Origin: Arthrobacter sp. UM1 | GTDB lineage: Bacteria; Actinomycetota; Actinomycetes; Actinomycetales; Micrococcaceae | Assembly (NCBI RefSeq): GCF_020483305.1 | Contig: NZ_JACWAB010000001.1 | Span: 1-64,000, forward strand | Direction: 5' to 3' | Length of the DNA stretch: 64,000 nucleotides | Shown: one piece after another, positions 1 through 64,000 of the stretch | How the letters are laid out: every line of letters begins with the position of its first letter | Numbering within the stretch: the stretch's first letter is position 1 | Made by a program: the position numbers and the translations under genes | The notes under the pieces: generated by a model | Told to the model about the DNA's origin: nothing | The model's input: only the letters and a program-made list of their open reading frames with translations | Databases searched by the model: none

Positions 1-155
1 TCCGTGTGCTCGCGTCCCTGTGTGGTTCTCGACCAACAACCACACCCCCCCTCCTTGTTGTGTCCGGGCTCGCGCCTGGGTGTGGCAGTGGAGTGGTGCG
101 GGGTGTGCAGGCGGTTTGAAAGGTGTCCCGCCCCCTCGTGGGGGTTGGGTATAGT
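1..155 (+). other. 23S-5S internal transcribed spacer (3' part)
   Basis: This stretch leads directly into the 5S gene and contains no ORF, tRNA or recognisable motif. From its position it is the distal part of the spacer between a 23S gene, which lies outside the window, and 5S. It is rich in GTGTG and CCACAC tracts that could pair during rRNA processing. The assignment is by position only. Confidence 0.6.
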
Positions 156-274
156 GTTACGGCTGTCATAGCGTGGGGGAAACGCCCGGTCCCATCCCGA
201 ACCCGGAAGCTAAGGCCCACAGCGCCGATGGTACTGCACTCGTGAGGGTGTGGGAGAGTAGGTCGCAGCCGGAC
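156..274 (+). rRNA. rrf: 5S ribosomal RNA
   Basis: The sequence has the standard actinobacterial 5S layout. The 5' end GTTACGGCTG pairs with the 3' end CAGCCGGAC to form helix I. Between them lie the conserved blocks CCCGGTCCCATCCCGAACC, GGAAGCTAAG, AGCGCCGATGGTACTGC and GTGGGAGAGTAGGTC. The length of about 119 nt fits the family. It closes an rRNA operon whose 16S and 23S genes lie upstream of the window. Ends were placed from the terminal helix and may be off by one or two bases. Confidence 0.97.
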
Positions 275-289
275 AATTCTTTTGTGTGT

Positions 290-358
290 GGAAGGCCCGT
301 CACCCGGGCGGCCGCCCCCTTGCTGGGTGGCTGTTCTGGGGGCGGGCCTTCCCCCGTT
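290..358 (+). terminator. rRNA operon terminator
   Basis: GGAAGGCCCG (290-299) pairs with CGGGCCTTCC (343-352), and further pairing is possible inside (CACCC with GGGTG). A short CCCGTTT tail follows. The hairpin lies just downstream of 5S and is the natural end of the rRNA transcript. Confidence 0.75.
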
Positions 359-503
359 TAACACGAGCTTCGACTGGTGCGCTCGTGTCCTGGGGCGTCG
401 CACCGTCCTGATGGACGGGCCCGGCGGCTGCGCCCAGGGGGGGGCTGGGTACGAGTGCCGAGGCCGCGCACTCGCTACAGTTCAACCGCGTGGGCGGCGG
501 GCC

Positions 504-1163
504 CTAAGACGCGTGCTTGGACTCTTCAGGGGTCAGGACCAGGTCGAGGTACGCGAGCAGGCCGCCGGCTACGTCCACGTGCTCGTCGAGGAGCCATTGC
601 AGCTGCAACCCGTCCCACATGGCCGCGATGCCGGCCGCGGTGGCGGGAATGTCAACGCCCGGCAGCAGTCGTCCTGCTTCCTTCTCTCGGAGCAGGTCGT
701 CGGTGAAGTCCTTCCGGGACTTTCGGAATCGACGCTGGAAATACGGCTTGGCAGGGTGCTCGTCCGTCACCGATTCCCCCACGAGCACGGTGTAGAGGGC
801 GATCAGTCCCGCGATTCGCTCGTTGATGAGGCACTGCCTGCGGATGACATCTCGCAAGGGGAGAGTGCGGTCGACTGGGTGCGGTGTGTCCTCGCCCGTA
901 TAGGCGTCGCGCAGCTCCAGTACGGCTTGGAGCAGATGCGTCTTGGTCGGGAAGTGGTGCAGGAGAGTCGCTTGGCTGATGCCCACGCGGTCGGCGACGG
1001 CTTGAATCGAACCAGAGTGGTAGCCGTGGCAGGCGAAGACGTCGAAGGCCGCTCGGATGATCTGCTCGCGCCGTTCCCGAGTCTTTCGGTAGGGACCGCG
1101 TGGTCCACGGGCGCTCTCCGCCTGAGCCGGTTTGGCGCTGGCTCCATCTCGGGACTGAGTCAT
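504..1163 (-). CDS. TetR/AcrR family transcriptional regulator
   Basis: This 219-residue protein has the TetR architecture. A Lys/Arg-rich tail (GPYRKTRERREQII) leads into an N-terminal helix-turn-helix at about residues 30-75, with IQAVADRVGISQATLLHHFPTK as the core. An all-helical ligand-binding domain follows. It would repress a nearby target in response to an unknown small molecule. It lies 47 bp downstream of the kinase-like gene on the same strand, so the two may be co-transcribed and co-regulated. Codon use is visibly less GC-biased than in the block after 2.3 kb, as is that of its partner, which suggests a shared acquisition next to the rRNA operon. The ligand cannot be predicted. Confidence 0.9.
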   Translation of the reverse strand: MTQSRDGASAKPAQAESARGPRGPYRKTRERREQIIRAAFDVFACHGYHSGSIQAVADRVGISQATLLHHFPTKTHLLQAVLELRDAYTGEDTPHPVDRTLPLRDVIRRQCLINERIAGLIALYTVLVGESVTDEHPAKPYFQRRFRKSRKDFTDDLLREKEAGRLLPGVDIPATAAGIAAMWDGLQLQWLLDEHVDVAGGLLAYLDLVLTPEESKHAS

Positions 1164-1210
1164 GTGCTCAAGGGTACCGATCGCCTGTCGGTGCGCGCTT
1201 CACAGCGCGT

Positions 1211-2236
1211 TCAGCGACCTTCGTGGAGGAGGGGGAGCAGCCACGCGTCTCGGTTGAGGATCTCCGTCTGAAACTCAGATTCCCCGTGCTGTTGTGCCCA
1301 TTCCAGGCCCCCGAGGAACAAGGCGGCCGAATGGAGTGTGAAGGCACGGCGGTGGGCGTCGTCCCATTCTTCGGCCCTGCCGGTCATCCCGAGCCCGGCG
1401 CTGAACGCGCTGTGCAATTCCGGATCGCTTCCGTAGAGCATTTCGAATTCCGCGAATCGCGGTCTGACACCTGCCCTTCCGAAATCGATGAGCCGCACTT
1501 CTCCGTCGGGTGTCACCATCCAGTTTCTGGGGGAGTTGTCTGCGTGAGTCGTATAGAGCGGGAGCACTTGTGGCTCGTAGCCCCGGAGGAATGCCGTGCT
1601 GGTGGAGCAGACGGTTTCAATCCTCTTCTGCTCCTCAGCCGAGCGGGGCACGTATGCCTCGCCGCTGCGGAACGCCTCGATCCGTCGTGTCAACAGGGAG
1701 ATGTTTCCGCCGTCGAAGGAGGAATTGCGAGTCTTGGGCTGTCCGTTGAACGCGCGAGTCGCCGTGCCGGCGGCGTGCCAGATGTCCGGATCTTTTGCCT
1801 TCGGAGTGTTCAGGGCGATCTCACCGGGCACGTACTCGAGGACGAGTATGCCAAGCTCTCGCGAACTCGCTCTGAGGGCAGGCGCGAACGGCGCACCGGG
1901 CTCGATCCACTGCTCGTAGGCCCGGATTTCCCGCAGCATGTGCGGATGGACAGCCGCGAGATGTGGGGAGAGATCCCGGCGTTCGTTCAACGCAGCCCTC
2001 GGCCCGGCCGGGTCCTTCGGAGAGGGCCTCGTCGGTGAATTCCATTCCGGCACGGTGTTCTTCACCACCGCGTCACCGAAGATCGAAGAGCAGATCCGTG
2101 TCACTGCGAGCCCTTGAATGCCCCAGGAGAGGTCCGCGACGACGTGGAAGGAGCCGACGTTCATCTCCAGCCACGCCAGTTGCGAGGCTGTCCAGGGGCG
2201 GCCTGGGCGAGGGCTTTCAGCTGTGCAGGGATCCAC
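1211..2236 (-). CDS. Aminoglycoside phosphotransferase (APH) family kinase-like protein
   Basis: This 341-residue protein belongs to the APH/choline-kinase-like superfamily. The catalytic loop THADNSPRNWMV (HxDxxxxN) and the metal-binding LIDFGRA are intact. Upstream, ILVLEYVPGE resembles the hinge between the lobes. The N-terminal lobe is poorly conserved, with a candidate ATP lysine in AVVKNTV. Such kinases phosphorylate aminoglycosides, macrolides, sugars or other small molecules, and the substrate here is unknown, so resistance should not be assumed. The TetR gene follows on the same strand. Lower GC bias than the neighbours suggests horizontal transfer. The start is the most upstream one; an internal Met at residue 25 is an alternative. 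Confidence 0.75.
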   Translation of the reverse strand: MDPCTAESPRPGRPWTASQLAWLEMNVGSFHVVADLSWGIQGLAVTRICSSIFGDAVVKNTVPEWNSPTRPSPKDPAGPRAALNERRDLSPHLAAVHPHMLREIRAYEQWIEPGAPFAPALRASSRELGILVLEYVPGEIALNTPKAKDPDIWHAAGTATRAFNGQPKTRNSSFDGGNISLLTRRIEAFRSGEAYVPRSAEEQKRIETVCSTSTAFLRGYEPQVLPLYTTHADNSPRNWMVTPDGEVRLIDFGRAGVRPRFAEFEMLYGSDPELHSAFSAGLGMTGRAEEWDDAHRRAFTLHSAALFLGGLEWAQQHGESEFQTEILNRDAWLLPLLHEGR

Positions 2237-2255
2237 TCAAGCACCTTAGCGTCCT

Positions 2256-2286
2256 CCGATCTGAGTCCCAGATCGGTCGATAGACT
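2256..2286 (+). promoter_or_regulatory. Promoter with overlapping inverted repeat upstream of the RGG-repeat gene
   Basis: The -10 box TAGACT lies at 2281-2286. The perfect 7-bp inverted repeat CCGATCT (2256-2262) / AGATCGG (2270-2276) sits over the -35 position. This arrangement fits a repressor operator or a short regulatory hairpin. The start codon follows 55 nt after the -10 box and is preceded by GGAGG. Confidence 0.45.
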
Positions 2287-2341
2287 AGGGGTTCCGCGCG
2301 GGTTCACTGCGCGCCACGATCTCAACGGAGGACATTCACCC

Positions 2342-4018
2342 ATGGCTGGTTTCGGCGATCGAGACTACAACGCCCGCGACGGCCGAGACGGATTCTCTCG
2401 CCGAGACGACAGCCGAGGCGGATTCGGCCGTCCGAGGCGCGACGACGACCGCGGTGGCTTCCGTGGCCCGCGCCGGGACGATGATCGGGGCGGTTTCCGT
2501 GGACCCCGTCGCGACGACGACCGCGGTGGGTTCCGCGGCGGTCGGGATCGTGATGAGCGAGGCGGTGATCGGCGCGAGTTCCGGCCGCGCCGCGACGACG
2601 ACCGCGGTGGCTTCCGTGGCCCGCGCCGGGACGACGATCGGGACGGTTTCCGTGGGCCGCGTCGGGACGACGATCGCGGTGGGTTCCGTGGCGGTCGGGA
2701 TCGTGATGAGCGCGGCGGCGATCGGCGCGAGTTCCGTCCCCGTCGCGACGATGACCGCGGTGGTTTCCGTGGCCCGCGTCGGGATGATGACCGCGGTGGT
2801 TTCCGTGGGCCCCGCCGGGACGATGACCGTGGCGGTTTCCGTGGCGCGCGTCGGGATGATGACCGCGGTGGGTTCCGCGGGGGTCGGGATCGTGATGGGC
2901 GCGGCGGTGATCGGCGCGAGTTCCGCCCGCGTCGCGAGGACGACCGCGGTGGTTTCCGTGGCCCGCGTCGCGAGGACGACCGCGGCGGCTTCCGTGGGCC
3001 GCGCCGGGATGATGACCGTGGCGGTTTCCGTGGTGGCCGGGATCGTGATGAGCGCGGTGGCGATCGCCGCGAGTTCCGTCCCCGCCGCGACGACGACCGC
3101 CGTCGCCCCACGGGCCCCAAGGCCCCGTCCATCGACAAGGACGTGACGGGCAAGGAGCTGGACAGGGCCACGCTCGCCGAGCTGCGGACCCTCGAGGCGA
3201 AGAACGCGGAGCGCGTGGCGAAGCACCTCGTGATGGCGGGACGCTACCTGGACGACGAGCCTCGCAAGGCGTTCGAGCACGCCTCGGCAGCAGCGTCGAG
3301 CGGTGGCCGCGTCTCGCTTGTCCGCGAGGCTGTGGGCGTGGCCGCTTACGCCGCCGGTGAGTACGCCGCCGCCCTCCGGGAGCTGCGCACGTTCCGCCGC
3401 ATCAGCGGCTCCAGCATCCACCTGCCGCTCATGGCGGACTCCGAGCGCGGCCTGGGCCGCCCCGAGAAGGCCCTGGAGCTCGCGCAGAGCGACGAGGCCA
3501 AGGAGCTCGACACGGCAGGCCAGGTCGAGATGGCGATCGTGAGGTCGGGCGCGCTCGGCGACCTCGAGCGCTTCGACGAGGCCCTTGCAGCCCTTGAGAT
3601 CCCGCAGCTGGACATCAACCGCGGGTTCTCCTTCAGCCCGCGCCTCTTCCGCGCCTACGGGGAGGCCCTCACGAACGTGGACCGTGCCGAAGAGGCGGAG
3701 CGCTGGTTCAGCCAGGCCGTCGTCGCGGAGCGGGCCCTCGGTCTGACTGAGGAGGACGAGGACGACGTGGACTTCTTCGACGCAGAGGAGGAGTTCGAGG
3801 ACGAGGCGCCGTCGGGCACGCGGAAGAGCGAGGACAGCGCGCGCGGCGGCGAGACCGCGGAGCGCGTCGACGAGGACGCCCCGGAGGCCGAGGCCGCCGA
3901 GACCCACCCGGGCGGCGCCACGAGCATCCCCCAGCCCGCCGAGCGTGAGCGCGGAGCAGCGGACGAGAACCTTGAGGGCCGTGAGAAGGACCAGGGCGGG
4001 GAGACCCCAGGCGCATGA
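2342..4018 (+). CDS. RGG/RDDD-repeat protein with TPR-like C-terminal domain
   Basis: This 558-residue protein has three parts. Residues 32-247 are a nearly perfect low-complexity repeat of RRDDDRGGFRGP 12-mers punctuated by RDRDERGGDRREFRP 15-mers, so RGG motifs alternate with acidic DDD. Residues of about 260-465 form a helical, TPR-like region (for example RKAFEHASAAAS, GEYAAALRELRTFRRI, AEEAERWFSQAV). The last 85 residues are an acidic disordered tail. RGG regions generally bind RNA and promote condensates, so an RNA- or ribosome-related role is inferred, helped by the neighbouring rRNA methyltransferase TlyA. I chose the ATG at 2342 because it has the GGAGG site; the upstream in-frame extension is unsupported. 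The stop overlaps the HAD gene by ATGA. Confidence 0.85.
   Translation: MAGFGDRDYNARDGRDGFSRRDDSRGGFGRPRRDDDRGGFRGPRRDDDRGGFRGPRRDDDRGGFRGGRDRDERGGDRREFRPRRDDDRGGFRGPRRDDDRDGFRGPRRDDDRGGFRGGRDRDERGGDRREFRPRRDDDRGGFRGPRRDDDRGGFRGPRRDDDRGGFRGARRDDDRGGFRGGRDRDGRGGDRREFRPRREDDRGGFRGPRREDDRGGFRGPRRDDDRGGFRGGRDRDERGGDRREFRPRRDDDRRRPTGPKAPSIDKDVTGKELDRATLAELRTLEAKNAERVAKHLVMAGRYLDDEPRKAFEHASAAASSGGRVSLVREAVGVAAYAAGEYAAALRELRTFRRISGSSIHLPLMADSERGLGRPEKALELAQSDEAKELDTAGQVEMAIVRSGALGDLERFDEALAALEIPQLDINRGFSFSPRLFRAYGEALTNVDRAEEAERWFSQAVVAERALGLTEEDEDDVDFFDAEEEFEDEAPSGTRKSEDSARGGETAERVDEDAPEAEAAETHPGGATSIPQPAERERGAADENLEGREKDQGGETPGA
2435..3082 (+). repeat. Higher-order in-frame tandem repeat (36-bp units plus 45-bp spacers)
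   Basis: The DNA encodes four supermodules. Modules 1, 2 and 4 are three 12-residue units followed by a 15-residue unit (51 aa each). Module 3 has four 12-mers plus the 15-mer (63 aa). Units differ mainly at synonymous positions and by D/E, G/D or P/A/G exchanges. The layout suggests expansion by both unit-level and module-level duplication. Copy number may vary between strains. Confidence 0.95.
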
Positions 4019-4854
4019 CGTTCCGGGACCTGTATGACGGCTTCCTCTTCGATCTCGACGGCGTGGTGTACGCCGGCCAGGGCGCCATCCCGGGGGCGGC
4101 CGAGGCGATCTCGGAGCTCAAGGTCAGCGGCTTCGGCATCGGGTTCGTGACGAACAACGCCTCTCGCTCCGAGGCGGCCGTGGCCGAGCACCTGCGCGAG
4201 CTCGGGGTGCCGGCCGACGAGTCCTGCGTCTTCGGCTCGGCGCGGACGGGCGTCGAGCTGCTCGGCGAGGAGGTGGAGCGCGGTGCCTCCGTCTACGTCG
4301 TGGGGTCCGACTACCTCTCCGGCCTCGTGGCCGAGGCGGGGTACGAGGCCCTCTCCCTCGAGCAGATGGAGCACGGCGCCCGCGCGGACGCCGTCATCCA
4401 GGGCTTCGACCCGGGCCTCGGCTGGCGGCACCTCGCCGCGGCGAGCTACGCGATCGCCGGTGGAGCGGCCTGGGTGGCCACGAACAAGGACGCCACGATC
4501 CCGCGGGCCGAGGGGATCGCCCCGGGCAACGGCGCGCTCGTGGGAACGGTCGAGACGGCCACGGGCAGGATGCCGGCGGTGGGCGGCAAGCCCCAGGCTC
4601 CGATCTTCGAGCGGGCCCAGCGGGAGCTGGGCCTCGAGCGGCCGCTCATGTGCGGCGACCGCCTCGACACGGACATCGCCGGGGCCAACGCCGCCGGCAT
4701 CGACTCGGCGCTCGTCCTCACGGGCATCGACGGCCGCCAGGACGCGGAGCGCGCGGAGACCGGTCTCCGGCCGACGTACGTCGTCGACTCCCTCACCGCG
4801 CTGGTCTCCGGCGACGACCCGGAGCGCCTGCGCCTCGGCGGGGGAGAGCAGTGA
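4015..4854 (+). CDS. HAD-IIA family hydrolase (NagD-like phosphatase)
   Basis: This 279-residue protein has all four HAD motifs. Motif I is FLFDLDGVVYAG near residue 10, motif II is VTNNASRSE, motif III is the Lys in GGKPQAPIF, and motif IV is CGDRLDTDIAGANAAG. A C2-type cap lies between motifs II and III, as in the NagD/4-nitrophenylphosphatase group, which dephosphorylates small phosphorylated metabolites. The substrate is not predictable. The start overlaps the previous stop by ATGA, and the end overlaps the next small gene by GTGA, so these genes are probably one translationally coupled operon with tlyA. Confidence 0.93.
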   Translation: MTFRDLYDGFLFDLDGVVYAGQGAIPGAAEAISELKVSGFGIGFVTNNASRSEAAVAEHLRELGVPADESCVFGSARTGVELLGEEVERGASVYVVGSDYLSGLVAEAGYEALSLEQMEHGARADAVIQGFDPGLGWRHLAAASYAIAGGAAWVATNKDATIPRAEGIAPGNGALVGTVETATGRMPAVGGKPQAPIFERAQRELGLERPLMCGDRLDTDIAGANAAGIDSALVLTGIDGRQDAERAETGLRPTYVVDSLTALVSGDDPERLRLGGGEQ

Positions 4855-5114
4855 ACGACGACGGCGCTGCGCGCGAGCCCTCAGCAGACACGTCCCGGGC
4901 GGCAGAGAACCGGCCAGAAGAGGACTGGTCGGACGAGGACTGGGCAGAAGCGGACCCGGAGTGGACGCGGAAGGCCGACCGGCTGGAGTCCCGCCTGCGC
5001 CGGGGCGAGGTCTCCATGACGGAGGCTGAGGCCGAGCTGCGGCGTCTGCTGGACGACCAGTCGCTTCCGCCGGAGGCCCCGGCGCGCGAATCCGAGCGCG
5101 GGCGGATGCGATGA
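4851..5114 (+). CDS. Small acidic conserved hypothetical protein
   Basis: The GTG start overlaps the stop of the HAD gene (GTGA) and gives 87 residues. The N-terminal half is disordered and acidic, with the repeated phrase EEDWSDEDW. The second half is a predicted amphipathic helix (WTRKADRLESRLRRGEVSMTEAEAELRRLLDD). There is no signal peptide or membrane segment. Its tight position between a HAD phosphatase and tlyA and the exact 4-bp overlap support it being real. Function unknown. Confidence 0.7.
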   Translation: MNDDGAAREPSADTSRAAENRPEEDWSDEDWAEADPEWTRKADRLESRLRRGEVSMTEAEAELRRLLDDQSLPPEAPARESERGRMR

Positions 5115-5124
5115 GGGCGCCCCG

Positions 5125-5949
5125 ATGAGGCTGGACCGCGCCCTCGTTGACCGCGGTCTGGCCGTCTCGCGGACGGCTGCGGCGGCGCTCATCGCCGAGG
5201 GGCGGGTCGAGCTCAACGGCTCCGTCGCCGCCAAGGCCGGGCAGAAGACGTCCGACTCCGACTCGATCGGCGTCCGCCCCGGTCAGACCCCCGATTTCGT
5301 CTCACGGGCCGGTCAGAAGCTATACGGGGCCCTGCGGGCCGTCGGAGACCTCGACGTGCGCGGACTGCGCTGCCTTGACGCCGGCGCCTCCACCGGCGGC
5401 TTCACGGATGTCCTGCTGCGGGAGGGCGCGGAGCGCGTCGTCGCCGTCGACGTGGGGCACGGGCAGCTCGTGCCGAGCCTTCGCGGGGACGCGCGCGTGG
5501 AGGCCATCGAGGGCCTCAACGTCCGGTTCTTGGAGCCGGAGGAGATCGGCGGGCCGGTGGACCTCACGGTGGCGGACCTGTCCTTCATCTCGCTCACGCT
5601 GGTCCTCGAGCCGCTGGTCCGGGCGACGGCGGAGGGCGGCGTGCTCCTGCTCATGGTCAAGCCGCAGTTCGAGGTGGGGCGCGAGCGGATCGGTGCGGGC
5701 GGGGTGGTGCGCGAGCCCTCCGAGCGGAAGCGCGCCGTGCGGGCCGTCCTGGAGAAGGCGGAGTCCCTGGGGCTCGAGCTGCGCACGGTCAGCCGCTCCG
5801 CCCTTCCGGGGCAGGACGGGAACCTGGAGTACTTCGCCGAATGGGCGCGGCCGGCCGCGCCCGGGAGAGCGGGGCGGAGGCCCGCCCGTAAGATCGGAGT
5901 GGACGAGGCGCTGGCGCAGCTCGAGAGCTCCGGCGCCTTCGAGTCCTGA
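5125..5949 (+). CDS. tlyA: TlyA family rRNA 2'-O-methyltransferase
   Basis: This 274-residue protein has an N-terminal S4 RNA-binding domain (MRLDRALVDRGLAVSRTAAA, continuing through IAEGRVELNG) followed by an FtsJ-like Rossmann methyltransferase. The SAM motif is CLDAGASTGGFTDVLL, and the acidic motif VDLTVADLSFISL and MVKPQFE follow. TlyA proteins 2'-O-methylate rRNA and, where both sites are modified, influence capreomycin susceptibility. Linkage to NAD kinase and recN is the usual actinobacterial and firmicute order. The stop codon lies inside a 14-bp tandem repeat described separately. Confidence 0.95.
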   Translation: MRLDRALVDRGLAVSRTAAAALIAEGRVELNGSVAAKAGQKTSDSDSIGVRPGQTPDFVSRAGQKLYGALRAVGDLDVRGLRCLDAGASTGGFTDVLLREGAERVVAVDVGHGQLVPSLRGDARVEAIEGLNVRFLEPEEIGGPVDLTVADLSFISLTLVLEPLVRATAEGGVLLLMVKPQFEVGRERIGAGGVVREPSERKRAVRAVLEKAESLGLELRTVSRSALPGQDGNLEYFAEWARPAAPGRAGRRPARKIGVDEALAQLESSGAFES

Positions 5950-6001
5950 CAGCGGACACCTGACAACAGAGAACTGACATCAGGGTCCAGACAGCAGAGC
6001 G
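5946..6001 (+). repeat. 14-bp tandem repeat beginning at the tlyA stop codon
   Basis: There are four units of about CTGACAnCnGnGnn at 5946, 5960, 5974 and 5988; the fourth is degenerate and starts CAGACA. The first contains the tlyA TGA. The next two put TGA at 5961 and 5975, so the three TGAs occupy the three reading frames. Confidence 0.8.
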
Positions 6002-6044
6002 CACCGCGGACGCCCGGCGAGGCGGCCGCCGAGAAGGGGAGAGC

Positions 6045-6982
6045 ATGAGCGGAGCGGAACAGAGGCGAGTGCTCGTCCGCGCACACCTCGGGCGCCCCGA
6101 GGCCCTGCGGGCGGCGTGCGAGACCCTGAGCCAGCTGGAGGCGGCCGGCCTGACGCCGGTCCTGCTCGCGGCGGACGCGGCGGAGTCGCCGCGCCTGACC
6201 GAGTCGGCGCCGTCGGCCCTCGTCGTCGAGGCCCTCGCGGACGCGGAGCCGATCGAGGTGTGCATGGTCCTCGGCGGGGACGGCTCGATCCTGCGCGCCG
6301 CGGACATCGTGCGGGGGCACGGCATCCCGCTCCTCGGCGTGAACCTGGGGCACGTCGGCTTCCTCGCGGAGAGCGAGAGGGCGGACCTGGCGGAGACGGT
6401 GAGGACCGTCTCCGAGCGCCGCTACACGGTGGAGCGGCGCATGGCCCTGGACATCACGGTCTTCGAGGGCGCGCGGCAGGTGCACCGCACGTGGGCTCTC
6501 AACGAGGCCGCCATCGAGAAGGAGAACCGCTCCCGGATGATCGAGGTGGTCATCGGAGTGGACGGACGCCCGGTGAGCAGCTTCGGGTGCGACGGCATGT
6601 GCGTCTCCACCCCGACGGGCTCGACCGCCTACTCTTTCTCTGCCGGGGGACCGGTGGTGTGGCCGGAGGTGGAGGCGCTGGTCATGACCCCCATCGCGGC
6701 GCACGCGCTCTTCGCGAAGCCGCTCGTCATCTCCCCGAGCTCAGAGATCTCCATCCGGATTCTGCAGCGCACGGACGCCCGCGGCGTCCTCTGGAGCGAC
6801 GGGCGGGACGAGATCGAGCTCGCCCCCGGCTCCCTTGTGAGGATCGTCCGGGCGGACGAGCCCGTGAGCATCGCCCGCGTCAACGCCACGCCGTTCTCCG
6901 AGCGGCTCGTGCGCAAGTTCCACCTGCCCACCACGGGGTGGCGGGGCCCCGTCGACGAGTCGAGCGGAACGGAGGAGACCGC

Positions 6983-6986
<4 letters not shown>
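6045..6986 (+). CDS. nadK: NAD(+) kinase
   Basis: This 313-residue enzyme phosphorylates NAD to NADP. The diagnostic GGDGSILRAAD motif is at about residues 77-87. It is followed by GVNLGHVGFLAE, by NEAAIEK, and by the glycine-rich SPTGSTAYSFSAGGP-like segment (TPTGSTAYSFSAGGPVVWPEV). The length fits the actinobacterial family. The ATG has a GAAGGGGAG ribosome-binding site about 6 nt upstream. The stop overlaps recN by GTGA, so NADP supply and recombination repair genes are co-translated, an arrangement common in actinobacteria. Confidence 0.96.
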
Positions 6987-10481
<3,495 letters not shown>

Positions 10482-10482
10482 C

Positions 10483-11190
10483 ATGTCCGGCGGCCCCGAG
10501 GCCGAATCCGCCCGGCCCGACGACGCCCGGCTCGGATTCCCCGTGCGGGACCGCTCCCGGATCGCGGACGAGCCGAGCGAGCGGCGCATCCTCTCGCGGA
10601 GAACTCTTGCGGAGGCCCACGTGCAGACGCTGGTCCGCGAGGAGTTCGAGCTGCGCGCGGGCGAGTCGCTGACGCGGGACTTCGTGGAGCACCCGGGCGC
10701 CGTCGTCGTCGCCGCGCTCAACGAGCGCCGGGAGCTGCTCATGATCCGGCAGTACCGGCACCCCGCCAGGATGCTCATGTGGGAGCTGCCTGCGGGGCTG
10801 CTCGACGTCGAGGGGGAGAAGCCCCTGGTTGCCGCCCGCCGCGAGCTCGCGGAGGAGGCGGACCTGCGGGCGGAGCGCTGGCACACGCTCGTGGACGTGC
10901 ACAACTCCGCGGGCGGCTCCACGGAGGCCACGCGCATCTATCTCGCCGAGGGCCTCTCGGCCGTTCCGGAGGGGGAGCGGCACGTCCGGGACGCTGAGGA
11001 GTCGGAGATCGAGTACGCCTGGGTTCCCGTCGGAGAGGCCGTGGCGGCCGTCTTCGCGGGTCAGGTGCACAACGTGGGAGCGGAGTTCGGCATCCTCGCC
11101 GTAGACCGGCACCTCGCCGGCGGTCCTGAGCTCCGCCCGGCCGACGCGCCGTGGGAGTCCCACCCGGCCCACGCCTCATGGACGGACTGA
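10483..11190 (+). CDS. Nudix hydrolase, ADP-ribose pyrophosphatase-like
   Basis: This 235-residue protein begins 1 nt after the pyrG stop. The Nudix box runs from GLLDVEGEKPLVAARRELAEE to ADL, with the essential REL-x-EE present. The upstream segment FVEHPGAVVVAALNE and the following TLVDVHNSAGGSTEATRIYLAE match the ADP-ribose pyrophosphatase (NudF) group, which cleaves ADP-ribose to AMP and ribose 5-phosphate. Its placement next to pyrG and xerD is typical of actinobacteria. The last four codons overlap the likely xerD start. Confidence 0.9.
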   Translation: MSGGPEAESARPDDARLGFPVRDRSRIADEPSERRILSRRTLAEAHVQTLVREEFELRAGESLTRDFVEHPGAVVVAALNERRELLMIRQYRHPARMLMWELPAGLLDVEGEKPLVAARRELAEEADLRAERWHTLVDVHNSAGGSTEATRIYLAEGLSAVPEGERHVRDAEESEIEYAWVPVGEAVAAVFAGQVHNVGAEFGILAVDRHLAGGPELRPADAPWESHPAHASWTD

Positions 11191-12248
11191 CGGGCGAGAG
11201 CGGCGGGGCCGCCGAGCCTGCGGCGTCGGGTCAGAGCCCCGCTGCTGACGAGGCCGCCAGACCGCTCCTCTCGGCGCTCGAGCGCTACCTGCGCCACCTG
11301 CGCCTGGAGCGGGGCCTGTCCGAGAACACGGTGACCAGCTACCGCCGGGACCTGCGCCGCTACGCCCTGTACCTCACGGCGCGCGGCGTCACGGCGTTCG
11401 AGCAGGCCTCCCGCGACGACGTCCGCGCGTTCGCCGCATCCCTCCGAGACCCCGAGCAGGGGCCGCCGTTGGCGGAGCGTTCGGCGGCGAGGATCGTCGT
11501 GGCCGTGCGGGGGCTGCACAAGCACCTCGTGGCCGAAGGGCTCGCCGAGGAGAACCCGGCGGCGCGCGTCAAGCCTCCCGAGCCGCCGAAGCGCCTCCCC
11601 AAGGCCCTCACCGTGGGCGAGGTGGAGCGGCTCCTCGCGGTCCCGCGCCTCGACACGCCCCTCGGCCTGCGGGACCGCGCCCTCCTCGAGTTCCTCTACG
11701 GCACGGGGGCGCGCATCTCGGAGGCGGTAGGCCTCGCGGTGGACGACGTCGTGACGCTCGACGAGGCCGCGGACTCACCGGGTGACAGCGCGGCGGCGGG
11801 CGACGACGACGGCTCCGGCCTCCCCGCGGTTCCCGAGCTCGTGCGGCTGACCGGCAAGGGGGACAAGCAGCGGATCGTCCCGCTCGGCAGCTACGCGCAG
11901 AAGGCCCTGCAGGAGTACCGGGTGCGGGCGCGCCCGCTGCTCGCCGCGAAGGCGAAGTCCTCCAACGGGGGAGCCCTGTTCCTCAACGCGCGCGGCGGGC
12001 GGCTCAGTCGTCAGTCGGCCTGGAGCATCATCCAGGACGCGGCGGAGAAGGCGGAGATCGCCCAGGAGGTCTCTCCGCACACGCTGCGGCACTCGTTCGC
12101 CACGCACCTCGTGGAAGGCGGAGCGGACATCCGCGCGGTTCAGGAGCTCATGGGCCACGCGTCCATCTCCTCGACGCAGATCTACACGAAGGTCACCGTG
12201 GACACCCTGCGGGAGGTCTACGCCGTGAGCCACCCGCGGGCCCGGTAG
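11178..12248 (+). CDS. xerD: Tyrosine recombinase XerD
   Basis: The N-terminal SAM-like core-binding domain (LERYLRHLRLERGLSENTVTSYRRDL) precedes the catalytic domain. The catalytic residues are visible: Arg in GTGARISEAVGL, Lys in LTGKGDKQR, His-x-x-Arg in HTLRHSFATHL, His in LMGHASIS and the nucleophile Tyr in STQIYTKV. XerC/XerD resolve chromosome dimers at dif. An Asp/Gly/Ser-rich insertion of about 25 residues (LDEAADSPGDSAAAGDDDGS) separates the Arg and Lys motifs, an actinobacteria-like expansion. The ATG at 11178 overlaps the Nudix gene by 13 bp; 11151 is a less likely alternative. The position after the Nudix gene matches xerD rather than xerC. Confidence 0.93.
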   Translation: MDGLTGESGGAAEPAASGQSPAADEAARPLLSALERYLRHLRLERGLSENTVTSYRRDLRRYALYLTARGVTAFEQASRDDVRAFAASLRDPEQGPPLAERSAARIVVAVRGLHKHLVAEGLAEENPAARVKPPEPPKRLPKALTVGEVERLLAVPRLDTPLGLRDRALLEFLYGTGARISEAVGLAVDDVVTLDEAADSPGDSAAAGDDDGSGLPAVPELVRLTGKGDKQRIVPLGSYAQKALQEYRVRARPLLAAKAKSSNGGALFLNARGGRLSRQSAWSIIQDAAEKAEIAQEVSPHTLRHSFATHLVEGGADIRAVQELMGHASISSTQIYTKVTVDTLREVYAVSHPRAR

Positions 12249-12260
12249 GGATCCAGGGAG

Positions 12261-12674
12261 TCACGCCCCGCGGGCGAGGGCGGCCGCCGCGACGCCGATC
12301 CCCGCCGCCGCCACGCCGCACACGAGCTGCCCGGCGGACTGGAGGAGGGCCGCCTGCTGCTCGGTCCGGTCTCCGCGCTCCCGCCCTGCCTGCCAGCGGG
12401 CCGAGGCGCCCACGGCCCACGAGGACCACGTCGTCAGCCCTCCGGCAGCCCCCGCGGCGAGGACCGCGTGCCAGAGCTCCGAGGAGAGGCCGCCCGCCAG
12501 TCCGATGAGCAGGGAGCCGCCCACGTTGGCGATCCACTGGCCGAGGGGCTGTCGCCGCACGGCACCGCCCGCGGCCCGCGCCGGCCACCGGACGTCCAGG
12601 GCATAGCGCAGGACGCTGCCGAGGCCGCCGGCCACGGCCACGCCGAGGGCGGTGAGGAGAAGGCTCTGGGTCAT
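12261..12674 (-). CDS. crcB: CrcB/Fluc fluoride channel subunit 2 (divergent Phe box)
   Basis: This 137-residue protein has four predicted membrane helices. It keeps the Fluc marks GGLGSVLRYALD and WIANVGGSLLIGLAGG. The usual GFxGGFTTFS segment is instead GAAGGLTTWSSW, so both Phe positions of the F-T-T-F-S box are replaced (Leu and Trp). Fluc channels are dual-topology dimers that expel fluoride. Gram-positive genomes often encode two different subunits that form a heterodimer, and one subunit may have lost pore Phe residues. It overlaps subunit 1 by ATGA and ends 12 bp from the convergent xerD. Confidence 0.9.
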   Translation of the reverse strand: MTQSLLLTALGVAVAGGLGSVLRYALDVRWPARAAGGAVRRQPLGQWIANVGGSLLIGLAGGLSSELWHAVLAAGAAGGLTTWSSWAVGASARWQAGRERGDRTEQQAALLQSAGQLVCGVAAAGIGVAAAALARGA

Positions 12675-13072
12675 CGGGCCTCCCGCCCTGCGAATCGGGC
12701 GCCCAGCCGCTGTCCCGTCACGGCGGCGGCCCAGGCGGCCGCGACGCTCACGGCGAGGACGAGGATCCCGACCGGCTGGAGGGTGAGGAGCATGACGGCG
12801 GAGAAGGTGGTGAACCCGCCGAAGAAGCCGGGGTTGACGAGCGCCTGCACGCGCGGCGATCGCCGGCCCACGACGGGGCCGAGCGCGGCCATCGCGAAGA
12901 CCCCGGCCGTGTTCGCCGCGACCGTCATGAGGGCAGCTCCCGCGCCGCCGGCGGGAAAGCCGAGCTGGAGCGCCCAGCGCAGGAGGGATCCTGCGGTGCC
13001 TCCGGCGAAGACGGCGCCGAGCAGAGCAGGGGAGAGCCGGGCCGGGGAGAAGGCCGAACGGGGAGCCGTCAC
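12671..13072 (-). CDS. crcB: CrcB/Fluc fluoride channel subunit 1
   Basis: This 133-residue integral membrane protein carries the complete Fluc signature. GGTAGSLLRWALQ lies in the first helix, TVAANTAGVFAMAALG in the second, and PGFFGGFTTFSAVML in the third, with the canonical FTTFS Phe box. It should assemble with the adjacent subunit 2. The GTG start directly abuts the stop of the DtxR-family gene, so all three genes form one transcript. No fluoride riboswitch is recognisable upstream of the operon. Confidence 0.93.
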   Translation of the reverse strand: MTAPRSAFSPARLSPALLGAVFAGGTAGSLLRWALQLGFPAGGAGAALMTVAANTAGVFAMAALGPVVGRRSPRVQALVNPGFFGGFTTFSAVMLLTLQPVGILVLAVSVAAAWAAAVTGQRLGARFAGREAR

Positions 13073-13798
13073 TCAGCGGCCCCCGGCGTCGTCGGGCTCG
13101 ACGGCGTCGTCGTGCTCGAAGGGCGCCTGCGGAAGGCGGCAGCCCTCGTGGGGGCCGGAGCGCAGCCACACGTCCTCGTTGACCCCGGCGGCCGCGCGGC
13201 CGTCCTCCGCGACGAGGCCGCCCTCCGCCGTGACCCGCACGGAGGCGCCGGGACGGATGCCGGCCTCGGCGAGGGAGCGCAGCACGGTCTCGCTCTGGTC
13301 CGAGACGCGCTCGAAGACGCCGGGATGGCCCTCGTCGAGGAGGCTCGCGCGGACGGCCCGCGTCTCCGCGAGGGTGCCGTCCGGCCCGGGGATGCGGTCC
13401 CCGTGGGGGTCTTCGCGGGGATGCCCGAGGAGGGCGTCGAGCCGCTCCACGAACCGCTCGGAGACGGCGTGTTCGAGCGCGTCCGCCTCGTCGTGGACCT
13501 CCTCCCACGTGTAGCCGAGCTCGCGGACGAGGAACGTCTCGAGGAGCCGGTGCCGCCGGACCACGCCGAGCGCCACGCGGAAGCCCTCCTGGGTGAGGCT
13601 CACCGGCGAGTACTTCTCATGGGTCAGCCAGCCGCGCGCCACGAGCTTGCGCACCATGATGGTGACGGACGAGTTGGCCACGCCGAGCTCGGCGGCGATG
13701 TCCGAGGACGTCACGGGCGCGCTCGCCCACTCGGAGAGCCCGAAGATCGTCTTGAGGTAGTCCTCCTCGGCCGAGGTGGGGCGGGGGTCGTCGCTCAC
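13073..13798 (-). CDS. DtxR/MntR family metal-dependent regulator
   Basis: This 241-residue protein begins with the DtxR-type winged helix: EEDYLKTIFGLSEW, VTSSDIAAELGVANSSVTIMVRKLVARGWLTHEKYSPVSLTQEG. The dimerisation/metal domain RRHRLLETFLVRELGYTWEEVHDEADALEHAVSERFVERLDALLGHP contains the expected His/Glu/Asp ligands. A C-terminal SH3-like FeoA extension (PGASVRVTAEGG) follows. The family senses Mn2+ or Fe2+. It is the first gene of a three-gene operon with two fluoride-channel subunits, which is unexpected for a manganese or iron regulator. GTG start with GGAAGGACGAG upstream. Confidence 0.9.
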   Translation of the reverse strand: MSDDPRPTSAEEDYLKTIFGLSEWASAPVTSSDIAAELGVANSSVTIMVRKLVARGWLTHEKYSPVSLTQEGFRVALGVVRRHRLLETFLVRELGYTWEEVHDEADALEHAVSERFVERLDALLGHPREDPHGDRIPGPDGTLAETRAVRASLLDEGHPGVFERVSDQSETVLRSLAEAGIRPGASVRVTAEGGLVAEDGRAAAGVNEDVWLRSGPHEGCRLPQAPFEHDDAVEPDDAGGR

Positions 13799-13910
13799 GC
13801 GCTCGTCCTTCCTTCTCTGCCCGGAGCCGGCCGCGGGGCCGGCAAGCGGGGTCTGCCTCTACCGTAGCGGGCCGGGCGGCTGAGAGCGCGGCCACGGGGC
13901 GGGTGAGCCG

Positions 13911-14702
13911 TCAGACCCGGCTGCTGCGCACGAACGTCCACGCGAAGGAGAGGTACGGCAGCTCGAACGGCTCGTCCTCGGGGAAGCCGAGCTCCTCGAC
14001 GAGGTAGTCGAGCGTCTGCTCCTCGATGCGCCGGCGCTGCTCGGGCGGCGCGGTGCGATAGCTGGAGCGGGTCTTCGCGAGCTCCACGGCCTGCGCCGGC
14101 GTGAGCGGCTGGCTGAAGCGCTCCACGACGAGCTCCGGGCTCCGCCACCGCCCGCCGGGCCGCGGAGGCCGCTCCGGCGCGTAGAAGATGTCCCCGGAGC
14201 GCATGATCCTCGAGAGCCGCTTCACCCAGGGGACCTCCACGTCCAGCTGGTTCCACACGAGCGCGAGCCGCCCCTTCGGGCGCACGAGCCGCGCGGCCTC
14301 CCGTCCCGCCGCGTCCGGATCCGCCCAGTGCCAGGCCTGGGCGTAGGTCACGAGCTCGAAGGCCTGGCTCTCCAGCCCGGTCTCCTCCCCGGCGCCCAGC
14401 ACGGCGTCCAGCCCCCGCTCCCGCGCGCGCGAGAGCATGTCCTCCGAGACGTCGACGGCGACGACGGCGGCCTCGCGCCCCTGCCCGGCCGCGGCCGCGG
14501 CGAGCTGCTCCGTGAAGATCCCTGTCCCCGCGCCGATGTCCGCGATGCGGAGGGGCTCACCGGAGAACAGGCCCTCTAGGCAGGCGTCCGCGATCGCGCG
14601 CGGGTAGCCCGGCCGGACGCCGTCGTACTCCTCCGCCCCGGCGCCGAACGCCGCGGCGAGCGCCCGTCGCCGCTCGGCGGAGACGCGGGGGCCGTGGTGC
14701 AT
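13911..14702 (-). CDS. Class I SAM-dependent methyltransferase (methyltransf_11-like)
   Basis: This 263-residue protein has the SAM motif IADIGAGTGIFTEQLAA at about residues 52-68, then VVAVDVSEDMLSRAR and FELVTYAQAWHWADPDAAGREAARLVRPKGRLALVWN. The AQAWHW phrase is shared with small-molecule methyltransferases of the UbiE/Methyltransf_11 type. Substrate unknown. The start overlaps the hisN stop by ATGA, so it is likely translated with hisN, but nothing ties it to histidine synthesis. Confidence 0.85.
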   Translation of the reverse strand: MHHGPRVSAERRRALAAAFGAGAEEYDGVRPGYPRAIADACLEGLFSGEPLRIADIGAGTGIFTEQLAAAAAGQGREAAVVAVDVSEDMLSRARERGLDAVLGAGEETGLESQAFELVTYAQAWHWADPDAAGREAARLVRPKGRLALVWNQLDVEVPWVKRLSRIMRSGDIFYAPERPPRPGGRWRSPELVVERFSQPLTPAQAVELAKTRSSYRTAPPEQRRRIEEQTLDYLVEELGFPEDEPFELPYLSFAWTFVRSSRV

Positions 14703-15640
14703 CAGAGACCGGAGCTGACCGCGCTGCTGCCCGGGGTGCCGGGGCCTTCGGAGGCGCCTGAGCCCTCGGAGGCGCCCGTCTCGGGCGGCAGGGCGGGGGA
14801 GAGCGGCTCGCGGTCGGACTCGTCCACGGGCCAGAGGCGCTTGAGGACGTCCTCGTGGAGGCGGCCGTTCGTGGCGAGGGCGTTGCCGCCGAACGGGCCG
14901 TCGTTGCCCTCGAGGTCCGTGAAGCGGCCGCCCGCCTCGGTCACGATCGGCGCGAGCGCGGCCATGTCGTGGAGGTTGAGCTCGGGCTCGGCGGCGATGT
15001 CCACGGCGCCCTCGGCCACGAGGCAGTAGGACCAGAAGTCGCCGTAGGCGCGGGTGCGCCAGCAAGCACGCGTGAGGTCGAGGAACTCGTCCAGGGTGCC
15101 GCGCTCCTCCCAGCCGTGGAGGCTCGAGTAGGAGAACGAGGCGTCCTCGACGCGTCCCACCTCGGAGACGTGGATCCGCCGGGCGGACGTGAGCGAGCGG
15201 CCGGTGTACGCGCCGCCGCCGAGGGAGGCCCACCATCGGCGGCCGAGCGCCGGCGCCGAGACGAGGCCCACCACGGGAACCCCCTCGTCCACGAGGCCGA
15301 TGAGCGTGGCCCAGACCGGGGTGCCGCGGACGAAGTTCGCCGTGCCGTCGATCGGGTCCACGATCCACTGCCGGGCGCCCTGTCCGGTCTCCCCGAACTC
15401 CTCGCCGAGCACGCTGTCCCGGGCGCGGGCCCGGCCGAGCTGGGCGCGGATGGCCTCCTCGGCGCCCTTGTCCGCATCCGTGACGTGCGTGGTGTCCGGC
15501 TTGGTCTCCACCACGAGGTCCTGGGCCCGGAAGCGCTCCATCGTGAGCGCGTCCACAGAGTCCGCAAGGACATGGGCCAGGCGCAGGTCGTCCGTGTAGT
15601 CGCTGGGACGGCGGCTGCCGTCGGCGGGCGTCTGGCTCAT
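14702..15640 (-). CDS. hisN: Histidinol-phosphatase, inositol monophosphatase fold
   Basis: This 312-residue protein has the IMPase motifs LGEEFGE and IVDPIDGTANFVRGTPVWATLIGLV, which provide the metal-binding Glu and Asp residues, and a C-terminal acidic segment (LNLHDMAALAPIVTEAGGRFTDLEG). Actinobacteria use this fold as the monofunctional HisN that removes phosphate from L-histidinol phosphate; the gene commonly lies beside aroA and rsgA, as here. The last 50 residues are a low-complexity Ser/Gly/Pro tail. Other IMPase-type activities cannot be excluded. It starts 63 bp after rsgA. Confidence 0.88.
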   Translation of the reverse strand: MSQTPADGSRRPSDYTDDLRLAHVLADSVDALTMERFRAQDLVVETKPDTTHVTDADKGAEEAIRAQLGRARARDSVLGEEFGETGQGARQWIVDPIDGTANFVRGTPVWATLIGLVDEGVPVVGLVSAPALGRRWWASLGGGAYTGRSLTSARRIHVSEVGRVEDASFSYSSLHGWEERGTLDEFLDLTRACWRTRAYGDFWSYCLVAEGAVDIAAEPELNLHDMAALAPIVTEAGGRFTDLEGNDGPFGGNALATNGRLHEDVLKRLWPVDESDREPLSPALPPETGASEGSGASEGPGTPGSSAVSSGL

Positions 15641-15703
15641 GGGTACCCTTTCGTCCTCGGCGGCCCCTGGACCGCCGCTGCTGTGGAGGCTCTCCCTCCG
15701 AGC

Positions 15704-16825
15704 CTACTGGCCGAGCACCTTCTCCTGGGGACCGTCCTCCGACTCGACCCGGAGGAGGCGGCGCAGCGAGGCGAGGCGCTCGGCGCCGGCGGGACCCGCG
15801 TGGCCCTCCGCCACCCACGCGTCCAGCGCGCAGCCGGGGTCCTGCGGGGAGTGCCCGCACCCCTTCTCGCAGTCCGCGGCCGCGGGAGCGAGGTCCTCGA
15901 ACGCCGCGACTACCTGCTCCGGGTCCACGTGGGCCAGGCCGAAGGAGCGCACGCCCGGCGTGTCGATGATCCAGGTGCCCCGCTCCGAGTCAGGCACCCT
16001 CAGCATGAGGGCGGAGGAGGACGTGTGGCGGCCCCGGCCGGTGACCGCGTTGACGCCGCCCGTGGCCCGGTCCGCCCCCGTCAGGGCGTTGACGAGCGTG
16101 GACTTGCCCACGCCCGAGGGGCCCAGGAGAACCGTCACCTTGCCCTGGCACGCCTCGCGGACCTGCTCCAGGGCGCTTGCAGAGACCTCGGCGCTGCCGC
16201 GCGGCGCGTCCTCGTCCGCCGAGTGCGGCGCCGCATCGCCGTCCGAGGCCACGGTGCGGGAGCAGAGGACGCGGAGGTCGAGGCCCTCGTAGGCCGCGAG
16301 CAGCTCTGCTGGCTCCTTGAGGTCCGTCTTCGTGATGCAGAGGACCGGCTCGATCCCCGCGTCGAAGGCGGCGACGACGGCCCGGTCCACGAATCCCGTC
16401 CGCGGCTCGGGGTTGGCCGCCGCCACGACGATGAGCAGCTGGTCCGCGTTTGCCACGACAGGCCGCTCCACCGGATCCGTGTCATCGGCGCTGCGCCGCA
16501 GGAAGGAGGAGCGCTCCTCGATGCGGACGAGCCGGGCGAGCGTGTCCTTGGCCCCCGAGACGTCCCCGACGAGCCCCACGACGTCCCCGGGGACCACGGG
16601 CTGCCGCCGCAGCTCCTTGGCCCGGGCGGCGACGACGAGCCGCTCCTCGGGCGTGTCCTCCCCGACGACGGCGCGGTACCGCCCGCGGTCAACGGTGACG
16701 ACGCGGCCGGGGACGGAGTCCTCGTGCTTCGGGCGGTCCTTGGTGCGGGGGCGGGAGCCCTTCTTGTTGGCGCGGACCCTGACCCTCGACTCGTCCCAGT
16801 CCGCGGCGTTGATGCGGCGGCTCAT
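15704..16825 (-). CDS. rsgA: Ribosome small subunit GTPase RsgA
   Basis: This 373-residue protein has an N-terminal OB-like domain and a circularly permuted GTPase. The motif order is G4 (ITKTDL), then G1 (LLGPSGVGKSTLVNAL), then G3 (IIDTPGVRSFG). A C-terminal zinc knuckle follows (CEKGCGHSPQDPGC). RsgA matures the 30S subunit by proofreading late assembly. An acidic loop of about 20 residues (SDGDAAPHSADEDAP) separates G4 and G1. The start overlaps aroA by ATGA. Confidence 0.95.
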   Translation of the reverse strand: MSRRINAADWDESRVRVRANKKGSRPRTKDRPKHEDSVPGRVVTVDRGRYRAVVGEDTPEERLVVAARAKELRRQPVVPGDVVGLVGDVSGAKDTLARLVRIEERSSFLRRSADDTDPVERPVVANADQLLIVVAAANPEPRTGFVDRAVVAAFDAGIEPVLCITKTDLKEPAELLAAYEGLDLRVLCSRTVASDGDAAPHSADEDAPRGSAEVSASALEQVREACQGKVTVLLGPSGVGKSTLVNALTGADRATGGVNAVTGRGRHTSSSALMLRVPDSERGTWIIDTPGVRSFGLAHVDPEQVVAAFEDLAPAAADCEKGCGHSPQDPGCALDAWVAEGHAGPAGAERLASLRRLLRVESEDGPQEKVLGQ

Positions 16826-18174
16826 CGGGCGGTCTTCACGAGGGCGTCCCAGGCGGCGGGGAAGTCCGGCATCGTCTTGGCGGTCACGCCGATGGCCTCC
16901 ACGCGGGTCCCGGGGGCTTTCAGGCCCCATACGGCCGCGGCGGTGGCCATGCGGTGGTCGTGGTAGGAGCGGTGGTCGGCGGCCTGCGGCGAGGCGGTCC
17001 CGCGGAGGACGAGGCCGTCCTCCGTCTCCTCGGCCTCGGCCCCGAGCAGGCGGATCTCCGCGGCGAGGGCCGCGATCCGGTCGGTCTCGTGCCCGCGCAG
17101 ATGCGCGATCCCGGTGAGCCGGGACTCGCCCTCGGCCAGGGCGAGCATCGCGGCGAGGACGGGCGCGAGCTCGGCGGCGTCGTCGACCTCCGCGGGGAGC
17201 ACGCGCTCGCCTCCCGTGACGGTGAGGGTGCCGGTGAGGGACTCGGCGTCCGGTCCGTCCGCCTCGAGGGAGACGCTCGCGCCGAGCTGGGGGAGGATCT
17301 GCCGCCAGCGGTCGCCGATCTGGGTGGTCGAGAGCGGCCAGTTCGGCACGCGCACCGTCCCGCCGGTCACGACGGCGGCCGCGAGGAACGGGCCCGCGTT
17401 CGAGAGGTCCGGCTCGATGGCGACCGTCTCCGGCATGCGCAGGGGCGGCGTGACGAGCCACTCGTCCGGGGCGGTCTCCTCGACGGCGGCGCCGAACTCG
17501 CGGAGGGTCTGGACGGTCATCTCGACGTGGAGGCGGCTCGGGATCCGGGCGCCCCTGTGACGGATCCGCGCGGGACGGGACTGGGCGCAGACGCCGAGGA
17601 GCAGGGCCGAGAGGAACTGGCTGCTCGAGCTCGCGTCCACCTCGAAGGAGAGCTCTCCGGACGGGGTCCCGATGCCCGTGACGCGGAGGGGGAGGTGGGT
17701 TGCGTCGTCGTCCTCTCCGAGAGGGTCCACGCGGACGCCGGCGGAGCGGAGGGCGGCGACGAGGGGGCCCATGGGACGCTGCGTGGCGCTCGAATGGGCG
17801 GTGAAGTCAGTGGTGCCGGGCAGCAGGGCCGCGACGACGGGAACGAACCGCATGACGGTCCCGGCCTGGTTCACGTCGATGACCCGGTGCGCAGCCGGCG
17901 CGGGCCCGAGCCCCACGGGGGTGACCCGGAGGGCGTCTCCGCCCTCCGGCCCCGTGGTCTGCTCGAAGCCCGCGCCCAGCTGCTCGAGCGCATGCCGCAT
18001 GGCGAGGGAGTCGTCCGACTCGAGGGCGCCGGTCACGGTCACGGGCCGGTCGCCCAGAGCGGCGAGGAGCAGCACGCGGTTCGTCAGGGATTTCGATCCC
18101 GGCAGGGACACGGTCCCCTCGACGGGCCGCGAGGCGCTCGGCGCCTCCCAGAGCGGCATGCGCTCGCGGGTCAT
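16822..18174 (-). CDS. aroA: 3-phosphoshikimate 1-carboxyvinyltransferase (EPSP synthase)
   Basis: This 450-residue enzyme catalyses the sixth step of the shikimate pathway. It carries SLPGSKSLTNRVLLLAAL near the N-terminus, the substrate-binding QAGTVMRFVP, the SSSQFLSALLL phosphate-binding segment, and the Asp/Lys/Arg clusters in HLRGHETDRIAALAAE and YHDHRMATAAAV. The length is typical. The two-domain inside-out barrel has no visible defect. The start overlaps the DoxX gene by ATGA, and the order doxX-aroA-rsgA opposite a sigma-R type gene is common in actinobacteria. Confidence 0.97.
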   Translation of the reverse strand: MTRERMPLWEAPSASRPVEGTVSLPGSKSLTNRVLLLAALGDRPVTVTGALESDDSLAMRHALEQLGAGFEQTTGPEGGDALRVTPVGLGPAPAAHRVIDVNQAGTVMRFVPVVAALLPGTTDFTAHSSATQRPMGPLVAALRSAGVRVDPLGEDDDATHLPLRVTGIGTPSGELSFEVDASSSSQFLSALLLGVCAQSRPARIRHRGARIPSRLHVEMTVQTLREFGAAVEETAPDEWLVTPPLRMPETVAIEPDLSNAGPFLAAAVVTGGTVRVPNWPLSTTQIGDRWRQILPQLGASVSLEADGPDAESLTGTLTVTGGERVLPAEVDDAAELAPVLAAMLALAEGESRLTGIAHLRGHETDRIAALAAEIRLLGAEAEETEDGLVLRGTASPQAADHRSYHDHRMATAAAVWGLKAPGTRVEAIGVTAKTMPDFPAAWDALVKTAR

Positions 18175-18770
18175 GCGTTGTGGACGGCCTTCTGCGCCTT
18201 GTGGACGGCGTTGTGCGCGCCCTTGGCGACATTGAGGTTGGCCTGGGCGAGCGAGTTCTGGGCGCCGAGCGCCTTGAACTTCATGTCCTGGCCCATGTAG
18301 TAGGCCTGGCGCTTGGCCTGCTCGCCGAGGTGCTCGGCGCGCCAGGCGATGCCCGGCTGGCCGTTGGTGTCCGCGGTGGCGAGCATGACGGCGCCGAGGA
18401 GGGACAGGTTCTTCAGGAGAGCCTGCATGCGCGTGGCCTTCTCCTCCTTGGTGGAGCCCTTGCCGGCCTCCTTCATCTCCACGAAGGTGTTGACGGCCTG
18501 CGTGGTGACGAGGACGCCCGAGGCGAGGCGCGGCAGCTTGCCGGCGGCGAGCAGCACGCCCGCGCCGACCTGCGCGCCGCCGAGGACGCGGGCCACGAGG
18601 AGGTTGTTGCGGGCCACGGACTTGGCCTGCGGGGGAGCGACCTTCTCCACCTTGGCGAGAGCCGGGGCGATGTGCCGTGCCGTCTCGTCAGCGTGGCGCA
18701 GGCGGTTCACGCCCGAGGCGACGAGGCTCGCTGCGAGAAGGGGACGGGCAACGGAACGAACTGCATTCAT
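18171..18770 (-). CDS. DoxX family membrane protein
   Basis: The 199-residue product starts at the ATG at 18770 with GGAG upstream. It has a first hydrophobic helix ([19 protein letters not shown]), then a DoxX-type core of three helices ([58 protein letters not shown]). A charged, Ala/His/Lys-rich cytosolic tail closes the protein, with repeated [15 protein letters not shown]. DoxX proteins function in redox or thiol stress in actinobacteria. Placement divergent from the sigH/rsrA pair supports a link to redox stress, by inference. Exact role unknown. Confidence 0.85.
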
Positions 18771-18868
18771 GGGGAGGATCTCCATCCATCGAGGCAATAT
18801 CTGTCCGGCGGGAGCCTCCGGGGAGGCCTGTCCGCCGCTCTGTTGTAACACCCCTGCGCCGGCCCGCC

Positions 18869-18894
18869 GGAATACCCCGCCGAGCCCGCGCGTT
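18869..18894 (+). promoter_or_regulatory. Probable SigH/SigR-type promoter (autoregulation)
   Basis: GGAAT (18869-18873) is followed after exactly 18 nt by GTT (18892-18894). This matches the GGAAT-N18/19-GTT consensus recognised by SigR/SigH. The transcript would start around 18900, just before the ATG at 18904, so the sigma gene would be driven by its own product. Confidence 0.65.
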
Positions 18895-18903
18895 GGGAAC
18901 TAC

Positions 18904-19587
18904 ATGCCCACTACGTTAGCGGAACACGCCGCGTCCGTAACATGGGAGGGGATGACACCCTCGCCCCAGCCTGAGACCACCGCGCGCGACGAGCAGCCGG
19001 ACCGCGCGTCCGAGACCGAGTCCGAGCGGCGGGCGCGCTTCGAGCGCGACGCCCTCGAGTACATCGACCAGCTCTACTCCGCCGCCCTGCGGATGACGCG
19101 CAATCCCTCTGACGCGGAGGACCTGGTCCAAGAGGCGTTCGCGAAGGCCTATTCGGCCTTCCACCAGTACAAGCCCGGCACGAACCTCAAGGCCTGGCTC
19201 TACCGGATCCTCACCAACACGTACATCAACATCTACCGGAAGAAGCAGCGCGAGCCCCGCCAGACGAGCGGGGACGAGCTGCAGGACTGGCAGGTGGCGG
19301 CGGCCGCCGAGCACACCCCGGGCGGCCTCAAGTCCGCCGAGGCGGAGGCCCTGGACCGCCTGCCGGACAGCAACGTCAAGGAGGCGCTCGCCCGCCTCGG
19401 CGAGGACTTCCGCATGGCCGTGTACTTCGTAGACGTGGAGGGCTACGCCTACAAGGAGGCCGCGGAGATCCTCGACGTGCCGATCGGCACCGTCATGTCC
19501 CGCCTCCACCGCGGCCGCAAGATGCTGCGGGACTCCCTGATGGACTACGCCGCCGAGCGCGGCATCCGCAAGGCGATGAAGAAGTGA
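18904..19587 (+). CDS. sigH: ECF sigma factor, SigH/SigR type
   Basis: This ECF sigma factor has sigma-2 ([54 protein letters not shown]) and sigma-4 ([42 protein letters not shown]). This matches the actinobacterial oxidative/heat stress factor SigR/SigH, which induces thioredoxin, mycothiol and proteostasis genes. The adjacent downstream gene encodes the cognate-type anti-sigma factor. Start choice is uncertain: ATG 18904 gives 227 aa and lies about where the promoter would start transcription; ATG 18952 gives 211 aa but its GGGAGGGG is directly abutting. I favour 18904. Confidence 0.92.
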
Positions 19588-19637
19588 GCGGCCCGCGTCC
19601 CCGCACCGGCCACGAGACCTCCGAGGAGAACCGACCC

Positions 19638-19895
19638 ATGAGTGACTGCGAGAAGCTCGGCGACTGCGACGAATCCCGTCTGCAGCGCATCTACGAGTAT
19701 CTCGACGGCGAGCTGCCCGCCTCCGACCTCGAGGCGGTCAGGGCCCACCTCGAGAGCTGTCCGGAGTGCGCGTCCCAGCACGACCTGGAGTGCGTCATCC
19801 GCTCCGTCGTCAAGCGCTCCTGCGGCGAGCACGCGCCCTCGACCCTGAGGGACCGCATCCTCGCCCGCCTCGGCGCCGCCGAGCACCACGAGTAG
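19638..19895 (+). CDS. rsrA: Mycothiol system anti-sigma-R factor (RsrA-like)
   Basis: This 85-residue protein carries the zinc-associated anti-sigma (ZAS) signature: H-x3-C-x2-C in AHLESCPECAS, followed by further cysteines in DLECVIRSVVKRSC. Two more cysteines lie at the N-terminus (MSDCEKLGDC). In RsrA, thiol oxidation releases zinc and frees the sigma factor. The gene follows sigH by 50 bp with GAGGAG before the ATG at 19638; a longer upstream frame is unsupported. Presence of this pair indicates a mycothiol-using organism. Confidence 0.93.
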   Translation: MSDCEKLGDCDESRLQRIYEYLDGELPASDLEAVRAHLESCPECASQHDLECVIRSVVKRSCGEHAPSTLRDRILARLGAAEHHE

Positions 19896-19970
19896 CGCAG
19901 AGCCGGCTCCGCCAGGACGGCTGACAGAGCCGGCGGAGAGCGGCGGCGGAGAGAGCGCAGGCCTCAGGAC

Positions 19971-20014
19971 ATGCGAGAGGGCCCCGCGGCGTGTGCCGCG
20001 GGGCCCTCTCGCAT
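19971..20014. terminator. Bidirectional hairpin, perfect 20-bp stem
   Basis: A 20-bp perfect inverted repeat (19971-19990 with 19995-20014; first arm starts ATGCGAGAGGGCCCC) encloses a GTGT tetraloop. It sits between two convergent genes, rsrA on plus and the bL37 gene on minus. It has no T-tract on either strand, so it would be a factor-independent stop only in the broad sense, or an RNA 3'-end stabiliser. Confidence 0.7.
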
Positions 20015-20087
20015 CTCGGGCCGTGCCGGCCGCCGGGACGGCGACGGCGCTCCCGACCAGGCTCAGAGCCTGGGGCTGAAGCCGTGG

Positions 20088-20162
20088 CTAAGCGTTGGGA
20101 CGCTTGCCGTGGTTGGCTCCGCCGCGCTTGCGATCGCGGCGCTTGCGTGCTCGCTTCGACAT
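20088..20162 (-). CDS. Small ribosomal-type protein bL37 (24 aa)
   Basis: The ORF encodes 24 residues, MSKRARKRRDRKRGGANHGK followed by RPNA. This is the very basic actinobacterial protein bL37, known as a 24-residue large-subunit component in mycobacteria. AGAGGAGG lies 5 nt upstream of the ATG, a strong ribosome-binding site. It is easily missed by gene callers because of its size. It lies downstream of the SGNH gene on the same strand, about 100 bp away, with a possible promoter (weak TTAGGC/GAGAAT) in between. Confidence 0.9.
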   Translation of the reverse strand: MSKRARKRRDRKRGGANHGKRPNA

Positions 20163-20261
20163 AGCTGCCTCCTCTAAGGCTCGGACATTCGGACTGTCTG
20201 CCATTCTCCCACACGCCGGGGACCCGGCCTAATGGCGCTCCGGCAGGGGAGCGGCGCCCGG

Positions 20262-20864
20262 TCAGTCGGCCTGGGGCAGCCCCAGCCACTGGTACCAGCC
20301 GCGGTGCAGGACGAGCCAGGCCACGAGCCCGTAGGCCGTCTGGCCGAGGCGTCCGCCGTTGGCGTCCAGGTCCTTGCGGAAGTTCTCGTGGCCCACGAGC
20401 GGGTTGAACGCGTCCACGTAGACGTGGTTCCTGCGCGTGGTCACGTCCGCGTAGGCGGTGTTGAGCTCGCCGAGCGCCGCGTTGCGCTCCTCGTCCGAGG
20501 AGGGCGTGGGCCCCACCACGAAGACGCGGATGTTGTTCTGGCTCGCCGAGTCCAGGATGTTCGCGAGATTGAGGCGGGAGCGGGCCGTGGACTGCGTCTG
20601 GTCCAGGTCCCGGTCATTGAGGGAGACGACGAGGCGGTTGTCGGTGTCCGAGCCGCCGAAGCGGCGCCGGGCCTCCTCGAACCACCGGATCGAGAGCTGC
20701 TCGACCGTCTCGCCGGGCGCGGGCAGGGCGAAGGCCTCGACGCGAGCGTCCTCGGCCGACGTGCGGGCGAGAACGCGGCCGAACCAGCCGAGGGCGCGGG
20801 GGTCTCCAATGCCTGCGAGGCGCTCATCGCCGACGGCGACGATCCGGATCGTCCGATGTTCCAC
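20262..20864 (-). CDS. SGNH/GDSL-type hydrolase-like protein
   Basis: The 200-residue product has the fold marks of a GDSL esterase. It opens with IRIVAVGDERLAGIGDPRALGW, where the catalytic-Ser block GDS appears as GDERLAGIGD, so the Ser is not where a true GDSL hydrolase has it. NRLVVSLNDRDL corresponds to the block III Asn area, and a His-free HVYVDAFNPL and LDANGGRLGQTAYGLVAWLVLHRGW close it. The altered GD-S position makes loss of catalysis possible. The GTG start at 20864 has AAGGTG upstream. No signal peptide, so it is likely cytoplasmic. It is transcribed after kgd but separated by a terminator. Confidence 0.6.
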   Translation of the reverse strand: MEHRTIRIVAVGDERLAGIGDPRALGWFGRVLARTSAEDARVEAFALPAPGETVEQLSIRWFEEARRRFGGSDTDNRLVVSLNDRDLDQTQSTARSRLNLANILDSASQNNIRVFVVGPTPSSDEERNAALGELNTAYADVTTRRNHVYVDAFNPLVGHENFRKDLDANGGRLGQTAYGLVAWLVLHRGWYQWLGLPQAD

Positions 20865-20930
20865 TCAATTCACCTTGTTTCTCTGTGCGTCCGACTGCGG
20901 CCGGCGGCCGGGGATGCCGACTGCGCCGTC

Positions 20931-20966
20931 AACGAAAAGGGGGCAGGCAGCATGCTGCCTGCCCCC
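20931..20966 (-). terminator. Rho-independent terminator of kgd
   Basis: A 28-nt perfect palindrome (20939-20966, centre GCATGC, arm GGGGGCAGGCAGCA) begins 8 nt after the kgd stop. On the minus strand it is followed by TTTTCGTT, an imperfect U-tract. It should stop kgd transcripts before the SGNH gene. Confidence 0.85.
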
Positions 20967-20973
20967 ATCGTAT

Positions 20974-23900
20974 CTAGGCCCCCGGGAAAGCCTCGCCCAC
21001 GAGCGTGTCCTGCTCGTTCGTGTGTCGCTTGACCGTGCCGGCCGCCGTGGAGGCGGAGGCCGGGCGGGCGACGATTCCCACCGGGCGGTCCAGCGCCGGG
21101 ACCAGGTTCATGGACATGAACGGCCACGGGCCCTGGTTCATCGGCTCGTCCTGGACCCACACGACGTCCTCGGCGTTGCCGTACTTGGCGATCTCGGCCT
21201 TGATGCCCTCGATCGGCAGCGGGTAGAGCTGCTCGACGCGCACGATGGCGACCGACTCGTCCTTGCTCTTCTGGCGCTTGGCCTCGAGGTCGTAGTACAG
21301 GCGGCCCGAGACGAGGAGCACGCGCTTGACCTTGGAGGCCTCGGCCGTGGTGTCCCCGATGACCGGCTGGAACGACCCCTCGGTCAGCGCCTCCACCGGC
21401 GTGGCCGCCGCCTTGAGGCGGAGCAGCTGCTTCGGTGTGAAGATGACGAGCGGCTTGACCGCCTTGCCGAGCGCCTGGCGGCGCAGGAGGTGGAAGTGGT
21501 TGGCGCCCGTGGACGGGTTGGCGATGACCATGTTGTTCTCCGCCGCGAGCTGCAGGAAGCGCTCGATGCGGGCGGAGGAGTGGTCCGGACCCTGGCCCTC
21601 GTAGCCGTGCGGCAGCATGAGGACCACCTTGGAGCGCATGCCCCACTTCTGCTCCGAGGAGGAGAGGTACTCGTCGATGATCATCTGGGCGCCGTTGACG
21701 AAGTCGCCGAACTGCGCCTCCCAGACCACGAGGTCCTCCGGAGCCTGCACGGAGTAGCCGAACTCGAAGCCGAGGGCGGCGTACTCGGAGAGCAGCGAGT
21801 CGTAGATCTCGAAGTCCGCGGCGTCCGCCGTGACCTTCTCGATCGGGTACCACTCGTTGCCGTTGGCGCGGTCGTGGATGACGGCGTGGCGCTGCACGAA
21901 CGTGCCGCGGCGGGAGTCCTGGCCCGCCACGCGGACGCGGACGCCCTGCATGGTGAGCGAGGCGAAGGCCGCGATCTCCGCGAAGCCCCAGTCGATGCCG
22001 CCCTCGCGCGACATCTGGGCGCGCTTCTCGAGCATCTGCTTGATCTTGTTGTGGACCGTGAAGCCCTCGGGGAAGTCCACGTGGGCCTCGCCGATCTGGG
22101 CCAGGGTGTCCTTGGAGATCGCCGTCGAGACCTGCTCGATCGCGTCGTCGTTCGAGGGCTCGGCCTGCTTGACCGCGGGGAGGGCCTCGGTCTGGGCGGC
22201 GTGGGTCTCCGCGAAGACCTTCTCGAGGCGCGCCTGGTAGTCCTTGAGCGCCTGCTCGGCCTCTTCCTGCGAGATGTCGCCGCGGCCGATGAGGGCCTCC
22301 GTGTACAGCTTGCGGACGGAGCGCTTGGCCTCGATGAGGCTGTACATGAGCGGCTGGGTCATCGAGGGGTCGTCGCCCTCGTTGTGGCCCCGGCGGCGGT
22401 AGCAGATGAGGTCGATGACCACGTCCTTGTTGAACTTCTGCCGGTACCGGAACGCGAGCTCGGCCACGCGAACCACGGCCTCCGGGTCGTCCCCGTTGAC
22501 GTGGAAGATCGGCGCCTGCACCGTCTTGGCCACATCCGTGGCGTAGACCGAGGAGCGGGAGTTGCTCGGCGCCGTCGTGAAGCCGATCTGGTTGTTGACC
22601 ACGACGTGGACGGTGCCGCCGGTCTTGTAGCCCTTGAGCTGCGAGAGCTGCATGGTCTCCATGACCACGCCCTGGCCCGCGAAGGCCGCGTCGCCGTGGA
22701 CGAGGATCGGCAGGACCGGGTAGGTGTTCTCCGGCGCGCCGAGCTGGTCCAGCTTGGCGCGGGTGATGCCCTCGAGCACCGGGTTGACCACCTCGAGGTG
22801 GGACGGGTTGGCCGCGAGGTAGATCTTCGTCTCGTTGCCGGCGTCCGAGGTGTAGGTGCCGGAGGAGCCGAGGTGGTACTTCACGTCGCCCGAGCCCTGG
22901 ACCGTGTTCGGGTCCGTGCGGCCCTCGAACTCGCGGAAGACCTGCGCGTAGGTCTTGCCCGCGATGTTGGTGAGGACGTTGAGGCGGCCGCGGTGGGCCA
23001 TGCCGATGGCGACCTCCTCCATGCTGTCGTCCGCCGCCTGGGACGCGAGGGAGTCGAGCAGCGGGATGAGGGACTCGCCGCCCTCGAGGGAGAAGCGCTT
23101 CTGCCCCACGAACTTCGTCTGGAGGAAGGTCTCGAACGCCTCGGCGGCGTTGAGCTTCGTGAGGATGCGCATCTGCTCCTCGCGGCTCGGCTTCGAGTAC
23201 GGGTGCTCCAGCTCGTCCTGGAACCACTGGCGCTGCTCCGGGTCCTGGAGGTGCATGTACTCGATGCCGGTCGTGCGGCAGTAGGCGTCCCGGAGGACGC
23301 CGAGGATGGTGCGCATCGGCAGCATCGGCTTGCCGCCGAAGCCGCCCGTGGGCCACTCGCGGTCCAGGTCCCAGAGGGTCAGGCCGTGGGTCTGGATGTC
23401 CAGGTCCGAGTGGCGGCGCTGGACGTACTCGAGCGGGTTCGTGTCCGCCATGAGGTGGCCCCGCACGCGGTAGGCGTGGATGAGCTGCTGGATGCGGGCG
23501 ACCTTGTTGATCTCGTCGTCCGGATCCACCTGGATGTCAGCGGACCAGCGGACCGGCTCGTACGGGATGCGGAGCGCCTCGAAGATCTCGTCGTAGAAGC
23601 CCTGCTCGCCGAGGAGGAGGCCGTGGACGATCTTGAGGAACTCGCCGGAGCCGGCGCCCTGGATGACGCGGTGGTCGTACGTCGAGGTGAGCGTGATGAC
23701 CTTGGAGATCGCGAGACGGGCGAGCGTCTTCGGGGACGCGCCCTGGTACTCCGCCGGGTACTCGAGGGCGCCGGCGCCGATGATGGCGGCCTGGCCCTTC
23801 GAGAGGCGGGGGACCGAGTGCACGGTGCCGATGCCGCCCGGGTTGGTCAGGGAGATCGTGGTGCCCGCGTAGTCGTCTGCGCCGAGCTTGCCGTCCCGGG

Positions 23901-24786
23901 CGCGCTTGACCAGCTCGTCGTACGCGTGCCAGAACTCCGAGAAGTTGAGCGTCTCGGCCTTCTTGATGTTCGGGACCACGAGGAGGCGGCTGCCGTCCGG
24001 CTTCGGCATGTCGATCGCGAGGCCGAAGTTGACGTGGGCCGGCTGGACGGCGGAGGGCTTGCCGTCCTTGACCTCGTAGGAGACGTTCATCGACGGCATC
24101 TGCTTGACGGCCTTGACGATCGCGTAGCCGAGCAGGTGTGTGAAGGAGACCTTGCCGCCGCGGGCCCGGGCGAGGTGGTTGTTGATGACCACGCGGTTGT
24201 CGATGAGGAGCTTGGCTGGGACCGCGCGCACCGTGGTCGCCGTCGGAACCGTGAGCGAGGCGTCCATGTTCGTGGCGATGGCCTTGGCCGGCCCGCGCAG
24301 AGGGGTGACCTTGTCCTCTTCCGTGGACTCGGCCTTCTCCGACTTCTGCAGCTGCGCCGGGATGGGCTTGGGCGCTTCTGCCGGGCGGGAGGACTTGGTG
24401 GGCTCCGCGGGGGCGACGGCGGGGGCGTCTCCCGCGACGTCGGACTGGGAGCTGTGGGCCGAGGAGTCCGCCTCGGAGGCCTTCTGCCGGTTGGCCTCAT
24501 CCTTCTGCGCGTCCGCGGCCTTGGCGCCCTCGGCCTTGTGCGACTTCGCCTCGCCGGAGGCCGCGCTCTTCTGCTCAGCGGGAGCCGGGGCCTTCGCCTG
24601 CGGCGAGGACGCCGCCTTCTGCGCAGCGCTGGACTCCGAGGAGTTGGAGCCCATCGACTCGAAGATCGACCACCACTTCTTGTCGACCGAGTTCTTGTCC
24701 TTCAGGTACTGCTCGTACAGCTCGTCGACGAGCCACTCATTTCCGCCAAAGTCGTCTGGCAAGCGGTGGCCTTCATTCGTGGGCAC
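20974..24786 (-). CDS. kgd: Multifunctional 2-oxoglutarate decarboxylase/dehydrogenase E1 (Kgd/OdhA type)
   Basis: This 1270-residue protein has the actinobacterial fused layout. Residues 1-45 resemble an E1 N-terminus (LVDELYEQYLKDKNSVDKKWWSIF). A disordered Ala/Lys/Ser linker spans about 46-155. An E2-like succinyltransferase domain follows without a lipoyl domain and includes TSTYDHRVIQGAGS. Then comes the ThDP-dependent E1: AYRVRGHLMADTNPL, AMAHRGRLNVL, GDAAFAGQGVVMET, and the pyrimidine-domain VEQLYPLP. It feeds the TCA cycle as decarboxylase, dehydrogenase component or carboligase. In relatives, GarA/OdhI inhibits it. The GTG start has GGGAGAGG upstream and a TAGACT box at 24867-24872. 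Confidence 0.96.
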   Translation of the reverse strand: MPTNEGHRLPDDFGGNEWLVDELYEQYLKDKNSVDKKWWSIFESMGSNSSESSAAQKAASSPQAKAPAPAEQKSAASGEAKSHKAEGAKAADAQKDEANRQKASEADSSAHSSQSDVAGDAPAVAPAEPTKSSRPAEAPKPIPAQLQKSEKAESTEEDKVTPLRGPAKAIATNMDASLTVPTATTVRAVPAKLLIDNRVVINNHLARARGGKVSFTHLLGYAIVKAVKQMPSMNVSYEVKDGKPSAVQPAHVNFGLAIDMPKPDGSRLLVVPNIKKAETLNFSEFWHAYDELVKRARDGKLGADDYAGTTISLTNPGGIGTVHSVPRLSKGQAAIIGAGALEYPAEYQGASPKTLARLAISKVITLTSTYDHRVIQGAGSGEFLKIVHGLLLGEQGFYDEIFEALRIPYEPVRWSADIQVDPDDEINKVARIQQLIHAYRVRGHLMADTNPLEYVQRRHSDLDIQTHGLTLWDLDREWPTGGFGGKPMLPMRTILGVLRDAYCRTTGIEYMHLQDPEQRQWFQDELEHPYSKPSREEQMRILTKLNAAEAFETFLQTKFVGQKRFSLEGGESLIPLLDSLASQAADDSMEEVAIGMAHRGRLNVLTNIAGKTYAQVFREFEGRTDPNTVQGSGDVKYHLGSSGTYTSDAGNETKIYLAANPSHLEVVNPVLEGITRAKLDQLGAPENTYPVLPILVHGDAAFAGQGVVMETMQLSQLKGYKTGGTVHVVVNNQIGFTTAPSNSRSSVYATDVAKTVQAPIFHVNGDDPEAVVRVAELAFRYRQKFNKDVVIDLICYRRRGHNEGDDPSMTQPLMYSLIEAKRSVRKLYTEALIGRGDISQEEAEQALKDYQARLEKVFAETHAAQTEALPAVKQAEPSNDDAIEQVSTAISKDTLAQIGEAHVDFPEGFTVHNKIKQMLEKRAQMSREGGIDWGFAEIAAFASLTMQGVRVRVAGQDSRRGTFVQRHAVIHDRANGNEWYPIEKVTADAADFEIYDSLLSEYAALGFEFGYSVQAPEDLVVWEAQFGDFVNGAQMIIDEYLSSSEQKWGMRSKVVLMLPHGYEGQGPDHSSARIERFLQLAAENNMVIANPSTGANHFHLLRRQALGKAVKPLVIFTPKQLLRLKAAATPVEALTEGSFQPVIGDTTAEASKVKRVLLVSGRLYYDLEAKRQKSKDESVAIVRVEQLYPLPIEGIKAEIAKYGNAEDVVWVQDEPMNQGPWPFMSMNLVPALDRPVGIVARPASASTAAGTVKRHTNEQDTLVGEAFPGA

Positions 24787-24866
24787 TGTGTCTTCGCCTC
24801 TCCCGTTGTGGTGTCGCTCTGCAACTCGGGCGCCGCCCGCACCCTCGCGGGGCGCCGCTTCCGAAC

Positions 24867-24872
24867 AGTCTA
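24867..24872 (-). promoter_or_regulatory. -10 box for kgd
   Basis: On the minus strand TAGACT (TAnnnT) lies about 80 nt upstream of the kgd GTG. No clear -35 box is seen. Position and consensus suit a vegetative promoter. Confidence 0.45.
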
Positions 24873-24971
24873 GTGAGTTCCGGCGGGAAGTGGCGACCGT
24901 TCAGCCCAGGGAGATTCAGCCTGTGTTCCGCCTTCGGCGGAGAGGGACGGGTGCCGACGGCGGGAATTCCC

Positions 24972-24977
24972 TATACT
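24972..24977 (+). promoter_or_regulatory. -10 box for the CNNM/CorC leader
   Basis: TATACT lies 9 nt before the ATG at 24987, so the transcript would begin at or within a few bases of this ATG. The rest of the gene-free stretch 24787-24971 upstream shows only the kgd 5' region and -10 box. Confidence 0.6.
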
Positions 24978-24986
24978 GGCGGAACT

Positions 24987-25115
24987 ATGGATGACCCTCC
25001 GCGAGTCTCTTTGTCTGTTCCCTCACATTCCCCCGCCGCTTCCGGCCCCGCCGCCCCGCGTCGCACCGACGCAGCGGCCCCCTGTGCGACCCCGTCTGAG
25101 GTGAGGTCCGCGTGA
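24987..25115 (+). CDS. Upstream ORF, Asp/Pro-rich leader peptide of 42 residues
   Basis: The ORF starts near a TATACT box with no room for a Shine-Dalgarno site and encodes MDDPPRVSLSVPSHSPAASG, then about 22 more residues rich in Pro, Ala and Arg. Its TGA overlaps the GTG of the CNNM/CorC gene (GTGA), so translation of the two is probably coupled. A second, offset ORF at 24991-25104 encodes a more proline-rich peptide with PPPLPAPPP. No domain is recognisable. A regulatory leader is an inference, based on position, composition and coupling to likely Mg2+-transport genes. It could also be a non-functional open frame. Confidence 0.45.
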   Translation: MDDPPRVSLSVPSHSPAASGPAAPRRTDAAAPCATPSEVRSA

Positions 25116-26443
25116 ACGAGTGGGTCATGATCGGGATCGGACTGGTCCTCGTCATCGGGACCGGGTTCTTCGTGGCCGTGGAGTTCGCGCTCGTCGCCAT
25201 CGACCAGTCGAGCGTCCAGCGGGCCATCGACGACGGCGACGAGGGCGCCAAGCCGCTCATGCGCTGCCTGAAGACCCTCTCCACGCAGCTGTCCGGGTGC
25301 CAGCTCGGCATCACCCTGACCACGCTGCTCACGGGCTACTTCTTCGAGCCGGGCATGTCCGTGCTCATCGGGAAGGCCATGGGGGGCCTGCCGCTCAGCG
25401 CCGGTCTCGAGCGGACGCTCAGCTTCATCGTCTCGATGGTGCTCGCCACGTTCGTGTCCATGATCCTCGGCGAGCTCGTGCCCAAGAACCTGTCCATCTC
25501 GAAGTCCTTCGAGATCGGCCGCCGCCTCGCGCCGGCACAGCTCGCCTTCACCGCCGTCTTCCGCCCCCTCATCGCCCTCATGAACGGCTCCGCGAACCGC
25601 GTGCTCAAGAGCATGGGCCTCGAGGCCAAGGAGGAGCTCTCGAGCGCGCGCACGCCGCAGGAGCTCCAGTCGATGGTCCGCCACTCGGCCGAGGCGGGGA
25701 CGCTCGACGAGGAGACGGCGACCTTCCTCTCCCGCACGCTCGCCTTCTCGGACCGCGTGGCCGCGGACGTCATGACGCCCCGCGTCCGGCTCGAGACCAT
25801 CGGCCACGACGACTCGGTGGCCGACGTCATCGCCACGGCGAGGCGCACGGGCTACTCGCGGTTCCCGATCATCGGCGAGTCCACGGACGAGGTCCTCGGG
25901 GTGGTGCACGTCAAGAAGGCCGTCCAGGTCCCGCGTGAGCGCCGGGCCGAGGTCTCGGCGATGGCGATCCGCCAGGAGATCGTCGTCGTCCCCGAGACGG
26001 TGGAGCTCGACGAGCTCCTCACGCAGCTGCGCGAGTCCAACCTCCAGTTCGCGCTCGTCCAGGACGAGTACGGCGGCACGGCCGGCGCGCTCACCCTCGA
26101 GGACCTCGTGGAGGAGATCGTCGGCGAGGTGGCGGACGAGCACGACCGCATCAAGCCGGGCGTGCTCCAGTCCGTCCGGGGCGACTGGTACTTCCCGGGC
26201 CTCATGCGCCCGGACGAGATCTCCGCGCAGGTGCCCGTGCTGGACATCCCCGTGGGGGCCTCCTATGAGACCGTGGGCGGCTTCGTCATGAAGGAGCTCG
26301 GCCGCGTGCCCGTGCGGGGCGACGCCGTGGAGCTCGAGGAGGGCGTTCTCACGGTGGAGCGGATGGACGGCCGGCGTGTGGACCGGGTGAGGTTCCACGA
26401 GGTCGAGCGCGTCTCGGCCGAGGACGAGGAGGCGCGAGCATGA
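25112..26443 (+). CDS. CNNM/CorC family membrane protein (hemolysin-C-like), first copy
   Basis: This 443-residue protein has an N-terminal DUF21/CNNM transmembrane domain with MIGIGLVLVIGTGFFVAVEFALVAIDQS. It contains LGITLTTLLTGYF, and GELVPKNLSISKS, the conserved part of the pore. A CBS pair follows (DVMTPRVRLETIGHDDSVADVIATAR, and the second after SAMAIRQEIVVVPETV), and a C-terminal CorC_HlyC domain (PVLDIPVGASYETVGGFVMKELGRVPVRGDAVEL). The family is tied to Mg2+ (and Co2+) efflux or resistance. It overlaps the second CNNM gene by ATGA, which suggests a heteromer or shared control. Confidence 0.92.
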   Translation: MNEWVMIGIGLVLVIGTGFFVAVEFALVAIDQSSVQRAIDDGDEGAKPLMRCLKTLSTQLSGCQLGITLTTLLTGYFFEPGMSVLIGKAMGGLPLSAGLERTLSFIVSMVLATFVSMILGELVPKNLSISKSFEIGRRLAPAQLAFTAVFRPLIALMNGSANRVLKSMGLEAKEELSSARTPQELQSMVRHSAEAGTLDEETATFLSRTLAFSDRVAADVMTPRVRLETIGHDDSVADVIATARRTGYSRFPIIGESTDEVLGVVHVKKAVQVPRERRAEVSAMAIRQEIVVVPETVELDELLTQLRESNLQFALVQDEYGGTAGALTLEDLVEEIVGEVADEHDRIKPGVLQSVRGDWYFPGLMRPDEISAQVPVLDIPVGASYETVGGFVMKELGRVPVRGDAVELEEGVLTVERMDGRRVDRVRFHEVERVSAEDEEARA

Positions 26444-27495
26444 GCAACCTGATCGGCATCATCCTGCTCGTCCTGCTTCTGGCGGGCAACGCCTTCTTCG
26501 TCGCGAGCGAGTTCGCGCTCATGAGCGCCCGGCGCTCGCAGATCGAGCCGCTCGCTGACGAGGGGAACCCGCGGGCCCGCACCACGCTGCTGGCCATGGA
26601 GAACGTCTCCCTCATGCTCGCGTGCGCGCAGCTCGGCATCACCGTCTGCTCGCTGCTCATCCTGCTCGTCGCCGAGCCGGCCATCCACCACATCCTCGAG
26701 GCGCCGATGCACTGGGCGCACGTGCCGGAGGAGTTCTCGAGCGGCATCGCGCTCGTGCTCGCGGTCTTCCTCGTGACCCTGCTGCACGTCATCGCCGGGG
26801 AGATGGTGCCGAAGAACCTCGCCGTCGCCATCGCCGACCGCGCGGTGCTCTTCCTCGCGCCCGCGCTCGTCAGCATGTCCCGCGCGCTCAAGCCGATCAT
26901 CTGGCTGCTCAACGCGACGGCGAACGGCGTGGTGCGCCTGCTCGGGACCGAGCCGAAGGACGAGGTGGCCTCGACCTTCACCAAGGACGAGCTCGCGAAC
27001 ATCGTGGAGGAGAGCCGCAAGGGCGGCCTCGTCGAGGACGACGCGGGCGTCATCTCCTCGGCGCTCGAGTTCTCGGCGCTGCGGGCCTCGGACGTCATGG
27101 TCCCGCTCGAGGACCTGAGGACCGTGCCCGCGGACTGCACGCCGCACGAGTTCGAGGCCGCCGTGCGGGAGACCGGCTTCTCCCGTTTCGCGGTCACGGA
27201 GGACGGGGAGCTCACCGGCTACCTGCACCTCAAGGACATCATGGGCATCAGCGAGCTCCACTACGACCACTCGATCTCGGAGAACCGCATCCGGACGCTC
27301 GCGAACGTCTCGCTCGAGGACGAGATCGAGGAGGCCCTCAGCCGCATGCAGAAGACCGGGGCGCACATGGCGCGCGTGCTCACGGACGAGCGCGAGACCG
27401 TGGGCGTGGTCTTCCTCGAGGACGTCATCGAGGAGCTCGTCGGCGAGATCCGCGACGCCACGCAGTCCGGCGTCCGCCCCTCGCGCCAGGGCTAG
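26440..27495 (+). CDS. CNNM/CorC family membrane protein, second copy
   Basis: The 351-residue paralogue starts in an ATGA overlap with the first. The DUF21 domain begins LIGIILLVLLLAGNAFFVASEFALMSARRSQIEPLADEG and contains LGITVCSLLI and AGEMVPKNLAVAI. Two CBS motifs follow (ASDVMVPLEDLRTVPADCTPHEFEAAVRETGF, VGVVFLEDVIEELVG). It lacks the C-terminal CorC_HlyC domain found in the first copy and ends about 90 residues earlier. The pair is therefore asymmetric. Cytoplasmic-membrane Mg2+-related role is inferred. Confidence 0.9.
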   Translation: MSNLIGIILLVLLLAGNAFFVASEFALMSARRSQIEPLADEGNPRARTTLLAMENVSLMLACAQLGITVCSLLILLVAEPAIHHILEAPMHWAHVPEEFSSGIALVLAVFLVTLLHVIAGEMVPKNLAVAIADRAVLFLAPALVSMSRALKPIIWLLNATANGVVRLLGTEPKDEVASTFTKDELANIVEESRKGGLVEDDAGVISSALEFSALRASDVMVPLEDLRTVPADCTPHEFEAAVRETGFSRFAVTEDGELTGYLHLKDIMGISELHYDHSISENRIRTLANVSLEDEIEEALSRMQKTGAHMARVLTDERETVGVVFLEDVIEELVGEIRDATQSGVRPSRQG

Positions 27496-27517
27496 CCGGC
27501 GCGCGGCCGTCCCGCCG

Positions 27518-27540
27518 GGCCGGGGCTGACCGCCCCGGCC
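27518..27540. terminator. Convergent hairpin between CNNM copy 2 and wall protein 1
   Basis: GGCCGGGGC (27518-27526) pairs with GCCCCGGCC (27532-27540) around TGACC. It lies 22 bp after the plus-strand gene and 8 bp after the minus-strand stop. No clear T-tract. Confidence 0.45.
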
Positions 27541-27548
27541 GCGTCAGC

Positions 27549-28697
27549 TCAGCCGCGCCGGCGGATGAGGTAGACGGCCGCCCCGAGGGCGACGACGGCG
27601 GCCGCCGTCAGGCCTGCGGGCGCCCAGGAGCGCAGCGCGTCCGAGGACTGAGTGGAGTGCGCCCCCGTATCGGCGCCGTTCACGCCGTACGAGGGATCGG
27701 ACGAGGGCTCCGCGGCTGGCTGAGAGGCGGCCGGCGCGGGAGCCGGTGCCGCAGAGGTGCTCGGTGCCGCAGGGGTGCTCGGTGCGGGTGCCGGGGGAAC
27801 GGGGGACGCCGGGGCAGACGAGCTCGGCGCCGTCGTCGGCGTCTGGCTCGGGGCAGCGGTCGGCGCGGTCGTCGGAGCGGCGGTCTCGGTCGGGGCTGTT
27901 GTCGGCGAGGTGGTCGGAGCGGCCGTGGGAGGGGCGCTCTGCGTCGGCGAGGCGGTGGCGGTGGGGTCCGGTGCCGGCACGGGATCCCCGAGGATCACCT
28001 GATAGATCGGCCCGCTGTTGGTGTTGTACTTGACGGGGTCGCAGCCCGGGATCTGCTCGGTGCGGAAGCTGATGTTGAGCGACGCCCAGGCGGAGGGACT
28101 CTGCGTGACGGGGATGGTGATCTCAGTCTGCGTGCTCTGAACGGCGCTGGCGTCGAGGAGCGTCGGGGTCTCCGAGGTGATGCGGACGCACTCAGGATCG
28201 AAGGTGTCGTAGCGTCCGGCGGTGAGCTGAGACACGGGGACCGTGGCCACAGCCTGCCCGGGCGTCCCTGTGTACTGAGGGCGGAGCACAATGACGTCGG
28301 AGGGCGGACTGTCGAGGTTCACGTAGCGGACGTTGACGACGGCGACGTTCGTGGCGTAGTTGACCGAGGCGTTGTTCGACTGCACGATCTGGTTGATGTC
28401 CGGGTAGTCGAGGAGCTCCTGAACCGAGTGGAACTCCAGGTACATGCCCGGGGCGGAGACGCTGACCGAGCCCAGATCCCCCTCTTGGATGGTGACGCCG
28501 GCGGAGGAGCCCATGATGTTGTCCAGGTTGAAGGCCTGGGAGATGTCGCCGGTGTACCAGGACAGAGGCCGGTGGGGCGTGCCCGTGGAGCCGGAGGAGG
28601 CCGTGGTGGGGTTCGCGCCGGCGAGGGTGGCGGTGACCGGAGCCGCCACGGCTGCGGCGAGGAGTCCTGCGGCCAGGATGCGCTTCTTGCTGTTCAT
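27549..28697 (-). CDS. Secreted surface protein 1 with non-canonical sorting signal
   Basis: This 382-residue protein has a signal peptide (MNSKKRILAAGLLAAAVAA...). A globular region of about 250 residues follows with CV and PGCD cysteines but no domain I can name. A Pro/Thr/Ala/Ser wall-spanning stalk then leads to YGVNGADTGAHS at residue 337, a hydrophobic helix (APAGLTAAAVVALGAAVYLI) and the tail RRRG. The overall C-terminus is that of a sortase substrate, but the motif is YGVNG instead of LPxTG. The start overlaps the glycosyltransferase stop by ATGA. It shares the motif with the second surface protein at 31.7-33.2 kb. Confidence 0.8.
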   Translation of the reverse strand: MNSKKRILAAGLLAAAVAAPVTATLAGANPTTASSGSTGTPHRPLSWYTGDISQAFNLDNIMGSSAGVTIQEGDLGSVSVSAPGMYLEFHSVQELLDYPDINQIVQSNNASVNYATNVAVVNVRYVNLDSPPSDVIVLRPQYTGTPGQAVATVPVSQLTAGRYDTFDPECVRITSETPTLLDASAVQSTQTEITIPVTQSPSAWASLNISFRTEQIPGCDPVKYNTNSGPIYQVILGDPVPAPDPTATASPTQSAPPTAAPTTSPTTAPTETAAPTTAPTAAPSQTPTTAPSSSAPASPVPPAPAPSTPAAPSTSAAPAPAPAASQPAAEPSSDPSYGVNGADTGAHSTQSSDALRSWAPAGLTAAAVVALGAAVYLIRRRG

Positions 28698-29638
28698 GGT
28701 GTTTCCCTGCTTTCTGGAGAGGGGAGGCAGAGCTCCAGGGTGGTCTCGGGGTGGATCTCGCACATGTACTCGAGGTAGCCGCGGACGGCGTTGTCCGCCT
28801 CGACGGCGTGATGGCGGCCGAAAGGAGGCTCGGCCCGCCACAGGTCCTTGTCGAAGAGCGCCCGCGAGGCGATGTCAAGGGGTCGCAGCGAGTCGTGGAA
28901 GACGGTGCAGGCGCGGAAGTCCTCGTAGGAGTCCATGAGCGTGGTGAACGCCATCCTGAGGTCGCTCGAGGCCGAGATGCCCTCGTCCCGGAGAACCAGG
29001 GGCGTGACCCACATGTCCGTCATCCAGGTCCGGCCCACGCTGCTCGTCTCGAGAACGGGCTGGGCGGCTTCGCAGGCGGCATAGACGCGGTCGAAGATCT
29101 CCGGCGCCGGGTCCTGGATCAGCCACTGCGCCCCGGGCGCGTTCCCCGCCGCCCGGTAGACGGAGAGCTCAGGAACCCTGCACGCCGTGGCCAGGTCCGA
29201 GAGGAGCTGCTGCTCGCCCATGAGGATGAAGGGCCTCAGGGAGGCATAGGACTCGGTCGGCGAGCCGAGCCAGCTCTCCGGTCCCAGCCGCTCCGCGCTG
29301 AAGCCGATCGGGCCGGTGAAGAGGAGGTCCGAGTCGCAGTAGTAGTAGACGCCGCGCTGCCGGGAGGGGTCTTCGCGGAGCCAGCGGGCGATGAGATACG
29401 GCCGGATGCTCGTGGGGTAGCGGGTGAGCGGGCGGTCGTCGTCGTACACCGTGAGCGAGAGGCCGAGGCGCTCGGCGAGCGCCCGGCACTCGGCCGCGTC
29501 CTCGGCGGCGGAGCGGGCGTCGGTGTAGGCGATCCAGCAGATCTCCTCGGCCACAGCGTGCTGGGACGCGCTGCGGGCGAGGATCTCGATCTCCCAGCGG
29601 TAGCCGGCGAGCGCGGGGCTGACGACGAGGATCTTCAC
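28694..29638 (-). CDS. GT-A fold glycosyltransferase-like protein
   Basis: The 314-residue protein starts at GTG 29638, in a GTGA overlap with the preceding GT2 gene (longer upstream frames run into that gene). It opens with VKILVVSPALAGYRWEIEI, and YYYCDSDLLFTGPI contains a DxD-type metal site, typical of GT-A enzymes that use nucleotide sugars. No closer family is recognised. No signal peptide or membrane segment, so it acts in the cytoplasm. Its position inside the surface-protein locus suggests it builds a glycan for surface decoration; acceptor and donor unknown. Confidence 0.65.
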   Translation of the reverse strand: MKILVVSPALAGYRWEIEILARSASQHAVAEEICWIAYTDARSAAEDAAECRALAERLGLSLTVYDDDRPLTRYPTSIRPYLIARWLREDPSRQRGVYYYCDSDLLFTGPIGFSAERLGPESWLGSPTESYASLRPFILMGEQQLLSDLATACRVPELSVYRAAGNAPGAQWLIQDPAPEIFDRVYAACEAAQPVLETSSVGRTWMTDMWVTPLVLRDEGISASSDLRMAFTTLMDSYEDFRACTVFHDSLRPLDIASRALFDKDLWRAEPPFGRHHAVEADNAVRGYLEYMCEIHPETTLELCLPSPESRETP

Positions 29639-30483
29639 GCGCGTCCTTCGTCCGGGGCGGGCGAGGAGGCCTGCGCGGCCTCGAGGCGGGCGCACATCGC
29701 GAGGAAGCGCTCGCGGTGGGCGCTCGGGACGCGGGAGGCGACGGCGGCGGTCAGGTCCCGCTCGAGGGGCGCCTGGCCGGCGACGGCGATGCTCCAGCGC
29801 TCGGCGGTCTTGCGGTCCAGCCCCTGCTCGGCGAAGACGCGGGCGGCGGTCTGCGCCTCGGAGGTCTGCGCCTCGGCCGACATGCTCGCCGACTCGGGGT
29901 TGACCTCGTAGCTCGTGAGGGCCTCTCCGAGGAGACCGAGCCGCGCTCCGGCGCGGGACATCTCCAGCCAGAGCGCCCAGTCCTCGGCTCCGTCCACGAG
30001 GGGGTAGCCCGCGCGGGGCAGGAGGGAGCGGCGGAGGAGGACGGACGGATGGGGGACGGGGTTGTGGAACCAGAGGAGGGCGCCCATGGTGGCGGGGTCG
30101 ATCTCCGGTGCGGCCCGACCGGGCAGGGCCTGCCCCTCGGGCGTGTGGAAGCGCAGGGCGGTCCCGCAGACGTCGAGCCGGTCCATGTGCTCGAGCTGCG
30201 CCGCGAGCCGGTGCGGGGCCATGACGTCTCCCGCATCGAGGCGCGCCGCGAACTCGCTGTCCGAGGCCTCGAGGCCCCGGTTGAGGCTGCCGGCCACGCC
30301 GAGGCGGCGCTCGTTCCGCAGCAGGGTCACGCCGGAGGGGGCCTCGACGGGCTCCGCGCTCGCGTCGTCGACGAGCACGGTCTCCACGTCCGCGAGCGTG
30401 CTCTCCCGGACGCTCTGGAGGGTGCGCGCAAGGACCTCGCGGGGGCGGTCCCGGACCGGGATGAGAACGGTGATCAGAGGCAT
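29635..30483 (-). CDS. Family 2 glycosyltransferase
   Basis: The 282-residue GT2 protein begins LITVLIPVRDRPREVLARTLQSV, has VLVDDASAE, then the DxD-like ARLDAGDVM. The late conserved blocks HPSVLLRRSLLP and EDWALWLEM match cytoplasmic GT2 enzymes of polysaccharide synthesis. It begins 4 bp after the arylsulfotransferase-like gene and overlaps the next gene by GTGA. Sugar specificity unknown. Confidence 0.88.
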   Translation of the reverse strand: MPLITVLIPVRDRPREVLARTLQSVRESTLADVETVLVDDASAEPVEAPSGVTLLRNERRLGVAGSLNRGLEASDSEFAARLDAGDVMAPHRLAAQLEHMDRLDVCGTALRFHTPEGQALPGRAAPEIDPATMGALLWFHNPVPHPSVLLRRSLLPRAGYPLVDGAEDWALWLEMSRAGARLGLLGEALTSYEVNPESASMSAEAQTSEAQTAARVFAEQGLDRKTAERWSIAVAGQAPLERDLTAAVASRVPSAHRERFLAMCARLEAAQASSPAPDEGRA

Positions 30484-30487
30484 GGCA

Positions 30488-31711
30488 TCACGCAGCGATC
30501 GCCCGGTACACGCCGAGGTCGGGGCTCTGGGCGCTGAGGCTGAGCTTCGGCGTGCCGTCCGGCGCGAAGACGGTGAACACCTCGGCGTGGCTGCGCCCGA
30601 GCCCCCAGCCGACGGCCACGAGCCCGTCCTCGAGCACCCGCGTGCTCCCGCCGAACCGGCTGACGCGCCCCGGAAGCGCGTAGGAGCGGACCTCGGTGCA
30701 GCGGCGGTTCTCCTCGTCGAGCGCGACGACGAGTCCGCGGCTCTGCTGCGCCCCGTTGTCGAAGAGGACGAGGGCGCCGTTCTGCACCCTCGCGTCGTGC
30801 TGGACGCGGAAGGAGGGAGCGCCGGCGAACTGGTTGCCCTTCCCGCCGAGGACCCAGAGCACCTGGCCGCTCGTCCGCGAGACCTTGATGACGGCGTTCG
30901 CGCTGCGGAGGCTGAGGATGAGGCCGCCGTCCTCGTGGAGGGCCAGGGAGTTCAGGTGCCAGGCGTCGTCGGCCCCCTCGATCCGCACGGCCTTCGGCGC
31001 GGCGAGTTCCAGGACCTCCGGGTGCTCGGTGCCGAGCCACTCGAAGACCACCCTCCCGTCCTTGACCTCCTGCACATACGGCGCCCACACGGGCCGTCCC
31101 CGCACACTGGTCTTGACGTAGTCCTGGAGGATCCAGTGCGAGCGGCTGAGCAGGACGATGTCATGCATCTCCGCGAGGAGCGACGGCCCGGGATGCCTCT
31201 GCGTGGGCGTCCGCCGGATCGTCGCGATCTCCTGGAGGCGCCCGTCGGCGAGGACGAACTCGCCGCGGCGGAAGGACTGGGGGTTGGGCGAGCCGTCGTC
31301 CACCTGGCGGAAGTACGTGCAGAGCCGCTGGCCGCCGATGTCCCAGGGCAGGAGGTTGGAGAGCTCAGCCGCGGCGCTCGCGGTGTGCGCCACGCGCGAG
31401 CCCGCACCGGTGAAGACGGCCGCGAAGGACGTCCCGGCCGGGCGAGGCGCTCCCGAGGGAGGGGACACCGCCGGCTGGAGCGGATAGAAGGAGGTGTAGA
31501 CCTTCCGGGAGCCCAGCACGGAGACGTCGCCCGTGGCCTTCAGCGAGGGGAGGGGGCTGGCGGGACGCGCGGCCGGGGAACTCGACGCCCCGCTGCGGCC
31601 CCGGCTTCCCCCAGCGCACGAGCTCAGTCCGGCCGCCATCGAGATCGCCGCGCCCGCGCTCGCGGCGCGCAGCGCCGTGCTCAGGGCACTGCGTCGGGAG
31701 ACGGCGGCCAT
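30488..31711 (-). CDS. Arylsulfotransferase (ASST)-like lipoprotein
   Basis: This 407-residue protein has a lipoprotein signal (SRRSALSTALRAASAGAAISMAAGLSSC, lipobox near LSSC). The rest is a beta-propeller-like repeat region with MHDIVLLSRSHWIL, DAWHLNSLALHEDGGLILSLRSANAVIKV and QVLWVLGGKGNQ, which are hallmarks of arylsulfotransferase/ASST family propellers. Family members transfer sulfate between phenolic compounds in the periplasm, but many actinobacterial homologues are uncharacterised. Being attached to the membrane's outer face, it would work with the two surface proteins of this locus. A strong AAGGAG precedes the start. Confidence 0.75.
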   Translation of the reverse strand: MAAVSRRSALSTALRAASAGAAISMAAGLSSCAGGSRGRSGASSSPAARPASPLPSLKATGDVSVLGSRKVYTSFYPLQPAVSPPSGAPRPAGTSFAAVFTGAGSRVAHTASAAAELSNLLPWDIGGQRLCTYFRQVDDGSPNPQSFRRGEFVLADGRLQEIATIRRTPTQRHPGPSLLAEMHDIVLLSRSHWILQDYVKTSVRGRPVWAPYVQEVKDGRVVFEWLGTEHPEVLELAAPKAVRIEGADDAWHLNSLALHEDGGLILSLRSANAVIKVSRTSGQVLWVLGGKGNQFAGAPSFRVQHDARVQNGALVLFDNGAQQSRGLVVALDEENRRCTEVRSYALPGRVSRFGGSTRVLEDGLVAVGWGLGRSHAEVFTVFAPDGTPKLSLSAQSPDLGVYRAIAA

Positions 31712-31741
31712 GCGGCTCCTTCGGGTCGGGGCGGGCAGGGG

Positions 31742-33220
31742 TCAGCTGTTGCGGCGGCGGAGGATGTAGGCGACGGCTCCGGCGGCGACGACGGCGGCCG
31801 CGGCTGCGAGGGCGCCGATCCAGGTGCGCTGGCGGGCCTCGGCCTGGGCCTGATCCTGGGCGTGGGCGCCCGTGTCGGCGCCGGTGACGCCGTAGGCCCC
31901 CGGGTCAGAGGACGGGGCCGTGCCCGTTCCGCTCGAGTCTGTGGTGCCGGTGCCGGTGGATCCGGTGCCGTTGGATCCGGTGCTGCTGGACCCGGGCGCG
32001 GGCGTCGTCGGCTGCGAGGCTGAGGGCGCTGGCGCCGTCGGGCTCGGCGAGGCCGCCGGCGTGCTCGGGGTCGGGGAGCCGGTGGGCGAGCCGCTCGGTG
32101 CGGGCGAGGTGGGGCTGGCGGTCGTCGTCGGGCTCGGGGCCGGGGACGGCGGGGTGGTGGCTCCGCCGGGGACGGTGATGGTGACGGTCGCCGTCGTGGT
32201 GTGGCCGTCGCGGGCGTCGGTGATGGTGTACGTGAAGGTGTCCGTGCCGGAGAAGCCGGTGTTCGGCGTGTAGGTGTAGGTGCCGTCGTTGTTGTAGGCC
32301 ACCGTGCCGTGGGCCGGGGCGGTGTTGGCCGTGATGGCGCCCTGGGCGGTCTGCCCGATGGTGTCGTTGTCGGTCGCCTTGACGGTGACGGGGGTGTTCT
32401 GGGGCGTGGTGGCGGCGTCGTCGGCGGCCAGGGAGGGCCGGTAGACGATGATGTTCTGCACGGCCTGCGCCTGGCAGCCGTGGATCATCGGGTCGACGAG
32501 TCTCCCGCCATCAGCGCATTCCTCGTAGACCCATCCGCTGGACCCCGGAGAGCTCGGATCGGGGCGCAGAACGGGCTGAAGCTGCTCCGTGGCCACCTCG
32601 GGCACGGACAGGTGGTACTTGGCTCCCCAGATGGCGGAGTCCTGGCCCTCGGGCAGGAGCTCGTTGAGCTGCGAGTAGTCCACTCGACGGCCGTCGGCGG
32701 AGACAGCCAGATGTCCAGGACCATCGCTGAAGTAGACGATGAGGTCGTCCACGGCGCCGGGCCTCTGGCAGATGACGTTCTGTGCGTACGACTCGTCACG
32801 GGCGTTGAGCCGGAGGCCGTTGAATGCCGTCACCTGGGACAGAGGGTCGAAGGTGCCGCTCGCGCTGCTGGCCAGCGAGACGTACTGGTCCGCCAGCTGG
32901 GCCACGGGGACGTGTCCCCCGCCTCCCCCGGCTGGGCCCACGGTTCCTGCCCACCGAGCCGCGTCCACGGGCGGGGCCGTGACCATGCCCTCGCCCACGA
33001 AGGCGCACACGCAGTCTTGGCTGCCTGTTTCGCCCTTGGGGTAGAAGACGGACGAGCCCGGGCCGTCAGCGGTGGCGCCGGTGGGCGCCGGGGCCGGGGC
33101 CGTCAGAGTCGCGGGAGCCGCCAGGGCCGAGGGTGCGGCAAGGGCGGCCACGCCCACGCTCAGGGAGGCGGCGGCGAGGACGGTGCGGGCCTGGGACAGG
33201 AGGCGGGGAGAGGGGGACAT
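31742..33220 (-). CDS. Secreted surface protein 2 with non-canonical sorting signal
   Basis: The 492-residue protein has a signal peptide ([25 protein letters not shown]). A cysteine-containing region of unknown fold follows ([40 protein letters not shown]). At about residues 260-350 is a bacterial Ig/cadherin-like (Big_17-type) domain with [18 protein letters not shown] and [12 protein letters not shown] Pro/Thr/Ser/Gly stalk ends at [12 protein letters not shown] (residue 443), followed by [19 protein letters not shown] and RRRNS. The start is 188 bp from the sortase-like gene and has its own promoter. Substrate-like, with adhesion or surface structure role inferred. Confidence 0.8.
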
Positions 33221-33287
33221 GCGGTCTCCGGGGGATGCGGCTGCGATGAGGGATGCCGGGTGCAGCGGAGGGAATCAGTTGAGATGA

Positions 33288-33317
33288 ATTCTATCCGTTT
33301 TTCTGTGATGCGGCCAA
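33288..33317 (-). promoter_or_regulatory. Promoter for surface protein 2
   Basis: On the minus strand TTGGCC (33317-33312) is followed, after 18 nt, by TAGAAT (33293-33288). The start codon at 33220 is about 60 nt downstream. It makes the substrate gene independent of the sortase gene. Confidence 0.55.
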
Positions 33318-33408
33318 CGTCCCATCCGGCCGCCGCCGCATTCGCCGGCGTCTTCGGGAGCCAAGGGGAGGAGGCGAGCGGGCCTCGGGGGCGCCGCCGG
33401 CTCGGCGC

Positions 33409-34122
33409 CTAGTCCGTCACCCGCTCGAAGTCCCAGGCGATCACGATGTTCTGCACCGGCTCCGCGCCGTTCTGGGAGGGCTGAAGACAGCCGACGGTGA
33501 AGAGGCGGCCCGCCTTGGGGGAGCGGCTCCACTCCTGGGAGAGGGCGGCGAGGGAGCCTGAGCCGGCTCGCCTCGGCGTCATGAACCCCGTGGCTCGGTA
33601 CACGAGCCAGCGGGTTCCGGAGGCCTTGGTCCGGACCCGCATCTCGTCCCCGCGGCGGAGGGCGAAGGACTGCGAGCGCCAGTCGTAGAGGCCGTCGAAG
33701 GCTGCGAAGCCCTCCTGGGAGGTGTGGCCCGCGATGAGCGACATGCCCGCTGCGTGCGATCCCGGGAGCGTCCAGCTGCTGCCCGCGCGGGTGTAGGGGC
33801 ATGCCTCGTCCACGGCGTCCAGCCGAGGCCAGATCGCGCCCTCCGCGTTGAGCGGGCAGGTCTCGTCCCGCACGACGACGCGGGCGTGCTCCCGCGTGGC
33901 CGGAGACGCCTCCAGACGGGGCCAGGCCAGCTCCAACGGAGCGCTCGAGGGGATGTCCCGCGAGACCGGGGTGAACGTGGCCGGCGGCGCTGTCGTCTTG
34001 GCAGCCCGGGCCGCGCCGGGAGAGCTCTCCGAGGCCGGGCGCGGGGTGAGCCAGTAGACGCCCCCGGCCGCGAGCGCGGCGAGGAGGAGTGTGATCGCCC
34101 AGAAGCGGACCGCTCGTGCCAT
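33409..34122 (-). CDS. Sortase-fold protein, class F/E-like, with atypical active site
   Basis: This 237-residue protein has an N-terminal membrane anchor (FWAITLLLAALAAGGVYWL). The sortase His is His133 in LIAGHTSQEGFAAFDGLYDW, followed by LRRGDEMRVRTKASGTRWLVYR. The Cys is in RLFTVGCLQP (Cys212). Canonical class F has LxTC with Gly-Gly next; here the Thr is followed by Val-Gly-Cys, two residues later. The usual Arg close to Asn-Val in YRDNVVV is absent: PVQNIVIAWDF instead, with only a distant Arg234. So catalytic status is uncertain. Two further cysteines (89 and 108) could form a disulfide. It precedes two matching-substrate genes. Confidence 0.7.
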   Translation of the reverse strand: MARAVRFWAITLLLAALAAGGVYWLTPRPASESSPGAARAAKTTAPPATFTPVSRDIPSSAPLELAWPRLEASPATREHARVVVRDETCPLNAEGAIWPRLDAVDEACPYTRAGSSWTLPGSHAAGMSLIAGHTSQEGFAAFDGLYDWRSQSFALRRGDEMRVRTKASGTRWLVYRATGFMTPRRAGSGSLAALSQEWSRSPKAGRLFTVGCLQPSQNGAEPVQNIVIAWDFERVTD

Positions 34123-34129
34123 GCGGCAG

Positions 34130-34135
34130 AGTCTA
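34130..34135 (-). promoter_or_regulatory. -10 box for leaderless sortase-like gene
   Basis: TAGACT on the minus strand lies 7 nt before the ATG at 34122, so transcription would begin at the start codon. Confidence 0.5.
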
Positions 34136-34203
34136 CAGGCGCTCGAGTCGATGGCGGCCGGCGCGGGGTCCGCGGCTCAGCGCGTGAGGCGCGCGGCCCA
34201 GAA

Positions 34204-34258
34204 TTGCGGCTGTCCCGGTGGGGCCCGTAAGCTGATTATCTGAAAACGAGTCGCATTA
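34204..34258 (+). promoter_or_regulatory. Promoter with possible Zur operator before znuA
   Basis: TTGCGG (34204-34209), 18 nt, TAAGCT (34228-34233) form a promoter with start near 34240. At that start lies TGAAAACGAGTCGCATTA (34241-34258), an imperfect dyad resembling the actinobacterial Zur box (TGAAAA...TTTTCA type). A repressor bound there would block initiation when zinc is sufficient. The dyad is weak. Confidence 0.4.
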
Positions 34259-34298
34259 GAGTCCGCGTCCCCGCGTCGAGACGAAAGCAGTGATCCTC

Positions 34299-35300
34299 AT
34301 GTCCCCGCTCCGGGCAAGCTCCCCGTCCGTCCTCTCGCGCCGCAGCGCCCTCTCCCTGTTCGGAGCGGGCGGTCTCGCGCTGGGCGTCGCCGGCTGCGGA
34401 GGCGGCTTCTCGGACGCGTCCGGCTCGGCCCAGGGCGGACGGCTCCCCGTCGTCGCCTCCACGGGCGTCTGGGCGGCGGTGGCCTCGGCCGTCGGGGGAG
34501 AGCGGGTGGACGCGAAGGCAGTCATCCCGGCCTCTCAGGACCCGCACTCCTTCGAGCCGACGGCCAAGGACCGGCTCGCGGTGAAGCGGGCGGAGGTCGT
34601 CATCGTCAACGGCGGGGGATACGACACGTTCATGGACGCGCTCGTCGCGGACTCGGGGAAGAAGGACACCCTGGTCAACGCCGTCACGGACTCGGGCCTG
34701 CCGGGCGCGGACGAGGCCTCGCACGCGGAGGAGCACGGCGAGGAAGACGGGCACAGCCACGCGCACGGTGAGTTCAACGAGCACGTCTGGTACAGCCTTC
34801 CGGTCCTGGGCCGCGTGGCCGACGCCGTCGCGGACGCGCTCGGGAAGAGGGACTCCGTGCACGCGGAGGAGTACACGAAGAACGCCGCGGCCTTCCGGGA
34901 GCGGCTCAGCTCGCTCGAGGCGCGGGTGAAGGACCTCCGCTCGGCCGCACGCGGCAAGAAGGCCATGCTGACCGAGCCCGTGCCGGGGTACCTGCTCGCG
35001 GACGCCGGGCTCAAGGACGCCACGGACGAGCGGATCCCGAAGGCCGTCGAGGACGGCTCGGACATCCCTCCCCGCGTGCTCGAGGCCGCGCGCCGCCAGC
35101 TCGAATCGGGCTCGGTGGCGCTCCTCGCCGTCAACGTGCAGACCTCCTCTTCGCAGACCAAGGCCCTCGAGGCGGCCGCCCGGAGCGCCCGGGTTCCGGT
35201 CCTCTCCTTCGGCGAGACGATGCCAGAGGGGCAGGAGGACCTCCTGGCCTGGATGTCCTCGAACGTCGACTCCCTGTCCAAGGCGCTCGGCCGTGGCTGA
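34299..35300 (+). CDS. znuA: Zinc ABC transporter substrate-binding lipoprotein
   Basis: This 333-residue solute-binding protein carries a lipoprotein signal (SRRSALSLFGAGGLALGVAGC). It has cluster A-I (ZnuA/AdcA) features: VASTGVWAAVASAVGGERVDAKAVI, QDPHSFEPTAKDRLAV with the metal-binding His, a His/Asp/Glu-rich acceptor loop (HAEEHGEEDGHSHAHGEFNEHVW) and a second His at LTEPVPGYLL region. The His loop is typical of zinc rather than manganese binding. I prefer the ATG at 34299; the GTG at 34290 is too near GAAAG. It overlaps the ATPase gene by 8 bp, and expression is likely zinc-repressed. Confidence 0.92.
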   Translation: MSPLRASSPSVLSRRSALSLFGAGGLALGVAGCGGGFSDASGSAQGGRLPVVASTGVWAAVASAVGGERVDAKAVIPASQDPHSFEPTAKDRLAVKRAEVVIVNGGGYDTFMDALVADSGKKDTLVNAVTDSGLPGADEASHAEEHGEEDGHSHAHGEFNEHVWYSLPVLGRVADAVADALGKRDSVHAEEYTKNAAAFRERLSSLEARVKDLRSAARGKKAMLTEPVPGYLLADAGLKDATDERIPKAVEDGSDIPPRVLEAARRQLESGSVALLAVNVQTSSSQTKALEAAARSARVPVLSFGETMPEGQEDLLAWMSSNVDSLSKALGRG

Positions 35301-36120
35301 GGCGCAGACCGCGCTCAGCCTCCGCGATGCCTCCCTCTCCTTCGGCGGCAGGACGCTGTGGGAGGGCCTCTCCGCCGATGTGAGACCCGGCGAGTTCATC
35401 GCGGTCCTCGGAGCCAACGGCTCCGGCAAGTCCACGCTCCTCAAGGCGATCCTGGGGCTCCAGCCGCTCAGCGGAGGCCGGATCGAGGTGGGCGGGGCGC
35501 CCGCGCGCAAGGGCAACAGGAAGGTCGGCTACATTCCTCAGCAACGCCTCTTCACCGCAGAGACTCCTCTGCGCGGCCGGGACCTCGTGGGCCTCGGGGT
35601 CGACGGCGCCCGCTGGGGCCTGCCCCTGCGCGGCGCGGCGCAGCGCCGCCGCGTGGACGAGCTGCTCGAGCACGTCGGCGCCGCCTCCGTGGCGGACCGG
35701 CCCATCGGGACGCTCTCCGGCGGCGAGCAGCAGCGGCTCCGCGCGGCCCAGGCCCTCGCGTCCTCGCCGGAGCTGCTCCTCTGCGACGAGCCGCTCCTCA
35801 GCCTCGACCTCGCCCACCAGCGGGGCGTCAGCGATCTCATCGGAGAGCAGGCCCGCCGCGGCACGGCCGTGCTGTTCGTGACCCACGAGATCAACCCGAT
35901 CATCCGGCACGTGGACCGCGTGCTCTACCTGGCCAACGGCGGCCACCGCATCGGCACGCCGGACGAGGTGCTGCGGACCGAGGTGCTCAGCTCGCTCTAC
36001 GGGAGCCGAGTTGACGTGGTCCGCGTGGGCGGGCGCATCATCGTGGCCGGGGGCCAGGACAGCGCCCACCACGTGCACGGGGAGGGGCCCGGACACGGCC
36101 CGGAGGAGGCGATCGCGTGA
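35293..36120 (+). CDS. znuC: Zinc ABC transporter ATP-binding protein
   Basis: The 275-residue ATPase has Walker A LGANGSGKSTLLKAILG, the Q-loop YIPQQR, the signature LSGGEQQRLRAAQAL, Walker B LLLCDEPLLSLDLAHQ and the H-loop VTHEINP. It carries an ending of His-rich sequence (AHHVHGEGPGH) not usual for ATPases, which may bind metal. The GTG start overlaps znuA, and the GTGA end overlaps znuB, so the three are one operon. Confidence 0.94.
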   Translation: MAEAQTALSLRDASLSFGGRTLWEGLSADVRPGEFIAVLGANGSGKSTLLKAILGLQPLSGGRIEVGGAPARKGNRKVGYIPQQRLFTAETPLRGRDLVGLGVDGARWGLPLRGAAQRRRVDELLEHVGAASVADRPIGTLSGGEQQRLRAAQALASSPELLLCDEPLLSLDLAHQRGVSDLIGEQARRGTAVLFVTHEINPIIRHVDRVLYLANGGHRIGTPDEVLRTEVLSSLYGSRVDVVRVGGRIIVAGGQDSAHHVHGEGPGHGPEEAIA

Positions 36121-36956
36121 GTCTGAACGACGTCATCTCCTTCCAGGACTACGGCGAGCTCCTCCAGATGCTCTACCCCTCGGTCATCGCCGGTGCGGTG
36201 CTCGGGGTCGTCGGCGGCGTCGTCGGCGTCTTCGTCATGGCCCGGAACCTCGCGTTCGCGGTGCACGGGATCGCCGAGCTCTCCTTCGCCGGAGCGGCGG
36301 CGGCGCTGCTCTTCGGCGGGAGCGTCGTGACGGGGTCCATCGCGGGCTCGGTCATCGCGGCCCTCGTCATCGGCTCGCTCGGGGTGAAGGCGCACGAGCG
36401 CAGCGCCGCGATCGGCGTCCTCATGCCGTTCGGCCTCGGCCTCGGCATCCTGTTCCTCTCGCTGTACCAGGGGCGCAGCGCCAACAAGTTCGGCCTGCTC
36501 ACGGGGCAGATCGTCTCCGTGGACGGCCCGCAGACCGTCACGATGGCGGTGGGCGGAGCCGCCGTCCTCGCGGCGCTCGCGCTCATGTGGAGACCGCTCA
36601 TGTTCGCCTCGGCGGACCCCGAGGTGGCCGAGGCCCGCGGTGTCCCCACGGGGGCGCTCTCGATCGCGTTCATGCTCGTCCTCGGCGTCACGGTGGCGCT
36701 GTCCATCCAGGTGGTCGGGGCGCTGCTCGTCCTCGCCCTCCTCGTCACGCCGGCGGCCGCAGCGGGCCTCGTGGCGAGCCGGCCTCGCGCCGTCGTCGGG
36801 CTCTCGGTGCTCTTCGCCGTGGTGTCGGTGTGCGGCGGCATCCTGCTCGCGCTCGGGTCCGTCGTGCCGATCAGCCCGTTCGTCACGACCATCTCGTTCG
36901 CGATCTACCTCGTCTGCCGCGTCATCGGCCGCCGCAGGGGGCGCGTCCGCCGCTGA
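36117..36956 (+). CDS. znuB: Zinc ABC transporter permease
   Basis: This 279-residue permease belongs to the ABC-3 (ZnuB/TroC) family. It has about eight membrane helices, starting LYPSVIAGAVLGVVGGVVGVFVMARNLAFAVHGIAELSFAGAAAALLFG, with the characteristic region GLVASRPRAVVGLSVLFAVVSVCGG. The GTG start overlaps znuC by GTGA. It ends 73 bp before the convergent zur gene. Confidence 0.94.
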   Translation: MSLNDVISFQDYGELLQMLYPSVIAGAVLGVVGGVVGVFVMARNLAFAVHGIAELSFAGAAAALLFGGSVVTGSIAGSVIAALVIGSLGVKAHERSAAIGVLMPFGLGLGILFLSLYQGRSANKFGLLTGQIVSVDGPQTVTMAVGGAAVLAALALMWRPLMFASADPEVAEARGVPTGALSIAFMLVLGVTVALSIQVVGALLVLALLVTPAAAAGLVASRPRAVVGLSVLFAVVSVCGGILLALGSVVPISPFVTTISFAIYLVCRVIGRRRGRVRR

Positions 36957-37029
36957 CCGGCGGGCCGCCACAGGCGCGGCTGCCCGGGGAGAGCTGTCCA
37001 GCGTCAGCTGCTCTGAGGGAGGGGCGGTC

Positions 37030-37455
37030 TCAGGACTCCCGCGGCTCGGTGCGGGCCTTGCGCTGGCACTCTCCGCACTCGCCGAAGATCTCCATGGTGT
37101 GCCGCACGTTGGCGAAGCCGTGCGTCTGCGCCGCGGCCGAGACGAGCTGCTCGACCTCGGGCGCCTCGAGCTCCACGGCCTTGCCGCAGCGCTCGCAGAC
37201 GAGGTGGTGGTGGTGCTCGTCGGCGGCGCACTGCCGGTAGACGTTCTCGCCGTCCTCGCGGCGCACCGTGTCCAGCAGACCGTCCTCCGTCATCTGCGTG
37301 AGGATCCGGTAGGTCGTGGCAAGCGAGACCTTGGCGTCGTGGTCCACGAGATAGCGGTGCAGCTCCTGCGCGGAGACGAAGTCGGGGAGCGTCTCGAGGG
37401 CTTCGGCGACGGCGACGCGCTGCTTGGTCACCCGCTGTCCGGTGCTCGTGGTCAT
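37030..37455 (-). CDS. zur: Fur family regulator, probably Zur
   Basis: This 141-residue winged-helix protein of the Fur family has the DNA-binding region (FVSAQELHRYLVDHDAKVSLATTYRILTQMTEDGLLDTV), the metal-binding HHHH stretch followed by LVCERCGK (CxxC) and the second CxxC (FGECGECQ). The zinc-binding set and the adjacent zinc importer support Zur over Fur. It starts at ATG 37455, 7 nt after a TAGGGT box; a GTG 9 nt upstream is less likely. It lies convergent to znuACB, and divergent from the metallo-hydrolase gene. Confidence 0.88.
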   Translation of the reverse strand: MTTSTGQRVTKQRVAVAEALETLPDFVSAQELHRYLVDHDAKVSLATTYRILTQMTEDGLLDTVRREDGENVYRQCAADEHHHHLVCERCGKAVELEAPEVEQLVSAAAQTHGFANVRHTMEIFGECGECQRKARTEPRES

Positions 37456-37462
37456 GGCGTCC

Positions 37463-37468
37463 ACCCTA
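37463..37468 (-). promoter_or_regulatory. -10 box for leaderless zur
   Basis: TAGGGT on the minus strand sits 7 nt before the ATG of zur at 37455, without a ribosome-binding site between. This sets the start choice. Confidence 0.55.
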
Positions 37469-37504
37469 CCAACGGCGGCCTGTGCGCACGGCGGGGGCCG
37501 CGTC

Positions 37505-37510
37505 TAGCCT
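37505..37510 (+). promoter_or_regulatory. -10 box for leaderless MBL-fold gene
   Basis: TAGCCT lies 6 nt before the ATG at 37517. It faces the zur -10 box, which is 37 bp away, so the two leaderless genes share one compact divergent promoter region. Confidence 0.5.
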
Positions 37511-37516
37511 GGGGGC

Positions 37517-38236
37517 ATGAGCACCCTCACCCTGACGAAGCATGCGCACGCGCTCGTGACCCTCGAACGGGACGGCGCCAAGGCCGTCGTCGATCCGGGG
37601 AACTTCGCTTCGGACGCCGAGCTCGACGAGGCCTTCGCCGGCGCCACCCTCCTTCTCATCACGCACGTCCACCCCGACCACGTGGACGTTTCCCGCGTCG
37701 TCGAGCGCTTGGCGGCCCGCCCGGGGCTTCCGGTCCTCGCGCCGCAGCCGGTCCTCGATGCGCTCGAGGAGGCAGGGGCGGATCCCGCGGCCTTCACGGA
37801 GGCCACCGGGGAGGGGCGGCGGGAGCTCGGCGGGTTCGGGATCCGCGAGCACGGCGGCCAGCACGCCCTCATCCACCTGCTCATCCCGCTCGAGCGGAAC
37901 GTGGGCTACCTCATCGACGGCGCCGTCTTCCATCCCGGGGACGCGCTCTCCATCCCGCCGTTTGCCCAGGAGGCGCGCATCCCCGTGCTCCTCGCGCCGA
38001 CGTTCACGCCGTGGGCCCGCCTTCAGGAGGTCATGGACTTCATCGCGGCGGTCAACGCGGAGCGGGCCCTGCCCATCCACGACGGCCCCCTCACCGGGCC
38101 CGGCAGCGAGTTCGCCACGGGCGTCGTGGACAAGGTGGCCTCGCGGTACGCCACGCGGCTCGAGCACTGGGTGCCCGGGGACACCCGGACGGTGGAGTCG
38201 GGCCGGGGTCAGCGCTCCTCGAACAGCCCCGCGTAG
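37517..38236 (+). CDS. MBL-fold metallohydrolase (UlaG-like)
   Basis: The 239-residue protein has the beta-lactamase fold motif LLLITHVHPDHVDVSRV, giving the HxHxDH zinc site. A further His-Gly is in GFGIREHGGQHALIH, the Asp in AVFHPGDAL, and the final His in ALPIHDGP. Related proteins are hydrolases of diverse small substrates; substrate unknown. The last 28 bp overlap the 3' end of the convergent Cds1-like gene. Confidence 0.85.
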   Translation: MSTLTLTKHAHALVTLERDGAKAVVDPGNFASDAELDEAFAGATLLLITHVHPDHVDVSRVVERLAARPGLPVLAPQPVLDALEEAGADPAAFTEATGEGRRELGGFGIREHGGQHALIHLLIPLERNVGYLIDGAVFHPGDALSIPPFAQEARIPVLLAPTFTPWARLQEVMDFIAAVNAERALPIHDGPLTGPGSEFATGVVDKVASRYATRLEHWVPGDTRTVESGRGQRSSNSPA

Positions 38237-39216
38237 CGCTCGCCCGAGTCGCAGGCGAGCGTGGCGATCGCGCCGGTCTCGCCCGCCTCGGCCATCTGCC
38301 GGGCGATCCGCATGACGCCCGCCGTGTTGGTGCCCGTCGAGGGCCCCGCGTCCAGCCCGAAGAGCGTGCGGTTCTCTCGCATCCAGGCGAAGGACTCCTC
38401 GTCCGGGATGCGGAACATCCGGTCGACGACGGCGGGGACGAAGCTCGGCTCGACCCGGGCCCGCCCGATCCCCTCGATCCGGGAGGGGCGGACGTGACGG
38501 TTCTCGTCCGAGACCTCGATGCCGTTCAGCTCGGCCCAGTGCGGGTAGAAGGCCGAGCCCTCGGGGTCCACGACGGCGAGGCGGCTCTCCGAGCCGCAGT
38601 AGCGGACGTGTCGGCCGATCGTGGCGCTCGTGCCGCCGGTGCCGGCTCCCACCACGATCCACGCCGGGCAGGAGCCCGTCATCTCGCGGGCTTGGGAGAG
38701 GAGCTCCTCGGCCAGGTTGTGGTTGGCCCGCCAGTCTGTGGCCCGCTCGGCGTAGGTGAACTGGTCCAGGTAGCAGCCGCCGGTCTCCCGCTCGAGCCGC
38801 TCGGCGGCGGCGTACACCGCCGTGGCGTCGTCCACCAGCTCGCACCGGGCTCCGTAGGACTCGACAAGGCGGATCGTCTCCGGAGACGTGCTCGCGGACA
38901 TCACCGCGACGAAGGGCAGGCCGAGCTCCCGGCAGAAGTGGGCCTCTGAGATGGCCGTGGACCCGGAGGACGCCTCGATGACGGGGGTCCCGGGGCCGAT
39001 GCGCCCGTTGACGAGGGCGCTGAGCAGAAGCGAGCGGGCGAGCCGGTGCTTGAGGCTGCCCGTGGGGTGCGCCGACTCGTCCTTGACGAGGACCTCGATG
39101 CCCGGGAAGCCGTCCAGGCTGTGCCGGGTCATGGGGGTGGGAACGGAGGTGTCCGCGTCCCTGCGGAGGAATGCCACGGCCTCGGCGACGAAGGTCCGCT
39201 CTGCGGTACTGCTCAT
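38209..39216 (-). CDS. PLP-dependent cysteine synthase family protein, Cds1-like (cysteine desulfhydrase)
   Basis: This 335-residue type II PLP enzyme has the Lys-containing SLKHRLARSLLL, the substrate loop EASSGSTAISEA, the phosphate-binding GAGTGGTSATIGRH and PEGSAFY. The sequence TGSLKHRLA and SSGSTA differ from CysK (GSxKDR, TSGNTG) and match the group containing mycobacterial Cds1, an L-cysteine desulfhydrase that releases H2S. Substrate assignment is by resemblance only. Start has AAAGGATC upstream. Overlaps the hydrolase gene 3' end. Confidence 0.8.
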   Translation of the reverse strand: MSSTAERTFVAEAVAFLRRDADTSVPTPMTRHSLDGFPGIEVLVKDESAHPTGSLKHRLARSLLLSALVNGRIGPGTPVIEASSGSTAISEAHFCRELGLPFVAVMSASTSPETIRLVESYGARCELVDDATAVYAAAERLERETGGCYLDQFTYAERATDWRANHNLAEELLSQAREMTGSCPAWIVVGAGTGGTSATIGRHVRYCGSESRLAVVDPEGSAFYPHWAELNGIEVSDENRHVRPSRIEGIGRARVEPSFVPAVVDRMFRIPDEESFAWMRENRTLFGLDAGPSTGTNTAGVMRIARQMAEAGETGAIATLACDSGERYAGLFEER

Positions 39217-39276
39217 AGTCCGATCCTTTCACGGGCGCCGAGAGCGGGGACAGGGGCCGGTGGCATGATGGGGGCC

Positions 39277-40428
39277 ATGACACCCCAGGCGAAGTCGTCC
39301 CTGCCCAAGACCACCGTGGAGAAGGCCGCCCGCGAGCTCGGAGGGCCCCGGGAGCCCGGAGGCCGGACGGTCCCCGCGTTCGGCGGGGTCGCCGCGGACC
39401 GCCCGCTCGAGCGCATGGAGATCGAGCGGCGCGAGCCGGACGCGCACGACGTCGAGATCGAGATCGAGTACTGCGGGCTCTGCCACTCGGACGTCCACTC
39501 CGTCCGCGGCGAGTGGGGCGAGGTCCGCTACCCCTACGTCCCGGGGCACGAGATCGTCGGGCGCGTGAGGCGCGTCGGCGCCGAGGTGAGCGGCTTCACC
39601 GAGGGCGAGCGCGTCGGCGTCGGCTGCCTCGTGGACTCCTGCCGCGAGTGCGAGTCCTGCCGGGAGGGCCTGCAGCAGTACTGCACGGGCAGCGAGCTCG
39701 GGGGAGGCGTGCCCACGTACGGCGCCGAGGACTACCGCCACGGCGGCGAGCAGACCCAGGGCGGGTACTCCACTTCCGTCGTCGTCAACGAGGGCTACGT
39801 CCTGCGCATCCCCGAGGGCATGGACCCCGCCTCGGCCGCGCCCCTGCTCTGCGCCGGGATCACCACGTACTCGCCGCTGCGCCACGCGGGGGTCGGGACG
39901 GGCACGCGGGTCGGCGTCGTCGGCCTCGGCGGGCTCGGGCACATGGCCGTGAAGATCGCCAAGGCGATGGGCGCGGAGGTCACCGTCTTCTCACGCTCGG
40001 ACGGCAAGCGCGAGGCCGCCCGCGAGCTGGGGGCGGACGCGTACGTGAACTCGAGCGACGAGCAGGCCATGAAGGGAGCCCGGCGCAGCCTGGACGTCGT
40101 CATCGACACGGTGGCGGCTCCGCACAGCCTGGACGGCTACCTCGCCGCCCTCGCCCGGGACGGGCGTCTCACCCAGGTGGGGCTGCCGTCCGAGCCCATG
40201 CCGCCGGTGAACCCCGCGCACCTCATCATGCGCCGCGTCTCCTACGGGGGATCGCTCATCGGCGGACTCCCGGAGACCCAGGAGATGCTGGACTTCTGCG
40301 CGGAGCACGGCATCGCCGCGGACATCGAGACGGTGGAGGCGGACGGCGTCAACGCCGCATACGATCGAATGGTGGCGGGCGACGTGAAGTACCGGTTCGT
40401 GCTCGACGTCGCGAGCCTGCGCCGCTGA
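39277..40428 (+). CDS. Zinc-dependent alcohol dehydrogenase (cinnamyl-alcohol type)
   Basis: This 383-residue MDR enzyme has the catalytic zinc motif YCGLCHSDVHSVRGEW (first Cys), GHEIVGRVRRVG, the structural zinc set CLVDSCRECESCREGLQQYC, and the Rossmann VGVVGLGGLGHMAVKIAKAMG. It resembles YahK/AdhC aldehyde reductases that use NADPH. The start chosen is the third ATG, preceded by CATGAT at 39264-39269, in a leaderless-like layout; the 39265 ATG is possible. Confidence 0.9.
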   Translation: MTPQAKSSLPKTTVEKAARELGGPREPGGRTVPAFGGVAADRPLERMEIERREPDAHDVEIEIEYCGLCHSDVHSVRGEWGEVRYPYVPGHEIVGRVRRVGAEVSGFTEGERVGVGCLVDSCRECESCREGLQQYCTGSELGGGVPTYGAEDYRHGGEQTQGGYSTSVVVNEGYVLRIPEGMDPASAAPLLCAGITTYSPLRHAGVGTGTRVGVVGLGGLGHMAVKIAKAMGAEVTVFSRSDGKREAARELGADAYVNSSDEQAMKGARRSLDVVIDTVAAPHSLDGYLAALARDGRLTQVGLPSEPMPPVNPAHLIMRRVSYGGSLIGGLPETQEMLDFCAEHGIAADIETVEADGVNAAYDRMVAGDVKYRFVLDVASLRR

Positions 40429-40461
40429 GCACGCCCCGCCAGAGCCGAGGGAAGGACACAC

Positions 40462-40854
40462 ATGAGCACCATCTTCACCAAGATCATGAACCGCGAGATC
40501 CCGGGCCGGATCGTCCACGAGGACGAGCGCTGCGTCGCGTTCCTCGATATCGCCCCGCAGACCGAGGGACACGTCCTCGTGGTCCCGCGCGAGGAGATCG
40601 ACCACTGGACGGACATGCCGGAGGACCTGGCCGCGCACGTCTTCGGCGTGGCGCAGCGCATCGGCAAGGCCCAGCGCCGCGCCTTCGGCTCGAAGCGCGT
40701 GGGCCTCGAGATCGTCGGGTTCGACGTCCCCCACGCCCACGTCCACGTCTTCCCCACGAACGAGATCGCGGACCACGACCTGGGCCGGGCCAAGCCGGCC
40801 TCGGACGAGTCCCTGGACGCGGCGGCGGAGAAGCTCCGCGCGGCGCTCGCCTGA
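40462..40854 (+). CDS. HIT family protein (HINT-like nucleotide hydrolase)
   Basis: This 130-residue protein has the histidine triad VPHAHVHVFP, preceded by the LDIAPQTEGHVLVVPREEIDHW core. HIT proteins hydrolyse nucleoside phosphoramidates such as AMP-lysine. The gene begins 33 bp after the alcohol dehydrogenase with GAAGGAC upstream. Its stop lies in the first unit of a 16-bp tandem repeat. Confidence 0.93.
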   Translation: MSTIFTKIMNREIPGRIVHEDERCVAFLDIAPQTEGHVLVVPREEIDHWTDMPEDLAAHVFGVAQRIGKAQRRAFGSKRVGLEIVGFDVPHAHVHVFPTNEIADHDLGRAKPASDESLDAAAEKLRAALA

Positions 40855-40906
40855 CGCAGAGCGCGCCTGACGCAGCGCCTGCTTGACGCAGAGCCCGCCT
40901 GACGCC
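40851..40906 (+). repeat. 16-bp tandem repeat over the HIT gene stop codon
   Basis: Units CTGACGCAGAGCGCGC, CTGACGCAGCGCCTGC and TTGACGCAGAGCCCGC, then a partial CTGACGCC, begin at 40851, 40867, 40883 and 40899. The TGAs at 40852, 40868 and 40884 cover three frames, the first being the gene's own stop. Location is the convergent end with hrpA. Confidence 0.85.
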
Positions 40907-40928
40907 GCGAGGCGGGGCCGCCGGCGGC

Positions 40929-43900
40929 TCAGAACCCCTTGAGCTGCTGGCGGACCCGCTTCTCCGAGACGGTGTAGGCGGTCCGCAGGGACTGCGCGAA
41001 GAGGCTGACCCGCAGCTCCTCGATCATCCAGCGCACGTGGGCCAGCCGCACCGGGACCGGCCGGGTCTTCGGCACGCGGGAGACGGCCGCGTCGTACTCG
41101 TCCTCGAGCGCCTGGACCACGTCCATCGAGGCCGCGTCCTTGGCCATCGCGCTCGGCGCCTTCTCCAGCCGCATCTGGGCTGCCTGAAGGTAGCGCGGCA
41201 GGTGCTGCAGCTGGTCGAACCCCGTGGCGGCCACGAACCCCGGGTACACCAGCTGCTCCAGCTGGGACTCGACGTCGGAGTAGAGGGGCACGAGCGCCGG
41301 CGTCGGGCTCTTCACCGCGATCGAGAGCGCCATCGCCCTCGCGAGCGTCTTCTCCACGATGGCCGTCACCTGGAACACCGTGTCGATGAGGTCCGCCCGC
41401 ATCTCGTTCGCGAGCGCCCGGAACGCCTCCCGGCTGCGGGGCAGCCGCTCGGGCTGCCGCGTGAGGAGCTTGTCCACGGCGGCCTGCGTGCAGTCGTCCA
41501 CGAGGCCCGCCACCGAGCCGTGCGGATTCTGGCTGAAGGTGAGGCGCTCGCGGTTGCTGAGGTGGTCCACCACGTACCTCTGCGGCGAGGGCAGGGTGAG
41601 CACGAGCAGGCGGATGAGCCCGGCCCGGTGGGCCGCCTCCGCCTCGGCCTTCTCCGAGAAGATCCTCACGCCCGCGGTCGCGCCGCCGCCGAGCGCCCGC
41701 TCGTCCACGAGGGCCGGGTATCCCGTCACCGCGTGGCCGGACACCTCGCTGCCGACCTGCGCGGGCAGCTCGGCCAGGTCCTCGGGCCACTGCGTCAGCC
41801 CCGAGCGCTCGCGGGCGGCCGAGTTCCCGCCCGGGCCGCCCGGCTTCGCCCCCGGCACCCCGGCCGCGGGGGCTCCGGGCTTCGGCGCTCCCGCGCCCGA
41901 CGACGACGGCGTGCCCGACCGCCCCGCAGACCCGCTCGCCGCGGGGGAGTCCTTCCGACCGCCCTGGCCCTTGGGCCCCCGCCGCTTCTTGGCGCCGGAG
42001 ACGTGGGCCTTGAGCTGCTCCGGGTCCACGGACGCCGCGATGGCGGTCCGGACCTGCGGTGCGAGGTCGTCCTGCAGCTGAGCGAGGTCCATCGACTCGC
42101 CGAGCATCCGCCCCTGCGCGTCGAGGACCCGGTAGGTCATGCGCAGGTGGGCGGGGACGCGGGCCCAGTCGAACGCCTCAGGGGCGAGCATGTGCCCCTT
42201 GAGCCGGCGGAGGGTCAGCGCGAGCGACTCGGGCAGGGAGTCCCGGGACGGATCGGCGTCCTCCGCGAGGCGGGCCACCGTCTGCCGGGCCACGTCCGGA
42301 GCCGGGACGAAGTGCTTGCGCTCGGACTTCGGCAGGGACTTGATGAGAGCCGTGACGAGCTCTTCCCGCAGACCGGGGATGAGCCACTGGAACGGTTTCG
42401 GGTCCAGCTGGTTGAGGATGACCACGGGGACGTGGACCGTGACGCCGTCGGCCGGGTTCGCCGTCGCGCCCGGCGCGACGGGGTGGAAGACGTACGTGAG
42501 GTCGAGGTCCACGCCGCCGAACGGCCACGTCTTCGGGAAGTCGGACTCGTCGAGGTCGTCCGCCCCCTCGCCGGCGGCGAGGTCCCGGTCCAGGTTCAGC
42601 AGCTCGGGGTCTTCGCGGGAGGCCTGCTTCCACCAGGAGTCGAAGTGGCGCTCCGAGACCACGGACTCGCCCACGCGCCGGTCGTAGAACTCGAAGAGGG
42701 CTTCGTCGTCCATCCGCAGGCCCGCGCGGCGGGATCGGGTCTCGAGCTCCTCGAGCTCGGCGAGCACGCCGCGGTTGTGGTGGAAGAAGCGGTGGCGGGT
42801 GGTCCAGTCTCCCTCGACGAGCGCGTGCCGGATGAAGAGCTCGCGGGCGAGCTCCCGGTCGATCCGCCCGTAGTTGACGCGCCGCTGGCTGACGAGCGTC
42901 ACACCGTAGAGGGTCACCTTCTCATACGCCATGACGGCCCCGTTGCGCCGGGACCAGTGCGGCTCCGAGTACTGACGCTTGACGAGGTGGGGCGCCACGA
43001 GCTCCACCCACTCCGGCTTGATCGCGGCCACCGTGCGCGCCCACAGGCGGGAGGTCTCCACGAGCTCCGCCGCCATGACGAACTCGGGCTTCTTCTTGAA
43101 GAGCGAGCTTCCGGGGAAGATGCCGAACTTGACGCCCCGGGCGCCCTGGTACTCGCGCTTGTTCTCGTCGTACGCGCCGATCTGGCCGAGCAGGCCCACG
43201 AGGAGGCTCTGGTGCACCTCGTCCTCCCGGCCTGCCGGGTCCACCTCGCCGCCCGGGACGCGGATCCGCATCCGCTTGAGCACGGTCCGCAGCTGCTGGA
43301 CGAGCTCCATCCACTCGCGCACGCGCAGGTAGTTGATGTGCTCCGCCTTGCACAGGCGGCGGAACGCGCTGGAGGAGAGCTCGGACTGCTTCTCGCGGAG
43401 GTAGGCCCAGAGGTTGAGCAGGCCCATGAAGTCGGAGCGGTCGTCGTCGAACCGCTTGTGGAGGGCGGTGGCCTTCTCCTTGGCGGACTCGTCCTGGCTC
43501 GGGCGCTCTCGGGGGTCCTGGATGGACAGGGCCGCGGCCAGCACGGTCATCTCGCCGAGGGCGTTCCGGTCCCGGGCCTCGAGGAGCATGCGCGCGAGCC
43601 GCGGGTCGAGCGGGATCTGGGAGAGCTGCCGGCCCAGGCGGGTCAGGCGCCCGTTCGGCTCGAGCGCGCCGAGCTCGCGCAGCAGGGCCACGCCGTCCGT
43701 GACGGCCCTCGACGCGGGCGGCTGGACGAACGGGAAGGCCGAGACCTCCTTGGCCCCGCGGGCCACGCCGATGCTCGCCATCTGGAGGATGACCGAGGCG
43801 AGGTTGGTCCGGAGGATCTCCGGGTCCGTGAACTCGGGGCGGGACTCGAAGTCCTCCTCTGAGTACAGGCGGATGGCGATGCCGTCGCTGACGCGGCCCG

Positions 43901-44972
43901 AGCGGCCGGAGCGCTGGTTGGCGCTCGCCTGGCTGATGCGCTCGATCGGCAGGCGCTGCACCTTGGTCCGCGGGGAGTACCGGGAGATGCGCGCGGTGCC
44001 GGTGTCGATGACGTACTTGATGCCGGGCACGGTGAGCGAGGTCTCGGCCACGTTGGTGGCGAGGATGATCCTCGGCGAGCCGCTGGGCTTGAAGATCCGG
44101 GACTGCTCCGCGAGGGACAGGCGCGCGTAGAGGGGGAGGATCTGCGTTCCGGCGAGCCGGCGGCTGCGCTCCACGTGGCCCTCGAGCATCTGGGCGGCCT
44201 CGCGGATCTCCCGCTCGCCGGAGAAGAAGACGAGGATGTCGCCGGGCGCCTCCTTCGAGAGCTCGTCGACGGCGTCGCGGACGCCGTCGAGCGGGTCCCG
44301 GTCCTCCTCGAGCTCGTCGTCCATGTCCTCCTCGGACTCGGCGACGAGGGGGCGGTAGCGGATCTCCACCGGGTAGGTGCGCCCGGAGACCTCGACGATG
44401 GGGGCCGGCTTCGGCTCGCCGTCGTCGTCCTTCTCGCCGTCCTCCGGAGCGAAGTGGGCGGCGAAGCGCTCCGGGTCGATCGTCGCGGAGGTGATGACCA
44501 CCTTGAGGTCCGGGCGCTCGGGGAGGATGCGCTTGAGGTAGCCGAGGAGGAAGTCGATGTTGAGACTGCGCTCGTGGGCCTCGTCGATGATGATCGCGCC
44601 GTACCCGCGCAGGAGCGGGTCGTGCTGGATCTCCGCGAGGAGGATGCCGTCCGTCATGAGCTTGACGCGCGTCTGCCTCGAGGACTCGTCCGTGAAGCGG
44701 ACCTGGTAGCCCACGGTCTCGCCGAGCTTCTCCCCGAGCTCGTCCGCGATGCGCTCGGCCACGGAGCGCGCGGCGATGCGGCGGGGCTGGGTGTGCCCGA
44801 TGATCTTCCCGCCGTCGGCGAGCCCGAGCTCCAGCAGCATCTTGGGCAGCTGGGTGGTCTTGCCCGAGCCGGTCTCGCCAGCCACGATGACCACCTGGTT
44901 CCCGCGCACCGCCTCCATGATGTCGTCGCGGCGAGCGGAGACGGGCAGCGAGGCGGGGTACGTGATGTCCAT
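40929..44972 (-). CDS. hrpA: ATP-dependent RNA helicase HrpA
   Basis: A 1347-residue DEAH-box helicase. Residues 32-39 GETGSGKT (motif I), then HTQPRRIAARSVAERIA (Ia), IIDEAHERSLN (II), VITSATID (III), ATNVAETSLTVPGI (V) and QRSGRSGRV (VI) are present. The HA2/OB regions and the long DUF3418 C-terminus follow. A Gly/Pro/Ala linker of about 65 residues (around GPKGQGGRKDSPAASGS) interrupts the C-terminal half. HrpA has roles in mRNA and ribosome rescue. The start chosen is MDITYPASLP at 44972 rather than longer in-frame upstream sequence that lacks similarity. Confidence 0.95.
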   Translation of the reverse strand: MDITYPASLPVSARRDDIMEAVRGNQVVIVAGETGSGKTTQLPKMLLELGLADGGKIIGHTQPRRIAARSVAERIADELGEKLGETVGYQVRFTDESSRQTRVKLMTDGILLAEIQHDPLLRGYGAIIIDEAHERSLNIDFLLGYLKRILPERPDLKVVITSATIDPERFAAHFAPEDGEKDDDGEPKPAPIVEVSGRTYPVEIRYRPLVAESEEDMDDELEEDRDPLDGVRDAVDELSKEAPGDILVFFSGEREIREAAQMLEGHVERSRRLAGTQILPLYARLSLAEQSRIFKPSGSPRIILATNVAETSLTVPGIKYVIDTGTARISRYSPRTKVQRLPIERISQASANQRSGRSGRVSDGIAIRLYSEEDFESRPEFTDPEILRTNLASVILQMASIGVARGAKEVSAFPFVQPPASRAVTDGVALLRELGALEPNGRLTRLGRQLSQIPLDPRLARMLLEARDRNALGEMTVLAAALSIQDPRERPSQDESAKEKATALHKRFDDDRSDFMGLLNLWAYLREKQSELSSSAFRRLCKAEHINYLRVREWMELVQQLRTVLKRMRIRVPGGEVDPAGREDEVHQSLLVGLLGQIGAYDENKREYQGARGVKFGIFPGSSLFKKKPEFVMAAELVETSRLWARTVAAIKPEWVELVAPHLVKRQYSEPHWSRRNGAVMAYEKVTLYGVTLVSQRRVNYGRIDRELARELFIRHALVEGDWTTRHRFFHHNRGVLAELEELETRSRRAGLRMDDEALFEFYDRRVGESVVSERHFDSWWKQASREDPELLNLDRDLAAGEGADDLDESDFPKTWPFGGVDLDLTYVFHPVAPGATANPADGVTVHVPVVILNQLDPKPFQWLIPGLREELVTALIKSLPKSERKHFVPAPDVARQTVARLAEDADPSRDSLPESLALTLRRLKGHMLAPEAFDWARVPAHLRMTYRVLDAQGRMLGESMDLAQLQDDLAPQVRTAIAASVDPEQLKAHVSGAKKRRGPKGQGGRKDSPAASGSAGRSGTPSSSGAGAPKPGAPAAGVPGAKPGGPGGNSAARERSGLTQWPEDLAELPAQVGSEVSGHAVTGYPALVDERALGGGATAGVRIFSEKAEAEAAHRAGLIRLLVLTLPSPQRYVVDHLSNRERLTFSQNPHGSVAGLVDDCTQAAVDKLLTRQPERLPRSREAFRALANEMRADLIDTVFQVTAIVEKTLARAMALSIAVKSPTPALVPLYSDVESQLEQLVYPGFVAATGFDQLQHLPRYLQAAQMRLEKAPSAMAKDAASMDVVQALEDEYDAAVSRVPKTRPVPVRLAHVRWMIEELRVSLFAQSLRTAYTVSEKRVRQQLKGF

Positions 44973-45084
44973 GGCACGCGCCAGTCTAGTCGGCGGCGGC
45001 ATCCCGCCGGCGGCGGAGCCGGCGCTCTCGCCGTCGGCGGAACCGGTGACCTGAACCGGTGACCGGAACGGGGACGGACGCGGC

Positions 45085-46521
45085 TCAGACGCCCGCGAGC
45101 AGGCCGTTGAGCGCCTCCGTCGTCGAAGGGTGCGTGTAGATCCCGTCGCGGAGGTCATCCGCGGTCAGCCCGTGCCGCATGGCCGTCGCGATGAGGTTGA
45201 CCACCTCCTGCGCGTCGATGCAGAGCAGGCTCGCGCCGAGGATGCGCCGGGAGGCGCCGTCGACCACCACCTGCATGAACCCCCGCGGCTCGCCGACCGC
45301 CTTGGGGCGCGGCATGACCGCGATGTCCTTCACCTCGGCCCGCGCCACCCGCACGTCCCAGCCGTGCTCGGCGGCCTGCTCCCGGGCCTCGGCCGCGGTG
45401 AGGCCCACGCGGGCGAACGGCGGCGTGAGGAAGGCGGTGCTGGGCACCGGCCCGCGGTTCTCCAGCGAGCGGCCGCGCTCGCCGAGGCCGCGCAGGAGCT
45501 GGTCCCGGACGATCCGGTGGTCGTCGAAGGACGTGTACGTGAACTGCGGGCCGCCGTGGACGTCGCCCACTGCCCACACGCTGTCCGCGCTCGTGCGGAG
45601 GAAGGAGTCGACGACGACGGCGCCGCGCCCGTCCGTCTCCACGCCCGCGGCCTCGAGGCCGAGCCCCTCGGTGGCGGGCACGCGTCCCGTCGCGATGAGC
45701 AGGGCGTCCGCCTCGAGCGTCTCCCCGGGTCCGTGCTCGCCGCCCGCGAGGCGCAGCACCAGGGGAGAGGCGTGGCCGGCGCCCGTGTCCACGGACTCGA
45801 CGGCGGCCCCGTGGCGGACGCGCACGCCGATGCCCGTCAGCACCTCCTCGAGCGCCGCGGAGGTCTCGGCGTCCTCGTGCGGGGCGATCCGCTCGCCGCG
45901 GTCCAGGACGGTGACCTCGGAGCCGAACTCGGCGTACATGTTGGCGAGCTCGAGGCCGATGAAGCCGGCGCCGAGCACCGCGAGGCGGGCCGGGAGGCGG
46001 TCCCGGTCGATGAGCTCGGTGCTCGTGAGGATCCGCGGGTCCTCCAGAGGCTTCTCCGGAAGGCCGGGGATCGAGGGGATGCGGGGGACCGAGCCGGTGC
46101 CGATGACCACGTGGTCCGCGGTGATCGTGAGCTCGTCGTCGCCCGCTGTGACTCGGACCGTTCGCTCGCCGGTGAAGCGGGCACGCCCGGTGACGACGAC
46201 GGCGCCGGGCTTCTCCACCATGGCGAGGTTGGCCGCGTTCATCTTCTCCCGGAGAGCCCGCTTGCGCTCGAGGGCGGAGGAGTAGAGGGACTGGGCGTCC
46301 GCCTCGTCCGAGGCGCCCCGCCGGGACGCGCTCGCCTCCGCATCGTGGAGCAGGGTCTTGGTGGGGACGCAGCCGATGTTGATGCACGTGCCGCCGTACA
46401 TCGCGGGGCTCTGCTCCACGAGGGCGACGCTGCGGCCGGCGGCGGCCAGGCCCATGGCGAGGGTCTTTCCGGCCTTGCCGAATCCGATGACGAGGGTGTC
46501 GACGTGCGAGGGCGCGTCCAT
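45085..46521 (-). CDS. RclA-like pyridine nucleotide-disulfide oxidoreductase
   Basis: This 478-residue FAD enzyme has the Rossmann VIGFGKAGKTLAMGLAAAGR, the redox CysxxxxCys in MYGGTCINIGCVPTKTLLHDAE, the NADH fold LAVLGAGFIGLELANMY, FAD-binding SVWAVGDVHGGPQFTYTSFDDHRIV, and the dimerisation end THPSTTEALN. It matches the E. coli RclA sequence style (reactive chlorine resistance; Cu(II) reduction) more than mycothione reductase or mercuric reductase. Alternative is another NAD-linked disulfide reductase. AGGAGAA precedes ATG 46521; the earlier start is unsupported. Confidence 0.85.
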   Translation of the reverse strand: MDAPSHVDTLVIGFGKAGKTLAMGLAAAGRSVALVEQSPAMYGGTCINIGCVPTKTLLHDAEASASRRGASDEADAQSLYSSALERKRALREKMNAANLAMVEKPGAVVVTGRARFTGERTVRVTAGDDELTITADHVVIGTGSVPRIPSIPGLPEKPLEDPRILTSTELIDRDRLPARLAVLGAGFIGLELANMYAEFGSEVTVLDRGERIAPHEDAETSAALEEVLTGIGVRVRHGAAVESVDTGAGHASPLVLRLAGGEHGPGETLEADALLIATGRVPATEGLGLEAAGVETDGRGAVVVDSFLRTSADSVWAVGDVHGGPQFTYTSFDDHRIVRDQLLRGLGERGRSLENRGPVPSTAFLTPPFARVGLTAAEAREQAAEHGWDVRVARAEVKDIAVMPRPKAVGEPRGFMQVVVDGASRRILGASLLCIDAQEVVNLIATAMRHGLTADDLRDGIYTHPSTTEALNGLLAGV

Positions 46522-46572
46522 GAGGTTCTCCTGCTCTCCTGCGGGACGGGGTTTCCAGCACATCCGAACACA

Positions 46573-46603
46573 GATCCCCGGCGGGGTATTCCCGCCGGGG
46601 ATC
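46573..46603 (-). terminator. Hairpin terminator upstream of rclA-like gene
   Basis: GATCCCCGGCGGG (46573-46585) pairs perfectly with CCCGCCGGGGATC (46591-46603), loop GTATT. On the minus strand it lies between the 62-residue gene and the rclA-like gene, followed by TGTGTTCGG. It would end the small gene's transcript; on plus it has no T-tract. Confidence 0.6.
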
Positions 46604-46686
46604 GGAAGGCTCGGAGGCGGCGCCGTCCGGGAGAGGCGGCCCCGTTCGGGCGAGGGGCCGGATGCCGCCGGAGAGGCGCCGCCGAG

Positions 46687-46875
46687 TCAGTTGTCGGTGC
46701 GGTGGCCGCTCTCGCGGGCGTCGGTCTCCGCGCCGATGCCGTCGTCCCCGGGCTCGCCCTGGGCGCCGGCCTCGTTGAGGAAGGACTGCTCCTCCTCGGG
46801 GGACATGCCGATCCGCGCCTCGCGCTCGCTGCGGCCGTTGGGCTGGTTGGCGTCTTCTGCGTGGTTCGTGGTCAT
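46687..46875 (-). CDS. Small hydrophilic hypothetical protein (62 aa)
   Basis: Starting at the ATG at 46875, the ORF gives 62 residues, MTTNHAEDANQPNGRSEREA... Charged, Asp/Glu/Gly-rich, with no hydrophobic segment and no named domain. Contains MSPEEEQSFLNEAGAQGEPGD. It may be an intrinsically disordered stress protein; nothing ties it to a function. A hairpin terminator follows before the rclA-like gene. I am moderately sure it is expressed. Confidence 0.5.
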   Translation of the reverse strand: MTTNHAEDANQPNGRSEREARIGMSPEEEQSFLNEAGAQGEPGDDGIGAETDARESGHRTDN

Positions 46876-46931
46876 GCCTCGCACTGTACTCCGCGCGGCG
46901 GGCGGCGCAAGGGGCAGGGGGACGCACACAG

Positions 46932-46966
46932 AAAAGCAGCCGGCGCCCGTCACGGGCGCCGGCTGC
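46932..46966 (-). terminator. Rho-independent terminator after tRNA-Arg
   Basis: GCAGCCGGCGCCCG (46936-46949) pairs perfectly with CGGGCGCCGGCTGC (46953-46966) around TCA. On the minus strand it is followed by TTTTCTGTGT, so it terminates the tRNA transcript 9 nt after the tRNA. Confidence 0.9.
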
Positions 46967-46974
46967 TGGCGTGG

Positions 46975-47047
46975 TGCCCGCGACAGGATTCGAACCTACG
47001 ACCTTCTGCTCCGGAGGCAGACGCTCTATCCACTGAGCTACGCGGGC
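46975..47047 (-). tRNA. tRNA-Arg (anticodon CCG)
   Basis: On the minus strand a 73-nt cloverleaf forms: acceptor GCCCGCG/CGCGGGC, D-arm GCTCAGTGGATAGAGC, anticodon arm TCTGC-CTCCGGA-GCAGA with anticodon CCG, variable loop AGGTC, T-arm with TTCGAAT, discriminator A. CCA is not encoded. The anticodon reads CGG, an Arg codon. The gene is divergent from argS, whose product charges it. Confidence 0.97.
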
Positions 47048-47093
47048 GGGGCACCTCGACGAGGTGCAGATACGAGAGTAGCAGTTCCGCGGT

Positions 47094-47122
47094 CGGACAG
47101 CCTAAACGCAGACACCTAGAAT
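47094..47122 (+). promoter_or_regulatory. Promoter for leaderless argS
   Basis: CGGACA (47094-47099), 17 nt, TAGAAT (47117-47122). The GTG at 47130 begins 7 nt after the -10 box, so transcription starts at or next to it. The ATG at 47121 lies inside the -10 box and cannot be the start if this promoter is used. Confidence 0.65.
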
Positions 47123-47129
47123 GGAATCC

Positions 47130-48779
47130 GTGACTCCTGAACAGCTCTCTGCCGCCCTGTCCGCCGCCCTCCGCGCCGCCGTCGAGGAGGGAGCCGTCCG
47201 CCTCCCGGAGGGGGAGGAGGCCCCTGAGGTCCGCGTGGACCGTCCCAAGTCCCGCGAGCACGGGGACTGGGCCACGAACATCGCGATGCAGCTGGCCAAG
47301 AAGGCCGGGATGAGCCCCCGCGCGCTCGCGGAGGAGCTCGCACCGCGCTTCGGGCAGATCGAGGGCGTCGCCTCCGTGGACGTTGCCGGCCCCGGGTTCA
47401 TCAACCTGACGCTGGACGCCGCCTCGGCGGGCCAGCTCGCCGCGGCCATCCTCGAGGCCGGCCCGGAGTACGGGCGCAACGAGTCGATGAAGGGCCGCGT
47501 GGTCAACGTCGAGTTCGTCTCCGCGAACCCCACGGGCCCCCTGCACATCGGGCACACCCGCTGGGCGGCGCTCGGCGACGCCCTCTCGCGCGTCCTCGCC
47601 GCTTCCGGCGCCGAGGTCACCCGCGAGTACTACATCAACGACGCCGGAAGCCAGATGAACGTCTTCGCCGGCTCGATCCTCTCCCGTCTGCGCGGGCGGG
47701 ACGTGCCGGAGGGCGGCTACCCGGGCGCCTACGTCCAGGACCTCGCGGACGCCGTCCGGACGGCTCACCCCGCCGTGGACGAGCTGACGGACGAGGCCGC
47801 CCTGCCGGTGCTGCGCCAGGAGGGCTACGCCCTGCAGATGCAGGACATCAAGGACACCCTCGCGGACTTCAACGTGGAGTTCGACACGTACTTCTCCGAG
47901 ACCACCCTCCACGAGGGCGGCCAGGTGGCCCAGGCCGTGGACCGCCTGCGGGAGCAGGGCCATGTCTACGACGACGGAGGGGCCGTCTGGCTGCGGACCA
48001 CCGACTTCACGGATGACAAGGACCGCGTCATGATCCGCGCGAACGGCGAGCCCACGTACTTCGCCGCGGACGCCGCCTACTACCTCTCCAAGAAGGACCG
48101 CGGCTTCACGGAGAAGATCTACCTCCTCGGCGCGGACCACCACGGCTACATCGGCCGCCTCAAGGCCATCGCGGCCGCGGCGGGGGATGACCCGGCCGTG
48201 AACATCGAGGTCCTCATCGGCCAGCTCATCAGCGTCAACGGCGCCCGGCTCTCCAAGCGCGCGGGCAACATCATCGAGCTCAAGGACCTCATCGAGTGGC
48301 TCGGCTCGGACGCCCTGCGCTACTCGCTCGCCCGGTTCCCGGCCGACTCGCCGATGACCATCGACCCGGACCAGCTGCGCTCGCGGACCAACGACAACCC
48401 GGTGTTCTACGTGCAGTACGCGCACGCCCGCTCGAAGTCGGCCGCGCGCAAGGCCGAGTGCGCCGGCGTGACGGGCGAGGGATTCGATCCCGCGGAGCTC
48501 TCCTCCGCGGGGGACGAGGCCCTGCTCGCCACGCTGAGCCGGTTCCCCGCCGTCGTCGCCGAGGCCGCCCGCTTCCGCGAGCCGCACCGGATCGCGCGCT
48601 TCCTCGAGTCCCTCGCGGGCGCCTACCACTCCTGGTACGGGGAGAACCGCATCACGCCGGTCGGGGAGGCCGAGGTCGAGCCGTCCCATCAGGCGCGGCG
48701 CGTGCTCAACGACGCGACGACGCAGGTCTTGGCCAATGGACTCGAATTGCTCGGCGTCTCGGCGCCGGACAAGATGTGA
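47130..48779 (+). CDS. argS: Arginyl-tRNA synthetase
   Basis: This 549-residue class I synthetase has an N-terminal RNA-binding domain, the HIGH motif in NPTGPLHIGHTRWA, the downstream conserved GAVWLRTTDF and GADHHGYIGRLKA, the KMSKS-like GARLSKRAGN, and the C-terminal DALR anticodon-binding domain (VQYAHARSKSAAR). It starts at a GTG 7 nt after a -10 box. It is divergent from tRNA-Arg(CCG). lysA follows 2 nt after the stop, so argS begins an aspartate-family operon. Confidence 0.96.
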   Translation: MTPEQLSAALSAALRAAVEEGAVRLPEGEEAPEVRVDRPKSREHGDWATNIAMQLAKKAGMSPRALAEELAPRFGQIEGVASVDVAGPGFINLTLDAASAGQLAAAILEAGPEYGRNESMKGRVVNVEFVSANPTGPLHIGHTRWAALGDALSRVLAASGAEVTREYYINDAGSQMNVFAGSILSRLRGRDVPEGGYPGAYVQDLADAVRTAHPAVDELTDEAALPVLRQEGYALQMQDIKDTLADFNVEFDTYFSETTLHEGGQVAQAVDRLREQGHVYDDGGAVWLRTTDFTDDKDRVMIRANGEPTYFAADAAYYLSKKDRGFTEKIYLLGADHHGYIGRLKAIAAAAGDDPAVNIEVLIGQLISVNGARLSKRAGNIIELKDLIEWLGSDALRYSLARFPADSPMTIDPDQLRSRTNDNPVFYVQYAHARSKSAARKAECAGVTGEGFDPAELSSAGDEALLATLSRFPAVVAEAARFREPHRIARFLESLAGAYHSWYGENRITPVGEAEVEPSHQARRVLNDATTQVLANGLELLGVSAPDKM

Positions 48780-48781
48780 CT

Positions 48782-50215
48782 ATGCCCCAGAACCCGCATC
48801 CTCTCGCCCCCGCCTGGCTCACGGAGCCGGATGACCTCACCGCACTCCGCCCCGCCGAGTGGGCCGGGGACGTCCGCCGGGAGAAGGAGGGGCCCGCCGA
48901 GGGGCAGCTGACCGCCGCCGGCGTGAGCGTCCGCCGGCTCGCGGAGGAGCACGGGACTCCGCTGCTCGTGCTGAGCGAGGCGGACGTGCGCCGCCGCGCC
49001 CGCGCCTTCAAGGAGGCCTTCGGGGCCGCGTTCCGCGCCATCGGCACGGAGGCTGACGTCTTCTACGCGGGCAAGGCGTTCCTGTCCGTGGAACTAGGCC
49101 GCTGGATTCTGGACGAGGGCCTCAACCTGGACGCCTGCTCGGCCGGCGAGATGCTCGTCGGCCGGAAGGCCGGCTTCCCCGGGGAGCGGATGGGCCTGCA
49201 CGGCAACAACAAGTCCCGGGCGGAGATCCGCCGGGCCCTGGACTGGGGCGTGTCCCGGATCGTGACGGACTCGCTCGCCGAGCTCGCGCTCGTCGAGGAG
49301 GTCGCGCGGGAGGCCGGCGCGGTCGCGCCGGTCATGCTCCGGCTCAAGCCCGGCGTCCACGCCCACACGCACGAGGCCATCGCCACGGCGCACGAGGACC
49401 AGAAGTTCGGCCTCTCCATGGCGGCGGAGGGCGGCGGCCGGAGCGAGGCCCATGAGGCCGCGGCGCGGGCCCTCGCGAGTGACAGCCTCGAGCTCCTCGG
49501 CGTCCACGCGCACATCGGCTCGCAGATCTTCGAGCCGGCCGGCTTCGAGCTCTCCGCCACGAAGCTCATCACGTTCCTCGGGGAGGTCCGGGACGCCCAC
49601 GGCGTCGAGCTCGCGGAGCTGGACCTCGGCGGCGGCTACGGCATCGCCTACACGGAGGCGGATGACCCGCGTCCCGTGGAGGACATCGCGGAGGCGAGCG
49701 CCGCAGTGGTCCGGGACATGTGCGCGGCCCTGCACCTGCGGGTTCCCCGCGTCTCCGTGGAGCCGGGGCGCGCCATCGTCGGCAGCGCCGGGTTCACGCT
49801 CTACGAGGCCGGCACGGTCAAGGACGTCCGCGTCGAGGCGGACGGCGGAACGGCGGTGCGCCGCTACGTGGCCGTGGACGGCGGGATGAGCGACAACCCC
49901 CGCCCCGTCCTCTACGACTCGGACTACACCGCGGTCCTCGCCTCGCGGGCCACCACCGCCCCTGCGGCGCTCTCGCGCGTCGTCGGCAAGCACTGCGAGT
50001 CGGGGGACATCGTCGTCAAGGACGTCTACCTCCCGGAGGACGTGCAGGCGGGGGACCTGATCGCCGTTCCCGGCACCGGCGCCTACTGCTGGGCGCTCTC
50101 CAGCAACTACAACTACCTGCCCCGCCCGGCCGTGGCGGCGGTGGCCGCGGGGGAGTCCCGCCTCATCGTCCGCCGCGAGACGGAGGAGGACCTCCTCGCC
50201 CGGGATCTCGGCTGA
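48782..50215 (+). CDS. lysA: Diaminopimelate decarboxylase
   Basis: This 477-residue enzyme decarboxylates meso-DAP to lysine. The alanine-racemase-like barrel carries PLP Lys in DVFYAGKAFLS, the HIGSQI motif, GGGYGIAYTE and the phosphate-site EPGRAIVG. The Cys/Glu residues are in KHCESGDI. It begins 2 nt after argS. A partial 10-bp direct repeat CTCGGCTGAG spans its stop codon. It leads to hom by 104 nt. Confidence 0.95.
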   Translation: MPQNPHPLAPAWLTEPDDLTALRPAEWAGDVRREKEGPAEGQLTAAGVSVRRLAEEHGTPLLVLSEADVRRRARAFKEAFGAAFRAIGTEADVFYAGKAFLSVELGRWILDEGLNLDACSAGEMLVGRKAGFPGERMGLHGNNKSRAEIRRALDWGVSRIVTDSLAELALVEEVAREAGAVAPVMLRLKPGVHAHTHEAIATAHEDQKFGLSMAAEGGGRSEAHEAAARALASDSLELLGVHAHIGSQIFEPAGFELSATKLITFLGEVRDAHGVELAELDLGGGYGIAYTEADDPRPVEDIAEASAAVVRDMCAALHLRVPRVSVEPGRAIVGSAGFTLYEAGTVKDVRVEADGGTAVRRYVAVDGGMSDNPRPVLYDSDYTAVLASRATTAPAALSRVVGKHCESGDIVVKDVYLPEDVQAGDLIAVPGTGAYCWALSSNYNYLPRPAVAAVAAGESRLIVRRETEEDLLARDLG

Positions 50216-50229
50216 GCCCCTCGGCTGAG
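50207..50229 (+). repeat. Direct repeat over the lysA stop codon
   Basis: CTCGGCTGAG occurs at 50207-50216 and again at 50220-50229, a period of 13. The first TGA is the lysA stop and the second TGA lies in a different frame. It resembles the stop-codon repeats after tlyA and the HIT gene. Confidence 0.8.
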
Positions 50230-50319
50230 ACGCCGGCTGGGCTCTCGGCGCGGCCGGCCCGCGCGGTGCTCCCGGATCCGCCCCCTCTCCACCCACGCTC
50301 GAGACCAAGAGAGAAGGAC

Positions 50320-51633
50320 ATGCCAACCACCACCCCGACCCTGAACGTCGTCCTCCTGGGATGCGGCACCGTGGGCGCGGAAGTCGCCCGCATCCTCGCC
50401 GAGGACGAGGCCGAGCTCACCGCGCGCACGGGCGCCCGCCTCGCGCTCGCGGGCGTGGGCGTCCGGGACACGTCCAAGGACCGAGGCCCGCATGTCAGCC
50501 CCTCGATCGTGACGGACCGGCTGGACGAGCTCGTGGACCGCGCGGACGTCGTCGTCGAGCTCATGGGCGGCCTGGACCCGGCCGGCGGGCTCATCGAGCG
50601 CGCGCTGCGGGCGGGCAAGACCGTGGTCTCCGCGAACAAGGCCCTCATCGCCGCCCGGCTCGGCCAGCTCTCCGCGGCCGCCGCCGAGTCCGGGGTGCAG
50701 TTCTCCTACGAGGCCGCCGTCGCGGGCGCCATCCCGATCCTCCGCCCCATCCGCGACTCCCTGGCGGGAGACCGGATCACCTCGATCATGGGCATCGTCA
50801 ACGGCACCACGAACTACGTGCTGGACTCCATGACGACGACGGGCGCCGGGTTCGAGGAGGCCCTCGCCACGGCGCAGGAGCTGGGCTATGCGGAGGCGGA
50901 CCCCACAGCGGACGTGGACGGCCACGACGCCGCGGCCAAGGCGGCCATCCTCGCGTCCCTGGGCCTGCACACGACCTTCCCGCTCGAGGAGGTCCACACC
51001 GAGGGCATCCGCAGCGTCACCGCGGAGGACATCGCCTCGGCCAAGGCGGCCGGGTACGTCATCAAGTTCCTCGCGATCGCCGAACGGGTCTCGCGGGGCG
51101 CGGAGGAGAGCGCCGCCGTCCGCGTCCATCCCACCCTCATCCCGGAGGACCACCCCCTCGCGAGCGTCCGCGGCGCCTTCAACGCCGTCTACGTCCAGGC
51201 GGAGAACGCCGGGGAGCTCATGTTCATGGGCCAGGGCGCCGGCGGCGCCCCCACGGCGTCCGCGGTCATGGGAGACCTCGTCTCCGCCGCCCGGCGCGTG
51301 GTGGCCGGCGGACCCGGACGCACGGAGACCGCCGACCGGGCCCTGCCGGCCCTCCCGTTCGAGCAGACCCGGACCCGCTTCGCGGTCTCCGTGGCCGTCG
51401 AGGACGAGCCGGGCGTGCTCGCGGACATCGCCCGGGTCTTCGCGGACCACGGGCAGTCCATCGAGTCCATGGTCCAGACCCGCGGCCTGGACGGGGAGCA
51501 GAGGCCGGTGGCCGAGCTCCGCATCATCACCCACGACGGGCTGGAGGGGGACCTCCGGGCCACGGTCGACGACATCCACGGGCTGCCGGCCGTCACCCGC
51601 CGCCCCACCTTCATGCGCGTAGGAGGAAACTGA
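50320..51633 (+). CDS. hom: Homoserine dehydrogenase
   Basis: A 437-residue NAD(P)-dependent enzyme. It has the Rossmann [33 protein letters not shown], the catalytic domain [24 protein letters not shown] and the phrase [14 protein letters not shown] with [18 protein letters not shown]-terminal ACT domain follows ([19 protein letters not shown]), giving threonine feedback control as in the actinobacterial enzyme. The spacing to thrC is 1 nt. Start ATG 50320 has GAGAAGGAC upstream. Confidence 0.96.
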
Positions 51634-51634
51634 C

Positions 51635-52735
51635 ATGGCCCACGTCTGGCGCGGAGTCGTCCGCGAGTACGCCGAGAGGCTTCCCGTCACCGAGGAGACC
51701 CGTGTGATCACCCTCGGGGAGGGCGGAACCCCGCTCATCGAGGCGCCCAAGCTGTCCGCGCACACGGGCAACCGGGTCCTCCTCAAGTTCGAGGGCATGA
51801 ACCCCACGGGCTCCTTCAAGGACCGCGGCATGACCATGGCCATCACGGACGCGGTCGCCCGCGGCGCGGAGGCCGTGGTCTGCGCGTCCACGGGCAACAC
51901 GTCGGCGTCCGCGGCGGCGTTCGCGGCCCAGGCGGGGATCACCTGTGCGGTGCTCGTGCCGAAGGGCAAGATCGCCCTGGGCAAGCTCTCCCAGGCGATC
52001 GCCCACGGCGCGGAGCTCATCCAGCTCGAGGGCAATTTCGACGACTGCCTCACGGTCGCCCGGAAGCTCTCGGAGAACTACCCGGCCTACCTCGTCAACT
52101 CCGTCAACCCGGCCCGCATCCAGGGCCAGAAGACTGCGGCCTTCGAGGTCGTGGACGTGCTCGGCGACGCGCCGGACTACCACTTCCTCCCCGTGGGCAA
52201 CGCCGGCAACATCACCGCGTACTGGAAGGGCTACACCGAGTACGCCCAGGACTGGACGGCGGAAGACGGCCGCGTGCTGCCCGCCGTGTCCACCAAGCGC
52301 CCCGTCATGATGGGCTTCCAGGCTGCGGGGGCGGCGCCGCTCGTGGCGGGCTACCCCATCACGGAGCCGGAGACCATCGCCACGGCCATCCGCATCGGCA
52401 ACCCCGCCACGTGGGACGGGGCCGTGGCCGCACGGGACGAGTCCGGAGGCGCCATCGACGCGGTGACGGACGAGGAGATCCTCGAGGCCCACCGCTGGCT
52501 CTCCTCCCGAGAGGGCGTGTTCGTCGAGCCGGCCTCGGCCGCAGGCGTCGCCGGTCTCCTCAAGCTGCACGAGGCGGGGCAGGCGCCGTCAGGCGCCACG
52601 ATCGTCATCACCGTCACCGGCCACGGCCTCAAGGATCCGCAGTGGGCGCTCAAGACAGCCGACGGCGAGGACATCGAGCCCACCGTCGTGGAGAACGACG
52701 TCCACCAGGTCGCCACCGCCCTCGGCCTGGCATGA
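51635..52735 (+). CDS. thrC: Threonine synthase
   Basis: This 366-residue PLP enzyme converts homoserine phosphate to threonine. The Lys motif is in [19 protein letters not shown], and [37 protein letters not shown] and [14 protein letters not shown] follow. Sequence layout is the actinobacterial short form. It overlaps thrB by ATGA and follows hom by 1 nt, completing hom-thrC-thrB. Confidence 0.97.
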
Positions 52736-53709
52736 GCGGCTCGCCCAGGCTGCGCCTCGGAGCGGGCGTCGTCGTCGCATCGCCGGCCACGAGCGCGAAC
52801 CTCGGCCCGGGGTATGACTCCCTCGGCCTCGCCCTGGAGCTGCGGGACCGGGTCAGCGTCTCGGTCTCGCGGGAGGGGCGGGGTGAGCCCCGCGCCTCCG
52901 TCGTCGTGCGGGGGCACGGGACGGGGATGCTCCCCGCGGACGAGAGCCACCTCGTGGCCCGCCTCATCCTCGAGGCCTGGGCGGAGCGCGGCGCAGACGT
53001 GAGCGGGCTGCGCCTGGAGATCGAGGCGGAGAACGTCATCCCGCACGCGCGGGGGCTCGGCTCCTCGGCGTCGGCCGCGGTCACGGCCTTCTCGGCGGCG
53101 GACGCGCTCTTCGCTGAGGAGGACCGTCTCGGCGCCGAGTGGGTGTTCCAGCGCGCGAGCCGCTGGGAGGGCCACCCGGACAACGTGGCCCCCGCCGTCT
53201 TCGGCGGACTCACCGTCTCCTGGCCGGAGGACGCGCCCTCCCGCGGCGAGGACAGGCCGCGGTTCCGCACCCACCGGGCGGAGGTGAGCCCTGGCGTGCG
53301 CGCCGTCGTCGGGATCCCCGGTTTCGAGGTGTCCACGGACGCCGTGCGGAGGGCCCTGCCGGAGGAGGTGCCCCACGGCGTCGCGGCGGACAACTCCGCG
53401 CGCGCCGCCCTTCTCACCCTTGCCCTGACCTCCGCCCCCGAGCTGCTGCTCGAGGCGACGCGGGACTTCCTCCACCAGGACGCGCGCGCCGCCGCGATGC
53501 TGCCCTCCCACGAGGCCATGACGAGCCTGCGCGCCGAGGGCGTGCCCGCCGTCGTCTCGGGCGCGGGGCCCACGGTTCTGGCCCTCGTCCGCTCCGATGA
53601 CGAGCGTGACGCCGCGCTCGCCGAGTTCTCCCGGCGCGGCTTCGAGTGCGTGACGCCGGAGTTCGCCCGTGTCGGTGCTAGGGTGGAGGAAGCAGCCGCT
53701 TCCCGGTGA
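52732..53709 (+). CDS. thrB: Homoserine kinase
   Basis: This 325-residue GHMP kinase has [22 protein letters not shown] near the N-terminus, the phosphate loop [21 protein letters not shown] and the late motif [11 protein letters not shown]. It uses ATP to phosphorylate homoserine. ATGA overlap with thrC. The operon ends here before the rho leader. Confidence 0.96.
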
Positions 53710-54053
53710 GCCCCTCAGAGGCGCGGGACGTGGCCAGATCCGGTTTTTGACGGGCACTGCGAGCCTGACACGCGCTGCCTTCGCCCTCCAGCTGAGCCAG
53801 CCGCTCCGGCGGCCTTCTTCACGGTGACCCAGCGTCTTCGCGAGTTCAGCCGAAGGAGAGGCTCCGCACAGGACGCACGGCGCAGGAAAGCCTGCGCCGC
53901 AGCCCGCCATGCACCTTCCGGAATCTCTTCTTGCGAGGCCTTCGAACCTGCCAGGGCGTCTGACGCCCGTCCCACGGCTTGTCCGCTGGTCCCCGATGAC
54001 ACCCATGCGCCCCGAATCTGACGAGGGCGCCCGACGAGGGGGAAGGAACCTTC
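53710..54053 (+). promoter_or_regulatory. Structured leader region of rho
   Basis: This 344-nt stretch between thrB and rho has no ORF supported by homology. It holds a TTGACG box at 53747-53752 (candidate -35, no good -10 at 17-18 nt), a perfect hairpin GGCGCAGG-AAAG-CCTGCGCC (53879-53898), and GGGCGT-CTG-ACGCCC (53954-53968). Long leaders are used for Rho autoregulation by attenuation, and this may be one. GGGGAAGGAA precedes the GTG start. Confidence 0.45.
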
Positions 54054-56222
54054 GTGACCGAATCCACCGACCTCGAAGCAGGCACGGAATCGAACGCCCC
54101 TGCGCGCTCCAGCGCAGGCGCCGGACTCGCGAGCCTCAAGCTCGCCCAGCTTCAGAATCTTGCGGCCCAGCTCGGCATCACGGGCTCCAAGCGGATGCGC
54201 AAGTCGGATCTCGTGAGCGCGATCCAGGACCACCAGCGCGGATCCTCGATCGTGGCCAAGGACGCCGCTGAGAGCCGCGCCGCAGCCGAGAAGTCCGGCC
54301 AGCAGGCCGAGGCGAAGGGCGGTGCTGACCAGAGCGGCGCCGACCAGAGCGAGGCGGGCCAGCCCCAGGGCGGCGAGAAGCCCTCCCGCCGCTCCCGCGG
54401 CTCCAAGAAGGCGGAGGCCAGCGCCCAGACCGAGTCTGAGGGCGCCGAGCGCTCCGCGGACGCCGAGGCCGCGGGTTCCGCCCAGGGCTCGGACGGTGAG
54501 CAGCAGGACGGCGGCTCGCGCCGCGGCCGCGGCCGTCGCCGCGCCTCCTCCGAGCAGGGCGCCCTCTCCGAGAGCGGCCAGGGCGGCTCGGCGGAGAAGG
54601 ACGAGTCCCGCGAGCAGAACGGCCGCGAGAAGCAGGGAGGCCGTGAGCAGGGCGGCGCAGACCAGCAGTCCGGCGGCGAGCAGCAGAACGGCCGCGAGCA
54701 GGGCGGCAAGGACCAGAACGGCCGCGGCGAGTCCTCCGAGAAGGACGGCGAGCGCTCCGGGCGCGGCCGCAACCGGCGCAACCGCCGCAACCGCGGCGAG
54801 GGCGACCAGGACGGCCAGGGCTCCGAGGGCGGCAAGAACAACGACGGCGGCCGCAGCGACAAGTCCGAGAAGCAGGACAAGTCGGACCGGAACGACCGCA
54901 ACGACCGCAACGACCGCGGCGGCCGTGACAACGACGACGAGGGCGGCGGAGGCCGCCGCTCGCGCCGCAACCGCCGGGACCGCAACCGGAATGACCGGAA
55001 CGAGCGGCGCCGCCGCGGCGGACACCCGGATGTGGACGACACGGAGCTGACCGAGGACGACGTCCTCCTGCCCGTGGCCGGCATCCTGGACATCCTGGAC
55101 AACTACGCGTTCGTCCGCACCTCCGGCTACCTCCCGGGCTCCAAGGACGTCTACGTCACGCTGAACCAGGTCAAGAAGTACAACATGCGCAAGGGCGACG
55201 CCGTCGTCGGCGCTGTCCGCGCCCCGCGGGACGGCGAGGAGCAGAACCGCGGCAACTCGAACCGCGCGAAGTTCAACGCGCTCCTGCGCGTCTCGACGAT
55301 CAACGGGCGCCCGGCGGACGAGAACCAGGACCGCGTCGAGTTCAACAAGCTCGTCCCGCTCTACCCGCAGGAGCGCCTGCGCCTCGAGACCGAGCCGAAG
55401 AAGGTGGGCACGCGCGTCATCGACCTCGTCTCGCCGATCGGCAAGGGCCAGCGCGGCCTCATCGTCTCCCCGCCGAAGGCCGGCAAGACGATGATCCTGC
55501 AGTCGATCGCCAACGCGATCACGACGAACAACCCGGAAGTCCACCTCATGATGGTGCTCGTCGACGAGCGCCCCGAGGAGGTCACGGACATGCAGCGCTC
55601 GGTCAAGGGCGAGGTCATCGCCTCGACCTTCGACCGCCCGGCGGACGACCACACGACCGTGGCCGAGCTCGCCATCGAGCGCGCCAAGCGCCTCGTGGAG
55701 ATGGGCAAGGACGTCGTGGTGCTCCTCGACTCCATGACCCGCCTGGGCCGCGCCTACAACCTCGCGGCGCCTGCCTCGGGCCGCATCCTCTCCGGCGGTG
55801 TGGACTCGGCGGCGCTCTACCCGCCGAAGCGCTTCTTCGGCGCGGCCCGCAACATCGAGAACGGCGGCTCGCTCACCATCCTGGCCACCGCGCTCGTGGA
55901 GACGGGCTCCAAGATGGACGAGGTCATCTTCGAGGAGTTCAAGGGCACCGGCAACATGGAGCTCCGCCTCTCGCGCCAGCTCGCGGACCGCCGCATCTTC
56001 CCGGCCGTGGACGTCAACGCGTCCGGCACGCGCCGCGAGGAGAACCTGCTCTCCCAGGAGGAGGTCAAGATCATGTGGAAGCTCCGCCGCGTGCTCTCCG
56101 GCCTCGAGACCCAGCAGGCGCTCGAGCTTCTGACCAACAAGATCCGCGAGACGAACTCGAACGTCGAGTTCCTCATGCAGGTCCAGAAGACGACGCTCGG
56201 CTCCAAGGGCGACGACGACTGA
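54054..56222 (+). CDS. rho: Transcription termination factor Rho with extended N-terminal insert
   Basis: This 722-residue hexameric RNA helicase begins with the Rho_N domain (ASLKLAQLQNLAAQLGITGSKRMRKSDLVSAI). A hydrophilic Gln/Gly/Arg/Asn insert of about 245 residues follows, typical of high-GC actinobacteria (repeated QNGRE, NDRN, SGGE). The RNA-binding cold-shock-like domain and the ATPase domain are next, with Walker A SPPKAGKTMIL (about residue 475), Walker B VVLLDSMTRLGRAYN, and the Q-/R-loop region. The GTG start is used. No defect is seen. Confidence 0.96.
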   Translation: MTESTDLEAGTESNAPARSSAGAGLASLKLAQLQNLAAQLGITGSKRMRKSDLVSAIQDHQRGSSIVAKDAAESRAAAEKSGQQAEAKGGADQSGADQSEAGQPQGGEKPSRRSRGSKKAEASAQTESEGAERSADAEAAGSAQGSDGEQQDGGSRRGRGRRRASSEQGALSESGQGGSAEKDESREQNGREKQGGREQGGADQQSGGEQQNGREQGGKDQNGRGESSEKDGERSGRGRNRRNRRNRGEGDQDGQGSEGGKNNDGGRSDKSEKQDKSDRNDRNDRNDRGGRDNDDEGGGGRRSRRNRRDRNRNDRNERRRRGGHPDVDDTELTEDDVLLPVAGILDILDNYAFVRTSGYLPGSKDVYVTLNQVKKYNMRKGDAVVGAVRAPRDGEEQNRGNSNRAKFNALLRVSTINGRPADENQDRVEFNKLVPLYPQERLRLETEPKKVGTRVIDLVSPIGKGQRGLIVSPPKAGKTMILQSIANAITTNNPEVHLMMVLVDERPEEVTDMQRSVKGEVIASTFDRPADDHTTVAELAIERAKRLVEMGKDVVVLLDSMTRLGRAYNLAAPASGRILSGGVDSAALYPPKRFFGAARNIENGGSLTILATALVETGSKMDEVIFEEFKGTGNMELRLSRQLADRRIFPAVDVNASGTRREENLLSQEEVKIMWKLRRVLSGLETQQALELLTNKIRETNSNVEFLMQVQKTTLGSKGDDD

Positions 56223-56255
56223 TCCGTCGGCCGTCGCGCCAGGGAAGAGGGAACC

Positions 56256-57338
56256 ATGTTCGAATCAGTGAAGGGCCTGCTCGACGAGCACGCCGAGCTC
56301 CAGGTCCGGCTCTCGGACCCGGCCGTCCACGCGGACGCGTCGCTCGCCAAGAAGCTGGGGCGCCGCTACGCGCAGCTCACCGGCATCGCCGAGGCCCACA
56401 AGCGGTACACCCAGCTCACGGACGACCTGGAGGCCGCTCGCGAGCTGGCGGACGAGGACCCGGAGCTCGCCGCGGAGATCCCGCAGATGGAGGAGGACCT
56501 CGAGACGGCGCAGGAGCGCCTGAGGCGACTGCTCATCCCGCGGGATCCCAACGACGCCCGTGACGTCATCATCGAGGTCAAGGGCGGCGAAGGCGGCGAC
56601 GAGGCGGCGCTCTTCGCGGGAGACCTGCTGCGGATGTACGACCGCTACGCCTCCTCCCGGGGCTGGAAGACGGAGATCATCTCCGCCACCGAGTCGGACC
56701 AGGGCGGCTACAAGGACGTCCAGATGGCCGTCCACGGCAAGTCCAACGATCCGGCGGAGGGCGTCTACGCCTCCCTTAAGTTCGAGGGCGGCGTCCACCG
56801 CGTCCAGCGCGTCCCCGTGACGGAGTCGCAGGGCCGCATCCACACGTCCGCTGCGGGCGTGCTCGTCCTCCCCGAGGTGGACGAGCCGGAGGAGATCGAC
56901 ATCCACCAGAACGATCTCAAGATCGACGTCTACCGGTCCTCGGGCCCGGGCGGCCAGTCCGTCAACACGACGGACTCCGCGGTGCGCATCACGCACCTGC
57001 CCACGGGCATCGTCGTCGCCATGCAGAACGAGAAGTCCCAGCTGCAGAACCGCGAGGCCGCCATGCGCGTCCTCCGCTCGCGGCTCCTCGCGCACCAGCA
57101 GGAGCAGATCGACGCGGAGAACGCCGAGGCGCGCAAGTCGCAGATCCGCACCATGGACCGCTCGGAGCGCATTCGGACGTATAACTTCCCGGAGAACCGC
57201 ATCGCGGACCACCGCACGGGCTACAAGGCCTACAACCTGGACCAGGTCCTCAACGGGGACCTCCAGGCGGTCATCCAGTCCTGCATCGACGCGGACGAGG
57301 CGGCCCGGCTCGAGGCCCTCGGCGACAGCCAGCAGTGA
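56256..57338 (+). CDS. prfA: Peptide chain release factor 1
   Basis: The 360-residue protein has the GGQ motif in [26 protein letters not shown], which triggers peptide release, and the codon-recognition tripeptide PVT in [10 protein letters not shown], assigning RF1 (UAA/UAG). The GTGA overlap with prmC links it to the enzyme that methylates the GGQ Gln. 33 bp from rho, and GAAGAGGGAA before the ATG. Confidence 0.97.
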
Positions 57339-58270
57339 CCTCACCGGCCCCTTCCGGCACCGTGCGCCCGGGCGCCTCCCTCGCGGAGGCCGCCCGGGCG
57401 CTCGAGTCTCTGCTCGTCGAGGCCGGCGTGGACTCGCCGGGTGCTGACGCCCGGGCCCTCCTCGGCGAGGCGCTCGGGATGAGCCCGGGGGAGCTCGCCC
57501 TCGCCCGCGTTCGCGGCCGGGAGCTCGCGGACCCCGAGCGTGAGCAGCTCATGCGCATGGCCGCGCGGCGAGCCGCCCGCGAGCCGCTCCAGCACATCCT
57601 CGGCCGGGCGCCCTTCCGGCGCCTCGAGCTCCGCGTGGGCCCCGGCTGCCTGGTGCCCCGCCCGGAGACGGAGCTGCTCGTGGACCTCGTCGCGGCGCAC
57701 CTGGACCGGCGCCGTGCCGCGGGGGAGCGCGGCCCCTTCTCGGTGCTGGACCTCGGCACGGGGTCCGGCGCGATCGCGGCGGCCCTCGCCACGGAGCGCG
57801 ACGACGTCCGCGTGACCGCCCTCGACGTCTCCCCGGAGGCCCTGCACTGGGCGCGGATCAACCTGGAGGGGCTCAACCGGGGCGGCCTCGGCGTGGAGCT
57901 CGTCGAGGCGGACGCCACGGTGGGCCGCCCGGAGTTCGAGCGCGCGTTCGACGTCGTCGTCTCCAACCCGCCCTACGTGCCCGAGTCCGAGCGCCCGGAG
58001 CAGCCGGAGGCGCTCGCCGACCCGGAGCGCGCCCTCTACGGGGGCTCCCCGGACGGCCTGCGCATCCCGGTGCTCATGGCCGAGCGGGCCGCCGAGTGGT
58101 GCCGCCCCGGAGGGCTCGTGGCCTTCGAGCACGCCGAGACCCAGGGCCGGCCCCTCCGGGACCGCTTCGAGGAGCTCGGCTTCGAGGGCGTCCGCACGGA
58201 CCGCGACCTCGCGGGACGGGACCGCATGACCTCCGGGGTCATGGCTTCGAGTGAGAGGATGGATCCGTGA
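57335..58270 (+). CDS. prmC: Release factor glutamine methyltransferase PrmC
   Basis: This 311-residue enzyme methylates the GGQ glutamine of release factors. The N-terminal helical domain is followed by a Rossmann fold with [18 protein letters not shown] and the NPPY motif [14 protein letters not shown] start in a GTGA overlap with prfA. It overlaps the next gene by GTGA. Typical actinobacterial arrangement rho-prfA-prmC-sua5. Confidence 0.96.
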
Positions 58271-59055
58271 GCCAGATTTTCGACATGAACGACTCCTCCC
58301 AGCGTAGAGAGGGCCTCGCGGCCGCCTCGAGCGCGATCTCGAACGGGCGGCTCGTCGTGATGCCCACGGACACCGTGTACGGCATCGCCGCGGACGCCTT
58401 CGCCCCGCACGCGGTGGGCCTCCTGCTCACGGCCAAGGGCCGCGGCCGCTCCATGCCATCGCCGGTCCTCATCCACCGCCCCGAGGCCCTCGACGGCATC
58501 GGCGCGGAGATCTCGGAGGAGACCCGGGCCCTGACCAAGGAGTTCTGGCCGGGCGCGCTCACGGTGATCGTCCACCAGCAGCCGAGCGTCAACCTCGACC
58601 TCGGCGACGCCATGGGCACCGTGGCCGTTCGGATGCCGGAAGACGACGTCGCCCTCGACCTCCTCGCCTTCACCGGCCCGCTCGCCGTCTCCTCGGCGAA
58701 CCGCACCCGCCAGCCGGCGGCGACGACGGCGGCCGAGGCCGAGGAGCAGCTCGGCGAGACGGTGGACGTCTACCTGGACCACGGCGAGCGCGGCGCGGGG
58801 GAGCATCAGCCCTCCACGATTGTCGACGCCACGGGGGAGACGCTGCGCGTGGTCCGCCAGGGCGCGATCGGCCTCGAGCGGCTCCGGGAGGTGGTGCCGA
58901 GCCTCCTCGGCCTCGGCGAGGAATCTGAAGAGGAGCCCGGAGAGGAGCTCCGCGAGGAGTCCGCCGGGCAGCCCGCCGAGGAGGCAGCGCCGGAGACCCC
59001 GGAGACGGACGCCGCCGAGCAGCCCGGAACTCCGGAGCGCGGCTCGGAGCACTAG
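58267..59055 (+). CDS. L-threonylcarbamoyladenylate synthase (TsaC/Sua5 family)
   Basis: A 262-residue YrdC-fold protein that makes threonylcarbamoyl-AMP for t6A modification of tRNAs. NGRLVVMPTDTVYGIAADAF is the nucleotide-binding entry, and GPLAVSSANRTRQPAAT holds the conserved SAN. A long acidic Glu/Pro tail of about 50 residues follows the domain. GTG start, GTGA overlap with prmC. It ends 3 bp from the convergent epimerase-like gene. Confidence 0.93.
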   Translation: MSQIFDMNDSSQRREGLAAASSAISNGRLVVMPTDTVYGIAADAFAPHAVGLLLTAKGRGRSMPSPVLIHRPEALDGIGAEISEETRALTKEFWPGALTVIVHQQPSVNLDLGDAMGTVAVRMPEDDVALDLLAFTGPLAVSSANRTRQPAATTAAEAEEQLGETVDVYLDHGERGAGEHQPSTIVDATGETLRVVRQGAIGLERLREVVPSLLGLGEESEEEPGEELREESAGQPAEEAAPETPETDAAEQPGTPERGSEH

Positions 59056-59058
59056 CCT

Positions 59059-60123
59059 CTAGGGCTGCTCACCCCGCGTGCCGCCGCCGGAGACGGCCTG
59101 ACCGGCCTGGGCCAGCACGTCGAGGACTTCGCGAGCACCTGCGAGCTCTGCCGCGCGAGGCCACGCGTCCTCTTGGGCCTGCCCGAACCAGAGCAGCTCG
59201 GCCCGTCGCGTCACAGCCGCAGCGCGCTGTCCCACGCGTCCGGCCGCGTGCGCGGCGCGCCCCGAGCCGTCTCCGCGGGCCGCGCCGCTGCCCAGGGCTG
59301 TTCCGAGGGCGTGCCCGGCTCGGACGGCGAGCCTCGCCAGCGTCCGGGGGATGTGCATCGGGACAGCCGAGCCGTGTCCCCGCGCCGCCCGGATGGCCGA
59401 GAGCGTGGTGGCTCCTTCCCACGGCTGCAGGACGGTTTCCGGAACGGAGCGGCTCTCGGCGAGATCCTCCGCGATCCCCGTGACGAGTCTCGCCAGCGAG
59501 GCCGCGCTCGTGAGCGGGGTGGGCGCGTCCTCCGCGCAGCCGGCCCAGCGAGAGCGGGCGAAGGCGGCGAACCGCTGCGTCGTCGGGCGCTCGGGGCCCT
59601 GGACGCTCGTGGCGCGCAGGACGCACGCGGGCATCCGGCCGTGCTCGCGGACAAGCCGCTCGCCGAGCGCCTTGGAGGCGGAGTAGTCGGAGAACGGCGC
59701 GGTCTCCGGCCGGGCGTGCAGAGTGCCCGCGCCGAGCACGGCAGCGGAGGAGAGGTGCAGCAGCGGAGCGCCGGACTGGACCGCGAGCATCGCCGGAAGG
59801 AGGGCGTTGGCCCCCATGAGCGAGGAGAGCTCGTGCCCCTCGGGGGAGGCGAGCCCGGCGGCGTTGACGATGACGTCGGACTCGGTGCCCAGCAGTCTCA
59901 GCCGCTCGGCCTCCTCCGAGCCGGCGAGCGACTCGAGCTCCTGCGCGCACGCACCCGCCCACGCCGCAAGCGATGCGCGCTTCCATGCTCGGCCGACGCC
60001 TGAGGGCGCTGGGACGTCGAGGCGGGGCGCCTGAGCCGTGAGCACCGTGTGCCCGCGTCGCTCGGCCTCGGCGCGGACGTGACGTCCCACAAATCCCGAG
60101 GCGCCGAGAAGCCCGATGATCAC
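59059..60123 (-). CDS. NAD-dependent epimerase/dehydratase-like protein
   Basis: The 354-residue protein begins IIGLLGASGFVGRHVRAEAE, a GxxGxxG NAD-binding Rossmann fold. VIVNAAGLA and the catalytic-type YSASKALGE (YxxxK) follow, so it belongs to the short-chain epimerase/dehydratase (extended SDR) family. The C-terminal half is not typical. The GTG start overlaps the glycosyltransferase stop by GTGA, and it is the third gene of the minus-strand polysaccharide operon. Substrate probably a nucleotide sugar, but unknown. Confidence 0.78.
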   Translation of the reverse strand: MIIGLLGASGFVGRHVRAEAERRGHTVLTAQAPRLDVPAPSGVGRAWKRASLAAWAGACAQELESLAGSEEAERLRLLGTESDVIVNAAGLASPEGHELSSLMGANALLPAMLAVQSGAPLLHLSSAAVLGAGTLHARPETAPFSDYSASKALGERLVREHGRMPACVLRATSVQGPERPTTQRFAAFARSRWAGCAEDAPTPLTSAASLARLVTGIAEDLAESRSVPETVLQPWEGATTLSAIRAARGHGSAVPMHIPRTLARLAVRAGHALGTALGSGAARGDGSGRAAHAAGRVGQRAAAVTRRAELLWFGQAQEDAWPRAAELAGAREVLDVLAQAGQAVSGGGTRGEQP

Positions 60124-61247
60124 GAGCCCGCCCCCTTCGGAGCGGATTCGGACGCACGGCCGCCGCGGGCGTCCGGCTCCGGACCGGACTCCCCGCCGAG
60201 CTCCCGGCGGAGCGAGCGCGCCGCCCCGAGACCGCGGGCGATGCTCCGCACCGAGGCTCCGGCCCGCCGGGCGGTGGCGCCGAGCGAGGGGCGCTCCGGC
60301 CCCCGCAGCTGCGCAGGGACCTCCACGAGCGCGAGACGGGCGAGCTCCTTGGCCACGGTCAGGGCTGTGCCCGCCCCGAACGCAGCCGGGCTGAGCGTCC
60401 CCGCCGCCGCGAGGTGCTCCCGCATGAGGGCGCGGTTGCGCACGGCGTAGTAGCGGGAGAGGTCCGAGGCGTCGTTGAGGTGGCGCGGGCCCAGGTCCAC
60501 GCTCGAGTGGACGCGGGTCTTGCGCAGCAGCGGCTCGTCCGTCACGATCACCCGCACCCGCCGCGAGGCCTCGTACCCGTAGACCGTGTCGTCCGAGTTG
60601 ATGAAGAAGCGGCTGTCCGGCAGCCCCACGAGGTCGGCCGTCCGCGCCGAGACGAGCGCTCCCTCGAAGCACGCCACGTTCGTCTCCGCCTCCGGGGCGC
60701 TGCGCTCGGGCTCGGGAAGCGGGAGGTGGATGCCGGTGGCGGGGTCGAACCGGTGGCGCCAGAAGAACGGCGCGCCCTCGGCCGTGAGCCGCGTGCCGTG
60801 GACGAGGTCCGCCTTGAGCCCGCGCTCGCTCAGCCGGGCGAGGCCGCCGGGGATGAGCTCCACGTCGTCGTCCATGAGCCACAGCCAGCGCCGCCCGCGC
60901 TCCGCGATTCCGTCCAGAGCCGACGACAGCGCGATCTCCATGCCGGCCCGGAACCCGCCGGAGCCGCCCGTGTTGCTCGCCATCCGGTGCGCGAAGACCG
61001 GCACGTCCTCGCCGTTCTCCCGGGCGAGGCGCCCGTCGAGGCCCGCGAGGAGCGCGTCGGTCCCGTCCGTGGAGGCGTTGTCGACGACGACGACCGCGGC
61101 CACCGGGCTCGGATCGGCGGCGATGGACTCGAGCAGCCGCGTCAGCATCGCGCGCCGGTTGTAGGTGGTGACCACGGCGATGGTCGAGGAGGGGCAGAGG
61201 GCGGGGGAGCCGGCGTAGGGAGCCGTGAGGGGGCGGGGGAAGCTCAC
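60120..61247 (-). CDS. GT2 family glycosyltransferase, GlfT-like
   Basis: The 375-residue GT2 protein has IAVVTTYNRRAMLTRLLESI, VVVVDNASTDGTDALLAGL, and LWLMDDDVELIPGGL, the DDD being the metal site. NTGGSGGFRAGMEIAL matches the galactofuranosyl- or rhamnosyl-transferase group used for cell-wall glycans. A C-terminal linker of charged residues follows. GTG start at 61247 in a GTGA overlap. Long in-frame upstream sequence is not used because it lies in another gene. Confidence 0.85.
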   Translation of the reverse strand: MSFPRPLTAPYAGSPALCPSSTIAVVTTYNRRAMLTRLLESIAADPSPVAAVVVVDNASTDGTDALLAGLDGRLARENGEDVPVFAHRMASNTGGSGGFRAGMEIALSSALDGIAERGRRWLWLMDDDVELIPGGLARLSERGLKADLVHGTRLTAEGAPFFWRHRFDPATGIHLPLPEPERSAPEAETNVACFEGALVSARTADLVGLPDSRFFINSDDTVYGYEASRRVRVIVTDEPLLRKTRVHSSVDLGPRHLNDASDLSRYYAVRNRALMREHLAAAGTLSPAAFGAGTALTVAKELARLALVEVPAQLRGPERPSLGATARRAGASVRSIARGLGAARSLRRELGGESGPEPDARGGRASESAPKGAGS

Positions 61248-62197
61248 GCGCGGTCCCCGTCGTCGTCCCGCACGCGGGCCGCCGGGGCCCGGAAGCCGCG
61301 GCCGCGCAGTCCGTCGAGGAAGGGACGGGCCCAGGCCCGGAAGCCTTCCGCGTCCCGCGTCCTCGCGAAGTGCACGGGGTAGCCCACCGCGTCGGCGATG
61401 AACGACTTGACCCGGCGGTGGCGGCGGATGAGGTAGCCGCGGTTGCGGAAGAAGTTCTCCCGCTTCATCTCGCTGTCCGGGATGAGCACGTGCCAGCGGT
61501 CGCCGAGCACGTGCCGCACCTCGCCCCAGCCCGTGGGATGGGTGAGGGCCGTGCTCGCCACCGTGCCGAACGGGACGCCTGCCTTGCGCAGCCGGACCAT
61601 GAAGTCCGTCTCGTCCCCTCGGATGAAGAGCTTGAGGTCTGGGAGCCCCACCCGGAAGAAGACCTCCCGGCGCACGAGCGCACCGTTGAAGAAGTGCCCC
61701 ACTCCCGGGAGGAAGCCGGCCCGCTCCACGGCGGTCCGCTCGAACTCGAGGCGGCCGTCGATCCGGAAGCCGAAGGAGAGGCGGCTCGCGTCCTCGGGGG
61801 CGGCCACGATGGGCAGGACCGCGTCGAGATCCCGCTCCTCGGCCTCCCGGGCCAGGGTCTCGAGGCAGGCGGCGTCCTCGGGGTGGGCGTCGTCGTCGAG
61901 GATCCACACCCACTCCGCGCCGGAGGCGAGGGCGTGGAGGATGGCGAGCGAGAACCCGCCGGCGCCCCCGAGGTTCGCCTCGCTGCGCACCCAGTCCAGC
62001 TCGGTGCCGCGCTCGGAGAGGCGCTCGCGCCGTGCCTCGGCGACGGCGGACGCGGGGCGCGTCCCCGAGTCCACGATGGAGATCCGGGCGATCGGATGGG
62101 ACTGGGCTGCGAGCGCGTCGAGGAGGGCTCCGACCTCCTTCGGGCGGTCGAAGGTCACGGCGGCCACGGAGACCCGTGCCTCCCGGGTGAGTGCCAT
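61244..62197 (-). CDS. GT2 family glycosyltransferase, GlfT1/rhamnosyltransferase-like
   Basis: The 317-residue protein has VSVAAVTFDRPKEVGALLDALAAQ, then NLGGAGGFSLAILHALASG, and WILDDDAHPEDAACLETL with DDD. The late motifs FNGALVRREVFFRVGLPDLKLFIRGDETDFMVRL match GlfT-like enzymes that add galactofuranose or rhamnose to lipid-linked precursors. Donor unknown. It is the first gene of the minus-strand trio, divergent from the CapD-like gene, so the locus is a cell-envelope polysaccharide cluster. Confidence 0.85.
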   Translation of the reverse strand: MALTREARVSVAAVTFDRPKEVGALLDALAAQSHPIARISIVDSGTRPASAVAEARRERLSERGTELDWVRSEANLGGAGGFSLAILHALASGAEWVWILDDDAHPEDAACLETLAREAEERDLDAVLPIVAAPEDASRLSFGFRIDGRLEFERTAVERAGFLPGVGHFFNGALVRREVFFRVGLPDLKLFIRGDETDFMVRLRKAGVPFGTVASTALTHPTGWGEVRHVLGDRWHVLIPDSEMKRENFFRNRGYLIRRHRRVKSFIADAVGYPVHFARTRDAEGFRAWARPFLDGLRGRGFRAPAARVRDDDGDRA

Positions 62198-62287
62198 GGG
62201 GCTCGCTTTCGTCAGGGGCCGGACGCCGAATCGCGTCTACGGGCGCGTCGTGCAGGGGACCGTGCGGAATTCAACGGACTGCTTGTC

Positions 62288-62293
62288 TAATAT
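62288..62293 (+). promoter_or_regulatory. -10 box upstream of capD-like gene
   Basis: TAATAT is an AT-rich island in an otherwise GC-rich stretch. No good -35 is seen. The start codon is 83 nt downstream. It lies in the 178-bp region between the two divergent polysaccharide units. Confidence 0.45.
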
Positions 62294-62375
62294 TGGCGGG
62301 GTGGCACACCAGTCTCAAGTGGCCGCAGAGAGTGTGGGCGCTGGGACGCCCGACGTCGAGGAGAGAAGCACCGCC

Positions 62376-64000
62376 ATGAGCCCTCTGACCCGTTCGTTCG
62401 CACCCGGGGAACGGCCGGTCCGGTGGCTTGTCTACCAGCGGATCATCGACGCCCTCTGCTGGGCCGTGGCCGTCATCCTCGGCCTCGTCCTGCGCTACGA
62501 GCTCACCGTGGACACGATCGACTGGGCAGGCTACGCCGTCTTCACGGGGATCGCCGTCCTCGCCCAGCTCGTCGTGGGCCATCTGGCGGGCCTGTACCGG
62601 GGCAAGTACCCCTTCGGCAGCTTCGACGAGCTGCGGCTGCTCATCGTCGTCATCGGCACGGTGGCGGCCGTCCTCGTCGTCACGAGCATCTTCTTCGGTC
62701 TCGCGCTCGACATCCCCCGCTCGTCCGGGATCATCGCCTTCCCGTTCGCGTGCCTCTTCATGGGCGCGGCCCGCTACCTCAAGCGGATGTACGTGGAGGG
62801 GCGGGCCCGTCCGGCGGCGGCCGCCCAGCGCGTGCTCGTCTTCGGCGCGGGATTCCTCGGCAGCGGCCTCGTCAACCAGATGATGAAGGACCCCTCGGGC
62901 CAGTTCCAGGTGGTCGGGCTCGTCGACGACGACCCCCACAAGAAGTACCTCCGCGTCGCCTCCGTGCCGGTCGTCGGCACCCGGAAGTCCCTGAGAGAGC
63001 TCGTCGAGCGGCACAGGGCGGACGCCGTCGTCGTCGCCGTCGCCCACGCCGACCCGTCTCTCCTGCGCTCGCTGACCGAGAGCATCGCGGGCACGGGCGC
63101 CCGCCTCATGCAGATGCCCCGCCTCGCCGAGATCCTCGATCCGGGCGAGGAGGACCTCTCGCGGCAGCTCACCGAGGTGCGGATGGAGGACCTGCTCGGA
63201 CGCACGCCCGTGGACCTCGACGTGCCGAGCCTGCGCTCCTACATCGAGGGGCGGCGCGTCCTCGTCACGGGCGCCGGCGGCTCGATCGGCTCGGAGATCT
63301 GCCGGCACGTCGCCGAGCTCGGCCCGTCCGAGCTCATCCTCCTCGAGCGGGACGAGTCCGCGATGCAGGCCACCGCCATCTCGCTGACCGGCTCCGGCCT
63401 GCTCACCGGCTCGGAGACCGTCCTGGCGGACATCCGGGACTCGCGGGCCCTCGAGGAGGTCTTCACGTCCCGGCGCCCGGACGTGGTCTTCCACGCGGCG
63501 GCCCTCAAGCACGTGCCCCTGCTGGAGCAGTACCCGCTCGAGGCGTGGAAGACCAACGTGCTCGGCACCGCCAACGTCCTCATCGCGGCGATGAACGCCG
63601 GAACGGGCACGTTCGTCAACATCTCCACGGACAAGGCCGCGGACCCCTCGACGGCCCTGGGCCACGCCAAGCGCCTCGGCGAGCGCCTCACGGCCTGGGC
63701 GGCGCAGGTGAGCGGGGGCCGCTACGTCTCGGTCCGCTTCGGCAACGTCCTCGGCTCGCGGGGCTCGGTGCTGCCGCTCTTCGCCCAGCAGATCGAGCGC
63801 GGCGGTCCGGTCACCGTGACCGACGAGCGCGTCGAGCGCTTCTTCATGACCATCCCCGAGGCCACGAGCCTGGTGCTCCAGGCCGGCGCGGTGGGCCGCG
63901 GTGGAGAGGTCCTCATCCTCAACATGGGCCAGCCGGTCAAGATCATCGACGTCGCCCGCCAGCTCATCGCACTCTCCGGCCGCGAGATCGAGATCGAGCT
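62376..64000 (+). CDS. CapD-like nucleotide-sugar dehydratase/epimerase, membrane-anchored (partial, 3' end outside)
   Basis: The frame is open to the end of the window and gives 541 residues so far. N-terminal hydrophobic helices (LCWAVAVILGLVL, GYAVFTGIAVLAQLVV, LLIVVIGTVAAVLVVTSIFF and another) precede a first Rossmann-like CoA-binding/NAD domain (RVLVFGAGFLGSGLV). The catalytic domain has VLVTGAGGSIGSEIC, FHAAALKHVPLLEQYP, STDKAADPSTALGHAK and VRFGNVLGSRGSVLPLF. This matches UDP-sugar 4,6-dehydratases (CapD/PglF/WbpM type). GAGGAGAGAAG upstream of ATG. It likely makes a precursor for the surface polysaccharide. Confidence 0.93.
   Translation, partial: MSPLTRSFAPGERPVRWLVYQRIIDALCWAVAVILGLVLRYELTVDTIDWAGYAVFTGIAVLAQLVVGHLAGLYRGKYPFGSFDELRLLIVVIGTVAAVLVVTSIFFGLALDIPRSSGIIAFPFACLFMGAARYLKRMYVEGRARPAAAAQRVLVFGAGFLGSGLVNQMMKDPSGQFQVVGLVDDDPHKKYLRVASVPVVGTRKSLRELVERHRADAVVVAVAHADPSLLRSLTESIAGTGARLMQMPRLAEILDPGEEDLSRQLTEVRMEDLLGRTPVDLDVPSLRSYIEGRRVLVTGAGGSIGSEICRHVAELGPSELILLERDESAMQATAISLTGSGLLTGSETVLADIRDSRALEEVFTSRRPDVVFHAAALKHVPLLEQYPLEAWKTNVLGTANVLIAAMNAGTGTFVNISTDKAADPSTALGHAKRLGERLTAWAAQVSGGRYVSVRFGNVLGSRGSVLPLFAQQIERGGPVTVTDERVERFFMTIPEATSLVLQAGAVGRGGEVLILNMGQPVKIIDVARQLIALSGREIEIE

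Follow-up and report, generated by a model that had tools for sequence, protein, structure and literature searches.

Much less is known about how ribosomes are assembled in the actinobacteria, a group that includes major pathogens and antibiotic producers, than in E. coli. The described systems closest to the gene reported here are the eukaryotic RGG-box RNA-binding proteins, the arginine-rich mixed-charge domains and a mycobacterial TPR protein. According to the available portion of the source (PMC9324279), arginine-rich mixed-charge domains were tested in human cells and with peptides only; in the human cells they localise to nuclear speckles or the nucleolus, and alternating R/D peptides showed no phase separation, whereas blocky ones did and had affinity for RNA and poly-Glu. 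The mycobacterial protein, MSMEG_3754 (Rv1691), is annotated as a TPR protein and, in the excerpted part of the report (PMC7092591), is a high-confidence entry among the proteins that came down with cross-linked RNA polymerase from M. smegmatis; a pull-down with FLAG-MSMEG_3754 yielded no DNA, while three other candidates did, and the authors stated that the protein may simply be RNA associated. Extracts of further papers place MSMEG_3754 in the ClpC1 interactome (PMC10433963), give the operon order Rv1691 - Rv1692 - Rv1693 - tlyA - ppnK - recN (PMC3072309), and locate the second mycobacterial rRNA operon downstream of tyrS (PMC10218544).

The window analysed here is the whole 64,000-nt stretch of Arthrobacter sp. 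UM1; the contig begins at its base 1, just before a 5S rRNA gene. The features concerned are as follows (window positions and strand):

158..274, plus strand: 5S rRNA gene, end of the upstream rRNA operon (Rfam RF00001, 101 bits)
504..1163, minus strand: TetR-type regulator between 5S and repeat gene (Pfam TetR_N, E 3.1e-15)
1211..2236, minus strand: APH-like phosphotransferase between 5S and repeat gene (Pfam APH, E 2.3e-9)
2327..2332, plus strand: ribosome-binding site GGAGGA (sequence)
2342..4018, plus strand: whole ORF, 558 aa (ORF translation)
2342..3124, plus strand: Arg-rich mixed-charge disordered N-tail, residues 1-261 (composition, low pLDDT)
2435..3082, plus strand: 12/15 repeat array, residues 32-247 (motif positions)
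2543..2587, plus strand: 15-mer 1, RDRDERGGDRREFRP (motif positions)
2696..2740, plus strand: 15-mer 2 (motif positions)
2885..2929, plus strand: 15-mer 3 (motif positions)
3038..3082, plus strand: 15-mer 4 (motif positions)
3125..3751, plus strand: TPR core, about residues 262-470 (alignment, AlphaFold2, Foldseek)
3752..4015, plus strand: acidic C-tail, residues 471-558 (net -23)
4015..4854, plus strand: HAD-IIA hydrolase; overlaps the TPR gene's stop codon (TIGR01460, 127.8 bits; cut-off exceeded)
5125..5949, plus strand: TlyA-type rRNA methyltransferase (FtsJ and S4 above cut-off; TIGR00478, 180 bits vs. cut-off 185.8)
6045..6986, plus strand: NAD kinase (NF002892, 410 bits)
6980..8701, plus strand: RecN, start approximate (TIGR00634, 521 bits)

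The ORF at 2342-4018 starts with an ATG preceded by GGAGGA 9 nt to its 5′ side. The protein has a three-part architecture, consisting of an Arg-rich disordered N-tail, a conserved TPR core and, often, an acidic C-tail; in the full-length AlphaFold2 model, both tails were mostly below pLDDT 50 and the core was mostly at 83-96. Composition analysis of the N-tail (residues 1-261) revealed 34% Arg, 23% Gly and 23% Asp (D+E 26%), with a net charge of +21 and 60% charged residues. A long R-dominated stretch with D/E and a net positive charge is characteristic of an Arg-rich mixed-charge domain, and the 12 RGGFRG motifs clustered in this disordered region (residues 37-231) resemble those of RGG-box RNA-binding proteins. 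The acidic tail that the original prediction had read from the letters alone was recovered as the last 88 residues (471-558), with a net charge of -23. It was also noticed that the repeat region (window 2336-3907) is open in further frames, giving minus-strand ORFs of 523 and 268 aa and a plus-strand ORF of 230 aa. These extra open frames are a by-product of the repeats and the high G+C, and could mislead gene callers.

Residues 32-247 contain thirteen 12-mers of the RRDDDRGGFRGP type, grouped as 3, 3, 4 and 3, and a 15-residue insert closes every group, i.e. after the 3rd, 6th, 10th and 13th 12-mer unit, and a degenerate 14th unit begins at residue 248. The 12-mer anchors (RR[DE]DDR[GD]GFRG) were located at residues 32, 44, 56, 83, 95, 107 and 134, and further ones at residues 146, 158, 170, 197, 209 and 221, so the order predicted for this region, [12]x3+15, [12]x3+15, [12]x4+15, [12]x3+15, is exact. 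Self-identity at period 12 was 0.62, as compared with at most 0.36 in 2000 residue shuffles over all periods of 6-29, and the array is not due to chance. Among 834 windows of 200 aa, taken from the open frames of the 64-kb window, only 4 had R≥25% together with D+E≥20%, all in the open frame of the repeat protein. Comparison of ten 12-mers (degenerate last unit included) gave a pS of 0.53 and a pN of 0.08 (pN/pS 0.15), and that of four 27-mers gave 0.47 and 0.008, respectively (pN/pS 0.018). The repeat copies therefore differ mainly at silent sites, indicating that the repeats kept their protein sequence as the underlying DNA drifted. The idea that RGGF repeats are a general habit of the genome was rejected upon a search of the UM1 genome with the tail, which matched itself alone; the RGGFRG pattern had 13 matches, 12 inside the repeat gene and the 13th antisense within a helicase-like ORF. 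Two sub-threshold matches were also set aside, that to Pfam RDM3_C (residues 10-129; 24.1 bits, below the cut-off of 35) being taken as a composition match and that to SymR (2507-2596, inside the repeats; 27.4 bits, below the cut-off of 61) as chance.

In the AlphaFold2 model the core was all helical, with a mean pLDDT of 89.4 and the tandem helix-turn-helix repeats of a TPR superhelix, and it matched mainly TPR proteins in Foldseek and VIA searches, which bears out the TPR-like region of the original prediction. The matches included 8chy (Foldseek, E 2.8e-4) and 2pl2 (VIA, Z 15.3 over 171 residues, 3.3 Å); since a Z of about 15 is common among helical repeats, the latter supports the fold only. 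The PDB matches were TPR proteins of many functions, and the core was therefore read as a docking module. With the UM1 protein, no Pfam TPR model exceeded its curated cut-off (TPR_2, 21.3 bits vs. 27); with E 0.01 as the limit, TPR_2 matched 27 of 42 aligned cores. Searches of NCBIfam gave no match to the UM1 protein at E 0.1 or to its core at E 0.01, and weak, scattered matches only in other family members. The possibility of a known structure for the family was dismissed, as the PDB profile search had no match at E 0.01 and the fold searches gave generic TPRs. The repeat/TPR protein belongs to no named family.

The 5S gene at 158-274 had not been mentioned in the original prediction; it is on the same strand as the repeat gene. 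The sister species likewise has a TetR-type and an APH-like gene between the 5S and the TPR gene, and there a complete 16S-23S-5S operon precedes this pair. The APH-like proteins of UM1 and the sister species were 43% identical, which is low compared with 86% for the TPR core. Downstream, the predicted HAD (4015-4854) and tlyA (5125-5949) neighbours were both identified, and HAD, tlyA, nadK and recN follow the TPR gene in an order like that of the Rv1691 operon as given in the extract of PMC3072309. On the basis of gene order and, from the excerpted report, TPR annotation, Rv1691/MSMEG_3754 is likely the ortholog.

Among the 58 evaluable genomes, i.e. those with at least 1000 bp of upstream sequence, rRNA was located on the same strand at most 1 kb upstream of the gene in 40, representing 22 of 27 families. 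The own family had this arrangement in 4 of 14 genomes and the other families in 36 of 44; in the remaining eight of these 44 the rRNA neighbourhood was absent, and Rfam detected no 5S in those eight loci. An Rfam recheck of 19 loci without a close 5S detected none in 18 and a 5S about 2.8 kb upstream in L079. All three rRNAs (16S-23S-5S) were present in each of the five operons followed further, and tyrS preceded 16S in all three scanned loci (order tyrS - 16S - 23S - 5S - TPR gene), as in the second mycobacterial operon according to the extract of PMC10218544. Within about 5 kb downstream, HAD was found in 13 and TlyA in 7 of 20 genomes, so that the linkage to rRNA looks tighter, although the genome sets differ. 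These results show that the position of the gene, shortly after an rRNA operon, is conserved.

In 44 of 109 loci with 5S, the start lay at most 160 nt away and a stem of at least 8 bp followed the 5S. The distance from this hairpin to the start had a median of 51.5 nt in the 44 loci and was 35 nt or less in 6 of them; two of the six, L157 and L198, had no SD and their starts are doubtful, and in L177, L185, L176 and L046 the distances were 21, 21, 29 and 31 nt, respectively, with the SD inside. A gap of 21-31 nt leaves no space for an ordinary promoter; for these four lineages the simplest inference would be that the rRNA transcript reads through into the gene, or else that a promoter overlaps the hairpin itself. 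Members of the own family have a longer gap between 5S and gene, which measures about 2.07 kb in the window, and a separate promoter is therefore likely there. A scan of the region before the UM1 gene for promoters of the sigma-70 type, the one type covered, found none. In L141 and L143, two large genomes probably of Streptomyces, TACAAT/TATAAT was observed directly after the rRNA hairpin; it is possible that this is a -10 element joined to the terminator.

Of 59 relatives, 57 have the core; genome samples of the class Actinomycetia and of the phylum gave it in 176 of 197 and 82 of 198, respectively. For comparison of the tails we used 115 orthologs, comprising 56 of the 57 matched relatives and 59 hand-picked for family breadth from the class and phylum samples; the three duplicate loci L057-L059, and also L140, were excluded before counting, the 80 named loci L060-L139 were outside the count, and 6 orthologs with tails shorter than 30 aa, some of them truncated where the contig stops, are not part of the resulting set of 109. 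The ortholog starts were picked by script as an upstream ATG/GTG with an SD-like site, and the tail lengths are therefore approximate, a few being too long or doubtful (e.g. L158, L190, L191 and L198). Of these 109 tails of at least 30 aa, 108 contained at least 15% R and 108 were net positive, the median composition being 23% R, 18% G, 16% D+E and 1% K. Counted tails ranged from about 30 to 685 aa, and those of family f22 from 17 to 685 aa (f22 and f21 appear to be Mycobacteriaceae and Streptomyces, respectively); some orthologs were almost tail-less. Of the 99 tails with at least 60 aa, 55 were periodic to a degree that none of 200 shuffles reached, and their best periods took about 30 different values. 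C-tails of at least 30 aa were found in only 65 of the 115 orthologs, 63 of the 65 being acidic; acidic C-tails are not general across orthologs.

Between UM1 and the sister species, 10% of 4-mers were common to the tails and 50% to the cores; the units were of the type given above in UM1 and REDRGGFRGP/REDRGGFQG in the sister species, and the third congener had few RGG in its tail. The strict 12/15 RGG pattern thus holds in UM1 but not as a conserved feature, and comparison of the tails did not bear out an absence of repeats from all relatives, which the prediction had named among the findings that would count against it. Since units and lengths vary while an Arg-rich, net-basic tail is near-universal, it is the composition that is conserved and the 12/15 pattern that is local. 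In three genomes with a locus G+C of 0.51-0.52, Arg/Lys numbers were 26/0, 15/1 and 27/2 in the tails vs. 18/10, 16/12 and 19/11 in the cores. Tails thus keep Arg without Lys at this G+C, and base composition alone does not explain them. It was also noticed that L040 and L045, from other families of the same order, have extreme N-tail repeats of other units (RPSSDRPRTDRPWENRGGSD and RPPREGERRYDS, respectively).

Taken together, the best explanation of the protein is a candidate accessory factor of ribosome assembly or transcription, which would bind RNA, be coupled to rRNA and dock through its TPR core. Its usual place after the rRNA operon suggests a putative partner of ribosomal RNA; on the broader statement, that it is an actinobacterial RNA-handling factor tied to rRNA synthesis throughout the phylum, our confidence is evenly divided. 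The link to RNA proposed in the original prediction is partly and indirectly supported by the rRNA-operon position, by the Arg-rich tails in 108 of 109 orthologs and by the co-purification of MSMEG_3754 with RNA polymerase. The Arg-rich tail may hold nascent pre-rRNA or other RNA via many weak Arg/Gly contacts, the TPR core may dock a protein that works in transcription or in ribosome assembly, and the acidic C-tail, where present, may compete with RNA for the basic tail or recruit basic ribosomal proteins. A start 21-31 nt after the post-5S hairpin could couple synthesis to rRNA output by terminator read-through. Selection would act on tail composition and length, and we propose that repeats consequently expand, get replaced and stay in frame. 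The fullest version, in which a nucleolar-protein-like factor at the end of the rRNA operon, with an Arg-rich disordered tail and a TPR hub, is translated from rRNA read-through, so that each rRNA burst supplies its own assembly or organising protein and the tail is selected for composition and not sequence, we consider doubtful.

In favour of the rRNA-coupled factor, Rho in the window, an RNA-binding enzyme, also has an Arg-rich insert. Against it, the arrangement is found in only 4 of 14 genomes of the own family, two opposite-strand genes part the 5S from the UM1 gene, 8 of 44 genomes of other families have no rRNA neighbourhood, some orthologs are nearly tail-less, and acidic tails are not general. 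In addition, old synteny alone can keep genes beside rRNA operons, and tyrS stays too. It is conceivable, with a probability that we put as low but appreciable, that the protein is associated with transcripts in general and not with rRNA in particular, as an RNA chaperone or a scaffold for RNA decay, and that its place at the rRNA operon is ancient synteny; the co-purification with RNA polymerase is itself not rRNA-specific, and tyrS likewise stays at the same operon. However, rRNA was kept more often upstream (36/44) than HAD (13/20) or TlyA (7/20) downstream, in genome sets that differ, and the neighbourhood is therefore not one equally conserved block. The ClpC1 interactome entry of MSMEG_3754, as listed in the extract of PMC10433963, would fit a role in protein quality control, and DNA is a conceivable ligand of the Arg-rich tail; a role as a DNA or nucleoid protein, or as an adaptor in ClpC1-type proteolysis, nevertheless appears quite improbable, as FLAG-MSMEG_3754 gave no DNA while three other candidates did (PMC7092591, excerpted part). 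That pull-down is not decisive, since MSMEG_3754 may have only a short tail.

Being rich in Arg, Gly and Phe and 60% charged, the tail could belong to a condensate scaffold, the strong form of the original prediction, in which the RGG/acid repeats would phase-separate together with RNA to form foci of transcription or decay, and the entry of Arg-rich mixed-charge domains into nuclear speckles or the nucleolus (PMC9324279, available portion) is in line with this. We regard it as unlikely, because the charges in the N-tail are mixed more evenly than in shuffles (delta5 0.046 vs. 0.0875, sd 0.017), the alternating R/D peptides of the same source did not phase-separate, unlike the blocky ones, and tail length varies from about 30 to 685 aa. 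That units differ between congeners and that only 55 of 99 tails are significantly periodic would also be expected from minisatellite drift, the tail then being a tolerated low-complexity region with no function of its own. The pN/pS of 0.02-0.15 between copies, the fact that 108 of 109 orthologs keep an Arg-rich net-basic composition although their units differ, and the avoidance of Lys at moderate G+C make this very improbable; they are consistent with the tail of a nearly class-wide gene being under compositional selection.

The candidate ribosome-assembly or rRNA-transcription factor is of interest as a possibly missing one, being encoded by a nearly class-wide gene without an NCBIfam name, with an Arg-rich tail, usually at the end of an rRNA operon; moreover, about 100 natural tails with similar chemistry and different sequence are a tool for asking what disordered tails must conserve. 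TPR domains, RGG/mixed-charge tails and RNA-polymerase association are each already known, and their combination in a single, nearly class-wide family that has no name and usually lies behind an rRNA operon was absent from the literature searched. Searches on RGG proteins in actinobacteria and on mycobacterial RNA-binding proteomes returned nothing on the TPR/Arg-tail family, and its rRNA linkage and Arg-rich tail were undescribed in the literature covered, with preprint servers and most subscription papers lying outside. In the same genome, Rho (window 54054-56222, plus strand) has a long Arg-rich insert with DRN and RNR repeats; it resembles the UM1 tail as an R/N/D/G-rich stretch in an RNA-acting protein and differs from it in its DRN-type repeats and unrelated domain. 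Eukaryotic RGG-box proteins are similar in having RGGF/RGG clustered within a disordered tail, with no demonstrable homology, but nearly every RGGF in the UM1 protein is in an acidic RRDDD context, and what the relatives' tails preserve is Arg and the net charge, not RGG itself. As for the arginine-rich mixed-charge domains, as described in the available portion of PMC9324279, the UM1 tail is similar in that R and D make up most of it and the net charge is positive, whereas it differs in its bacterial origin, its Gly/Phe admixture and its attachment to a TPR domain.

Follow-up and report, generated by a model that had tools for sequence, protein, structure and literature searches.

A diverged class-F-like sortase gene linked to homologous GADTG tails in a candidate surface-anchoring operon of Arthrobacter sp. 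UM1

Within a 64,000-nt stretch of the genome of the high-GC actinobacterium Arthrobacter sp. UM1 (GCF_020483305.1, contig NZ_JACWAB010000001.1; here called the window), a minus-strand locus at 27549-34122 encodes a remote sortase-like protein and two secreted proteins that share a homologous C-terminal tail with the core GADTG. We consider it likely, with a probability of about 0.7, that this operon combines a diverged class-F-like sortase with dedicated substrates that are cleaved at GADTG and anchored to the wall. The locus looks like a lineage-specific, apparently strain- or species-restricted variant of the class F/GVDTG pairing and not like a new kind of signal.

Layout of the locus

Transcription on the minus strand runs from the sortase-like gene to substrate 1 and then through an arylsulfotransferase-fold lipoprotein, a family 2 glycosyltransferase, and a protein without a match to substrate 2 (Table 1). 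From substrate 1 through substrate 2, the genes are almost contiguous and show two 4-bp start/stop overlaps: the GTG start of the ~314-aa protein overlaps the stop of the family 2 glycosyltransferase, and the ATG of substrate 2 at 28697 overlaps the preceding stop (ATGA). The genes from substrate 1 onward are therefore likely to form one operon. For substrate 2, this ATG is the most likely start, rather than the GTG at 28841. The sortase-like gene is separated from substrate 1 by 188 bp, which contain a promoter-like site.

Table 1. Features of the GADTG locus in the window
Feature	Position	Strand	Characteristics
Sortase-like protein, 237 aa	33409-34122	minus	N-terminal membrane helix, His133 in AGHTSQ, Cys212 in TVGC
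Substrate 1, 492 aa	31742-33220	minus	Signal peptide, Cys-containing N-terminal region, one Big_9 Ig-like domain, Pro/Ser/Thr stalk, sorting tail
GADTG core of substrate 1	31868-31882	minus	GVDTG_CTERM match starts at 31882
Lipoprotein-like arylsulfotransferase-fold protein, 407 aa	30488-31711	minus	PF14269 60 bits, PF05935 32 bits, lipobox-like SSCAG
Family 2 glycosyltransferase, 282 aa	29635-30483	minus	PF00535 63 bits
~314-aa protein, glycosyltransferase according to the sequence-only reading	28694-29638	minus	GTG start; no Pfam/NCBIfam match
Substrate 2, 382 aa from ATG 28697	27549-28697	minus	Signal peptide, orphan N-terminal domain, Pro/Ala/Ser/Thr stalk, sorting tail
GADTG core of substrate 2, inside YGVNGADTGAH	27663-27677	minus	GVDTG_CTERM E 6e-5, match starts at 27677

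An earlier, sequence-only reading of the window had described a membrane-anchored sortase-like protein with GHTSQ and a Cys in TVGC next to the substrates, together with an ASST-like lipoprotein and two linked glycosyltransferases. Both sortase motifs are present, and the domain matches and the lipobox-like sequence are consistent with the lipoprotein. As for the glycosyltransferases, the family 2 enzyme stands on its PF00535 match, and the ~314-aa protein found no counterpart in either model collection.

In 395 genomes of the family, the head of substrate 1 found no homologue; a search of 396 genomes from the order turned up nothing convincing for the head of substrate 2. Two weak matches to the substrate 2 head were set aside, as by eye they resemble ribosomal protein S4 and an RNA methyltransferase. 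Divergent from the sortase gene, a zinc-type ABC uptake operon lies at 34290-36956, with ZnuA (184 bits) and then an ATPase-like and a permease-like frame. In C. diphtheriae, wall proteins are linked to znu genes (PMC12445094).

The sortase-like enzyme and the other sortases of the genome

Taken alone, the window sortase scored 14 bits against PF04203 (cutoff, 26.6 bits) and matched none of the NCBIfam sortase models, including those for class E (NF033747) and class F (NF033748; cutoff, 166 bits). Scanning the genome with NF033748 likewise gave no match at the locus, a named-genome scan with the protein itself returned no relatives, and PDB sequence searches yielded nothing useful. A single-sequence AlphaFold2 model (pLDDT 36) was unusable for the fold. 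Three proteins from other genera, at 26 to 27% identity, make up its detectable relatives. When the window sortase and these three homologues were compared with class F sortases, profile against profile, the match reached 97.8% (E = 9e-13), and one of the remote homologues matches the class F model directly (E = 2e-5), far under the cutoff. By its sequence, the window enzyme looks like a remote class-F-like protein.

The catalytic His and Cys occupy the positions conserved in the sortase superfamily, and an alignment shows His133, Cys212, and Asn225 to be invariant across the window sortase and its three remote homologues. With class F enzymes such as Cutibacterium acnes SrtF, the protein shares a membrane anchor, a similar length, the His and Cys, and an Asn in the last strand (N-[IVL]-[VI]-[VI]). 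It differs from them in having TVGC in place of [IV]TCGG, in its 27% identity to the nearest detected relatives, and in its failure to match the class F model alone. The TLxTC signature and the last-strand Arg are both absent: Gly, not Thr, precedes the Cys, Gln stands at the usual Arg position with no Arg at the usual β8 place, and FTVGC and VQN replace VTC and NRN. His-Cys-Arg has been described as universal in sortases (PMC13257024). In the class-F-type enzymes that we collected from the order, TCGG is followed by [YF]x[DH]N[VIL]VV and the last strand lacks a conserved Arg, so the missing Arg does not set the window enzyme apart from class F. On the same ground, we rejected the idea that this loss alone marks a dead enzyme. 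The window protein is predicted to be catalytically competent, against which the Gly before the Cys and the missing Arg count.

The three remote homologues, on which the link to class F depends, sit in loci without GADTG proteins, and this counts against the proposed pairing. At L095, L096, and L097, relatives of the window sortase follow immediately after PstB-like genes of phosphate-uptake-type loci; a few kilobases upstream, a secreted protein is encoded that ends in GWG, a helix, and Arg. This arrangement is possibly an uncharacterized sortase/PstS-type pairing.

We also surveyed the sorting signals around the known sortases of the genome. Two further sortases were detected, a canonical class E enzyme (226.9 bits; gene C4:7779-8534) beside LAYTG and a second class-F-like enzyme beside LLSTG, which is consistent with three separate enzyme/signal pairs in this genome. 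The class E gene faces a 1225-aa frame (L012, C4 4078-7752) that ends in LAYTG, a helix, and an Arg tail. The second class-F-like gene (locus L013, C9:198368-203194) lies directly behind a 1301-aa frame that ends in PTPLLLSTGHAGAA, a helix, and a basic tail. Counterparts of this second enzyme occur in both other genomes of the genus (one of them 82% complete), and neither of these genomes has the window sortase, relatives of substrate 1, or the GADTG tail. The joint absence of sortase and tail is a thin sign of their co-inheritance.

With several sortases in the genome, the GADTG proteins may be anchored by one of the others, such as the class E enzyme, the window protein being a degenerate or differently used relative. 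Class E enzymes recognize LAxTG (PMC5148588), and GADTG keeps the AxTG of this signal, including the Ala in second position seen with Streptomyces SrtE1. The class E enzyme is also canonical, while the window enzyme has neither the Thr before the Cys nor the canonical Arg. We nevertheless regard this explanation as unlikely. The class E gene has a LAYTG neighbor of its own, all four GADTG proteins of the genome have Gly where LAxTG has Leu, and the GADTG/GVDTG tails of relatives adjoin class F genes. The second class-F-like enzyme fits no better, as it is present in the two other genomes of the genus, from which the GADTG tail is absent. It is rather improbable that the window enzyme belongs to a separate lineage of sortases beyond classes A to F, one with altered catalytic surroundings (Gly ahead of the Cys, no β8 Arg) that would need the longer YGVxGADTG signal and might use an unusual acceptor. 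We prefer to see it as a diverged class-F-like sortase that is probably the cognate enzyme of the linked substrates.

The shared tail and its register

Substrates 1 and 2 align over their last 54 residues only (56% identity; E = 9e-7 by BLASTP). The likeness of the two proteins is therefore homology confined to the C terminus, not chance, in agreement with the sequence-only reading, which had pointed to similar ends on two otherwise dissimilar secreted proteins. The front parts are unrelated, and both tails have the layout PSSDP-YGVxGADTGA-helix-RRR. A whole-genome scan recovered this tail in two additional proteins, paralogues of substrate 1 that are encoded on contig C14 directly behind another glycosyltransferase-like gene; glycosyltransferase genes thus adjoin both GADTG loci. 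In each of the four tail proteins, the order is PSSxP..YGVxGADTGA, helix, and RRR.

GADTG is invariant in the four tails, and the position following YGV holds Thr, Asn, or Ala. The alignment to the curated NCBIfam model GVDTG_CTERM (NF058571) begins at residue 389 of the queried substrate 2 translation, the Gly that opens GADTG. Both matches that the genome scan gave in the window likewise start at the codon for this Gly. The tails of relatives read MPxGG[AV]DTG, followed by a helix and an Arg tail. Together, the variable residue after YGV, the fixed GADTG, the start of the model match, and the tails of relatives identify GADTG as the pentapeptide. It is the predicted equivalent of LPxTG here, and cleavage presumably falls between its T and G. 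The scores against GVDTG_CTERM are all under the cutoff of 29 bits, at 28.2 bits (genome scan) or 23.2 bits (hmmscan) for substrate 2 and at 21.7, 19.7, and 12.0 bits for the other three tails. Both window substrates are secreted proteins with G[AV]DTG, a helix, and a basic tail at the C terminus.

This register departs from the sequence-only reading, which had aligned YGVTG with LPxTG and proposed that Tyr replaces Leu, Gly replaces Pro, and, in one protein, Asn replaces Thr. The model aligns at the G of GADTG, the fourth residue of YGVx varies while DTG is fixed, and with GADTG as the pentapeptide none of the three replacements exists. Neither is the motif of an undescribed type, as that reading had tentatively supposed, because NCBIfam already holds GVDTG_CTERM. 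Its proposal of a dedicated enzyme/substrate system finds support in the genomic context, since the other two genomes of the genus lack both sortase and tail, and its link to glycosyltransferases is supported by such genes at both GADTG loci; the shifted recognition signal attached to that proposal has to be given up.

Outside this genome, a tail profile run on the other 394 genomes of the family found nothing comparable to the four copies (best match beyond them, E = 4e-4). Among the weak matches (E of 4e-4 to 0.01), the part of the loci that was read contained generic helix tails, a few G[AV]DTG proteins, and YGV in none. The search for C-terminal YGVxGADTG in other bacteria that the earlier reading had proposed was negative: the exact coding pattern of this motif, run over ~85,000 genomes (a set that may omit the close relatives of the window), returned no sorting tail. 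Its 32 matches, each translated in frame, are spread across many unrelated phyla, none of them with a helix and a basic tail, and are therefore read as chance.

Since the helix and RRR tail alone would keep the proteins at the surface, the tail could be a membrane anchor processed by no sortase. This seems quite improbable in view of the invariance of GADTG in four proteins, the match to a curated sorting-signal model, and the adjoining sortase-like gene. That the pentapeptide YGV[TN]G itself is the cleavage motif is hardly credible: YGV is conserved in all four tail proteins, but where this motif would have its Thr the tails vary between Thr, Asn, and Ala, and both the curated model and the homologous MPxGG[AV]DTG tails put the motif at GADTG.

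Pairing of GVDTG tails with class F sortases in relatives

GVDTG_CTERM and the class F sortase were both searched for in the same 59 relatives, and their positions were compared. GVDTG matches of at least 24 bits occurred in 13 genomes, all 13 of which have a class F sortase (at least 95 bits), compared with 24 of the 59 relatives overall (P = 6e-7 by a one-sided Fisher test, to be taken only as a guide as related genomes are not independent). A class F gene was located no more than 2 kb away for 23 of the 55 GVDTG matches, almost all of which stand 200 to 350 bp upstream of it on the same strand; among the others are many weak matches and additional paralogues. Across the order, GVDTG tails occur commonly, and the anchoring pair is widespread among the relatives. 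Two genomes show a marked expansion of the pair, with at least 6 GVDTG-tail and 8 class F matches in G006 and at least 15 and 10 in G036.

The window locus shares with these systems (NF058571 tails with NF033748 neighbors) the G[AV]DTG core, the hydrophobic helix, the Arg-rich tail, and a sortase gene close by. It differs in having YGVx, not MPxG, ahead of the core and in substrates that score under the model cutoff. Compared with the NF033748 partners, the window sortase precedes its substrates and is far more divergent. An open-access literature search found no paper combining "GVDTG" and "sortase," so G[AV]DTG is on record as a database model for which we found no published experiment. The physiological role of class F sortases is not established (PMC13251363), and the only class F signal cited is the LPxTG used by the C. 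acnes enzyme (PMC13257024).

For the diverged class-F-like sortase and its GADTG substrates, we propose the following sequence of events. After export by Sec, the C-terminal helix and RRR tail would keep the substrates in the membrane. The Cys of the sortase would attack the Thr-Gly bond of GADTG, and the protein would be passed to an acceptor in the cell wall, which is presumably lipid II. With its Pro/Ser/Thr stalk, to which the linked glycosyltransferases may add sugars, the protein would hold its head domain clear of the wall. The YGVx ahead of GADTG would be a lineage-specific extension that may add specificity. The window sortase would serve the two operon substrates and probably also the two distant ones.

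From the short distance at which GVDTG tails precede class F genes, we predict that class F enzymes of the order use G[AV]DTG as a natural signal. The window locus would then be the most diverged example of the G[AV]DTG/class F pairing, offering a test of how far a sortase and its signal drift together.
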